A stretch of DNA of 42,503 nucleotides from Deltaproteobacteria bacterium (GTDB lineage Bacteria > Desulfobacterota_D > UBA1144 > Nemesobacterales > CSP1-2). Below the pieces are notes generated by a model. The model searched no databases. It saw nothing but the letters and a program-made list of their open reading frames with translations, and had not been told where the DNA came from. This document shows, one piece after another, positions 1 to 42,503 of this stretch (position 1 is the stretch's first letter; every line of letters starts with the position of its first letter). The stretch lies in NCBI GenBank assembly GCA_016187835.1, contig JACPIY010000025.1:1-42503 (forward strand), in the 5' to 3' direction. Position numbers and translations under genes: made by a program.

Positions 1-99
1 CGCCTTCCTCTCCGCTCCGGTCTCCATAACCGCTTTGTAAAACTCATGCCTGGGAATTATTCGTAACATTTGACCAAAAATACTGCTAAACTTGTTCAT
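1..99 (-). CDS. IS4-family transposase (DUF4372-type), N-terminus only
   Basis: The minus strand reads 33 codons inward from an ATG at 97-99 and runs off the window edge. The peptide begins MNKFSSIFGQMLRIIPRHEF and continues with a K-AVMETGAERKA-like segment. This is the characteristic start of IS4-family transposases with an N-terminal DUF4372 domain (recognised from memory of the family). A GGAGG ribosome binding site lies six bases upstream. The DDE catalytic core would lie outside the window. The element's end should fall between the start codon and about 190, where it abuts a truncated hsdS gene. No inverted repeat could be fixed by eye because the other end is not visible. Confidence 0.75.
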   Translation of the reverse strand, partial: MNKFSSIFGQMLRIIPRHEFYKAVMETGAERKA

Positions 100-173
100 G
101 GAATGCCTCCTTCAGGTGGTTGTTTTGTTGTTGCAAATAAAATCAATCCTACCTGTCGGGGCTCCCATCCTAA

Positions 174-1028
174 ACTCACTATTTTAGACAGATGTGTTTT
201 TATATAAAACTTGAAAACGAGAATAGAGTTAGGCTTAAATATCTCTATCATATTTTAAAAAGTGTTGATCTACAAAGTGTAAATGTACAAGCAGGTATTC
301 CTGGTTTAAACCGAAATGATGCTTATAAAATTGAAATCCCTCTCCCTCCGCTTTCGGTGCAGGAGGAGATTGTAGCCGAGATCGAAAGTTTCCAGAAAAT
401 CATAGGCGGCGCCCGCCAGGTGGTGGAAAACTACAAACCTCGCATTGACATTGATCCGGAGTGGCCGATGGAAGAATTGAATAACTTGTGTGAGGTTGTG
501 AGAGGTAGTTCTCCTAGACCTAAAGATGATTCTAAATATTATGGTGGAAATGTTCCACGTTTAATGGTTGCAGATATTACAAGAGATGGGATGTACGCAA
601 CACATAAAATCGACTTTCTTACTGAAGAAGGTGCCAAAAAAAGTCGCCCAATGCAAAAAGGAAGTGTAATTCTGACTGTTAGCGGTAATCCTGGGCTTCC
701 AACAATACTGAAAGTGGATACCTGTATTCATGACTGTTTTGCCGGTTTCAGAGACTTAGATATAAGGAAAATAAGACCCGAGTTTTTATATTTCATTCTT
801 CTTCACTTTAAAGAGTTTTATGGTTCTCAATCTGTCGGAGCAGTATTTCAAAATCTAAATACAGATCAGATCAGGAAATTTAAAATCCCCCTTCCCCCTC
901 TCGAAATCCAACAACAAATCGTCGCTCAAATAGAGCAGGAGCAGGAATTAGTAAAAGCCAATAAGCAGATCATTAAAATCTTTGAGCAAAAGATCAAAGA
1001 CAGAATTGCAAAGGTTTGGGGAGAGTAA
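174..1028 (+). pseudogene. hsdS: Type I restriction-modification specificity subunit (HsdS), 5'-truncated
   Basis: HsdS recognises the DNA target of a type I restriction-modification enzyme through two target-recognition domains (TRDs) separated by conserved helical regions. The open frame starts after a stop at 171-173. Counting from the first ATG (192), it shows the tail of TRD1, the central conserved segment with PLPPLSVQEEIVAEI near residues 50-64, a complete TRD2 (about 92-230) and the distal segment PLPPLEIQQQIVAQI (about 233-247). A full HsdS has around 400 residues, so most of TRD1 is missing. The IS4-type element immediately upstream is the likely cause. No hsdM or hsdR is present. 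The remaining frame is undamaged, so the truncation is probably recent. Family call is firm; function is probably lost. Confidence 0.8.
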
Positions 1029-1086
1029 AGATATTTTGTGAGGAAGAACCCTTCGAAATATTAAACTATGTATACAAGAGAGTGGA

Positions 1087-1104
1087 GACGCGATTAATCG
1101 CGTC
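1087..1104. repeat. 18-bp perfect palindrome GACGCGATTAATCGCGTC
   Basis: The two 9-base arms are exact reverse complements with no loop. It lies in the 120-base spacer between the hsdS remnant and the WYL remnant. Words of this kind occur as dispersed intergenic hairpins in many bacterial genomes. No T-run follows, so it is not a typical terminator. Confidence 0.6.
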
Positions 1105-1144
1105 CTTACATTAATATGGATAGATCACCAAACCGGGCTCTCAA

Positions 1145-1425
1145 TTATCTGTATCTACCCAGATTTTTCCTTAAATCTTGAGTGATCTCACTTCTTAGTT
1201 CTTTGAGTTCCAGTACCTCGACGTCTGGTCTGAAGCCTCATATCCAGCCGGTTAATATTGAATTGATGTCACTCTCGGATGTGAGGATTACCGATCCACC
1301 TTTTAAAATTTCTTTGGTTTCTCTAATCCTATGGATGGCAAAGGTTTTTACAACGCCGTCTCCCCTGATCCGTAGTAGGTAGTTTAGGAGATGCTTAGTT
1401 TTTTTCGTATTAACTTAACAGATGT
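1145..1425 (-). pseudogene. WYL-domain transcriptional regulator, C-terminal remnant
   Basis: Reading the minus strand gives NYLLRIRGDGVVKTFAIHRI followed by a beta-rich stretch, an in-frame TGA, and then GFRPDVEVLELKELRSEI and a short helical tail ending at a stop at 1145-1147. The pattern YLL-R-x-D-G-x-V-K-T-F-x-I-x-R-I and the closing GF-P-VEVLE-ELR-EI are typical of the second half of WYL-domain proteins. Those are ligand-sensing regulators often linked to DNA-damage responses and defence loci. The N-terminal HTH is missing (an in-frame stop lies near 1425) and the internal stop shows decay. The call comes from motif recall, not from a search. Confidence 0.5.
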
Positions 1426-1503
1426 TCATTAGTTATGAAGAGAAATTCAAGGTCTTGAAGCGTACTTCTTAAAATTTTAATATTCATGGTAGGTTGAAAA
1501 AGG

Positions 1504-1914
1504 ATGTCAAAAAATCGATCAAAATCAAAATATCTCTCGGGGCTACAGTGTCACAAACACCTGTGGCTTGAGATAAATGACCCTGATAAGGCTTCCCCTG
1601 TATCGGAATCGCAGCAAAGACTATTTGACCAGGGAAAGGAGGTTGGAGAATTAGCCCGAAGCCACTTTCCCAGTGGATATCTAATTGTTGTTGACCGCTC
1701 GCGAATATTCGATTCCGCAAGAGAGACTGAAAAAGCTATATCAAGGGGTGAGGGTGTTATATTCGAAGCTTCCTTCATACATGACGATACGATTGTTTTG
1801 TGCGACATAATTGCGAAGAACGATGACGGCACATGGGATATCATTGAGGTTAAATCTGCCGGAGAGGTGAAACCGGCCACACTATCAAATTTCAGATCGA
1901 TTGAAAAGATATAA
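1504..1914 (+). pseudogene. DUF2779-type PD-(D/E)XK nuclease-like protein, 5' fragment
   Basis: The 136-residue frame opens with SKSKYLSGLQCHKHLWLEIN and contains LFDQGKEVGELARSHFP and a WDIIEVKSAGEVK segment. This matches the N-terminal part of DUF2779 proteins (usually close to 500 residues), whose EVKS is the PD-(D/E)XK active-site strand shared with Cas4/RecB-like nucleases. Similarity stops just after the EVKS motif (about base 1867). From there the DNA reads as a different gene in another frame, so the last 15 or so residues are not native. The start ATG has a weak AAAAAGG upstream. Probably non-functional, as the rest of the nuclease fold and the C-terminal Cys-containing part are lost. 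Confidence 0.65.
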
Positions 1915-1990
1915 GATAAGCGAGATTGATGAATGGATCCAGTCTAATAAAATTAATCCTATAAATCCACCTTATTCAAGATTAAAATGA
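1871..1990 (+). pseudogene. Excisionase/MerR-like (HTH_17) helix-turn-helix tail
   Basis: In the frame shifted relative to the DUF2779 fragment, 1871-1990 reads RPHYQISDRLKRYKISEIDE followed by W-I-Q-S-N and a short tail to a TGA. P-Y-I-R-K-SEIDEW-I is the second half of the excisionase-type winged helix found in AlpA/Xis-like DNA-binding proteins. The beginning of the gene is absent and the junction with the nuclease fragment overlaps it by about 40 bases. This points to a deletion that joined two genes out of frame. Confidence 0.45.
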
Positions 1991-2118
1991 GTTTTCACAC
2001 TTTATGAATTTGTTGAAAAATCTTCACCCTAATTGTTTGAATAGTGATTTGTATAGAAAAGACTGATACGCGTTAAGCCATGACTTAGAGCAAGTAAATA
2101 AGAAATAAGGGGCTAAGC

Positions 2119-2223
2119 ATGTATAATGAACAAAGAATTCATGCCGGGATCAAGTTCAGGTCTCCGGAGAGATTTCTTAGGGAGTATAAAAATGGAAAAG
2201 AAAAATTGGCTAAATACGGTTAA
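2119..2223 (+). pseudogene. DDE integrase/transposase, C-terminal tail
   Basis: The 34-codon frame reads MYNEQRIHAGIKFRSPERFL, then R-E-Y-K-N-G-K and a stop. YN-x-R-x-H-x-G-I-x-x-x-x-P-x-x-F is the standard C-terminal signature of rve-type transposases (IS3/IS481 groups), close to where their genes end. Nothing upstream on this strand continues the integrase fold, so only the 3' end of the element survives. Confidence 0.55.
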
Positions 2224-2353
2224 TCTATTGTCCAGTTTTTAGGGGTTAAACCAGCCTGTTATACCAATTATTGGGGTCAATTCTTATATCTTCTGAAACG
2301 GTGGCATCCATATAAAAAACCGCTCTTTCGCAATCACGAAAATCGAAAGCTGT

Positions 2354-2596
2354 CTAAGCAAGAAGATATTGGGGAGTTCCTTTATGAGCTTTTTCAAATT
2401 TCTCTGGAAAATTCTCTTTGAGTAATTTGAGGTTCTCCTCATAAATCTCAAATCGATCATAGAGTAAATATTTTTGGTTAATTACATTTCCCGGGAAGAA
2501 CTTTTCATTATCAAAAAATTTATCGCAATCGGATGGATTATTTTCATTTATCTCCGAGAATAAATTCATGAGCTCCATTTTGAGAGCTTCGTCCAT
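2354..2596 (-). CDS. Small acidic hypothetical protein
   Basis: An 80-residue, charged, probably soluble protein without Cys or membrane segments, which I do not recognise. It is rich in Glu, Asn and Lys with two helical-looking segments. Two ATGs are available: 2603-2605 and 2594-2596. The AGGA upstream is only four bases from the first but about nine from the second, so the second is preferred. It lies 46 bases downstream of the HhH-GPD gene on the same strand and may be co-transcribed with it. Confidence 0.4.
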   Translation of the reverse strand: MDEALKMELMNLFSEINENNPSDCDKFFDNEKFFPGNVINQKYLLYDRFEIYEENLKLLKENFPEKFEKAHKGTPQYLLA

Positions 2597-2642
2597 AATT
2601 TTCATTCCTGTATATAATTAAACTATAGTAAATTTCTTCATT

Positions 2643-3083
2643 TTAGCTCTCATGAAAGTAGTGCCATACTGGCTTTAATTCGCGTATAAATATCTCTGTC
2701 GTCTTCGGTCCTATTCCTTTGAACTCCTGCAATCGATCTCCTAATTCTTTAGGGGTGCAGGAGGACTCAATAATAGTGTTGATTGTACCATACTTATCTA
2801 GAAGTTCCCTACTCACATTGAGCAGCTTCGTTGCTGTGGAAAAATCGTAGCGAACATAGTGAGAACGGTCCAATATGTGTACGAGCCGATCCCAGCCAGC
2901 GTCAAGCACCTTTTGAGGACTCACTATTTGCTCTTTGATTAATTCCATATATGCACGCTGGGCGATTTCTTGTTGAATCGGTTTCCCGAACAAGAGACAC
3001 GCCAGAAACCACTTGAATAACTCTTCCTCCTTCCCTGAACTGATATCGATGCCAAGATCATGTGCTGATATTCTTTTCTTCAT
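2643..3083 (-). CDS. HhH-GPD-like DNA glycosylase-related protein, C-terminally short
   Basis: The protein is all-helical, with a helix-hairpin-helix LQEFKGIGPKTTEIFIREL at about residues 118-136 (ATG numbering). This is the DNA-binding element of the endonuclease III/base-excision repair superfamily. In glycosylases a catalytic Asp follows the HhH by roughly 20 residues. Here the chain ends 10 residues after the hairpin (PVWHYFHES), so the Asp is absent and base-excision activity is doubtful. Either the gene is truncated, or it belongs to the non-catalytic HhH subgroup. An upstream in-frame TTG (3099-3101) could add six residues; neither start has a convincing Shine-Dalgarno. Confidence 0.55.
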   Translation of the reverse strand: MKKRISAHDLGIDISSGKEEELFKWFLACLLFGKPIQQEIAQRAYMELIKEQIVSPQKVLDAGWDRLVHILDRSHYVRYDFSTATKLLNVSRELLDKYGTINTIIESSCTPKELGDRLQEFKGIGPKTTEIFIRELKPVWHYFHES

Positions 3084-3585
3084 TCTTACGTTAATATACA
3101 AAGAAGGTCAGCCTCCGAGGAGCGTATAGAGTTAATAATCAGGAATGCTTCATATATAGTGATTATACGTTATATAAGCTAAAAACTGAAAGCACTCTAC
3201 CACCTTTATGTACGTCCTCAATGGTACTTTTAAGAAGATCCTTAGCCCCCGTTGATAGACAACTTTAGAACCTGCATTGCGTCGAGTCTTGCGAAAACCG
3301 AGGTTGCATTGTGAAAACAGCCGATAAGATCGGGGAATTGCCTTTGATTGGAAAGTTTTACTTTTACATGCATCAAGCATAGATAATCGTGAAAGATAAA
3401 ATAGATGGGTAAATGTGGTTATAAATAAAATTTTTAATATCTTTGGGTTTGCTCCCAATCACTCAGGACAGCTAGTTAAGTTGTTACGGTTGTTGCTACA
3501 GCTCTTAATACTGACATGCGGCTTGCACTTCTATATAATTATAAAATTAAGGTTATACATGCCTAATTAATCTATAAGGTACAGG
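3084..3585. other. Intergenic region upstream of ftsH
   Basis: About 500 bases without a recognisable gene. A 102-codon minus-strand frame (3150-3458) exists, but its translation is low-complexity and resembles no family I know. AT-rich TATAAT/TATAAA-like words occur near 3530-3545 ahead of ftsH, without a well-spaced -35. Confidence 0.4.
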
Positions 3586-5481
3586 ATGGAATCTCAAAAT
3601 CGGGATGAACAACCAGGCAGAAAGCTAAGGCCATTTTTAATCTGGCTCCTAATATTATCGGCTCTTTTGGTCTGGAACTCGTATAACTTATGGCCTAGGT
3701 TACATTCGAGTGTGGAGATTCCGTATACCGTGTTCATTGAACAATTAAATTCCGATAACGTAGATAGAGTAAGTATCGACGGGGATAAGATTAGCGGGTC
3801 TTTTGTGAAGCCGGTATTATGGACCAGGCAAACGAAGACCGGAGGCAATGTTGCCCCCGAACCCAAACCCTATTCCGAATTCACGACGGTTTTCCCGCGA
3901 GAAATCGGGGACCCAAATCTGATGTCACTGCTCGAGAAGCATAAAGTTACAGTCGAAGTAAAATCGACATCCAGTAATTGGCTTGTCAATATGATTGTGA
4001 CTTGGTTGCCGCTCGCATTACTTTTTCTTTTCTTTATTTGGATGGGCAGAAGCGTTGGCGGCGTCAGAGGCAATGCTCTTAGCTTCGGAAAAAGCCGTCC
4101 GCGTCGTTATGCGGGCAGTAAGACTGCAGTTACGTTTGATGATGTTGCAGGAGCCGACGAAGCCAAAGCTCAATTACAACAGGAGGTGGATTTTCTACGA
4201 AACTCGAAAAAATATTACGAGATAGGCGCCAAGATTCCACGAGGGGTATTGCTTATAGGTCCACCCGGGACCGGGAAAACTCTAATGGCTAAAGCAGTAG
4301 CTGGTGAGGCATCGGTGCCTTTTTTTAGTATCAGTGCTTCTGAGTTCGTAGAAATGTTCGTCGGCGTAGGTGCGAGCCGGGTACGGGATCTATTTAGTCA
4401 GGCTAAACAGTCCGCTCCGGCGATTGTGTTTATAGATGAATTAGATGCCGTAGCCAGGAGAAGAGGTGCAGGAATGGGAACTGTAAATGATGAGCGTGAA
4501 CAGACCCTCAACCAATTATTAGTGGAGATGGACGGATTTGATGAAAAGGAGGAGGTTATAATACTTGCAGCAACTAACCGACCTGATGTGCTTGATCCTG
4601 CTCTATTAAGACCGGGTCGGTTCGACAGGCACGTCGTAATGGCTCTTCCCGATCGTAAAGGACGGGAGGGCATTTTGAAGATTCACATAAAGCGTTTGAA
4701 GCTCGACCCCGATGTTGACCTGGTGTCGCTCGCTCGCAGTACGACAGGTATGAGCGGGGCCCACCTGGCAAATCTATGCAATGAAGCGGCATTACTTGCT
4801 GCAAGAAAAGAAAGTAAGAGCGTTAACATGTCTCACTTTGAGGAAGCTCTTGATAAGGTTCTATTAGGTGAGAAGCGTCAAATTCTGATGGACGCGAACG
4901 AGCGACGTGTAATTGCTTACCACGAGGCGGGGCATGCAATAGTGGCCTGGTTCATACCTGCTGCAGATGAAGTACGTAAAGTAACTATTATTCCGCGCGG
5001 TCAAACCCTAGGGGTTACAGAGCAGCTCCCGGCCGATGATAAGTATAACTACAGCCGTACCTATCTGCTGGCAAGGTTAGCTGTTTTGCTCGGAGGGCGT
5101 TCCGCAGAGGAGGTTGCGATAGGCGATATAACTACGGGTGCTGAGAATGATCTTGTTGAGGCTACGACCCTGGCACGCCGAATGGTAACGCGCTGGGGAA
5201 TGGGGAACATCGGTCTATTAGCCTTTAAAACTTTTGAGGAACAGCCGTTCCTGGGCTACGAATTATCACGCGGAAGAGACTATAGCGAAGCCACTGCCGC
5301 AACAATAGATGAGGAAGTAAAACTCCTGATGGAAGAATCACATAACGCAGTGCTTAAGCTCTTGACCACTAAGCGAATGGAGCTGGATAATTTGGCCCAA
5401 GCACTGCTCCGGGAAGAAATCATCGATAAAGAAGAGTTAATCAAAATCCTAGGCACCGTAATCCGGAATAAACTAACTTAG
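3586..5481 (+). CDS. ftsH: ATP-dependent zinc metalloprotease FtsH
   Basis: FtsH is a membrane-anchored AAA+ hexamer that unfolds and degrades misfolded membrane proteins and short-lived regulators. The 631 residues match the family. They show a first membrane helix (about 16-34), a periplasmic domain, a second helix (about 133-152), Walker A GPPGTGKT at 225-232, Walker B FIDELD with D284/E285, the second region of homology [20 protein letters not shown] with arginine fingers, and the zinc motif HEAGH at 446-450 with the third ligand D522 (GAENDL). The ATG is preceded by ATAAGG. It stands alone, with no ftsH-typical neighbours such as tilS or folP. The C-terminus ends shortly after the protease domain without a long disordered tail. 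Confidence 0.97.
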
Positions 5482-5593
5482 CGGGGGTAAACCTATGAAA
5501 CCTGTTTTTCAACCGCATTAGACAATGCCATTAAATACTACTCCGTGGAACGCCTAATGCCCTAAAATAATAAGCAAATCTTTATTCATGGTT

Positions 5594-6049
5594 TTAATTA
5601 ATGCAAACTAACTCATATTCATTCTGTATTAAACTATCAGGAGGAATTGGCATATTCGGCTTTGCTGGAATATGTCCCTTCCAAACGACCTCTCCATCTT
5701 TCTTTTTTTCTATAGCATAAGTATTTGTGAATGTTTTCCTGTTACAATCTATCTCCATAAATGAATACAATATTGAGTAAAATTCACCTTCTTTTAACAG
5801 ATTCCATTCCTCAGGCATAGGCTCTTTTACTTTAATTATCATATCGGCCACTTGATAAACTTCCCTGGCAGAAGATGCAATTTTAGCCCCTTCCTTCTGG
5901 TAATCCTCATCTTTTATACCACTTCCTTCCCCGGCATGGCTTTCTACGATGACTTCATGTCCACCCGTCACAAGAGCCTTAACCCCGGAGGGGACAAGAC
6001 CAACTCGGTACTCGCTTTCTTTTACCTCTTTTGGAACTCCTATTATCAT
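5594..6049 (-). pseudogene. Chimeric remnant: alanine dehydrogenase N-terminus joined to a surface-adhesin-E-like C-terminus
   Basis: Residues 1 to about 88 are the start of alanine dehydrogenase: MIIGVPKEVKESEYRVGLVP, then G-HEV-VE--AGEGSGI and IIKVKEPMPEEWNLLKEG. They lack everything that follows, including the NAD-binding domain. From about residue 90 the chain reads FYSILYSFMEIDCNRKTF, then W-K-G and IPPDSL-YELVC. This is the C-terminal pattern of small exported surface-adhesin-E-type proteins (EIDC...IPPDS...VC) common in Desulfobacterota-like genomes. The frame stays open through the junction (near 5780). The AGGAGG site and ATG of the dehydrogenase are intact. The product would have no signal peptide and no catalytic site, so function is doubtful. 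Confidence 0.7.
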
Positions 6050-6460
6050 TCTTTAAACCTCCTAATCTAAATATCCTATTCTATAAATTTATTTGAAATA
6101 CTTTATGTCAAATCAATTTTAAGCAAATGATTTGATTTTAGATGCGAATAATTCTTCTCATCTGACTTATCTAATCCTAATACAAATTCAGACAAATTTA
6201 AAAAGAGTAGCTGAATAGCATTTCTACTATTTATGAAGTTTTCTAAGTTTTAGAATTAAATTTTTCAATTCCTAACGATTTTGACTATTCACAAAAAGTC
6301 ATCTCTTTCTGCTTGCTATATCTGTGCGAATTTATCTTCCGATGTCTATCTCTTTATCCGCTATTAGTACCTTGTAAGCTATTTCCTATCTAATAAACTT
6401 GGGGGCTAAGACATTACAAACAATTTGTACTATTTGGTTTAATATATGTTTCAAATACTA
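6050..6460. other. AT-rich intergenic region
   Basis: Roughly 400 bases with stops in all frames and no recognisable gene or RNA. On the minus strand a TTGACA at about 6106-6111 precedes a TATAGA, but the spacing (20) is long, so a promoter for the dehydrogenase chimera is only possible. Confidence 0.4.
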
Positions 6461-6877
6461 TTACCTCTTGTATTTCCCCATTAATTGACCTTTAGCTAAG
6501 GTATGTCCATCCATAGCCTTTAGTAATTCTGCTTTAGTAGTTCCAGGCTCAAGATTAATTTCTTCATCTAAAGCACAGAGTTTAAAATAATATCTGTGCG
6601 TACCACCTGGCGGACATGGTCCACCATAACCAATTTTTCCAAAATCATTTCTTCCTTGTTTCGCACCATTTGGGAGTGTCTGTTGAGGTGGTATATTCTC
6701 AGTTAGATCATTCATGTTTGCAGGCAAATTAAATATAACCCAATGTACCCATGTTCCTCTCGGTGCATCCGGGTCATCGCAAATAAGAGCAAGGCTCTTT
6801 GTCCCCCCGGGAACAGAATCCCATGATAGAGGAGGAGAGATATTCGGACCATCGCATGTATACTTCTTTGGTATCAT
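6461..6877 (-). CDS. PEBP/YbhB-YbcL family protein (Raf kinase inhibitor-like)
   Basis: This is a phosphatidylethanolamine-binding-protein fold; the bacterial YbhB/YbcL members have no settled function. Visible motifs are the DPDAP loop (35-39), H45 in TWVHWV, and the GYGGPCPPGGTHRY loop (83-95) that forms the anion-binding pocket. The 138 residues begin at MIPKKYTCDG. Homologues normally have 15-20 more residues ahead of this point. That strand is present in frame upstream (RIKITINSTAFKEGG), but where an ATG is expected the DNA has ATA (AGGATAAAAATC). The AAGGA/GGAGG before the internal ATG could still start a shortened protein. The family is certain; start and activity are not. Confidence 0.85.
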   Translation of the reverse strand: MIPKKYTCDGPNISPPLSWDSVPGGTKSLALICDDPDAPRGTWVHWVIFNLPANMNDLTENIPPQQTLPNGAKQGRNDFGKIGYGGPCPPGGTHRYYFKLCALDEEINLEPGTTKAELLKAMDGHTLAKGQLMGKYKR

Positions 6878-7053
6878 GCCTCCTTCCTTGAAGGCTGTGC
6901 TATTAATTGTGATTTTTATCCTTTTTCCCTCTGTTATTTCAGGATTAGATTACGAAAAATTCCATATTTTGATAAGCCTATATCCGTTATTGCCCTTTTC
7001 TGTGCAAACATGCATGAATAGGGAGAACTAGTATCAAGTATAATTGGTTGTTT

Positions 7054-7419
7054 CTACTTCTTGGACTCTTCAGCGTAGTGAGTCATTCCCGATATATCGA
7101 TAACCACTACAGGCTCGTTTCCAACAACCCAAGCATCGTGACCCGGAGGAAGCATTGATACATCACCCGGACCGAACTCCTCCTCGGTACCGTCGTCCAT
7201 TCTGACCCTCAATTTTCCTGAAACGTGGTATTGAGTATGCGGAGCCTCGCAGCTTTTTGTTTTGGCTATAGGCTTAATCGATTCTGACCACTTCCAAGCC
7301 GGCTCAAGGGTAGCTCGACCAAATGTGATACCTCCAACTTTAACAAGTTCAAGTTTTCCTTTGGGAAAAGTACGTGTCTCATCTGGAGAGCTTAGACTTT
7401 TTTTCTGCATGCTAGCCAT
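7054..7419 (-). CDS. Single-domain cupin protein
   Basis: A 121-residue protein with a conserved beta-barrel cupin. It shows H61-x3-H65 in HTQYHVSGKLRV, the acidic strand leading to FGPGDVSMLPPGHDAW, and H94 in the second motif. This is the double-motif layout of small metal-binding cupins found as stress or small-molecule-binding proteins. The substrate cannot be told from sequence. It is preceded by a strong AAGGAGG eight bases before the ATG and lies 180 bases upstream of the YbhB gene on the same strand, so the two may share a transcript. Confidence 0.8.
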   Translation of the reverse strand: MASMQKKSLSSPDETRTFPKGKLELVKVGGITFGRATLEPAWKWSESIKPIAKTKSCEAPHTQYHVSGKLRVRMDDGTEEEFGPGDVSMLPPGHDAWVVGNEPVVVIDISGMTHYAEESKK

Positions 7420-7572
7420 ATTGCATTCCTCCTTACGTGATTTATTCTGTATAATCCCATTGTCTCACAAACAATAACCTCTTGTCAACATAATAATATA
7501 CTTCGATAGCTATCTTATCCAATATATAGAAGACATAAAGATCGCTTTTTTTAAGCAGAAAAAGGAAGTATT

Positions 7573-7757
7573 GCAAAGATTAAGATTTTAAATCCATCGA
7601 TTGAGATAGTTGATTATGCATCCAGTAATAACATCGATTTAATACAAATCAACACTCATGTCAACGCTCATGGAAGAAAGGGAATTAAGAGGTTTATTTT
7701 TGGAGTGTAGCGGAAAAAGTAATTCAAGGATCTGCATGTGATGCGTTAGCTTTATAA
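7573..7757 (+). pseudogene. Universal stress protein (UspA), 3' remnant
   Basis: The frame from 7573 reads AKIKILNPSIEIVDYASSNN, then IDLIQINTHVNAHGRKGIKR and FIFG. After one missing base it resumes as SVAEKVIQGSACDALAL and a TAA at 7755-7757. This is the last third of a UspA domain, with the ATP-binding G-x2-G-x9-GS pattern broken by the frameshift. A 12-base near-tandem duplication (TCAACACTCATG/TCAACGCTCATG) adds four residues inside the motif. It resembles the C-terminus of the intact tandem UspA gene at 15776. Upstream codons are not recognisable. Confidence 0.65.
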
Positions 7758-7893
7758 CCATAAGTAAGATGAAGATGTGGATTATGACGGATAATAGAAA
7801 AATTAAACTTTACGCTTAGGGGTGATTATGTAGAGAAGATTCCGTATAATCAACTGTCTACTGAGACACTTATCATTTATTGAGAAATAACTT

Positions 7894-9024
7894 ATGCAAA
7901 AGAGTTTAGACGTTCTTTATTTGACTCGCAAATTATTATCTTTCAATACAATCAACCCTCCGGGTCAAGAACATGAGTGTGCAAAGTACATTGGGAGGTT
8001 GCTCGAAGATGGTGGATTTAACACCAGTTACTATGAATTTGCAAAAGGACGGACGAGTCTTATTGCACGGATAGAGAACAATGGCAATAAAGCTCCAATT
8101 TGTTTTACAGGTCATATAGATACAGTGCCCTTGGTGCTGTTGACTGGAAGAAAGATCCCTTTAGTGGTGGACTTGATGGAAATAAGATTTATGGAAGAGG
8201 TTCTTCCGATATGAAGGGTGGCGTTGCGGCGATGGTTATTGCTGCTCTTACTATGTCTAAAATATCAAGAGGTAAAGCAGGAATAACGTTAATCATTGCT
8301 GCGGGTGAGGAAACCGGCTGTCAAGGTGCATATCATTTGGCTAAACTCGGCAATGTGTTGGGAAAGGCAGGTGCAATTGTGGTCGGTGAGCCCACTTCAA
8401 ATTATCCATTAGTGGGGCATAAGGGAGCGCTTTGGCTAGAGGCGCACACAACTGGTGTTACGGCACATGCCTCAATGCCGGAGCAGGGAGTCAATGCAAT
8501 TTACAAAGCCGCTCACGCCGTTGCTAAACTTCAGAAATATAATTTCAATGTTTTATCCCATCCATTTCTAGGTCCGCCAACTCTAAATGTTGGTACAATC
8601 TCAGGCGGTGTGAATATTAATTCCGTTCCTGATAAAGCCGTTATTGGTGTTGATATTCGTACTATACCAGGACAAGACAATAATAAAGTTTATGAAGAAT
8701 TGCAGTTCTACCTGGGAAATGAGGTTGAATTAAAACGTATAGTAGATGTTGGTGGTGTTTCAACCGATCCGCAGAATGATTGGGTGCAACAAGTTTTTGA
8801 AGTTATGGAAAAACTTCTTCAGGAACGTCCTTTAGTAAGTCGGGCTACTTACTTCACTGATGCGTCTGTACTTAACCCGTGCTTTTGATAACCCCCCAGC
8901 CGTAATTTTAGGACCCGGAGAGCTTACAATGGCTCACAAGACAGATGAATTCTGTTACATCCCTAAAATAGAACTTGCTGTTGAAGCGTATATAGAGGTT
9001 GCCAAAAGATGGTGCAATCTCTGA
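7894..9024 (+). pseudogene. M20 peptidase (ArgE/DapE/ACY1 family), two frameshifts
   Basis: The family are binuclear-zinc amidohydrolases that remove acyl groups from amino acids (acetylornithine deacetylase, succinyl-diaminopimelate desuccinylase). Three consecutive frames together give a full-length protein of about 375 residues. Frame 1 holds FTGHIDTVPL, with the zinc His and catalytic Asp. Frame 2, from about 8130, holds GRGSSDMKGG, AGEETGCQGA, VVGEPTS and HASMPEQGVNA. Frame 3, from about 8887, holds PAVILGPGELTMAHKTDEF and ends at 9024. The first break is a missing base in GTGCCC/TTGGT. The second is an extra T in a TTTT run (8883-8886). Both are single-base indels at short homopolymers, so assembly error and true decay are both possible. 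Confidence 0.8.
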
Positions 9025-9056
9025 CAGAAATATGACAAGAGAAGGGCGCTAACGAT

Positions 9057-9196
9057 TGCATAAGGTTCTTACTGTCTTAAAAGGACTTCATGAGAATGAT
9101 CGGGTTGAAAACTATCTGTATAAACAAGTATGTAGTGGGGTCATGACCCTTGAAGAAGCGCAAACAGATATAGCTAATAACCGGTTAAGTCTTTAA
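9057..9196 (+). pseudogene. Possible HNH-endonuclease-associated C-terminal tail
   Basis: The frame reads KVLTVLKGLHENDRVENYLY, then KQVCSGVMTLEEAQTDIANN and a short end at a TAA (9194-9196). VENYLxxxVCxGxMxLxxAQxxIAxxW is a tail I associate with HNH-endonuclease-like proteins in proteobacteria. Here it lacks the upstream nuclease domain and the final Trp. No start codon or ribosome site is evident. Weak call from memory. Confidence 0.3.
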
Positions 9197-9245
9197 GAAA
9201 AAATGCCTAAAAGATACCTTGGTTTATTATAATGTGTCAGGGCAA

Positions 9246-9264
9246 GCACGGCCTCTGGCCGTGC
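9246..9264. terminator. GC-rich hairpin between convergent genes
   Basis: GCACGGCC and GGCCGTGC form a perfect 8-bp stem around a TCT loop. It sits 15 bases beyond the stop of the cupredoxin gene (minus strand) and 50 bases after the HNH-like tail. There is no U-run on either side, so it may act as a transcript-end stabiliser or a dispersed hairpin repeat, not as a classical terminator. Confidence 0.45.
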
Positions 9265-9278
9265 ATATATAGCGAAGC

Positions 9279-9746
9279 TTATTTGACTGTCAGAGTGCCC
9301 TTCATGCCGGCAGCATAATGACCGGGAAAGGTGCAGATATAAGAGTAGTAGTCGCCGGTCTCCTGCGGCACCGTGAACGTCACCGACTTAGTTTCACCAC
9401 CTGCAACCAGTTCCGTATGGACAATGACCTTGTCCATCATGTCTTTAGGAATATAGCCGTTGTCCTTGGCATTAATTGCGGCGTTTGCAAAGGCACCGGA
9501 GTCCGCATCCTTTTTTAACAGCACGAAATTATGTGACATTGCCTCGGGCGGCAAAGAAGTCTTGTTAGTAAGCTTCACCGTGAGTTTTTCGCCCGGCTTG
9601 GCAGAAATATGATCGACGCTAAACTTTAGAGTTTGCAGGCCCTCGATCTCAATGGCGCGCCTCTGGGCAGCGGTAGCGATTCCTAGCATTCCCAGAGAGA
9701 TGAGCAGTAGGAATGCGGCTTGAAATATCTTACTGGTCTTTAACAT
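9279..9746 (-). CDS. Azurin/plastocyanin-family exported blue copper protein
   Basis: A type-1 copper electron-transfer protein. A signal peptide spans about residues 1-27 (hydrophobic FLLLISLGMLGIATA, cleavage near AxA). The copper ligands of the azurin fold are in place: H72 in MSHNFVLL, C138 in YICTFPGHYAAGMKG, H143 and M148. Length (155 with signal) and the GDYYSYICTFPGH loop match azurin. It would carry electrons in the periplasm, for example to a cytochrome oxidase or nitrite reductase, neither of which lies in this window. It is a single gene with its own upstream spacer, followed by the hairpin at 9246-9264. Confidence 0.92.
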   Translation of the reverse strand: MLKTSKIFQAAFLLLISLGMLGIATAAQRRAIEIEGLQTLKFSVDHISAKPGEKLTVKLTNKTSLPPEAMSHNFVLLKKDADSGAFANAAINAKDNGYIPKDMMDKVIVHTELVAGGETKSVTFTVPQETGDYYSYICTFPGHYAAGMKGTLTVK

Positions 9747-10073
9747 TTGTGCTTCCTTTGAATTGATGATAATGGATAGGCAGCAAAATTAAATGTACTG
9801 ACCCTACCTACATTTCGTTATAAAAAAATGATACCCAAAACTTGTACGCTTGTCATTTTTAGTCCTACTTACTAAATGGTAGACATCAATATAACCTCTT
9901 AAATTTCCTCAAAAAAATTACCTTGCAATCCTAACTCAGCTTGCCAGGCATTGGCAATTCTTGCTTTCTTTGTACGATAGCAAAGAACACTCCAAACAGC
10001 TTTGAGTTCTTTGTACCACAAGTTCAAGAATTTGGAAATCCATCTTTGGAAGAGGTACTCTTTGAGGCACCGT

Positions 10074-10688
10074 TCAGATTTGCAACCCTTCCAGGAACTG
10101 GTGTAACCCCGTCTTGGCACCTCCAATCCAGGGCTTACCATGGGCAAAGAGCAGGTGGTCAAAGTCTCGTTCAAGGTGCAATAGGAAAACTTTCCGCAAA
10201 CCAAGCTTAACAGCTTCGGGATCATCCCCCATTAAATAGTCTGGGACAAAATCTAATTCATCGTCATCCCGTATGATAGCATCTCCAATGGAGAGAATTC
10301 CTTCGCTCAAAGGAATATAAAAGGTAGTTTCCTCTGGGCACAACACCCCGACCTCCAATGCAAGTATTCCGCCGGGGAGCTCGTCTCCATGATTGAACGC
10401 TTCCACTTTTTCGCCCCTTGTGAACTCGTGGAGTCCGTCCTTATGGCACCAGACTTTGGTGCCGTAGAAATCCACGAACTGTCCGCTGTGGCGATAATGA
10501 TGCCGATTGGTTAAGTAAATGTGCTTGGGTGGCTTGTGTTTCTTGAACCAGCTGAGTCCCTCTGCAGGGACCCTGGGATCGATCAAAAATGCAGGCTTAG
10601 AAACGGCAATGTAGTAGGAATGGATATCTTGTTCGATTCCCTCGTGGAATGTAGTCCAATGAAAGATACCGGGAAGGATTTCCTGCAT
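10074..10688 (-). CDS. Metallo-beta-lactamase-fold protein with altered metal motif
   Basis: The 204-residue chain has the MBL-fold outline. An N-terminal beta-sandwich (YYIAVSKPAFLIDPRVPAEG) leads to the metal-motif position TNRHHYRHSG, then GDA at SIGDAIIRD and a late His in LLFAHGKPW. The canonical HxHxDH is replaced by R62-H63-H64-Y65-R66-H67, so the first His and the Asp are both Arg. At most one metal site could form, and hydrolase activity may be changed or lost. It stands alone with its own spacer. The nearest characterised relatives are glyoxalase-II-like hydrolases, but the substrate is unknown. Confidence 0.75.
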   Translation of the reverse strand: MQEILPGIFHWTTFHEGIEQDIHSYYIAVSKPAFLIDPRVPAEGLSWFKKHKPPKHIYLTNRHHYRHSGQFVDFYGTKVWCHKDGLHEFTRGEKVEAFNHGDELPGGILALEVGVLCPEETTFYIPLSEGILSIGDAIIRDDDELDFVPDYLMGDDPEAVKLGLRKVFLLHLERDFDHLLFAHGKPWIGGAKTGLHQFLEGLQI

Positions 10689-10859
10689 AATTCCTCTTTT
10701 ATGACTTCCGTCCTAAAAACACCTATTTCTATAACCTCTAGTTAAATGTACTGGATTTATTATGCGTCGTCTATTGCAAGCCAGCATTAAGCGGAAGTTT
10801 TAACTACCTTAGGATTAAAGGCAATGTAACATCAAGGAATTATTTAAGAGAAATCTTCC

Positions 10860-11010
10860 TAAATTCCAGTCGTAGAGCACACCACATCTTGCCCCTCCAT
10901 TGCAAGTTTTGCGTATCCTTTCCGTACTACGAGGGCATTAAACATCCTTCCGTTCTAGGTAAACATAAGCCGGAATCTTTCATGATCAAGACGCTTATGG
11001 AAATCATACT
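10860..11010 (-). pseudogene. Possible thermonuclease (SNase-like) remnant
   Basis: On the minus strand an interrupted frame reads EYDFHKRLDHERFRLMFT, stop, NGRMFNALVVRKGYAKLAME. The R-x-L-Y-V-x-x-DGRMFNALLVRKGYA pattern is that of staphylococcal-nuclease-like domains. An internal stop and the lack of the catalytic Arg/Glu strands mark it as debris. The rest of the 10746-11194 spacer shows nothing recognisable. Confidence 0.3.
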
Positions 11011-11194
11011 CTACTCCTGTATCCTTCCTTGATATTATATTCTTCGCAAATTTAGAGGTCTCTTTACCTGAAGATATACCATTTTGGGGCTGCTGTCCGG
11101 CGAAGTTTTTTATATAGAGACCTCAAGGAAAAACCCCACCGCAAATTAGGAACGGTTATAATTATAGGGAAGTCATATGCCATAAAGTATAAAA

Positions 11195-11839
11195 ATGCAT
11201 TCCTCCAAAAATCTTGAAGCAAGTAAAAAGAAATCTGCTAAAATTATCAAAGTACTCAAAAAACTTTTTTCACATGCGAAAATCGCCCTCAATTACTCGA
11301 ATAGCTGGGAGCTGTTAGTGGCGGTGATGCTTTCTGCCCAGTGCACTGATAAAAAGGTTAACCAGGTGACTCGGAAACTCTTCAAAAAATATAGCACGCT
11401 CGACGAATATTTGAACGCAGACCCACAAGAATTCGAGCTGGACATCAAACCCACCGGTTTTTACCGTCAGAAAACTAAAAATATTCTTTCATGTGCACAA
11501 ATTATCAAAGAAAAGTTTGGAGGTGAGGTGCCTCACACAATGGAAGAATTATTAACGTTTCTCGGTGTGGCTCGTAAGACCGCAAATATGGTTCTTGGGA
11601 ATGCATACGGGATTGTCGAGGGAATTGCTGTGGATACACACGTTGGGCGCCTTGCTAGAGTCCTTGGTCTTACCGATGAAACAAATCCCGATAAAATCGA
11701 GAGAGATTTGATGCAAATCCTTCCCCAAAAAGAATGGTTTGATTTCACGTATCGGCTTATTGAGTGTGGTCGAACATACTGTCCCGCAAAGCCCCACAAT
11801 CATGCCGCTTGTCCATTGAGCAAAATAAATGATCCATAA
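11195..11839 (+). CDS. nth: Endonuclease III, probably lacking the [4Fe-4S] cluster
   Basis: A bifunctional DNA glycosylase/AP lyase for oxidised pyrimidines. The HhH-GPD core is intact: SAQCTDKKVN, the hairpin FLGVARKTANMVLGNA with catalytic K128, and catalytic D147 in IAVDTHVGRL. The length (214) is normal. The C-terminal cluster motif, usually C-x6-C-x2-C-x5-C, reads C196-PAKPHNHAA-C206-PLSKIND. The second Cys is replaced by H203 and the fourth is missing, so the iron-sulfur cluster is unlikely to assemble. Cluster-free endonuclease III homologues are known. The start ATG lacks a clear ribosome site. Downstream on the other strand is an integrase remnant. Confidence 0.92.
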   Translation: MHSSKNLEASKKKSAKIIKVLKKLFSHAKIALNYSNSWELLVAVMLSAQCTDKKVNQVTRKLFKKYSTLDEYLNADPQEFELDIKPTGFYRQKTKNILSCAQIIKEKFGGEVPHTMEELLTFLGVARKTANMVLGNAYGIVEGIAVDTHVGRLARVLGLTDETNPDKIERDLMQILPQKEWFDFTYRLIECGRTYCPAKPHNHAACPLSKINDP

Positions 11840-11859
11840 CAGATCATGTGGTGAAGGTT

Positions 11860-12240
11860 TTAGTATTTTGTACTCTCTGAAAACATCTCTCCCCGCAAAG
11901 TGCACATATTGGATAATTCCAGAAGACGATTGCGAGTGAGGAATAATCCATATGGAATCCAAAAAGTCCAATCATAATCAAAACTCCGGTGCCTGAAAAA
12001 ATTCCTTGTATCCTCACTCAGAATCTGAAGATACAACATTGTGTTTTTATTATCTGAATGTCCTAACCATTTCTGCAAAATTAGAAGCGGTACACGTTGC
12101 AGCACTGCATTTACCGCAAATGAGCGACAAAGAATATGAGGATGTGCTTTATTCTTTTCAATTCCAGCTTCGGGGGAGGCATTTCTTACAATCCTGTGTT
12201 CATGCTTAGGGGTAATAGAAAAATTCTGTTTTCCATTTTT
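11860..12240 (-). pseudogene. Tyrosine recombinase (phage-type integrase), C-terminal remnant
   Basis: The minus strand reads GKQNFSITPKHEHRIVRNAS, then PHILCRSFAVNAVLQ, then LLILQKWLGHSDNKNTMLYL and QILSEDTRNFF. This is the catalytic end of a lambda-integrase-type recombinase: HxxR box, LGHSD-x-KTTM and the Tyr nucleophile in MLYLQ. The second catalytic Arg is lost (PHILCRSFA where PHxLRHSFA is expected) and a stop lies upstream near 12245. The N-terminal core-binding domain is missing. It marks an old integrated element beside nth. Confidence 0.7.
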
Positions 12241-12244
12241 ACCC

Positions 12245-12758
12245 TACTTGACCAACGTAGGCTCCTATTTCCCCTAAGAGCTCTCCTTGAAGAGGTAAGG
12301 TTTTTATATGTGGATTTTTTCTCTTGAGACTCGGCATACGAAAAACCTTGGAGATGAAAAAGTTAAAAAGACATATGGCGTTTGTATTAGTCTGTAATAT
12401 ATCAAGTTATAGCTGTTGTTTTTGATCCTGAGCCTCTGAAAGGACTTATCAATGTGGGACATTGAAGAACTAAGAGTTGTCTATAAATAACCTATTTAAT
12501 GGGTTTGATAAATATATAATTCTGAATAAATAAACTATAAGAAGGAGTTAAATCTCATCTTGAGTCTATATAGCTACTATTGGCAATTTCATATAAAAGC
12601 GTTATTTAGTTCTCACCTTATATGTTTTTCCCTACCCTAAAACACCGCCGGAAAAACCGACCAAAAGGAAGGTCACAGGTTCCCGCAAAAGGAAGACTTT
12701 AGTGATGTTATATTTAATCTGATATTATTATTTTCTCTTTTTTTAGATACTGTCTTTT
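12245..12758. other. AT-rich intergenic region
   Basis: About 500 bases between the integrase remnant and the M1-type gene. All frames are short and unrecognisable, and no tRNA or repeat was seen. The A+T content rises towards the downstream gene. Confidence 0.4.
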
Positions 12759-15704
12759 GTGACAAAGCATATTATGAATAGCATTGGATGCTTTATATTT
12801 GTGATACTTTTTCTGATCCCCACTGTATCGAGAGCAATTCCTGAATACAATTTATCTGTTGAAGCAGATATCCAAAACTCGAAAATAATAGGAACTGCAG
12901 AGATAATTCCAGATGATAATCGGGAATTTATCTTTAACACGGAAAATTTGAACATTCTAGAGATTAAGCCGGAATCTAGCCCTTCTAATAAAACCGGTGA
13001 AATTATAATACATGGAAGGAAAAATGAGCCTATCAGAATAAAATATGAAGGAGTTTTTAAAAATTCTTCATCCTCAAATATTATAGACAAAGAAGGAGTA
13101 TTTTTAACAGATAACTGGTATCCGTCTTTAGATGTTTTATGCATTTATAATCTTACCGCTAGGTTCCCTGAAGGATTTGAAGCGGTATCAGAAGCTGAGG
13201 ATATTAGAAAAAACTATGAAAATGAGCATGTAACTTTCAACTTTAATTTTCCTTATCCTCTGGAACACATGCATCTTATAGCTTCAGATCAATTTATAGC
13301 AACTAAGGAAAAATATAAAGGGGTATACATCTACAGCTACTTTTTTAAAGAAGATAATTACCTTTCAAAAAATTACATACGATATACCAAAAAATATATA
13401 GATCTGTATGAGGGTTTAATAGGCAAATTCCCCTACAAAAGGTTTGCTATTGTCGAAAATCTTCTGCCAACAGGTTATTCAATGCCCACTTTCACACTTC
13501 TTGGACAAAGCGTTGTGAGGCTTCCTTTCATTGTTGAGACTTCTCTAGGACACGAAATACTTCATCAGTGGTTTGGAAATTATGTTTATATTAACTTTGA
13601 AAGGGGAAATTGGGCTGAAGGACTGACAACATACCTTGCAGACCATTTTTATGAGGAACTTAAAGGAAGAGGGTGGGAGTACAGAAAAAACATCCTTATA
13701 GACTATTATTCTTATGTTAAGCCAGAAAAAGATTTTTCTTTAATGAAGTTTCAAGAAAGGTTTGACAATTTATCATCAGCGATAGGTTATGGTAAGTCCA
13801 CGTTCCTATTTCACCTTCTGAATAATAAGGTGGGACAAAAGAATTTTTATATATCCTTGAAGGATTTTATAAATGAAAATAGATTCAAAAGAGCAAGTTG
13901 GGATGATGTAGAAAAAGCTTTTGAAAAAAACTATAAGGGAGATTTAAGCTGGTTTTTTGAGCAGTGGTCAAACAGAAAAGGGTTACCCGAGCTAGAGGTG
14001 AAAAATACTAACCTTAAAGTTCATAATGGGAAATTTCATCTGACATTTGATATTCTCCAAAAGGCGGATATCTACCGACTATCTATACGAGTTTCAATTT
14101 ATTACTCCAATAACCATAAGACACAACAACTCCTTAAAGTCTCAAAAGAAAAAGAGGGGTTTACATTTTATCTAGAAGATGAGCCTTTGAAGATTATAGT
14201 AGATGAGAATTACGATATACCAAGAAAATTATCAAAATCAGAACTTCCACCGGTGATATCAAGACTACTGGGAGAAGAGACGATTGTACTTGTTTTACCA
14301 GAGAATAAACAAGACAAATATGAAAGCCTTGTGAGTTCATTTAAAGAAAAGAAAGTAACGGTTAAAAAACCTGAAGAGCTAAGATATGAAGATATAAAAT
14401 CTAATTCTCTAATTGTTTTTGATAAAGAAAATCCCCTAATAAGCAGACTTTATGGGGAGTTGCCGATACATAATGGAGGCTTTAGTGTCGCTGTAAAAGA
14501 AAACCCTTGGAACAACGAAAAAGTTGTAATCGTATTACATGGAGAATCGAAAGATGAAGTGGAGTTAACTTACGGAAAGATGTTTCATTATGGTAAATAC
14601 TCAACCCTTGCTTTTCAAAATGGAAATAATATTTATAAATATATAGCGGAATCTGAAAAAGGAATAGTTGTGGAGATAAGAGAACCAACAAAAGCCATTT
14701 ATATACCTTCTATAACTAATTTAGAAAAAATAATCGAAGATATTAAAAATAAAAAAGTTATTTATATTGGAGAGCATCATGACCAATTTGCCCATCATAT
14801 AAATCAACTCAACATAATTAAAGAGTTATCCAAATTAAACAAAAAACTGGCTATAGGAATGGAGATGTTTCAAAGCCCCTTCCAAAAAGAAATAGATGAT
14901 TATATAAACGGAAAAATTGATGAAAGGCAGTTTTTACAAAAAACGGAGTATTTTAAGCGATGGGGCCTTGATTATAACCTATATAAACCTATAATCGAAT
15001 TTGCAAAAGAAAATAAAATTCCTATAGTTGCTTTAAATATAGATAGAGAATTTGTATCGAAAGTATCAAAAAGTGGGATAGACTCTTTAATAGAAAAGGA
15101 AAAGAAGCTGCTGCCATCTGAAATGGATTTTTCTGATAGAGATTATAAAGAAAGACTTAGGGAAGTTTTCAACGGACATCCTGACTCAAGACGAGTTAAT
15201 TTTGACTTTTTCTTTCAGTCCCAAATAATTTGGGATGAAGCAATGGCTGAATCCATAAATAGATTTCTTAGTGATAATAGGAATTATCAAATTGTGGTTT
15301 TGGCAGGTAGTGGACACCTTATGTATGGCTCAGGTATTCCCAAAAGAGCTTTTAGGAGGAACGGATACGAATACTCAATAATACTAAATGACGAAGATAT
15401 AGACAAAAACATAGGGGATTATGTCCTTTACCCTGAGAAGTTGGAGGGAACAATGTCACCTAAATTGGGTGTTATCTTGTCGGATGAAGGAGGAAAGATA
15501 ATAATATCGAAATTTACAGAAGAGAGTTTAGGGAAGAACGCAGGGTTGGAGAAAGGCGACGTAATACTATCCTTCGATGGTTATCCTATCAAATCTATAG
15601 AAGACTTAAAAATCGCTCTTTTTTACCAAGAAAAAGGAAGCATTGCAGAAATTAAAATTTTAAGAGATAGTAGTAAGGAACAAACGGTAGAAATAAGATT
15701 TTAA
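12759..15704 (+). CDS. Exported M1-type metallopeptidase / ChaN-like / PDZ three-domain protein
   Basis: A 981-residue secreted protein with three modules. Residues 1-26 are a signal peptide; the GTG start supplies a basic n-region, whereas the ATG at 12774 would leave none. The first module is a gluzincin of the M1 aminopeptidase clan, with H265-E-x-x-H269 (HEILHQW) and E287 eighteen residues later (NWAEG). Residues about 650-890 form a ChaN/Tiki-like domain: YIGEHHD at 669-675, GMEMFQSPFQ, IVALNIDRE and VVLAGSGHLMYGSGIP. In ChaN this fold binds haem. Residues about 900-981 are a PDZ domain (KLGVIL, GLEKGDVILSFDGYPI). It may process peptides or haem proteins outside the cytoplasm. The DNA is markedly AT-rich with frequent ATA and AGA codons. 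Confidence 0.85.
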   Translation: MTKHIMNSIGCFIFVILFLIPTVSRAIPEYNLSVEADIQNSKIIGTAEIIPDDNREFIFNTENLNILEIKPESSPSNKTGEIIIHGRKNEPIRIKYEGVFKNSSSSNIIDKEGVFLTDNWYPSLDVLCIYNLTARFPEGFEAVSEAEDIRKNYENEHVTFNFNFPYPLEHMHLIASDQFIATKEKYKGVYIYSYFFKEDNYLSKNYIRYTKKYIDLYEGLIGKFPYKRFAIVENLLPTGYSMPTFTLLGQSVVRLPFIVETSLGHEILHQWFGNYVYINFERGNWAEGLTTYLADHFYEELKGRGWEYRKNILIDYYSYVKPEKDFSLMKFQERFDNLSSAIGYGKSTFLFHLLNNKVGQKNFYISLKDFINENRFKRASWDDVEKAFEKNYKGDLSWFFEQWSNRKGLPELEVKNTNLKVHNGKFHLTFDILQKADIYRLSIRVSIYYSNNHKTQQLLKVSKEKEGFTFYLEDEPLKIIVDENYDIPRKLSKSELPPVISRLLGEETIVLVLPENKQDKYESLVSSFKEKKVTVKKPEELRYEDIKSNSLIVFDKENPLISRLYGELPIHNGGFSVAVKENPWNNEKVVIVLHGESKDEVELTYGKMFHYGKYSTLAFQNGNNIYKYIAESEKGIVVEIREPTKAIYIPSITNLEKIIEDIKNKKVIYIGEHHDQFAHHINQLNIIKELSKLNKKLAIGMEMFQSPFQKEIDDYINGKIDERQFLQKTEYFKRWGLDYNLYKPIIEFAKENKIPIVALNIDREFVSKVSKSGIDSLIEKEKKLLPSEMDFSDRDYKERLREVFNGHPDSRRVNFDFFFQSQIIWDEAMAESINRFLSDNRNYQIVVLAGSGHLMYGSGIPKRAFRRNGYEYSIILNDEDIDKNIGDYVLYPEKLEGTMSPKLGVILSDEGGKIIISKFTEESLGKNAGLEKGDVILSFDGYPIKSIEDLKIALFYQEKGSIAEIKILRDSSKEQTVEIRF

Positions 15705-15775
15705 TTTTTTTGTTTTGTGAATAATATTTCTTTGGTGCAAGCATATTATTAAGAACTTAAAGAAAACCAAATCTT

Positions 15776-16669
15776 TTGACAGAAAATAAAAAGATAATAT
15801 GGGCTACTGATGGTTCAAAGGAATCTGAGGAAGCTCTAAACTATGCAAGATTTTTTGCCCAAATATTTAACTCTGAAATAATAGGTGTTCATGTAATTTC
15901 AATGCATCAAAGATTATTATTTGATTACTCTAGAGACCCTGAAAGTGAACGCTATAGCTGGGTTCAAAAAGCCGAGGAGAATTATAGTGTAAAATTAGGC
16001 TCAATAGCCGATAAGCTGACTGCTCAAAAGATAAATTTTCGAGGAAGGGTTTTAATAGGAGAACCGAGCAAGAAGATTATTGAATTAGCCCGTAGTGAAA
16101 AAGTAAATCTCATAGTAATGGGGAAACGAGGACATGGTCTTTTAGGGAGGGTACTTATAGGGAGCACTACTCTTAGGGTATTAAGAGAATCCCAAATACC
16201 TGTTCTTGCTGTAAGGAAGATGGATAAAAAAGACAGTATTGATATACGCAATATCCTTGTTCCGTTAGACATATCTGAAGAATCGGATTCTGCTCTGAAC
16301 TATGCAATAGACTTGGCAGAGAGGATAAATGCTAATGTTTTAGTTACTTATGTTATCACCTTTTTTCCCTATGGCGTTGAAATTCCTTTTATCATATTAG
16401 AAGATTTAATCACAAATTCTTCTGATGAGCTTGCGAGGAGGGTTGAGTCGATAAAGATGAATCGCGGAACTAAGCTGGAAATTAAAACACAAGTGATTCA
16501 AAGGATGAATACATCGGTTTTGATAGCTGATCTTGCATCTGAAAAGGACACCGACCTAATAGTAATCAACTCTCATGGGAGAAAAAGAGTTAAAAGGTTT
16601 ATTTTGGGAAGTGTAGCAGAACAAGTAATTCAGGAATCTAACTGTGCTGTGCTTGCTCTAAAACCATGA
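15776..16669 (+). CDS. Tandem universal stress protein (two UspA domains)
   Basis: Cytoplasmic nucleotide-binding stress protein. Domain 1 (about 7-147) starts IIWATDGSKESEEALNYA and ends with the ATP motif GKRGHGLLGRVLIGSTT and PVLAVR. Domain 2 (about 160-297) starts ILVPLDISEESDSALNYA and ends NSHGRKRVKRFILGSVAEQV and AVLALKP. Both carry the G-x2-G-x9-G(S/T) pattern, though in domain 2 the G-x2-G part is degenerate (GRKRV). The likely start is TTG at 15776 (MTENKKIIWA), as no ATG is available nearby. It lies 71 bases after the M1/ChaN/PDZ gene and shares its AT-rich composition, so the pair may be one transcription unit. Confidence 0.9.
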   Translation: MTENKKIIWATDGSKESEEALNYARFFAQIFNSEIIGVHVISMHQRLLFDYSRDPESERYSWVQKAEENYSVKLGSIADKLTAQKINFRGRVLIGEPSKKIIELARSEKVNLIVMGKRGHGLLGRVLIGSTTLRVLRESQIPVLAVRKMDKKDSIDIRNILVPLDISEESDSALNYAIDLAERINANVLVTYVITFFPYGVEIPFIILEDLITNSSDELARRVESIKMNRGTKLEIKTQVIQRMNTSVLIADLASEKDTDLIVINSHGRKRVKRFILGSVAEQVIQESNCAVLALKP

Positions 16670-16697
16670 TTAAAGGGAATCTATTAATATGTTGGAT

Positions 16698-17290
16698 TCA
16701 CATAGATTGTTTCAATTTTCTTGGCACCAAATCTAACTTATAATTAGCTTCCTGAATAGGTTCCTTAGACTCGTCATAAATTGCCGCTAAGTCTTTCCAA
16801 AGCGGCGTTTGGCGAATTAATCCTACATAGTTCTACGTAGGTGTTTTCCCGATTAGAGCCCTATGAGGAAGCCCCAGATATAGTAATGCTGCCATTCCTA
16901 CAAGAGGTCAACCAACTTAGCACCCTTTATGTCTACCGTGGAATAGAACTCCTCAAAACCCATCTTCTTAGAACGTTCAACCTTCCCATTAAGGTGAGGT
17001 GATCTAGGTTTTATTGTCCTGAATTTTATGCCATAGGTCATCAACTGTTGCTGAACTTTAAGAGCGAAAAATTCCCGGCCACGATCTGTCTGTATTCCTT
17101 GCATTAGGAAAGGTATTTCTTCGATTAACCTCTCCGGAAAAAGTAGGGTGTTTGATGCTGTCCTTTTATTATATAAACCAAAAACCCTATAATTCGTGCA
17201 ATCATCTACTGCTGTATATCGAAACAAGCCGGGTGCTATCTTAACTTGTCCCGTGTCTTGACAAAAGGTTATTGCTCATGAGATAATAAA
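16698..17290 (-). pseudogene. IS481-family transposase, degenerate
   Basis: The minus strand holds most of a DDE integrase core: DTGQVKIAPGLFRYTAVDDC, then TDRGREFF (second catalytic Asp region), KFRTIKPRSPHLNGKVERSK and EEFYSTVD. After a stop at 16898-16900 it continues in another frame as LPHRALIGKTPT, PLWKDLAAIYDESKEPIQEA and NYKLDL to a final stop at 16698-16700. IS481 transposases end in just this way. At least one stop and one frameshift are present and the N-terminal HTH part is absent, so the element is dead. Confidence 0.8.
17258..17287 (+). promoter_or_regulatory. Putative sigma-70 promoter for korAB
   Basis: TTGACA at 17258-17263 is followed after 18 bases by GATAAT at 17282-17287. 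It points at the kor gene starting 100 bases downstream. It lies within the 5' edge of the dead IS481 element, so the element may have supplied it. Confidence 0.4.
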
Positions 17291-17389
17291 TGGAGGTAAA
17301 ATTTGTGCATAAAATGGGATTAAATTAGAGGTCTTCTGATTGCCCAAAAAACTAATTAAATTGAATCTCAAAAAGAATTAATATAAGCC

Positions 17390-19231
17390 GTGCAAAAGAT
17401 AGAGAAATTAGATAAGGTTACGGTAAAGTTTGCCGGTGATTCCGGGGATGGAGTACAGATTATGGGTGATCAGTTTGGAAATGTTACCGCCGTTGTGGGT
17501 AATGATTTTGCTACCTTACCCGACTATCCAGCAGAAATCAGGGCACCACAAGGAACTACATATGGTGTTTCGTCCTATCAAATTCAATTTGCCGCTTACG
17601 ATGTATATACTCCGGGTGATAATCCGGATGTCCTTGTTGCCTTTAATCCCGCAGCATTAAAAGTGAACTTATCCTCACTAAAACCCGGAGGAATAATAGT
17701 AGTAAATGAAGATGAATTCACCGAGCAAAATCTAAGAAAAGCGGGATTCCCCTCAAACCCGCTTGAGGATGATTCATTAACCTCATACCGGGTTAATAAA
17801 ATTCCTATCACAAAACTCACACTCGAAGCGCTCAAAGACACGGCAATAGGACACAGAGAGAAACTGAGATGCAAGAATTTTCTTGCATTAGGCATTATAT
17901 CCTGGTTGTTCTTAAGGCCTCTTGATCCGGTCATAAGCTTTCTCAACAAGCGGTTTTCCTCCAAGCCTGAGGTTCTTGAGGCAAACCTGAGGGTGCTTAA
18001 AGCCGGGTATAACATATGCGATACAATGGAAATATTCCCTGTACATTACCAAATTCCTCCCGCAAGACTAGAACCCGGAAGGTATAGAAATATAAATGGG
18101 GCGCTAGCGACTGCTTACGGACTCATAGTCGCTTCACATAAATCGGGCGTACCTCTCATATATTCGGGGTACCCGATAACCCCTGCAAGCGAGGTCCTGC
18201 AAATCCTTTCAGCGTTAAAACATCATGGAGTGATAGCTATACAAACGGAAGATGAGATAGCTGCTATTACCATGGCAATTGGGGCGTCTTATGCAGGCTC
18301 CATTGGTGTTACCGGAACAAGTGGTCCAGGACTTGCCCTCAAAATCGAGTCTCTAAATCTTGCAGTCATGACTGAACTTCCGCTTTTAGTGTTTGATTAC
18401 CAGAGGTCGGGAATATCAACAGGAATGCCCACAAAGACTGAACAGGGGGACCTGCTATTTGCACTTTTTGGAAGGCCGTCTGATTCCCATATCGTAATAC
18501 TCGCTCCATCCTCACCCTCAGACTGCTTCTGGATTTCAATTGAAGCGGTAAGACTTGCTACAAAGTACATGATTCCTGTCCTAATTCTCTCCGAGCAATT
18601 TCTAGTTCATTCATCTGAGCCTTGGAAACTTCCCGAGCTAGGTGAGATACCGCCGATAGAAATAAACTTTAGGACCGACCCCAGCAGATTCTATCCATAT
18701 ATGCGAGATGACAAAACGCTTGCAAGGTCTTGGGTAAAACTCGGAACCCCAGGGCTTGAGCATAGAATAGGGGGGCTCGAAAAGAGCAATATTTTCGGAA
18801 ATGTGTCATATGACCCAGAAAACCACGACCTTATGACCAAGATAAGGTCTGAAAAAGTTCAAAGAGTAGCCCAGGACATACCCGATGTGAAAATCATGGG
18901 TCCTGCTGATGCAGATATGCTAGTTGTTGGATGGGGAAGCACGTATGGACATATGAAGGCGGCAGTGGAAATGGCAAATAGTGATGGAATGAAGGTAGCA
19001 TTGGTGCATCTTAGATACCTCAATCCTCTTCCAAAGAATTTAGGTGATGTGCTAAGGAAATTCAAGAAAGTTCTAGTTCCCGAATTAAATCTTGGGCAAC
19101 TCCAATACGTTTTGCGTGCTAAATACCTAGTAGATGCTATTGGATATAACAGGGTTACGGGCAAACCATTTAGCGTTTCTGAACTTTTAGATTTTATCAA
19201 AGAGGAGTATAAAGGCTTGAAAATGCACTGA
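17390..19231 (+). CDS. korA: 2-oxoacid:ferredoxin oxidoreductase, fused gamma-alpha subunit (2-oxoglutarate type)
   Basis: Oxidatively decarboxylates a 2-oxoacid (most likely 2-oxoglutarate) to the CoA thioester, reducing ferredoxin; the reverse reaction fixes CO2. The 613 residues contain an N-terminal gamma domain (FAGDSGDGVQIMGDQFG to about 195) and then the alpha domain with GYPITPASEVLQIL near 260, the EDEIAAITMAIGASYAG loop, TGTSGPGLALK and the PTKTEQGDLL segment. This fused layout with a 340-residue partner is that of two-subunit KorAB enzymes, as in actinobacteria and Hydrogenobacter. The start is GTG at 17390 without a strong ribosome site. The beta gene follows after 29 bases. The substrate is inferred from family resemblance. 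Confidence 0.92.
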   Translation: MQKIEKLDKVTVKFAGDSGDGVQIMGDQFGNVTAVVGNDFATLPDYPAEIRAPQGTTYGVSSYQIQFAAYDVYTPGDNPDVLVAFNPAALKVNLSSLKPGGIIVVNEDEFTEQNLRKAGFPSNPLEDDSLTSYRVNKIPITKLTLEALKDTAIGHREKLRCKNFLALGIISWLFLRPLDPVISFLNKRFSSKPEVLEANLRVLKAGYNICDTMEIFPVHYQIPPARLEPGRYRNINGALATAYGLIVASHKSGVPLIYSGYPITPASEVLQILSALKHHGVIAIQTEDEIAAITMAIGASYAGSIGVTGTSGPGLALKIESLNLAVMTELPLLVFDYQRSGISTGMPTKTEQGDLLFALFGRPSDSHIVILAPSSPSDCFWISIEAVRLATKYMIPVLILSEQFLVHSSEPWKLPELGEIPPIEINFRTDPSRFYPYMRDDKTLARSWVKLGTPGLEHRIGGLEKSNIFGNVSYDPENHDLMTKIRSEKVQRVAQDIPDVKIMGPADADMLVVGWGSTYGHMKAAVEMANSDGMKVALVHLRYLNPLPKNLGDVLRKFKKVLVPELNLGQLQYVLRAKYLVDAIGYNRVTGKPFSVSELLDFIKEEYKGLKMH

Positions 19232-19260
19232 AGCGAAGCCAAAAAGGTGGATTAAAGAAA

Positions 19261-20283
19261 ATGAGTACTCCGGTAGATGAAGTAGAGCTGATAAAATACA
19301 AACCCACGGATTTTAAGTCCGACCAGGATGTAAGATGGTGTCCAGGATGCGAGGACTACGCCATACTTAAAGCCTTTCAAACGGCTCTTGCTGAGATTGG
19401 TATTCCAAGAGAAAAACACGCAGTAATATCGGGTATAGGTTGCGCTGCGCGTCTTCCTTATTATATGACCACGTACGGATTTCACACCATACATGGAAGA
19501 CCGATTCCAGTGGCAACAGGAGTGAAGGTAGCAAATCCCGATCTGTCAGTTTGGGTCATGACCGGAGATGGGGATGCGATATCTATAGGCGGCAACCACC
19601 TGATACATGTTATGAGAAGAAATGTTGATATAAACATCTTGTTATTTGATAACCGGGTGTATGGTCTCACAAAGGGACAGTATTCACCCACAAGTAATAA
19701 GGGCACCATAAATAAATCCGCTCCAATGGGAACGGTTGAGGAACCAGCGGAACCATTAGCACTTGCTCTTGCATCCGGGGCCACTTTTGTAGCAAGAACC
19801 TCTGCTGCTTATGTAAAACATCTCGTCGAGCTTATTATAGAAGCGCATAAACACAAAGGGACCTCTTTTATACACATATATCAGAATTGCTATGTTTATA
19901 ACGATGGGGTATTTGATGAGTTTACGGAAAAAGATGTGAGGGATGATAGAAACTTAATTCTTGAGCATGGTAAGCCTCTTGTGTTTGGCAAAAACAGTGA
20001 CAAAGGTTTAAGGTTTAGTGATGGCAAAATTGAGATAGTAGAATTAGAACCCGGGAATCCGCCTGATGATATTACGGTTTATGATGAGACAAACCTTTCA
20101 CTTGGGTTTGCCCTTTCGAAACTCTACTGGCCTGAATACCCTGTACCCATGGGGATATTTAGAAGGGTTTCTCAGCCGAGCTTTGAAGATTTGATTTATG
20201 AACAGGTTAAGAAGGCAAAAGAGAAGTTTTCACCGGATATTAACAGGCTACTGTATTCTGGTGACGTATGGGAAGTTAAGTAG
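19261..20283 (+). CDS. korB: 2-oxoacid:ferredoxin oxidoreductase beta subunit (2-oxoglutarate type)
   Basis: The thiamine-diphosphate and [4Fe-4S]-binding subunit of the KorAB enzyme. It shows RWCPGCEDY (C27, C30), SGIGCAARLPYYM (C61) and the TPP motif GDGDAISIGGNH from 102. Conserved HTIHGRPIPVATGVK and YGLTKGQYSPTS segments also fit. The later Cys in YQNCYVYN probably completes the cluster. The 340 residues match the two-subunit type, and the gene is translationally linked to the gamma-alpha gene upstream. No ferredoxin (delta) gene accompanies the pair, unlike the kor operon at 35.7-38.5 kb. Confidence 0.93.
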   Translation: MSTPVDEVELIKYKPTDFKSDQDVRWCPGCEDYAILKAFQTALAEIGIPREKHAVISGIGCAARLPYYMTTYGFHTIHGRPIPVATGVKVANPDLSVWVMTGDGDAISIGGNHLIHVMRRNVDINILLFDNRVYGLTKGQYSPTSNKGTINKSAPMGTVEEPAEPLALALASGATFVARTSAAYVKHLVELIIEAHKHKGTSFIHIYQNCYVYNDGVFDEFTEKDVRDDRNLILEHGKPLVFGKNSDKGLRFSDGKIEIVELEPGNPPDDITVYDETNLSLGFALSKLYWPEYPVPMGIFRRVSQPSFEDLIYEQVKKAKEKFSPDINRLLYSGDVWEVK

Positions 20284-20923
20284 TTAATAGGCTTTTCGAC
20301 ATCTATAACCTGATAATACCGTTTTATGTATTCTTATTACGGATATAGGTACTTTATTTTCTAACACCATTTTCAAAATTTCATCTTGATCAGAAGAAAT
20401 TTCCAGAGCTACAATTATACACTTGCTATGCAATAAATATTCAGTAACTATCTGCGAGACAAATTGGGATTTTATAAGTATGACTGAATTATTAATAAGT
20501 TAATTACAAATTTAAAAAGACATTATTGGCAAGAAAAGATTTTTTCGGAAGCCTCATCTTTTCTGTTATCGCTAACATTTTCTGTTGACTCATTTCTTTG
20601 ACTTGACGTATAATCATTTTAGGAGGGATAATAAAATAGGGCATAGTGAGTCAGGATAGACAATCTTATCTAAAACTAAAAAGAGCTTTTTAACAACTGC
20701 TCTCTTCGATTTTGACAGTCTCCCCATCACTAATATAAATCAACCATAGAGGGATCATGAAAAATGGAGCTTCTTATTAAAACTCATTTTTTATTTTGCA
20801 ATGACGGGTTTTCATTGTATCAAAAAAGTAAATAGAGCCTACGTTGAATGGAAGAGGTGAAGAAGAAAGCCAGAAAAAGGGATAGTTAAGAATATATATT
20901 TCTGGTAGACTTTTATTAGGATT
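20284..20923. other. Intergenic region with one unexplained open minus-strand stretch
   Basis: A 640-base gap. On the minus strand about 70 codons are open from roughly 20500 to a TAA at 20284-20286, reading FVSQIVTEYLLHSKCIIVAL and then SSDQDEILKMVLENKVPISV. There is no ATG, GTG or TTG at its head and I do not recognise a family, so it may be the tail of a lost gene. A well-formed promoter lies at 20585-20614. Nothing else was recognised. Confidence 0.35.
20585..20614 (+). promoter_or_regulatory. Putative sigma-70 promoter upstream of nadB
   Basis: TTGACT (20585-20590), an 18-base spacer and a consensus TATAAT (20609-20614). An AGGAGGG follows at 20621-20627 but no start codon lies at a usable distance. 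It either drives nadB with a 300-base leader or is left over from a deleted gene. Confidence 0.4.
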
Positions 20924-22522
20924 ATGAAAACTATAAAGACAGATTGTTTGATTATAGGATGTGGTGTCGCTGGTTCAGTTTGTGCACTCGAGCTTGCGAA
21001 CGCAGGGTTTGACGTAGTTCTTATAACTAGTGCAGAAGACCCCCGCGAAACCGCTACACGGTATGCTCAAGGAGGTATTGCTTATCCACCTAGAGAAACC
21101 GAGGCCCGTGAGCAGTTTGTTACAGATATATTGGAGGTCGGAGCTGGCTGGTGTTATGAACCTGCCGTGCATTTTTTTGCTGAAACGGGTGCGGAACTCA
21201 TCGAGAAATTTTTAATCGAATACTTGCAAATACCCTTCGACCGAGAGGCTGGTGGAAAACTAGATTTCTCAATAGAAGCAGGACACCCCGAAGTAGGACA
21301 CCCTGAACTGGAACACCCATCGGATCACATTCTCCATGTAGAAGACCAAACGGGTTTATCTATCCAGGAGAAATTAGTAGAAACCCTTTTAAAGAATCCA
21401 AATATAAACCTTCTGACCTCAATGACGGCAATAGAGCTTTTAAATCTTTGCTACCATACAAGGGATTTTAATAACTTATATAAGAACCCCCAATGTGTAG
21501 GTGCCTATGTCTACGACCACAAATCCCAGGAAGCATTTGCTATAGTAGCTCCTTATACAGTTCTTGCAACCGGGGGATTAGGACAGCTATATCAGCACAC
21601 CACCAACCCGGAAAGGAGTAGAGGAGACGGTATTGCGATGGCGTTTCGAATAGGCGCAAAAATAATAAACCTAGAATATATTCAGTTTCACCCGACTACT
21701 TTCTATCATAAGGCTGCAAAGCGTTTTCTTATTACTCGAGAATTAAGAAGGGGTGGCGCAAAGCTTATAAACAGCAAAGGAGAGGAATTTATGTCTCGAT
21801 ACGATAATAGAAAGGAACTCGCTCCTCATGATGTGGTTTCCCGTGCTATACACCAAGAGATGCTCACTCTTGGAGACCCCTATGTACTTCTAGACGTTTC
21901 TCATAAGCCCAGTCAATGGATTCGGACAAGGTTTCCTTATACCCATGCACAATGTTTAAATTATGGAATTGATATTACAAAAGAGCCTATCCCTGTAGTT
22001 CCCGCTGCACATTATAGCTGCGGTGGTGTATGGGTGGATTTAAAAGGAGAAACCAGTATTCCGGGTCTTCTTTCTGTAGGGGAAGTCGCTTGTACAGGAG
22101 TTCACGGTGCCAATCGCGCTGCTGCTACTTCTTTACTAGAAGGTCTTGTGTGGGGAGATAGCGCTGCAAAAGCAATCGGAGCCTATCTAAAGAAGGAAAA
22201 ACTCTCTATGCCAGTTATAAAAGAGTGGGAGCATGAATATGAAAAGGTTGATCCTGCCCTTATCTATCAAGATTGGATTGTAATAAAGCAAACTATGTGG
22301 AATTATGTTGGACTTGTCCGAAGCACGCATCGCTTAGAACGGGCGGAGGAAGTGCTATCGGAATTAGGTGCTGAGATTGAGAGCTTTTACAAACATTCGA
22401 TAATCTCAGATGAGCTTATCGGACTCAGAAATGCCATACAGACGGCGAATCTCGTTGTCCGCGCAGCGAAAGAAAATCGCCAAAGCAGGGGCTGTCATTT
22501 TATAATTGAGAGTAATTTATGA
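20924..22522 (+). CDS. nadB: L-aspartate oxidase
   Basis: FAD enzyme that oxidises L-aspartate to iminoaspartate, the first step of de novo NAD synthesis; fumarate can replace oxygen as electron acceptor. The 532 residues begin with the dinucleotide fold IIGCGVAG (G12, G14, G17). They contain TATRYAQGGIA, FHPTTFY, ITRELRRGGAKLINSKGEEFM and VVPAAHYSCGGVWVD with an active-site-type His and Arg. They end with a helical domain and ENRQSRGCHF, the aspartate-oxidase signature rather than the Cys/Tyr-rich end of succinate dehydrogenase. The usual GANRLASNSLLE reads GANRAAATSLLEG. No nadA or nadC is adjacent. Confidence 0.9.
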   Translation: MKTIKTDCLIIGCGVAGSVCALELANAGFDVVLITSAEDPRETATRYAQGGIAYPPRETEAREQFVTDILEVGAGWCYEPAVHFFAETGAELIEKFLIEYLQIPFDREAGGKLDFSIEAGHPEVGHPELEHPSDHILHVEDQTGLSIQEKLVETLLKNPNINLLTSMTAIELLNLCYHTRDFNNLYKNPQCVGAYVYDHKSQEAFAIVAPYTVLATGGLGQLYQHTTNPERSRGDGIAMAFRIGAKIINLEYIQFHPTTFYHKAAKRFLITRELRRGGAKLINSKGEEFMSRYDNRKELAPHDVVSRAIHQEMLTLGDPYVLLDVSHKPSQWIRTRFPYTHAQCLNYGIDITKEPIPVVPAAHYSCGGVWVDLKGETSIPGLLSVGEVACTGVHGANRAAATSLLEGLVWGDSAAKAIGAYLKKEKLSMPVIKEWEHEYEKVDPALIYQDWIVIKQTMWNYVGLVRSTHRLERAEEVLSELGAEIESFYKHSIISDELIGLRNAIQTANLVVRAAKENRQSRGCHFIIESNL

Positions 22523-22667
22523 AAAGAGTTCGTCATGCAGGCTTATAGAGTGTAGGGCTCATGCATAAAATGGGATGAACTTATTAGTTAATTAGCGGAT
22601 GAGTTTGTCAAAATGGCTCATGAAGTAGCAAGGCTTATCGAATTAATTATCCTTATCCATATATTTA

Positions 22668-23957
22668 TCAATATATAAACTCCATTATGTCGTATATAGT
22701 TATCTTAGGTGGGTTTTCCGGGTCGGTAAAATCGAGTCCTCGTCTGATTGAGTCTATTTGTTCTACAATCCTATCTTGAGAAAGGGCTTTTATTTCGAGT
22801 TTAGATGCATCGATAGAATACTCTAGCTCAGGATGACCTACAAACTCAGAAAGATAGATAAAATCTCCCTTCCCAAGTCTCATAGAATTAATAACCTTTA
22901 CCGTTTCTTTAACGTGTTCTTCAAAATAATCTTCTCCACCAATTCCTATCATTACGATAACCCCTACATTTATCCCGGCTTCCTTTATAGTTCTAACCAC
23001 TTCAAGAGCTTCTTCGGCGTTGTTAGGTTTTTGAAGGAAATTTAGAAGCTTATTTGAGCCACTTTCAAGTCCTACGTAAACGCGTTTTAAGTTCCTTCTT
23101 TTTAACTCCCTATAGTATTCAGTTGACCTTCGGCCTCCAATGAATCCATCCAGAAAGGAGTATATACCACTAAAATGCAAGGGGTGTTCCGATTTCCACT
23201 TAGAAAGATCAGGACCTTCTAAGTCTTCAGAGATTATAGGAAATTCTTGATTCACAATATCTAAAACCTTTAAAAACCTTTCCTCTGGTATAGCGAGAGC
23301 GTTAGCATCGGCAAGAAAGATTGACTTTCTAAGCCATATTCCTTCTCCTAGAAATTCTCTAACCTCTTTTATGTGCTTTATTATTTCTTCATCGTTCTTT
23401 ACCTTAAATTTTCTATCTCTATAGAAATCACAAAACGTGCACCTGTTCCACCAACAACCTTCGGTTACTTGAAGCACAAGGGTAAGATATTGATCTGGGG
23501 GTAAAATACTTACAGGTTTATATATGGAAAGAAACTTTCTTTTCTCTTTTTCTAACTTATCATAATTTAGGGTAAGAACTTTACTTAGGGCTTTTTCCAC
23601 TTCTTCTATATAATTTGACGATACGTTGTGAGGGAAATTAATATTACCTTCACCCTTTTTAATAGCCTCATAAATGAGCCTTATTCCGGAGTACACGTTG
23701 TCTAAAAATATTCTCTTTTCTTTTTCATCCAATTCCTTTCTTATCCTGTACCTTTGCCCATTCTCGCTTCCCCTATACTTCTCAATAACTCTATTATCGA
23801 AGCTTCTTCTAAAGGTGTACCCATCTAAGTAAGCCCAGATTAGTCTTCCTTCTTTGTCGAATGTAAGAACAGTAAATGTATTTAGAGTTATTGATATAGC
23901 GTGTGTTCTAACATTTATAAATATTTTGTCTCTTTTTATACTTAGCTGAAATCTCAT
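22668..23957 (-). CDS. Radical SAM protein with CX4CX2C cluster motif
   Basis: The 429-residue protein has an N-terminal domain of about 155 residues that I do not recognise. A radical SAM TIM barrel follows. The cluster cysteines are C168, C173 and C176 in TEGCWWNRCTFCDFYRDRKF, so the spacing is CX4CX2C rather than CX3CX2C. Further barrel motifs are FLADANALAIP, YVGLESGSNKLLNFLQKP (the GLESG strand) and IVMIGIGGEDY. There is no B12-binding or SPASM domain. Relatives with this spacing are mostly uncharacterised. It is a single gene with AT-rich codon usage. Confidence 0.85.
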   Translation of the reverse strand: MRFQLSIKRDKIFINVRTHAISITLNTFTVLTFDKEGRLIWAYLDGYTFRRSFDNRVIEKYRGSENGQRYRIRKELDEKEKRIFLDNVYSGIRLIYEAIKKGEGNINFPHNVSSNYIEEVEKALSKVLTLNYDKLEKEKRKFLSIYKPVSILPPDQYLTLVLQVTEGCWWNRCTFCDFYRDRKFKVKNDEEIIKHIKEVREFLGEGIWLRKSIFLADANALAIPEERFLKVLDIVNQEFPIISEDLEGPDLSKWKSEHPLHFSGIYSFLDGFIGGRRSTEYYRELKRRNLKRVYVGLESGSNKLLNFLQKPNNAEEALEVVRTIKEAGINVGVIVMIGIGGEDYFEEHVKETVKVINSMRLGKGDFIYLSEFVGHPELEYSIDASKLEIKALSQDRIVEQIDSIRRGLDFTDPENPPKITIYDIMEFIY

Positions 23958-24410
23958 AATCTATTAAGTCCACTTTAAAGTAATACTGATTTCTGAGCTA
24001 GAAAACGAATCTAAAGAAACCGAGGCGGCCTAAGAGCTATAGGCTACCTATCTTGCTCTTGACCAATCTAGAAAGTAGTGTTATTTAAACACTTATATAT
24101 AAATTTAGAACTCCACATAAATACGCTTTTCTGAAACCTCGTCCCATGTAGGCGAACTATGGGAAAAAAATCGAGGATTTAGCTTAAAAGTGTCGGGTGT
24201 CAGAAAATATGACAGAGATTTTATAGTCGCACCTCTTATTTTACAAGGGAATTCAGTAATTATCGTCTGGCATGAATTTTGCTCGATAATAAAGAGGAAT
24301 TTGCCTGTCCTTGCAATGGAGCGATTTTTATTTGTCTTTTCGAATGTGTATGTTAACTTTAGGCAGAGTCGAATAATTATGAATTTCTTCACAAGCCAGG
24401 GAGGTTATAA
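23958..24410. other. Leader region of the nuo operon
   Basis: A 450-base non-coding stretch between the divergent radical SAM and nuoA genes. The only long frame (24190-24426, plus) overlaps nuoA's start and looks random. It contains the -24/-12 element at 24267-24283. No obvious riboswitch or terminator was seen. Confidence 0.5.
24267..24283 (+). promoter_or_regulatory. Putative sigma-54 promoter of the nuo operon
   Basis: CTGGCATGAATTTTGCT matches the sigma-54 consensus TGGCACG-N4-TTGCW, with GG (24269-24270) and GC (24281-24282) separated by exactly ten bases. Transcription would start near 24294, leaving a leader of about 117 bases before nuoA. A similar element precedes korDABC. Confidence 0.5.
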
Positions 24411-24776
24411 GTGGTTTCATATATAAATCTACTCCTTTTTTTCTGTATCGTACTTTTATTTGCTGTCGGAACCCTTATCTTAGCTAAATTAATTAGATAC
24501 CAAGATCCGAACTTCGACCCTATTAAGATCCAGCCCTATGAATGTGGAGAAGATCCAGTTGGCGATGCCTGGATTCGCTTTTCCATTTCTTTCTACCTGA
24601 TTGCTCTCATTTTTGTCCTGTTTGATGTGGAGGTGGCTTTTCTCTTTCCCTGGATTCTTTCTCTCTCAAAACTCGGTCTTTTGGCTTTTATAGAGATGCT
24701 TATTTTCCTCTCCATACTTTTTCTAGGATGGCTCTACGCTTTTAAAAAAGGAGATTTGAGATGGGAACGTCAGTAG
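24411..24776 (+). CDS. nuoA: Complex I subunit A
   Basis: A small three-helix membrane subunit that helps shape the quinone channel. The 121 residues include the conserved loop [12 protein letters not shown] and the second helix [21 protein letters not shown], both diagnostic for NuoA/Ndh-C. The GTG start has an ideal GGGAGG seven bases upstream. It opens the operon, and its end overlaps nuoBC by 16 bases, implying translational coupling. Confidence 0.96.
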
Positions 24777-25771
24777 ATGAAAAGAAGCCTCGACTAGGAC
24801 TTGAAACCCTTGGGGAATTAATTCGTTTACCAGGTTTAAACGTTTTTCTTACCTCCACAAAAGAACTCTTTTCATGGGCGGAAAAATCGAGTCTCTGGCC
24901 CCTTAGTTTCGGTCTTGCATGCTGTGCTATTGAGATGATGGCAACCTTCGCCTCCCGATTTGACCTCGACCGCTTTGGGGTAATCGCAAGGGCTTCTCCG
25001 AGACAGTCAGATTTAATGATAATCGCAGGGACTGTTACTATTAAGATGGCTGAGCGTATTAAAAAACTGTATAATCAAATGCCTTTTCCCAAATGGGTGA
25101 TTGCTGCAGGAAGCTGTGCCATCTCAGGCGATCATTATCGCCATATCTATAGCGTTGTTCCCGGTGTTGATTGGGTTATCCCTGTGGACGTCTACGTTTC
25201 AGGCTGCCCTCCTACCCCAGAGGCTTTTATGGAAGGCATAATCCGGCTTCAAAGAATTATCACTGAAGGAAAGACAAAACCACATCTAAATACAGCTTAT
25301 AACAAAATCGAACAAGAAACCCTTAAAGCAAAACCTCAAAAAACGCTAGATATACCTAAGACAGGAACTTATATTTTGCCCGGCGAGGTTCCAGCTTTTG
25401 CCCGTGATCTAAGGGAAAGAGGTTTTGATTTCTTAACCTATATCACTGCCGTAGATTATGTGGATACGCTTGATGTAGCATATAACGTCCGCTCACTTGA
25501 GAATAATGAAGAACAAACCTGGAAGGTTAGTCTGGAACCATCTAATCCCATTGTTCCATCTATCACATCTATGTACAAAGGGGCAGAATGGCATGAGCGT
25601 GAAGCCTATGACCTTTTTGGAATCGATTTTACGGGTCATCCAGACCTGCGTCGTATTCTTCTTCCGGATGATTGGCAGGGCTATCCGTTAAAGAAGAGCT
25701 ATCTTATGGATACCCCAAAGCCTCCTTATCGTCCATCTCGCAAGGAGTATGAAGCATGGAAGAAAGAGTAA
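24761..25771 (+). CDS. nuoBC: Complex I NuoB-NuoC fusion
   Basis: One 336-residue chain joins two peripheral-arm subunits. Residues 1 to about 170 are NuoB, which carries the N2 [4Fe-4S] cluster that reduces quinone; its ligands are C54, C55, C119 and C149 ([27 protein letters not shown]). After a linker of about 40 residues, 215-325 are NuoC (30-kDa subunit) with [23 protein letters not shown] and [13 protein letters not shown]. The 30-kDa subunit is more often a separate gene or fused to NuoD. Start ATG has AGGAG upstream. It overlaps nuoD by 16 bases. Confidence 0.95.
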
Positions 25772-26898
25772 TAGAGCGTGAATTTGGAGAGTTTGCTTTA
25801 AATATGGGTCCGCAGCACCCTTCAACACACGGCGTTTTTAGGCTGGAACTTCATCTTAGAGGAGAAACAGTGGTAAAGGTCATTCCTCATATTGGATATC
25901 TGCATCGGGGAGTAGAAAAGCTTTCGGAGACTTTAGACTACGATATCTTACCTCCTGTTTATGAACGTGATGATTATCTTTCTCCTACTGCAAATTCACT
26001 TGCCTTTGTTCTCGCTGTAGAAAAACTCGCCGGTATAGAGGTGCCAAAGCGTGCAAGCTACCTTAGAGTCTTAGTAGCAGAACTTCAAAGGGTTACATCT
26101 CATCTGGTTTGGCTTGGCACCTTTGGACTTGATCTAGGAGGGGCTTTGGGAGGGGGTTCTACTCTTTTTCTCTACTGCTTTCGTGAAAGGGAAAAGATTC
26201 TGGACTTATTAGAGGCTCTTACTGGGACTCGCTTTCATACAAATATGAACCAAATTGGTGGTGTAAGATATGATGTCTATGCTAGTTTTGATGGTGATCT
26301 CTCTCAAACCATAGGTTACCTAAAAAAAAGAATAAGTGAGTATAAAGATATGCTTGAGAATAATCCCGTTTTTTTAAAGCGCACCAAGGGTGTTGGAGTA
26401 GTGCGACCGGAGCTCGCAAAAGAAGTAGGAGCATCGGGTCCTGTCCTCCGGGGCTCAGGAGTGGCTTATGATATCCGCAAAAATAAACCCTATTCGGATT
26501 ATACTGAGTTTGAGTTTCGAATCCCGGTTGGTAGAAATGGAGATGCTTATGATCGCTACCGGGTCCGATTAGAGGAGATGTTTGAATCCCTTTCCATCAT
26601 CCATCAGGTAATGGAGGGACTTCCTGAGGGACCCATCCATTCTCGAAAACCGGTAAAAATCGCGTTATTGCTAAAACCGCCAAAGGGAGAGGCTTATGCT
26701 GCCGTGGAATCACCACGGGGCGAGCTAGGTGTATTCATCGTCTCGGACGGAAGTTCAAAACCTTATAGGGTGAAGGTACGCTCTCCCTCGTTTTCAAACA
26801 TCGCTCTTATACCATATATCTTGCCGGGACACTTAATAGCTGATGCAGTTGCAATACTGGGTTCGTTAGATCCGGTGTTTGGAGATGTAGATAGATGA
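25756..26898 (+). CDS. nuoD: Complex I subunit D (49-kDa)
   Basis: The hydrogenase-related subunit that forms the quinone-binding cavity with NuoB. At 380 residues it has the full family length. Visible segments are [17 protein letters not shown] with the quinone-site His, [33 protein letters not shown] and the C-terminal [24 protein letters not shown]. The [NiFe]-binding cysteines of hydrogenases are absent, as expected. Start preceded by AAGGAG; stop overlaps nuoH by four bases (ATGA). Confidence 0.96.
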
Positions 26899-27857
26899 CA
26901 TCCACTGAAAACATTGCACAAGGAATCATTTTACTAGGAGCCATCCTATTAATTGTTACATATCTTACTTGGCTTGAGAGAAAGTTTGCCGCACGGCTTC
27001 AGTCCCGTATAGGTCCCTACTGGGTTGGGCGTCCTCATGGCTGGCTTCAGCCGATTGCAGACGCTCTAAAGTTACTTATCAAAGAGGATATCACTCCATC
27101 TAAATCAGATAGATTTCTCTTTAATCTAGCACCCGTGTGGGTTGTGGTAACAAGCCTTTTGGGTTTTGCTTTTCTTCCTCTGACCGCCAGTTGGGTTCTG
27201 GTAAATATAGACCTGGGACTTCTTTATTTTAGTGCAATTGGGTCTTTGATTGTAATTGGTATATTCATAGCAGGGTGGGCTTCTAACAACAAATACGCAC
27301 TAATATCGGCTCTAAGGGCGGCAGCGCAAGTAGTCGCTTATGAGGTTCCACTGCTGCTCTCTCTTCTTGTTCCAGCAGTCTTTGCCGGTTCATTGGATTT
27401 TCAGGATATTATTCGTGCTCAAGATGGTCACTGGTTTATCCTTTTTCCAGTAGTTGGGCAAATCTCCTTTCTTACTTTCCTCCTTGCTGCTCTTGCAGAG
27501 GGCAATCGTATTCCATTTGATCTTTCCGAAGCCGAATCAGAACTAGTTGCAGGGTTTAATGTTGAGTATTCAGGAATGAAATTTGCCTACTTTTATCTGG
27601 CGGAATACGTTCATCTCTTAGCAGCCTCTCTTCTTGTAAGTATCCTCTTTTTAGGTGGTCCGCTCGGACCCTTTTTCTCTGGTGGTGTTTGGGTGGCAAT
27701 CAAAACTTTATTGGTGTTTCTTGGCGTTCTTTGGATCAGGTGGAGCTTTTTAAGAGTTAGAATTGACCAATTGATGATGCTTAACTGGAAGGTTCTAACA
27801 CCCCTTACTCTGGTTAACCTGCTTCTTGCCGGGTTATGGGTAAGTTTGAATGGATAA
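26895..27857 (+). CDS. nuoH: Complex I subunit H
   Basis: The membrane subunit that links the peripheral arm to the pump and lines the quinone tunnel. The 320 residues contain WLERKFAARLQSRIGPYWVG, GWLQPIADALKLLIKED and the acidic loop AALAEGNRIPFDLSEAESELVAGFN typical of NuoH, with about eight predicted membrane helices. It overlaps nuoD by four bases and is followed three bases later by nuoI. Confidence 0.96.
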   Translation: MTSTENIAQGIILLGAILLIVTYLTWLERKFAARLQSRIGPYWVGRPHGWLQPIADALKLLIKEDITPSKSDRFLFNLAPVWVVVTSLLGFAFLPLTASWVLVNIDLGLLYFSAIGSLIVIGIFIAGWASNNKYALISALRAAAQVVAYEVPLLLSLLVPAVFAGSLDFQDIIRAQDGHWFILFPVVGQISFLTFLLAALAEGNRIPFDLSEAESELVAGFNVEYSGMKFAYFYLAEYVHLLAASLLVSILFLGGPLGPFFSGGVWVAIKTLLVFLGVLWIRWSFLRVRIDQLMMLNWKVLTPLTLVNLLLAGLWVSLNG

Positions 27858-27860
27858 GTA

Positions 27861-28367
27861 ATGGAGTCTCAAATGGCACAAAAGGTCAGTAACGCCAGGT
27901 TAGTTAAAGTCACGCTCCTAGCGCTCTGGTTTACACTAAAGAATCTGTTTCGTAAGCCGGTAACCGTTCAATATCCGATCGTCAAACGACCCATACCCGA
28001 GAGATGGCGGGGCGGTACATTTGCACTAACCACCGACAAAGAGACAGAAGAAGAAAACTGCATTGGATGCAAGTTGTGTGAGAAAATCTGTCCATCAGGG
28101 GTTATCGCAGTAGAGATGGAAAAACACGGCGGAAGAGGGTGGGCAAAAAGTTTCATCCTGGACCTTCAAGGGTGCCTTCAGTGTGAGCTATGTGTTCAGG
28201 TTTGTCCAACCGATGCTATCGTTATGCTTTATGGAATGGAGGCCCCTGTTACTCGAAGGGAAGATTTAATCTTAGATAAAGAAAAGCTCATGGCGAATGA
28301 AGGGCTCTATCAAGCTGCATGGGCAACCGGACTCAAATTACAGAATCTCCATGAGCCTAAAAAGTAG
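27861..28367 (+). CDS. nuoI: Complex I subunit I (two [4Fe-4S] ferredoxin-like)
   Basis: Carries clusters N6a and N6b that pass electrons to N2. Numbered from the first ATG, the ligands are C67, C70, C73, C77 (CIGCKLCEKICP) and C105, C108, C111, C115 (CLQCELCVQVCP). The 168 residues include an amphipathic N-terminal helix that anchors it to the membrane arm. A second ATG at 27873 has GGAG six bases ahead and is the more likely start. With no NuoEFG encoded here, this would be the entry-side subunit of the electron path in this locus. Confidence 0.95.
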   Translation: MESQMAQKVSNARLVKVTLLALWFTLKNLFRKPVTVQYPIVKRPIPERWRGGTFALTTDKETEEENCIGCKLCEKICPSGVIAVEMEKHGGRGWAKSFILDLQGCLQCELCVQVCPTDAIVMLYGMEAPVTRREDLILDKEKLMANEGLYQAAWATGLKLQNLHEPKK

Positions 28368-28374
28368 TCTGTGG

Positions 28375-28409
28375 TTAGTCTTTGATTCTTATGACTGTCT
28401 AAAGACTAA
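28375..28409 (+). other. Inverted repeat between nuoI and nuoJ
   Basis: TTAGTCTTT (28375-28383) and AAAGACTAA (28401-28409) are perfect 9-base arms around a 17-base loop, in the longest spacer of the first half of the operon. There is no U-run, so it is more likely an RNA-stability or processing structure than a terminator. Confidence 0.45.
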
Positions 28410-28435
28410 AGACAAATGACGAGGTAGGTTTTCAA

Positions 28436-28957
28436 GTGAACGGAGAAACCATCGCTTTCTGGGTCTTGAGTCTCGGTTTAGTAGTCTCTTCGATCGCTGT
28501 TGTTTTTTCAAAGCGCCTGCTTCGTAGTGCTATTTTTCTGGCTCTTTCTCTTCTTCTTACCGCGTTTTTTTACATCTCTTTTGGTGCAGAGCTTCTTGCA
28601 GGCATACAGATTCTTCTTTACACAGGAGGGGTAATTACACTAATAGTCTTTGTAATTTTGCTGACAGAAGGAATAGAGATGAAAAAGCTCGAGGAGACCC
28701 ATCGTGGTATAGTACCTGCACTCTTAGCCTCCTCTCTGTTCTTTTTCATGTTAGTTTATTATACTTGGACTTCTCCCAAAGTGCGGTCTTTAGCTGCTTC
28801 TACGCCTTCTTCCAAATTTAATGTTTCTAAATTCCTCTCAGAGAGTCTTTTTCAAGAATGGGTTCTACCGTTTGAAGTGCTTTCACTTCTTCTTTTGGCT
28901 GCAATAGTTGGAGCACTTGTTCTTGCTCGTCGTGAGAGAAAGGAGGGGGAAACATGA
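28436..28957 (+). CDS. nuoJ: Complex I subunit J
   Basis: A membrane subunit with about five helices at the hinge of the pump. The 173 residues show the conserved helix AELLAGIQILLYTGGVITLIVFVILL, which contains the pi-bulge of NuoJ. It uses a GTG start (28436) preceded by GAGGTAGG. It overlaps nuoK by four bases. Confidence 0.93.
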   Translation: MNGETIAFWVLSLGLVVSSIAVVFSKRLLRSAIFLALSLLLTAFFYISFGAELLAGIQILLYTGGVITLIVFVILLTEGIEMKKLEETHRGIVPALLASSLFFFMLVYYTWTSPKVRSLAASTPSSKFNVSKFLSESLFQEWVLPFEVLSLLLLAAIVGALVLARRERKEGET

Positions 28958-29253
28958 ATTTTTATTCCATACTTTGGGTAGCTTTTTTGGTTTTTTCTAT
29001 AGGCCTTTTTGGGGTTCTAAGCCGTCGTCATCTCGTAGGGGTAATTATGGGAATTGAACTCATGTTTAACGCAGCCAACCTAGTCCTAGTTGCGATTGGT
29101 TGGGCTTATGGAGTTCTTACCGGACAGATAATCGCCCTTTTTGCAATTGCTATTACAGTTGCAGAAGTAGCCGTAGGGCTTGCTCTATTTCTCCTTATAG
29201 AGCGAGTTAGAAAAACTGTTCAGGCCGACGAAGTTAGTTTGATGAAAGGTTAG
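28954..29253 (+). CDS. nuoK: Complex I subunit K
   Basis: A three-helix proton-channel subunit. The 99 residues are the family length, with the conserved glutamates in GIELMFNAANL and AITVAEVAVGLALFLLI that sit in the membrane and relay protons. A very strong AGGAGGGGG precedes the ATG. Confidence 0.95.
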   Translation: MNFYSILWVAFLVFSIGLFGVLSRRHLVGVIMGIELMFNAANLVLVAIGWAYGVLTGQIIALFAIAITVAEVAVGLALFLLIERVRKTVQADEVSLMKG

Positions 29254-29264
29254 GAAAAATCTAC

Positions 29265-29290
29265 GGAAGGCAAAGTTATCGCTGCCTTCC
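29265..29290 (+). other. Hairpin between nuoK and nuoL
   Basis: GGAAGGCA (29265-29272) pairs perfectly with TGCCTTCC (29283-29290) around a ten-base loop. It is followed by AAATATAAAG rather than Us. It occupies the spacer ahead of nuoL, whose ribosome site is weak, so it may tune expression of the downstream pump genes. Confidence 0.45.
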
Positions 29291-29309
29291 AAATATAAAG
29301 ATAAATTTA

Positions 29310-31229
29310 ATGAACTCGATTCTCCTTTTTTTAGTCCTCATTCCGCCTTTTGTCTCCTTTGCTCTAAACGGATTAATTCCGAGTTTAAGAAAAAGTAAAA
29401 AAGGAGCAGCGGGTCTTAGCATATTCTCAATCTTCGTTTCAACCCTTGCCTCAGTTCTCCTTCTTGTAGAAAAACCCGAGGTTGAATTTCTCTTTGAATG
29501 GATTCCTTCAAAAACGCTTTCCCCGATTCATTTCGGTTTCTTTCTTGATCCATTTGCGGTAGTGATGCTTTTTGTAGTAGCTGTTGTAGCTTTAATGGTA
29601 CAAGTCTACTCCTTGGGCTATATGAGTGAAGAAACTCCCTCAAGCTTTGGGCGTTATTATACATTCCATTCTCTTTTTGCTTTCTCTATGCTTGGATTTG
29701 TTGCTTCTTCGAGTCTTCTTCAGATCTATATCTTCTGGGAATTGGTTGGCCTTTGTTCATATTTACTTATCGGCTTCTGGTATCACAGACCAGAAGCTGC
29801 ACGCGCAGCTATTAAAGCCTTTTGGGTAACAAGGTTTGGGGATGTGGGATTTGCAATAGGAATGGTACTTCTCTGGGGTGCCACGGGGACTTTTCTTCTT
29901 TCTGAACTCTTTGTAAAAGCCCCAGAACTCTCAAATGCATATCTATCTCTGTGCCTGCTTCTTATCTTCTTTGGAGCCATGGGAAAAAGTGCTCAGTTTC
30001 CGCTTCACGTATGGCTTCCAGATGCAATGGAAGGACCGACACCTGTCTCGGCCCTTATTCACGCAGCAACAATGGTAGTAGCCGGCGTGTATCTGGTGGT
30101 TCGCCTTTTTCCACTGTTTCAATTCACTCCTGAAATCCTTTCCTTTGTAATGTGGATAGGCTCTATTACAGCTCTGATTGGAGCAAGTTTGGCTCTTATT
30201 CAAGAAGATATAAAGCGTATTTTAGCCTACTCGACTGTTTCACAAATCGGATACATGATGGCCGCAGCAGGCGCGGGTGGAAAAGCTCTCGGTCTTTTTC
30301 ACCTCTTTACACACGCCTTTTTTAAGGCTCTTCTTTTTCTTGCAGCAGGAAGCATAATCCATGCTCTTCGCACAAATAACATCTGGGAAATGGGAAAACT
30401 GGCAAAGAAAATGCCTCAGACCACTATACTCTTCCTTACAGGGGCTTTAGCTTTATCCGGGATTTTTCCTTTCTCCGGGTATTTTTCAAAAGATGAGATT
30501 CTAATCTGGATGCATAATCAGGGATTTACTGTTCCCTTTTTCATTCTTCTTTTTACAGCTTTTCTTACTGCTTTTTATATGTTTCGGGTGTTCTTTGTCG
30601 TCTTCATGGGAGATAAAGAAGCCAAAGAACATGGACACGAATCTCCTTGGGTGATGACTCTCCCCATGTGGATTCTTGGACTGCTTTCTCTAGGGGCTGG
30701 ATTTCCAAAAGAAACCTTTTTTAAATTCTTAGAATATGACTCAGAGTCTTATCATTCTTATTTAGCGTATTTACCCCTTACTGTCTCAATTTTTGGAATC
30801 GGAACAGCGTGGTTGTTTTACCATAAGAAATACTTTAAACCGTCACGCATAGCAGAAACACTTTCACCTATTACACATGTCCTGGTGAAGAAACTCTGGC
30901 TTGATGACATATACCTATGGGTCTATCGGCGAGTACTTAATGGGATTTCTTTTCTTTGTGGCTGGTTTGATAGGTACATAGTGGACGGACTTGTAAACGC
31001 TATTTCTTGGTCTATCCGACAAACCTCTCGCGGGCTAAGGGAGATTCAAACAGGACGTATCCAAGATTACCTGTACGGAATAATTGCGGCAATTATTCTT
31101 TTTATCTGGCTTACACTAGGGGTATTGCCAACTCGTGACCGAATAAACGAGAAAATAGAAAATCCCGTAGATTACATTCAAGCACCTCTAATCAAGGATT
31201 CGAAGAGGGATAAGAATAAACATGATTAG
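29310..31229 (+). CDS. nuoL: Complex I subunit L (antiporter-like)
   Basis: The distal Mrp-type pump subunit with a long lateral helix. The 639 residues match NuoL. They contain YVFWELVGLCSYLLIGFW-like sequence with the helix-5 Glu, the FGAMGKSAQFPLHVWLPDAMEGPTPVSALIHAATMV block with the helix-7 Lys, HAFFKALLFLAAGS and SGIFPFSGYFSKDEI. An extended C-terminus follows (about 520-639). Its ribosome site is poor. It overlaps nuoM by eight bases. Confidence 0.96.
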   Translation: MNSILLFLVLIPPFVSFALNGLIPSLRKSKKGAAGLSIFSIFVSTLASVLLLVEKPEVEFLFEWIPSKTLSPIHFGFFLDPFAVVMLFVVAVVALMVQVYSLGYMSEETPSSFGRYYTFHSLFAFSMLGFVASSSLLQIYIFWELVGLCSYLLIGFWYHRPEAARAAIKAFWVTRFGDVGFAIGMVLLWGATGTFLLSELFVKAPELSNAYLSLCLLLIFFGAMGKSAQFPLHVWLPDAMEGPTPVSALIHAATMVVAGVYLVVRLFPLFQFTPEILSFVMWIGSITALIGASLALIQEDIKRILAYSTVSQIGYMMAAAGAGGKALGLFHLFTHAFFKALLFLAAGSIIHALRTNNIWEMGKLAKKMPQTTILFLTGALALSGIFPFSGYFSKDEILIWMHNQGFTVPFFILLFTAFLTAFYMFRVFFVVFMGDKEAKEHGHESPWVMTLPMWILGLLSLGAGFPKETFFKFLEYDSESYHSYLAYLPLTVSIFGIGTAWLFYHKKYFKPSRIAETLSPITHVLVKKLWLDDIYLWVYRRVLNGISFLCGWFDRYIVDGLVNAISWSIRQTSRGLREIQTGRIQDYLYGIIAAIILFIWLTLGVLPTRDRINEKIENPVDYIQAPLIKDSKRDKNKHD

Positions 31230-32769
31230 TGAAACTTTTCCTGTTCTCTCCTTAATTACACTTTCTCCGTTTTTTGGAGCCATTATTCTCCTTCTCCAAC
31301 CCGAAAGGTGGTATCTTGGAATAAGAGTTACAGCACTCTTTTCTTCACTTATATCCTTTTTGGGAAGCCTGTATGTACTTGTGTATTATGATCGTACGCT
31401 AGGTGGGTTTCAGTTTATCGAATACATTCCCATAGTTCACAGTCTAGGAATCTCTTATCACTTTGGAGCGGATGGAATAAGTCTCGTACTTATCCTCCTT
31501 ACCTCCTTTATTTTAATTGCGGGGGTTTTCGCTTCATGGACAATCTCTTTTAGAAGCAAAGAATTCTATGTCTTACTATTCCTTCTAGTTACAGGCGTTT
31601 TCGGAGTTTTTGTTTCTCTTGACCTTTTCCTGTTCTTTCTCTTCTATGAACTTGCTGTTCTTCCCATGTACCTTTTAATTGGGATATGGGGTTCTTCAAC
31701 TAGAATAGTACCGAGTGGTCCATTTGCAACAGCAATTAAAGAAATGGGCGTTGGAAGTAAAGAATATGGAGCCATGAAGCTAACCCTTTATCTCCTTTTC
31801 GGCTCGGCTTTTATTTTAGTAGGATTTCTAGGCCTCTACAGTTTCTCGGGACTCAAAACGTTTGACTATCTAGCCCTTGAAACGGTCAGTCTTACTCCTT
31901 CACTTCAAAATTGGCTCTTCCTCCTTTTCTATCTCGGTTTCGGAAGCCTCGCAGGTATTTGGCCTATTCACACCTGGTCTCCCGATGGTCACGCAGCAGC
32001 ACCTACCGCCACCTCGATGATGCATGCGGGAGTGCTTATGAAGCTCGGTGCTTACGGAATCATCCGCGTAGGTATGGGACTCCTTCCAGAAGCGGCACAC
32101 ACATTTGCTCCTGTAATAGGAACGATTGCCGTAATAAATATTGTCTACGGAGCCTTTGGGGCAATGTGGCAGAGGGACTTAAAGTATGTAGTTGCATATT
32201 CATCCGTTTCACATATGGGAATTGTGATGCTTGGCGCTGCAACTCTTAATGAAATGGGGCTTAATGGGGCTATACTCCAGATGTTTTCCCACGGAATTAT
32301 GACAGGTCTTCTTTTTGCTCTGGTAGGACTAATTTATGAAAAAGCCCACAGCCGTGAAATTCTCCGGATGGGTGGATTTGCAAAGCGTATGCCCGGAATC
32401 GCCACTTTCTTTGCAATCGGCACGCTCACCTCTTTAGGGCTTCCAGGACTGAGCGGTTTCGTTGCGGAAGTGCTTGTTTTTCTAGGAGCTTGGAAATCAT
32501 CATACTCATGGTGGTTGATTCCCGCCGTCTTCGGTGCTTTCATCACTGCGGTCTATGTGCTTCGGGTTCTGAAATGGATTTTTTTCGGCCCTGAAAAAAA
32601 GATTTATCATAAAGAAGACTTTAGTGAGCTTAAGGACGCAATCGGCGTTGAGTGGATTGCACTTGCCATTCTATCGGCGATTCTGATTGGAGTAGGACTG
32701 TACCCAAAATTACTTTTAGACTTAATTGATATTGGGGTAGTAGAGTTGTTACAGAAGATCCTAACTTAA
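31222..32769 (+). CDS. nuoM: Complex I subunit M (antiporter-like)
   Basis: The middle Mrp-type pump subunit. The 515 residues include SYHFGADGISLVLILLTSF, the helix-5 FYELAVLPMYLLIGIWG with its Glu, PIHTWSPDGHAAAPTATSMMHAGVLMKLGAYG and SHGIMTGLLFALVG. This PDGH variant is characteristic of NuoM. The RBS GAGGG lies inside the end of nuoL, which overlaps by eight bases. Confidence 0.96.
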   Translation: MISETFPVLSLITLSPFFGAIILLLQPERWYLGIRVTALFSSLISFLGSLYVLVYYDRTLGGFQFIEYIPIVHSLGISYHFGADGISLVLILLTSFILIAGVFASWTISFRSKEFYVLLFLLVTGVFGVFVSLDLFLFFLFYELAVLPMYLLIGIWGSSTRIVPSGPFATAIKEMGVGSKEYGAMKLTLYLLFGSAFILVGFLGLYSFSGLKTFDYLALETVSLTPSLQNWLFLLFYLGFGSLAGIWPIHTWSPDGHAAAPTATSMMHAGVLMKLGAYGIIRVGMGLLPEAAHTFAPVIGTIAVINIVYGAFGAMWQRDLKYVVAYSSVSHMGIVMLGAATLNEMGLNGAILQMFSHGIMTGLLFALVGLIYEKAHSREILRMGGFAKRMPGIATFFAIGTLTSLGLPGLSGFVAEVLVFLGAWKSSYSWWLIPAVFGAFITAVYVLRVLKWIFFGPEKKIYHKEDFSELKDAIGVEWIALAILSAILIGVGLYPKLLLDLIDIGVVELLQKILT

Positions 32770-32793
32770 AAAGATTACAGGGAAATATTAGAG

Positions 32794-34230
32794 ATGTTTA
32801 AACCGCTTACTTTGGAAATTGCACTTACTGTAGGAATGTTTGGGATTTTCCTTTTAGATCTTTTTCTCGATAGACATAAAAAGCGAGTTCTGGGTATTTT
32901 TACGCTCCTTTTGTTAATCGTTATCTTGGGGATAAGTATTTCAAAGTCAGTTTATGGAACGGCTTTCTCAGGAACCTTTGTAAGTGATTCTTTTGCTGTC
33001 ACTTTGAAACAGCTTTTCCTCATAGCAACCGGACTGGCTGTTTTAGGTTCTATAAGCCATACAGAAAAACTACTTATTGGACGAGAAGGTGAATACTATC
33101 TTCTTCTTCTTTTTTCACTCCTTGGTATGATGATAACGGTTTCTGCAAGAGAGCTACTTCTTCTCTTTGTTGGGTTTGAACTTATGAGCATCCCATTATA
33201 TGTACTTTCTGGGTTTGATAAAGGAAATCCAAGGAGCGTTGAAGGGGCCTTGAAAATTTTCTTGTTTGGAACTGTTTCTTCCGCTTTACTACTTTTAGGA
33301 ATAGGAATCTTTTTCGCTGCAACAGGAACCACCGCTTGGCACACTACTCGCGCCCTAGATGAACTAAACGATCCCCTGGGCACTTTAGCCCTTATTATTC
33401 TCCTTGCTGGATTCGGGTTTAAAATCGCCGCCTTCCCTTTTCAGTTTTGGGTTCCTGATACTTATGAAGGGGCTCCAACCCCTTTTGTTGCCTTTCTTTC
33501 GGTTGCACCAAAGGTAGCGGGATTCGGGATTCTTTTTCGCTTCTTCTTTGAAGCGCTAGAGCCCTTGGCTTCTACGTGGACCCTTTACGCCATCTGGCTC
33601 GCAGCCTTAACCATGATAGTAGGGAATCTTCTAGCTCTACCACAACGTAATATTAAGCGTCTTCTTGCCTATTCCGGAATCGCTCATATCGGCTATATGC
33701 TTCTTGGTCTTGCAAGCGGCTCGAAATTCGGACTAGAGATGAGTGTGTTTTACTTCGTTGCGTATCTTTTTTCAAATATGGGGGCCTTCCTGGTTGCAGA
33801 AGCAGTACACAGGGCCACGGGAAGCGATGATCTTGACTCCTATACAAGGCTCTACCGTCGTGCACCTTTCTTGTCTCTAGCCATGCTCGTGTTTCTTCTT
33901 TCCTTAGGCGGCATTCCTTTTGTTATCGGCTTCTGGGCGAAGCTCTATATATTCTTAGCCGCGGCAGAAGCGGGTTATATTTTTATAGTCCTTCTTGGTG
34001 CCCTTTTAACTGTAGTAGCCCTTTTTTATTATCTCAATGTAGCACGTAAGATGTATATTGACGAGGGTTCTGGGGAAAATAGCTTTATATCTTTGCCATT
34101 TGATTTGTCCATTAGCATCGGTATTTGTACCCTAGCAGTCGTACTTCTTGGACTGTATCCTAAAGGTATTGTATGGATAGCAATAAAGGCGATCTCAGCC
34201 TTTGGTCAATCTAATCCAATAATTCATTAG
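32794..34230 (+). CDS. nuoN: Complex I subunit N (antiporter-like)
   Basis: The Mrp-type pump subunit nearest the quinone module. The 478 residues show FVGFELMSIPLYVLSGF with the helix-5 Glu, AAFPFQFWVPDTYEGAPTPFVAFLSVAPKVAGF and NIKRLLAYSGIAHIGYMLLG. The conserved VPDxYEGAPTP identifies NuoN. It ends the operon 28 bases before the convergent gltA stop, with no clear terminator between them. No nuoE, F or G follows. Confidence 0.96.
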   Translation: MFKPLTLEIALTVGMFGIFLLDLFLDRHKKRVLGIFTLLLLIVILGISISKSVYGTAFSGTFVSDSFAVTLKQLFLIATGLAVLGSISHTEKLLIGREGEYYLLLLFSLLGMMITVSARELLLLFVGFELMSIPLYVLSGFDKGNPRSVEGALKIFLFGTVSSALLLLGIGIFFAATGTTAWHTTRALDELNDPLGTLALIILLAGFGFKIAAFPFQFWVPDTYEGAPTPFVAFLSVAPKVAGFGILFRFFFEALEPLASTWTLYAIWLAALTMIVGNLLALPQRNIKRLLAYSGIAHIGYMLLGLASGSKFGLEMSVFYFVAYLFSNMGAFLVAEAVHRATGSDDLDSYTRLYRRAPFLSLAMLVFLLSLGGIPFVIGFWAKLYIFLAAAEAGYIFIVLLGALLTVVALFYYLNVARKMYIDEGSGENSFISLPFDLSISIGICTLAVVLLGLYPKGIVWIAIKAISAFGQSNPIIH

Positions 34231-34258
34231 CTTAGCGTTCTTTGTAAAAGTCTTGCTT

Positions 34259-35548
34259 TTAGTCTCTTTCTTGAATCGGTATATAGTCACGCTTATCGGG
34301 TCCTAAGTATAGCTGTCTTGGACGGGCTATTTTTGTCTCTTTATCTAAGAGCATTTCCTTCCATTGTGCCAGCCAGCCCGAGGTTCTAGGAATAGCAAAA
34401 AGCACCGGGAATATGTCAACTGGAAAACCTAGGCTCTGGTAAATTAAACCCGTATAGAAGTCCACGTTGGGATACAGTCTGCGCTTGATAAAGTATTCAT
34501 CCTCAAGTGCAATCCTTTCTACCTCCAGTGCAATTTCGAGCAAGGGATTCAAACCGGTAACTTCAAACACCTTATCAGCAGTCTCCTTAACGATTTTTGC
34601 CCTCGGGTCATAGGATTTATAAATACGGTGCCCAAATCCCATGAGTCTGCCTTCACCAGATTTTACCCTTTTAATAAACTCAGGAACCTTATCCTTGGAA
34701 CCAATTTCCATTAGCATTCGAAGTGCTGCCTCATTTGCCCCACCGTGTAAGGGGCCATAGAGTGCTGCGATACCAGCGGCAACAGCAGAGTAGGGGTCCA
34801 CATGAGAACTCCCTACCGCACGCACTGCGTTGGCACTACAATTCTGTTCGTGGTCGGCATGCAGTATAAAAAGTATATCCAGAGCCCTTTCTATAACGGG
34901 ATTAGGTTTATATTTTGGCTCTGTCATCTTAAACATCATATTTAAGAAATTCCCGGTATAACTCAGGTCATTATCTGGATATGCATAAGGCAAACCCCGA
35001 CCGTGTCGGTACGCAAATGCTGCAAGTGTTGGCATCTTTGCAATCAGGCGATGAATCTGCTTTTCTCGTACCTTCTCATCAAAAATATTTTTAGCCTCTG
35101 GATAAAAGGTAGACAGTGCGCCAACTGTACTTATAAGCATGCCCATCGAATGAGCATCATGACGAAATCCATCCATGAATTTTTTAATATTCTCATGAAT
35201 AATCGTATGATGCGTTATGTCATAAACCCATTCCTTATATTGGGATTTAGAAGGTAATTCTCCATACAAAAGTAAGTAAGCAACTTCTAGATAATCCCCT
35301 TTTTCCGCCAACTGCTCAATCGGGTATCCTCTATAACGCAGTATACCTTTATCACCATCAATGAAAGTTATTCTACTCTTGCAAGAGGCGGTGTTTTCCG
35401 AGGCTGGGTCGTAACTCATGAGCCCAAAATCATCTTCTGACACCTTGATTTGACGTAGGTCCGTCGCCCTAATCGTCCCATGGGTTACGGGAATCTCATA
35501 ACTTTGCCCTGTACGTTTGTCAGTAATAGTTAAGGCTTCTTTACCCAT
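34259..35548 (-). CDS. gltA: Citrate synthase
   Basis: Condenses acetyl-CoA and oxaloacetate to citrate (reversible in some anaerobes). The 429 residues match the Gram-negative hexameric type. The catalytic triad is H268 (GPLHGGANEA), H307 (MGFGHRIYKSYDPRA) and D363 (YPNVDFYTGL), and H233 sits in ILHADHEQNCS. The N-terminal extension found in NADH-regulated enzymes is present. A strong GGAGG precedes the ATG. It lies 120 bases downstream of korC on the same strand, so it could be read from the kor promoter, linking the two TCA steps. Confidence 0.97.
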   Translation of the reverse strand: MGKEALTITDKRTGQSYEIPVTHGTIRATDLRQIKVSEDDFGLMSYDPASENTASCKSRITFIDGDKGILRYRGYPIEQLAEKGDYLEVAYLLLYGELPSKSQYKEWVYDITHHTIIHENIKKFMDGFRHDAHSMGMLISTVGALSTFYPEAKNIFDEKVREKQIHRLIAKMPTLAAFAYRHGRGLPYAYPDNDLSYTGNFLNMMFKMTEPKYKPNPVIERALDILFILHADHEQNCSANAVRAVGSSHVDPYSAVAAGIAALYGPLHGGANEAALRMLMEIGSKDKVPEFIKRVKSGEGRLMGFGHRIYKSYDPRAKIVKETADKVFEVTGLNPLLEIALEVERIALEDEYFIKRRLYPNVDFYTGLIYQSLGFPVDIFPVLFAIPRTSGWLAQWKEMLLDKETKIARPRQLYLGPDKRDYIPIQERD

Positions 35549-35668
35549 TGTTTTTTCCTCCTTTTTGGTAGCTCAATTATTATTGGGAAAACTATATCAA
35601 AACTTTCGCGCTGTTTAACTGACAAAACTTTTTAAGTGTGTTTGATTTTTCAGCATTTGATACTTTAT

Positions 35669-36247
35669 TCAATATGAAATGCATTCTAGATTAGGGTCTA
35701 CAGTGAGATGAGCTTCTTTTGCCAAGTTAATTCCTGCCTCAAGGGCCCTAAAGTTTAATTCTTCTGTTCCTTTGGGGATTCTTGTAAAAAGGGCTTTTTT
35801 TATAGCGTCTATCGAAACCAATTCTATAAGACCGGCTATCAGTCCTAAGGCAACAATATTAGCTACAATTACCTTTCCCACCTGGGTTCTGGCAGTGGCT
35901 ATTACAGGAAGTTTATATATCTTATATTTACCCGCTGGTATATCTTTTACCGTTTCCTCATCCACTATCAATATCCCTCCATCCTTAATATCGCCTGCAT
36001 ATTTATTAACAGATTCTTGGGTAAGGGCTAGGAGAACGTCAACCTTCGTCGCTTTAGGATAATCTATATCCTGATTGCTGATTATTACTATTGAGCTGCT
36101 AGATCCACCTCTGGACTCGGGTCCGTATGATTGGGTCTGAACGGCGTTTTTTCCATCGTAAAGAGCCGCCGCCTCGGCTAGAATCATACCGGCAAGGATA
36201 AGCCCCTGTCCACCGGAACCACTAAGCTTTACCTCGTATCTTTCCAT
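35669..36247 (-). CDS. korC: 2-oxoglutarate:ferredoxin oxidoreductase gamma subunit
   Basis: The gamma subunit closes the CoA-binding site of the four-subunit enzyme. The 192 residues start YEVKLSGSGGQGLILAGMIL, the nucleotide-type glycine loop of the family, and contain QTQSYGPESRGGSSSSIVI. The RBS GAGGG precedes the ATG. Only two bases separate it from korB, so the two are clearly translated together. Confidence 0.95.
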   Translation of the reverse strand: MERYEVKLSGSGGQGLILAGMILAEAAALYDGKNAVQTQSYGPESRGGSSSSIVIISNQDIDYPKATKVDVLLALTQESVNKYAGDIKDGGILIVDEETVKDIPAGKYKIYKLPVIATARTQVGKVIVANIVALGLIAGLIELVSIDAIKKALFTRIPKGTEELNFRALEAGINLAKEAHLTVDPNLECISY

Positions 36248-36249
36248 CT

Positions 36250-37092
36250 TTATTCCCTCTCCATGCTTACTTTATCAACCGATTTCTCAAAACTCTCGGT
36301 AAGGGTATAATAAAGCTGAGTATACTCCGGTACTTCCCTCCGATGAAGTATACCGGTGGTGAATTTCCCTTCGAGCTCTTCGGGTTTCATGCTCTGAGCC
36401 CTCTCCATACGAATGGCATTCTTTCTCTGCCAATCTAATAGAGAAAAGGCTGACTTAAATCCGTTCTTTCTACCATAGTAGATAGGACATCCCACCATTA
36501 CTTCAACCACTGAAAACCCCTTGTGTTTGAATGCCTCTATTACGACTTTATCAAGAGCAAAAATATTGTACGTGGTTTCCCTTGCTACAAACGTGGCTCC
36601 CGCTCCGATTGCGAGCTTTGAGAGGTCAAACTGAGGATCTATATTCCTATGAGGAGTTGTAGTTGAATAGGAACCGCTGGGAGTTGTAGGGGAATGCTGT
36701 CCACCCGTCATTCCATAGATATAGTTATTAAAAATTATGAGTGTAATATCGATGTTTCTACGGCAGGCATGTATAAAGTGATTCCCGCCAATTGCTGCAC
36801 AGTCCCCATCGCCTGAGACCACTATGACGTTGAGCTTAGGGTTAGCGAGCTTAATCCCGGTAGCGAATGTCAAAGGTCTGCCATGAGTTGTATGGAGTGT
36901 GTTAAAATCCAGGTAGCCCGAAATCCTGCCTGAACAACCTATCCCCGAAATAATTACCGTCTCTTCCTTCTTATAGCCCAGTGCGTCAATAGCCCTTATT
37001 AGAGATTTCATTGCTATCCCGTTGCCACAACCGGGGCACCAAATATGGGGCATTTTATCGTTTCTCAAATATTTAGAGTAATCAAAAGCCAT
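36250..37092 (-). CDS. korB: 2-oxoglutarate:ferredoxin oxidoreductase beta subunit
   Basis: The TPP- and [4Fe-4S]-binding subunit. The 280 residues carry IWCPGCGNG (C19, C22), SGIGCSGR (C53), the TPP motif SGDGDCAAIGGNHFIHACRR and YGMTGGQHSPTTP, all typical of four-subunit 2-oxoacid:ferredoxin enzymes. A late Cys in MVGCPIYYGRKN probably completes the cluster. The start has AGGAG upstream. It is shorter than the 340-residue beta subunit at 19261, showing the two are separate lineages, not a recent duplication. Confidence 0.95.
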   Translation of the reverse strand: MAFDYSKYLRNDKMPHIWCPGCGNGIAMKSLIRAIDALGYKKEETVIISGIGCSGRISGYLDFNTLHTTHGRPLTFATGIKLANPKLNVIVVSGDGDCAAIGGNHFIHACRRNIDITLIIFNNYIYGMTGGQHSPTTPSGSYSTTTPHRNIDPQFDLSKLAIGAGATFVARETTYNIFALDKVVIEAFKHKGFSVVEVMVGCPIYYGRKNGFKSAFSLLDWQRKNAIRMERAQSMKPEELEGKFTTGILHRREVPEYTQLYYTLTESFEKSVDKVSMERE

Positions 37093-37109
37093 GGCTTATG
37101 CTCCTTTTT

Positions 37110-38228
37110 CTATAATTTCACCAATATCTCATCGGGTGAGATTAGCTCTGTATCCACCCGATTTATCGGTATCACATCTGCTTTCCCACCTATCACCCTC
37201 TCTACCTCTAGGACTATCTGCCCAAGGTTCATCTCGGGAATGATTACCTTTCTGGCATGCTCCGCTAAACGCTTTAGTGGTTTTACGGGAAATGGCCAGA
37301 TCGTGATGAGTTTTAAAAGGCCTACTTTCTTTCCTGCATTTCTCGCACACTTGACTGCAAACTTTGCTGACCTTGCAACGGACCCATATGCAACAACTGC
37401 AGTTTCTGCATCTTCGAGCATGAACTCCTCCCAACGCAGGATCTCGTCTTCTCCCTTTTCAACTTTCTTTGTAAGTCTTTGGATAAGCTCTCCTATCCTT
37501 TTAGGGTCGTTGGTGGGAAATCCACTCCAGTCATGACTGAGACCGGTTATGTGAAACCTATACCCGGTGCCAAAGTTTGCTATATTTGGAACACCCCCTA
37601 GGTCTGGTTTATATGGAAGATAATCATCATAAGCTTCATTAGGCCTTCTCCTGTTTATGATCTCAATTTCGCCAGGTTTAGGTATTCGAATCTTCTCCCT
37701 CATATGTCCAACGACCTCATCAATTAGAAGTATTACCGGGTTTCTATACTTTTCAGATATGTTAAAAGCTCTTACAGCTTCATAGAAGCACTCCTCAACA
37801 GTTGAGGGTGCAATCGCAACCGCTGGATGGTCTCCATGAGTTCCCCAGCGGGCTTGCATCACATCACCCTGGGCTGGACCGGTAGGAGTGCCGGTACTTG
37901 GCCCTCCACGCATAACATCGACTATGACGCAAGGAACCTCAGTTATACAGGCAAACCCTATGTGCTCCTGTTTCAAGGAAAACCCTGGACCGCTTGTTGC
38001 TGTCATAGCTTTGGCTCCGGCAAGAGAAGCACCGATTACAGCGCCCATAGATGCAATTTCATCCTCCATCTCGATGAAAACACCTTTGCGACGAGGAAGT
38101 TCATAGGCCATATACTCGGCGATCTCACTTGAGGGACTTATAGGGTAGCCCGCAAAGAAATTACATCCTGCATAGAGGGCTCCCTCTGCAAATGCCTCAT
38201 TCCCTTGAAGAAACTTTTCTTTCTCCAT
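37110..38228 (-). CDS. korA: 2-oxoglutarate:ferredoxin oxidoreductase alpha subunit
   Basis: The catalytic pyrimidine-domain partner of beta. About 372 residues from the ATG at 38226-38228; a TTG eight codons upstream is also in frame but lacks a site. Motifs are FAGYPISPSSEIAEYMAYEL, MEDEIASMGAVIGASLAGAK, TATSGPGFSLKQEHIGFA and GGPSTGTPTGPAQGDVMQARWG, the signature of the KorA/VorA type. The C-terminal domain has KLITIWPFP and VIIPEMNLGQI. It sits between the ferredoxin gene and korB in a tight operon. Confidence 0.95.
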   Translation of the reverse strand: MEKEKFLQGNEAFAEGALYAGCNFFAGYPISPSSEIAEYMAYELPRRKGVFIEMEDEIASMGAVIGASLAGAKAMTATSGPGFSLKQEHIGFACITEVPCVIVDVMRGGPSTGTPTGPAQGDVMQARWGTHGDHPAVAIAPSTVEECFYEAVRAFNISEKYRNPVILLIDEVVGHMREKIRIPKPGEIEIINRRRPNEAYDDYLPYKPDLGGVPNIANFGTGYRFHITGLSHDWSGFPTNDPKRIGELIQRLTKKVEKGEDEILRWEEFMLEDAETAVVAYGSVARSAKFAVKCARNAGKKVGLLKLITIWPFPVKPLKRLAEHARKVIIPEMNLGQIVLEVERVIGGKADVIPINRVDTELISPDEILVKL

Positions 38229-38255
38229 GTCTTCTTTTCTCTCTTTTATCAAATT

Positions 38256-38522
38256 CTATTCAATAGCTATAGCGAAATCAGGGCACTCGAGTTCACAGAG
38301 CATACATTTGCTGCAGAGATTTATATCCTTTACAATCGGATAGGAACCCTTCATCTCCAGGCATTTATTTGGACATATCTCAATACATATTTCACAACCT
38401 TTACAGAATCCCTGATTTAAAGCAATGTTAACGAGTTTTCCTCTAGCTTTTTGGCTAATTCCACTCCACATATTAATTTTTCCTCTTTTCTCTATTAGTA
38501 CACCTATTTCCATTTCATTCAT
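38256..38522 (-). CDS. korD: 2-oxoglutarate:ferredoxin oxidoreductase delta (ferredoxin) subunit
   Basis: A two-[4Fe-4S] ferredoxin domain that takes electrons from the beta-subunit cluster. Ligands are C40, C43, C46, C50 (CKGCEICIEICP) and C70, C73, C76, C80 (CSKCMLCELECP). The first ATG (38520-38522) has AAGGAGG at a longish 11-base spacing. An internal ATG at codon 18 has GAGG at nine bases and would give a 71-residue protein starting MWSGISQKARGKLV. It is the first gene of korDABC and is preceded by a strong sigma-54-like element. Confidence 0.93.
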   Translation of the reverse strand: MNEMEIGVLIEKRGKINMWSGISQKARGKLVNIALNQGFCKGCEICIEICPNKCLEMKGSYPIVKDINLCSKCMLCELECPDFAIAIE

Positions 38523-39056
38523 TCGTATAAGTTCCTCCTTAGCTCTTAATTCCCTCTCTACCTGTCTAGAGCAACATTTGTGCCAAGGATTTTTTAACGG
38601 TTTTAGCGGGTTTTAAATTTTGGAAGAATTAAAAAAATCAAAGCCTTCGGGCAGTTAAAAGGGATAATGTTTCTAAGCATAAACTGCATGGCCTAATGCC
38701 TCAAAAAAAAATAACTGAATAGAATGTCAGATGTCAGAAAATCATACGTATTTAAGATGCTTCATCAATTAATAGACTTATCCCTTTCTCTACCAACCTT
38801 CTGCTAAAGCATTTTTCGCCTTAAAAGTGTAGGCGAACATGGTTACTGCTCTTATTGCTTACACATTAGCTCAAGAAACCCTGTCTTAGGATCAATTTCA
38901 ATGTCATATGTCTTAGATTCTGACGGATATATTTTCGACTGAGGAGTACCCCCTTAAACAATTCTAAGGTATTTCGGCACTTATGTGTATTGAATTTAGC
39001 GGCATATAGTATGCCAATAATCCATTACTGGCATAGAAAATGGAAGGAGCAAGCGA
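38523..39056. other. Intergenic region between divergent korD and nifJ stub
   Basis: About 530 bases without a recognisable gene. It holds the sigma-54-like element for korDABC at 38570-38586 and a small dyad GGCATA-TAG-TATGCC at 39001-39015. Nothing else was recognised. Confidence 0.5.
38570..38586 (-). promoter_or_regulatory. Putative sigma-54 promoter of korDABC
   Basis: The minus strand reads TTGGCACAAATGTTGCT, matching the sigma-54 consensus TGGCACG-N4-TTGCW at every strongly conserved position, with GG and GC exactly ten bases apart. The predicted start site near 38560 leaves a leader of about 38 bases to the korD ATG. This is the best -24/-12 match I found in the window. Confidence 0.65.
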
Positions 39057-39248
39057 ATGAAGAATGGAAGCTTTGCAACTATAGACGGTAATGAAGCAGT
39101 AGCTTCTGTTGCATACAGGCTGAATGAAGTTATCGCCATATACCCTATCACACCGGCATCTCCTATGGGTGAGTGGGCTGACTCGTGGGCATCCGGAAGA
39201 AGGCCAAACATCTGGGGTACCGTTCCATTAGTGGTAGAAATGAGGTAA
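39057..39248 (+). pseudogene. nifJ: Pyruvate:ferredoxin (flavodoxin) oxidoreductase, 5' stub
   Basis: The 63 codons read SFATIDGNEAVASVAYRLNE and then VIAIYPITPASPMGEWADSW with NIWGTVPLVVEM. This is the unmistakable start of NifJ/PFOR, a protein of nearly 1200 residues. It stops at R-TAA where homologues continue EMQSEGGAAG. A GGAAGGAG site precedes the ATG, so the 5' end is intact while over 1100 codons are gone. Confidence 0.85.
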
Positions 39249-39389
39249 TCTTAAGAAGAGAAAGATTAGTAAGTTCTTTTTGTTCTAATACATCTTTAAT
39301 TTTGTCCAATTGTCTGACATCAGACAGGTTTGTCATCCGCACCCGTTTCGTAATTCCCCCAAAGTATTATAAAAACATTAGATTTTATT

Positions 39390-39406
39390 TTGGCATGAGA
39401 TTTGCC
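39390..39406 (+). promoter_or_regulatory. Putative sigma-54 promoter of the small membrane protein gene
   Basis: TTGGCATGAGATTTGCC has the -24 GG and -12 GC exactly ten bases apart and nine further consensus bases. Transcription would start near 39416, about 30 bases before the ATG at 39448, an ideal promoter position. Confidence 0.5.
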
Positions 39407-39447
39407 CTTAAAAATATAGGGAGAATAGTAAAAAGGGGGTGAATAAG

Positions 39448-39810
39448 ATGATATTGGGAAGAATATTTAGTGTTCTCTTAGGTTTTTTCTTTATGCTTCT
39501 TTTTATTATGATTTTTTTTGTTCCCTATGCTATAGTAGGAATAGCTATTGCTTTCTTAATGGTGATATCAGCAGTTGTTCTCTTCGGAGTAGAGGCTACC
39601 ACTATTTATAAGAAATTGGTATCGAAAGCGTTTTACTGTCCATTTAGGAAGACAAATGTAGAGGTAAAACTCCGACCCAGCATCTTCACGTATAGACCGT
39701 ACGACGATGTTATTACTTGTTCTGCATTTAAAGGCAAAGTCACCTGCAAGAAGAACTGCTTAGATCTTCCGGAGCTTCGAACCTTAAAGGGAGTAGGTTT
39801 AGGAGGCTAA
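39448..39810 (+). CDS. Small membrane protein with Cys-containing cytoplasmic tail
   Basis: A 120-residue protein I do not recognise by name. Two hydrophobic helices (about 4-24 and 28-48 of the ATG product) are followed by a soluble tail with YCPFRKTNVEVKL, YDDVITCSAF and VTCKKNCLDLPELR. The four cysteines (C-P near residue 65, then C, C and C) could bind a metal or form a redox centre. Similar tails occur in small hypothetical proteins of sulfate reducers and Nitrospira-like bacteria, but I recall no function. The ATG at 39448 is chosen over the GTG at 39439 because GGGGGTG lies at the right distance. It has its own promoter-like element and terminator, so it is probably expressed. Confidence 0.75.
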   Translation: MILGRIFSVLLGFFFMLLFIMIFFVPYAIVGIAIAFLMVISAVVLFGVEATTIYKKLVSKAFYCPFRKTNVEVKLRPSIFTYRPYDDVITCSAFKGKVTCKKNCLDLPELRTLKGVGLGG

Positions 39811-39856
39811 AAGAATAACTCGAAGAAGATAATATTAATTACATTAAGATCAGTCA

Positions 39857-39892
39857 CTCCCCTGCATATATGCACAGGAGATAGTTTTTTTT
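39857..39892 (+). terminator. Rho-independent terminator after the small membrane protein gene
   Basis: CTCC...TGCATATATGCA...GGAG forms a 24-base near-palindrome (39857-39880), followed closely by eight Ts (39885-39892). It lies 46 bases past the stop codon in the right orientation. Confidence 0.65.
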
Positions 39893-40064
39893 GTACATAT
39901 CTCTGTTAAAAAACTAGCTAAAGTTGTAATCGCAAAAGCCAACAATAGCTATGGTATGGCTTTTTGCCCGATTTACTCAAAGAAGAAGTAATGACTACAA
40001 AAGAAATTCAGCCAGAAAGGTATGGATAAATCAGATACCGCTCTTATCATAGTAGGGTTCTATC

Positions 40065-41255
40065 TTATCGAAATTCTCTATATTGTTCTTCTGCTCTTTT
40101 CCTTTGTGTTTCAGTTAATCTTTTTAGAAGCCTCATAGAGTGCTCAAATTCGGATACGGGCTTAACTTGAAGGTACCCCTTTTCTATTGTGCGTTTTAAA
40201 ATCTCCTCTCCTCTTACAGACCTTATAATAAGCATTGTCCAACCAGCCGTCCCCAAGCCACCCGCCGAAATATCGGCATGCTCTGCACTAAAATCACCGC
40301 AGTAGTTACACTGAGCTCTTTTATATGCCTTGGCTTCGGCAAGGGGAGCTTCAATCCTTGCTCCATCCTTTAGGTCTATAATCAACTTGCCCTTCACGTT
40401 TACCTTAACCACATCCTGAGGATTTATTCCAAGTTTTCCTTGAAGATATTCATAAACAAATCTTTCAAAAACAAACGTCTCCGAACAGAAAAGCCCTAAT
40501 GTTACCTGTACGGCCTCTACATATTGCTTGAGATGTCTATTCTGCTTTTCTATATTTTTTTCTCCTCTATCAGCAGTGGTAAAATTCGTATCTGCACCTA
40601 AGGTCGTTGCATATCCCGATATCTCGCATGGAACCCCAACTAAAGCAAGTTTCTTTAGCTTATGCTTGTCTACAGCTTCCTTAAGAGCCATTGGTGTTGC
40701 GCAGTACGTATACCAAGATTTTGCAGTCTGTATAAGCTCATCTGCGCTTTTTACAACTCTTGGCACAGGATCAAGCCACATCTTATCAGAAGGTCCGGCC
40801 ACAGCCGCACCCTCGATTATCCCTTCATTAAAAGCACATCTAAGAATCTCAGTTACTGCTCCGCCGTCTTGTGCGTTTGTAACCACATTGGAATTGGTGC
40901 TCCTTACAACACACATAAACCTCATGACGCCGTATGGTTCATCTTCGCGTCTGCTCCTTCCAAAAACCCGAACGTCTATTTCTTCGGGTTTAATTGGCTT
41001 CATACACTCTGAGCCTAATCTACCACATGCATTTGCACAGACATCACATCCAACCTCTTCACTTATTGGGCAGTAGGCAAATCCCCCTTTCGGTTTTGCT
41101 ACATAGGGAGACATTGATACGGGATCGTATTTTATAACCCCGTATGGGCACGTTACAACGCACATTGAACACCCACAGCATCTTCTAGTAGATACAACTT
41201 CATTCACCATTCTCTCAAATGTTTTTTTGAACTGACCTTGCTCTGCTTCCTTCAT
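40065..41255 (-). CDS. FrhB/FdhB-family flavin iron-sulfur oxidoreductase (F420 dehydrogenase beta-like)
   Basis: The 396 residues belong to the coenzyme F420 hydrogenase/dehydrogenase beta family, whose members bind FAD and [4Fe-4S] clusters and pass electrons between soluble carriers and larger complexes. An N-terminal ferredoxin motif C26-x2-C29-x2-C32-x3-C36 (CCGCSMCVVTCP) is followed by further cysteines C62, C70, C73 and C77. QDGGAVTEILRCAFNEG, VGVPCEISGY, LGLFCSETFVFERF and QCNYCGDFSAEHADISAGGLG are the FrhB body. F420 use is not implied, since non-F420 bacteria also carry the family. An AAGGAGAG site precedes the ATG. It may work with the kor enzymes or the NuoEFG-less complex I as an electron-input module. 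Confidence 0.88.
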   Translation of the reverse strand: MKEAEQGQFKKTFERMVNEVVSTRRCCGCSMCVVTCPYGVIKYDPVSMSPYVAKPKGGFAYCPISEEVGCDVCANACGRLGSECMKPIKPEEIDVRVFGRSRREDEPYGVMRFMCVVRSTNSNVVTNAQDGGAVTEILRCAFNEGIIEGAAVAGPSDKMWLDPVPRVVKSADELIQTAKSWYTYCATPMALKEAVDKHKLKKLALVGVPCEISGYATTLGADTNFTTADRGEKNIEKQNRHLKQYVEAVQVTLGLFCSETFVFERFVYEYLQGKLGINPQDVVKVNVKGKLIIDLKDGARIEAPLAEAKAYKRAQCNYCGDFSAEHADISAGGLGTAGWTMLIIRSVRGEEILKRTIEKGYLQVKPVSEFEHSMRLLKRLTETQRKRAEEQYREFR

Positions 41256-41418
41256 TACCTTCTCTCCTTAAGTTATGTAACTAAATAAACCCGAGCTCAT
41301 GTACTCTCCGGCAGAGTTCTTAAACACAACTGGCTAACCTTAAGAATGCATCTTTTAAGACCTCAATTTCGTTGTAAATTTGAACCAATAAAATTAAGAT
41401 CATATCATAAAGATCGGA

Positions 41419-41505
41419 TTAGATAAGTTCGAGTTCAGCTAATCTTTCTGCTGTATAAGCTCCAACGTTTCCTAACCCAATTACTGATATTTTTAATCCT
41501 CCCAT
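41419..41505 (-). pseudogene. Malate dehydrogenase (lactate/malate family), 5' stub
   Basis: Twenty-eight codons read MGGLKISVIGLGNVGAYTAE and then RLAELELI before a TAA. GLGNVGAYTA is the NAD-binding glycine loop at the start of LDH-like malate dehydrogenases (about 310 residues). Everything after the first beta-alpha unit is missing. Confidence 0.65.
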
Positions 41506-41587
41506 CTTTTACCATACATTCTTCAAGGGTCTCTATTTATTAAATCCCTCCTTCAGTTTTATAAAAACACTTTCATTGCTTTTGTAT

Positions 41588-41603
41588 TGCAAGTTCCATA
41601 CCA
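41588..41603 (-). promoter_or_regulatory. Possible sigma-54 promoter upstream of the mdh stub and FrhB gene
   Basis: The minus strand reads TGGTATGGAACTTGCA, with -24 GG and -12 GC ten bases apart and a full TTGCA. The -24 box departs from TGGCAC. The predicted start near 41578 lies 70 bases ahead of the mdh stub and 320 ahead of the FrhB gene. Confidence 0.35.
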
Positions 41604-41837
41604 CGATAGATTTTCTTAACTCGTGGAGCTATTGAACGAAGAAATTATTAGTTTTTTTGGCTTCTGATATGACAAAATAGATAAGAAAAGTGAGTTAAGG
41701 TATTATTCCCAAGGAGAATCTTTGTCTTATTTTCTGCCATAAGACAACTTGTTCTGCAGATTAAAAGAACCCATATCTCTATGGGATTGTATGAAATTTT
41801 GATACAGGTTTTGTAATGATTCTGGAGGGGAAAAACT

Positions 41838-41867
41838 ATGGCAAAAACAAAGATAGGGATTATTTAA
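41838..41867 (+). other. Nine-codon stub with strong ribosome binding site
   Basis: GGAGGGG, seven bases, then ATG and MAKTKIGII followed by TAA. The peptide resembles the first strand of a Rossmann-type enzyme cut off after its first beta-strand. It may be another 5' stub or a chance peptide. Confidence 0.25.
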
Positions 41868-42186
41868 GTTAAGTGAGATATAGTCTTGGATGAAAATAAA
41901 TAAACATGAGTCAGTAAATCACACTCATAGTTAGCTGGTGGGCTTATGATAAAATTCGAGTTCCAAAATAACTTTGATAATCCATTTTAGAACTTCCGGA
42001 TAATATTCCATACGTCTAAGAATAGTCTAAGAATGAGTTGTAAATTAATGAAATCGTTGCACTGAACGAAAATACAGGCATTCGAAAATTGTGTTTGTTT
42101 TCGATATGTTATAAGAATTTTTAATGATCGTAACTGCTTGATAATTCCCTGTAGCTTGCTACAATGTTTCCGCAGCCTGTCCATGT

Positions 42187-42345
42187 CATTGCGAACACAT
42201 TCGCGGAGCCTGCACTGAGAGAATCGAAGTGCTCGGTGTAAACTCCGCGAAGCAATCAGGTACGAGGTGTCATTCCGAATCCTTCGCCATCCTCAGAGCT
42301 TGTCCTGAGCGAAGCGTGGGAATAAACTCCGTGAGGAATCTCGAT
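42187..42345. repeat. REP-like tandem pair of imperfect dyads
   Basis: Unit 1 begins TCATTGCGAAC and has TTCGCGGAG (42200-42208) pairing with CTCCGCGAA (42243-42251), and ATTGC (42188-42192) with GCAAT (42252-42256). Unit 2 begins GTCATTCCGAATCCTTCG and ends GTGAGGAATCTCG with ATTCC/GGAAT outer arms. The words GTCATTSCGAA and CTGAGCGAAGC belong to widely dispersed intergenic repeats of bacterial genomes. Confidence 0.6.
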
Positions 42346-42347
42346 GG

Positions 42348-42367
42348 GCGGGACTTTCCAGTCCCGC
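42348..42367. repeat. Perfect hairpin GCGGGACT-TTCC-AGTCCCGC
   Basis: An 8-bp perfect stem with a four-base loop directly after the REP-like pair. In style it resembles the hairpins at 1087-1104 and 9246-9264. Confidence 0.55.
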
Positions 42368-42503
42368 TTGCCTGTCCTTCTTTCGTTTTTTGTCATCTAT
42401 GAAAAAGTTGTGCAAGTGATTTTTATAATCTTTCTTCCGTCATTTTGTTTTTACCCTTATATCTTTTTAGGCATCCTTTCTACCTTGGTCTTTATAACCA
42501 GTC

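Follow-up and report, generated by a model that had tools for sequence, protein, structure and literature searches.

The kor promoter and its operon

As judged from sequence, the kor-citrate synthase operon is preceded by a genuine sigma-54 promoter that belongs to a larger promoter set. The explanation advanced here, to which we give a probability of about 0.7, is that an NtrC-type activator of the kind encoded on contig C29 of the same genome (G000) acts at this promoter, within a regulon of about 17 promoters that responds to oxygen or redox state. The promoter, TTGGCACAAATGTTGCT, occupies 38570..38586 on the minus strand of the window (the whole stretch of 42,503 nucleotides analysed) and is an exact match to the -24/-12 pattern, its GG (38584-38583) and GC (38572-38571) standing ten bases apart. 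It lies 48 nt ahead of the korD ATG at 38522, for which AAGGAGG serves as ribosome-binding site, and the transcript is predicted to start at about 38559, some 37 nt before the ATG. A near-consensus sigma-54 promoter at 38586-38570 with a leader of about 38 bases had been proposed in a preliminary description, and both points hold.

Across the 2.86 Mb genome, the strict pattern TGGCACRNNNNTTGCW gave 15 matches against 0 for a reversed control and the looser TGGCAY-N5-TTGC gave 80 against 4, which bears out the earlier view that so good a match is unlikely to arise by chance. The kor site is one of the 7 among these 80 that share the top score under a simple weighting devised for this analysis, answering the suggestion that its genome-wide rank be checked. 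The genes that sigma-54 control would call for, which the same description had advised looking for, were found as well: rpoN is encoded at G000:C32:7891-8361 (E 8e-56), and the genome has 12 strong Sigma54_activat domains. What the present analysis adds is an enhancer sequence common to many of these promoters, two further sigma-54/enhancer units in the window and a regulon. No RNA element was found in the window with Rfam.

The genes of the operon, all on the minus strand, begin with korD (38256..38522), encoding a ferredoxin-like delta subunit (4Fe-4S; Pfam Fer4) whose best NCBIfam match, OGOR_delta, is under its cut-off. It is followed by korA (37110..38252; 2-oxoacid:acceptor oxidoreductase alpha subunit; POR_N and PFOR_II, with NF006412 above cut-off), korB (36250..37092; beta subunit; TPP_enzyme_C and NF007207) and korC (35669..36247; gamma subunit; POR domain, with NF006323 below cut-off), and all four subunits of KOR, alpha, beta, gamma and delta, are present. 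The substrate is likely 2-oxoglutarate, with specificity left unsettled by the family models: KorA passes the general 2-oxoacid model, and KorB scored 359.5 bits against a cut-off of 364 for NF007207 (2-oxoglutarate ferredoxin oxidoreductase beta), 4.5 bits short. Citrate synthase (34259..35548; Citrate_synt, with NF004126 and TIGR01798 above cut-off) comes directly after korC on the same strand and is presumed from gene order to be co-transcribed with kor; open reading frames were called mechanically throughout, and operons were assumed from gene order. The window also encodes a second 2-oxoacid:acceptor oxidoreductase of another type, with a fused gamma-alpha subunit and a beta subunit (17390-20283, plus strand).

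A shared upstream sequence and the predicted regulon

An enhancer-like upstream activating sequence (UAS), TTTCTGACATCTGACA, is located at 38725..38740 on the minus strand, 154 nt upstream of the kor promoter as counted from 5' end to 5' end. It consists of tandem TCTGACA heptamers and reads also as an imperfect palindrome. An 8-mer count made with no prior assumption about the motif, over the 140 nt upstream of the 80 sigma-54 sites, returned the UAS core ATCTGACA as the top enriched word, present in 19 regions versus 0.4-0.8 expected. The loose UAS motif by itself says little, since the genome-wide number of copies differing from TNTCNGAYRTCNGANA at no more than one position, 38, equals that of the reversed control. 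Of the 38 copies, however, 17 are followed within 300 nt by a sigma-54 site (0.3 expected; binomial P ~4e-26), as are all seven copies free of mismatches. Such P values overstate the enrichment, the motif having been spotted first in this window; the unbiased 8-mer count recovers it independently.

The tandem TCTGACA repeat, to which the kor UAS conforms, is the commonest form; other promoters carry a second and longer one, TGTCAGA-N10/11-TCTGACA. The longer form, found on contigs C94, C87, C20 and C17 (C17:20361), frequently has an inner TAAGACA or TCTTACA, and it may mark a second, paralogous activator. Two or more sites are customary for NtrC-type regulators, and most promoters here have a single UAS. 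Helical phasing of the UAS-promoter distances (57-60, 68, 76-82, 89-91 and 97-98) was striking by eye and was discarded at P 0.23. Upstream of other sigma-54 sites in the genome a second motif, approximately GACAAAATTTGTC or ACAAATTTTGT, is enriched (C13:24138, C24:2236, C92:1642, C11:77977, C48:22756 and C104:7359); it is a probable target of another enhancer-binding protein.

Two other units of the same design are present in the window, both on the plus strand. Ahead of the nuo (complex I) operon starting at 24411, a sigma-54-like site, CTGGCATGAATTTTGCT, lies at 24267..24283, with the UAS TGTCGGGTGTCAGAAA (24191..24206) 76 nt upstream of it. The idea that nuo is a conserved member was dropped, as the orthologous nuoA genes of G001, G003, G004 and G006 showed no convincing UAS or sigma-54 site in the 900 nt upstream (~320 nt in G004, up to the end of the contig); control of nuo may be peculiar to this genome, which has a second nuoA on C28. 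The third sigma-54-like site, TTGGCATGAGATTTGCC (39390..39406), has the perfectly palindromic UAS TGTCTGACATCAGACA (39311..39326) 79 nt upstream. Its presumed product is a small open reading frame (39439..39810, plus strand) with a hydrophobic N-terminus and a Cys-containing C-terminus, for which neither Pfam nor NCBIfam gave a family match; a weak homolog in G003 (L305:1897-2037) is near another sigma-54/UAS unit.

Two neighbouring genes may be recorded here. A 5' fragment of a NifJ-type pyruvate:ferredoxin oxidoreductase gene (39057-39248, plus strand) runs for 63 codons to a stop, and its much longer homolog in G003 (L305:3-1325, minus strand) is behind a sigma-54 site and UAS of its own. 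An FrhB/FdhB-type coenzyme F420 hydrogenase/dehydrogenase beta-subunit protein is encoded at 40065-41255 on the minus strand.

Taken over the genome, the predicted regulon has about 17 sigma-54 promoters, or perhaps as many as 27, that share a putative activator-binding sequence and serve low-oxygen respiration, stress proteins and central metabolism. Its targets in G000 include kor with citrate synthase, nuo, FeoB, a heavy-metal-type P-ATPase followed by the cbb3 oxidase (CcoN-CcoO), a cytochrome c assembly operon, and a TetR regulator with cytochrome c. Others are Hsp20 genes with UspA neighbours, CBS proteins, an AMP-binding-type acyl-CoA synthetase, radical-SAM proteins, a kinase-NtrC pair, and a phosphoribosyltransferase with, behind it, a RaiA/HPF-like ribosome-hibernation protein identified from a reading of its sequence. 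Similar target sets are known from low-oxygen and dormancy regulons.

The elements ahead of kor recur, wholly or in part, in the relatives nearest by KorA, which is 87% identical in G001, 80% in G005 and 79% in G002 (apparently the same as bacterium HR37, hence G002/HR37). In G001, TTTCTGACATCTGACA stands 151 nt before TTGGCACAAATGTTGCC; in G005, the UAS reads TTCCTGACATATGACA and the promoter TTGGTACGAATTTTGCA; in G002/HR37, the UAS is perfect and the promoter, read directly from the sequence, is CTGGCACATAAGTTGAA. Enhancer and promoter are therefore kept in two other genera, and a third has an intact enhancer with GA in place of the -12 GC. The GG/GC pair, whose conservation in relatives the preliminary description had singled out, is thus retained in G001 and G005 and altered in G002/HR37. 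The upstream regions of G000 and G001 are 68% identical overall, and the longest stretches without change are 22 nt around the UAS and 16 nt of promoter core. At more distant kor loci (L132-L141), neither a sigma-54 site nor a UAS was found ahead of kor.

The candidate activator, its kinase and alternative readings

The activator at the UAS is likely an NtrC-type response regulator encoded at G000:C29:21784-23148, a candidate put forward from conserved linkage and co-occurrence. It has a receiver, an AAA+ domain whose loop reads GSFTGA instead of GAFTGA, and a Fis-type HTH, and its gene lies with those for a cytoplasmic multi-PAS histidine kinase and a GNAT acetyltransferase. In Desulfovibrio, GSFTGA is among the loop variants listed as functional (PMC4641369). 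The acetyltransferase-kinase-regulator operon stands behind a UAS, usually with a sigma-54 site, in G003, G006, G017, G021, G025, G029 and G033 (no acetyltransferase was called in the G025 operon), and CBS, Hsp20 or UspA genes are often beside it in relatives, several behind an enhancer of their own. Upstream of its own operon in G000 there is just a degenerate UAS.

By a stricter enhancer pattern, the 20 of the 41 genomes with a C29-type regulator average 3.9 UAS copies versus 0.8 in the others (Mann-Whitney P 6e-6), a comparison in which both UAS abundance and regulator presence are confounded with phylogeny. Sigma-54 itself does not explain the difference, as it is encoded in 38 of the 41 genomes. 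One exception is G004, a fragmented assembly with 9 UAS copies and no orthologous regulator among the matches listed (<1e-120). In the genomes with a conserved kor UAS and promoter, the C29-type regulator is 79-88% identical.

The domains of the linked kinase are PAS, HisKA and HATPase only. The best solved matches of its PAS domain are mostly the heme PAS sensors DosP and FixL (E 4e-17 to 5e-14), and a His together with Gly-x-Gly-Arg is found at the aligned ligand region in 11 of the 11 kinases complete there; PAS domains with no known heme cofactor have these residues as well. The similarity to DosP and FixL, together with the regulon content, suggests a heme-binding kinase that senses oxygen.

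From the promoter, the UAS, their association and their conservation, each supported by sequence statistics, we infer the later steps of a circuit. Falling oxygen or redox state, the presumed signal, would lead to phosphorylation of the C29-type regulator, which would then bind TTTCTGACATCTGACA about 150-170 bp upstream of the kor promoter; DNA looping by the bound regulator would allow sigma-54 polymerase to open the promoter, and KOR would be expressed when oxygen is low. Such timing would make sense because KOR enzymes are commonly oxygen-sensitive. In its fullest form the proposal is that the heme-PAS kinase and the NtrC-type regulator make up an oxygen-responsive, all-or-none sigma-54 switch, with an enhancer sequence of its own, over high-affinity respiration, dormancy-type stress proteins, TCA entry and the 2-oxoglutarate step, which we put forward tentatively and at somewhat less than even odds.

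Four other readings were weighed, two of which concern the promoter itself. That the kor site is a chance match is very improbable. With one mismatch allowed, the window has no significant excess of the pattern (2 found, 0.84 expected), and the argument draws instead on the exactness of the match, its position, the genome-wide statistics and conservation; the exact-match excess over the reversed control, the fitting position and strand, and the UAS speak against chance, and conservation in two other genera brings that reading close to exclusion. An ordinary sigma-70 promoter driving kor, with the -24/-12 match decorative or a minor start, would agree with the housekeeping promoters usual for core metabolic genes and with the loss of the -12 GC in G002/HR37. 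A search of the kor upstream region returned nothing convincing for sigma-70, however, its 3 weak matches being at chance level (2.1 in shuffles), and it is the sigma-54 promoter and UAS that form the longest unchanged blocks between G000 and G001; we consider the sigma-70 reading improbable.

The remaining two accept promoter and UAS as real and differ over what acts on them. The activator could be another enhancer-binding protein, such as the C17 NtrC-type regulator, or two paralogous activators could share the sites. The C17 kinase-regulator pair (C17, L070) comes immediately after a perfect UAS and one of the top-scoring sigma-54 sites, the genome has 12 strong enhancer-binding-protein domains, and the two UAS shapes may belong to two activators. 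Against this, the best matches of the C17 regulator in relatives reach only 51% identity, versus 79-88% for the C29 type, and it was set aside as the conserved activator for want of a close ortholog there; the C29-type operon is linked to the UAS in several genera, and on this comparison with C17 a different activator appears unlikely. The regulon could also be real and its signal not oxygen: another redox, energy or starvation cue would place KOR in a general stress or dormancy response, which the Hsp20, UspA, CBS and ribosome-hibernation targets would fit, and the heme-PAS assignment comes from similarity. The targets also include the P-ATPase with cbb3 oxidase, cytochrome c assembly and cytochrome c, however, and the best PAS matches are mostly oxygen sensors, which leaves a non-oxygen cue as a doubtful though serious possibility. 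Regulation of the kor promoter by the C29-type regulator in response to oxygen or redox state is the reading retained below.

Comparison with known systems and implications

The closest characterised system is NmpRSTU of Myxococcus xanthus, in which an NtrC-type regulator working with sigma-54 is autoregulated and linked to hypoxia (PMC11841059, as far as consulted). Membership is not claimed here, as the binding sequence and the sensor differ. According to the same portion of that source, a CBS protein, a universal stress protein and a P-type ATPase with cbb3 oxidase are targets in common with the G000 regulon, whereas NmpR binds GCGCA-N5-TGCGC in pairs, in contrast to the mostly single TTTCTGACATCTGACA here, and the sensor is the protoglobin kinase NmpU in a multi-kinase relay with the hybrid kinase NmpS, in contrast to a multi-PAS kinase adjoining the regulator (PMC11841059). 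The NmpR targets that the consulted part of PMC11841059 names do not include KOR, citrate synthase, nuo, Hsp20 or FeoB.

FixL-FixJ of rhizobia resembles the present system in having a PAS-type kinase of similar sequence and in controlling cbb3 oxidase and a copper ATPase; FixJ belongs to a different type of response regulator, which lacks the sigma-54 activator domain, unlike the NtrC-type regulator here. The target list of the DosR dormancy regulon of Mycobacterium tuberculosis, with its Hsp20-type chaperone, universal stress proteins and CBS proteins, is similar to that of the G000 regulon, and DosR is a NarL/FixJ-type regulator that works without sigma-54.

Among sigma-54 regulons, that of RpoN in Geobacter sulfurreducens reaches central metabolism (fumarase, acetyl-CoA transferases and dcuB), and the part of PMC2725144 consulted describes no common oxygen-type enhancer with its activator and does not mention KOR. 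The sigma-54 regulome of Desulfovibrio vulgaris has many enhancer-binding proteins, whose enhancer motifs are separate and mostly lie close to the promoter, among them three motif groups of TGT and ACA half sites (PMC4641369). In the text of that source, as consulted, neither a universal stress term nor the strings TGTC and GTCAG occur. A phrase search of the literature found no paper joining sigma-54, KOR and promoter.

With these findings an uncultured lineage gains a concrete and testable circuit, made up of an enhancer, a promoter set and a single candidate two-component system. Sigma-54 is best known for nitrogen and motility functions, and the circuit would extend its control to KOR and citrate synthase alongside low-oxygen respiration. 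It suggests that NmpR-like NtrC-type oxygen regulons arose or spread more widely, with differing sensors and binding sequences. If the oxygen-responsive switch is true, core carbon flow in this organism would be under strict all-or-none enhancer control.
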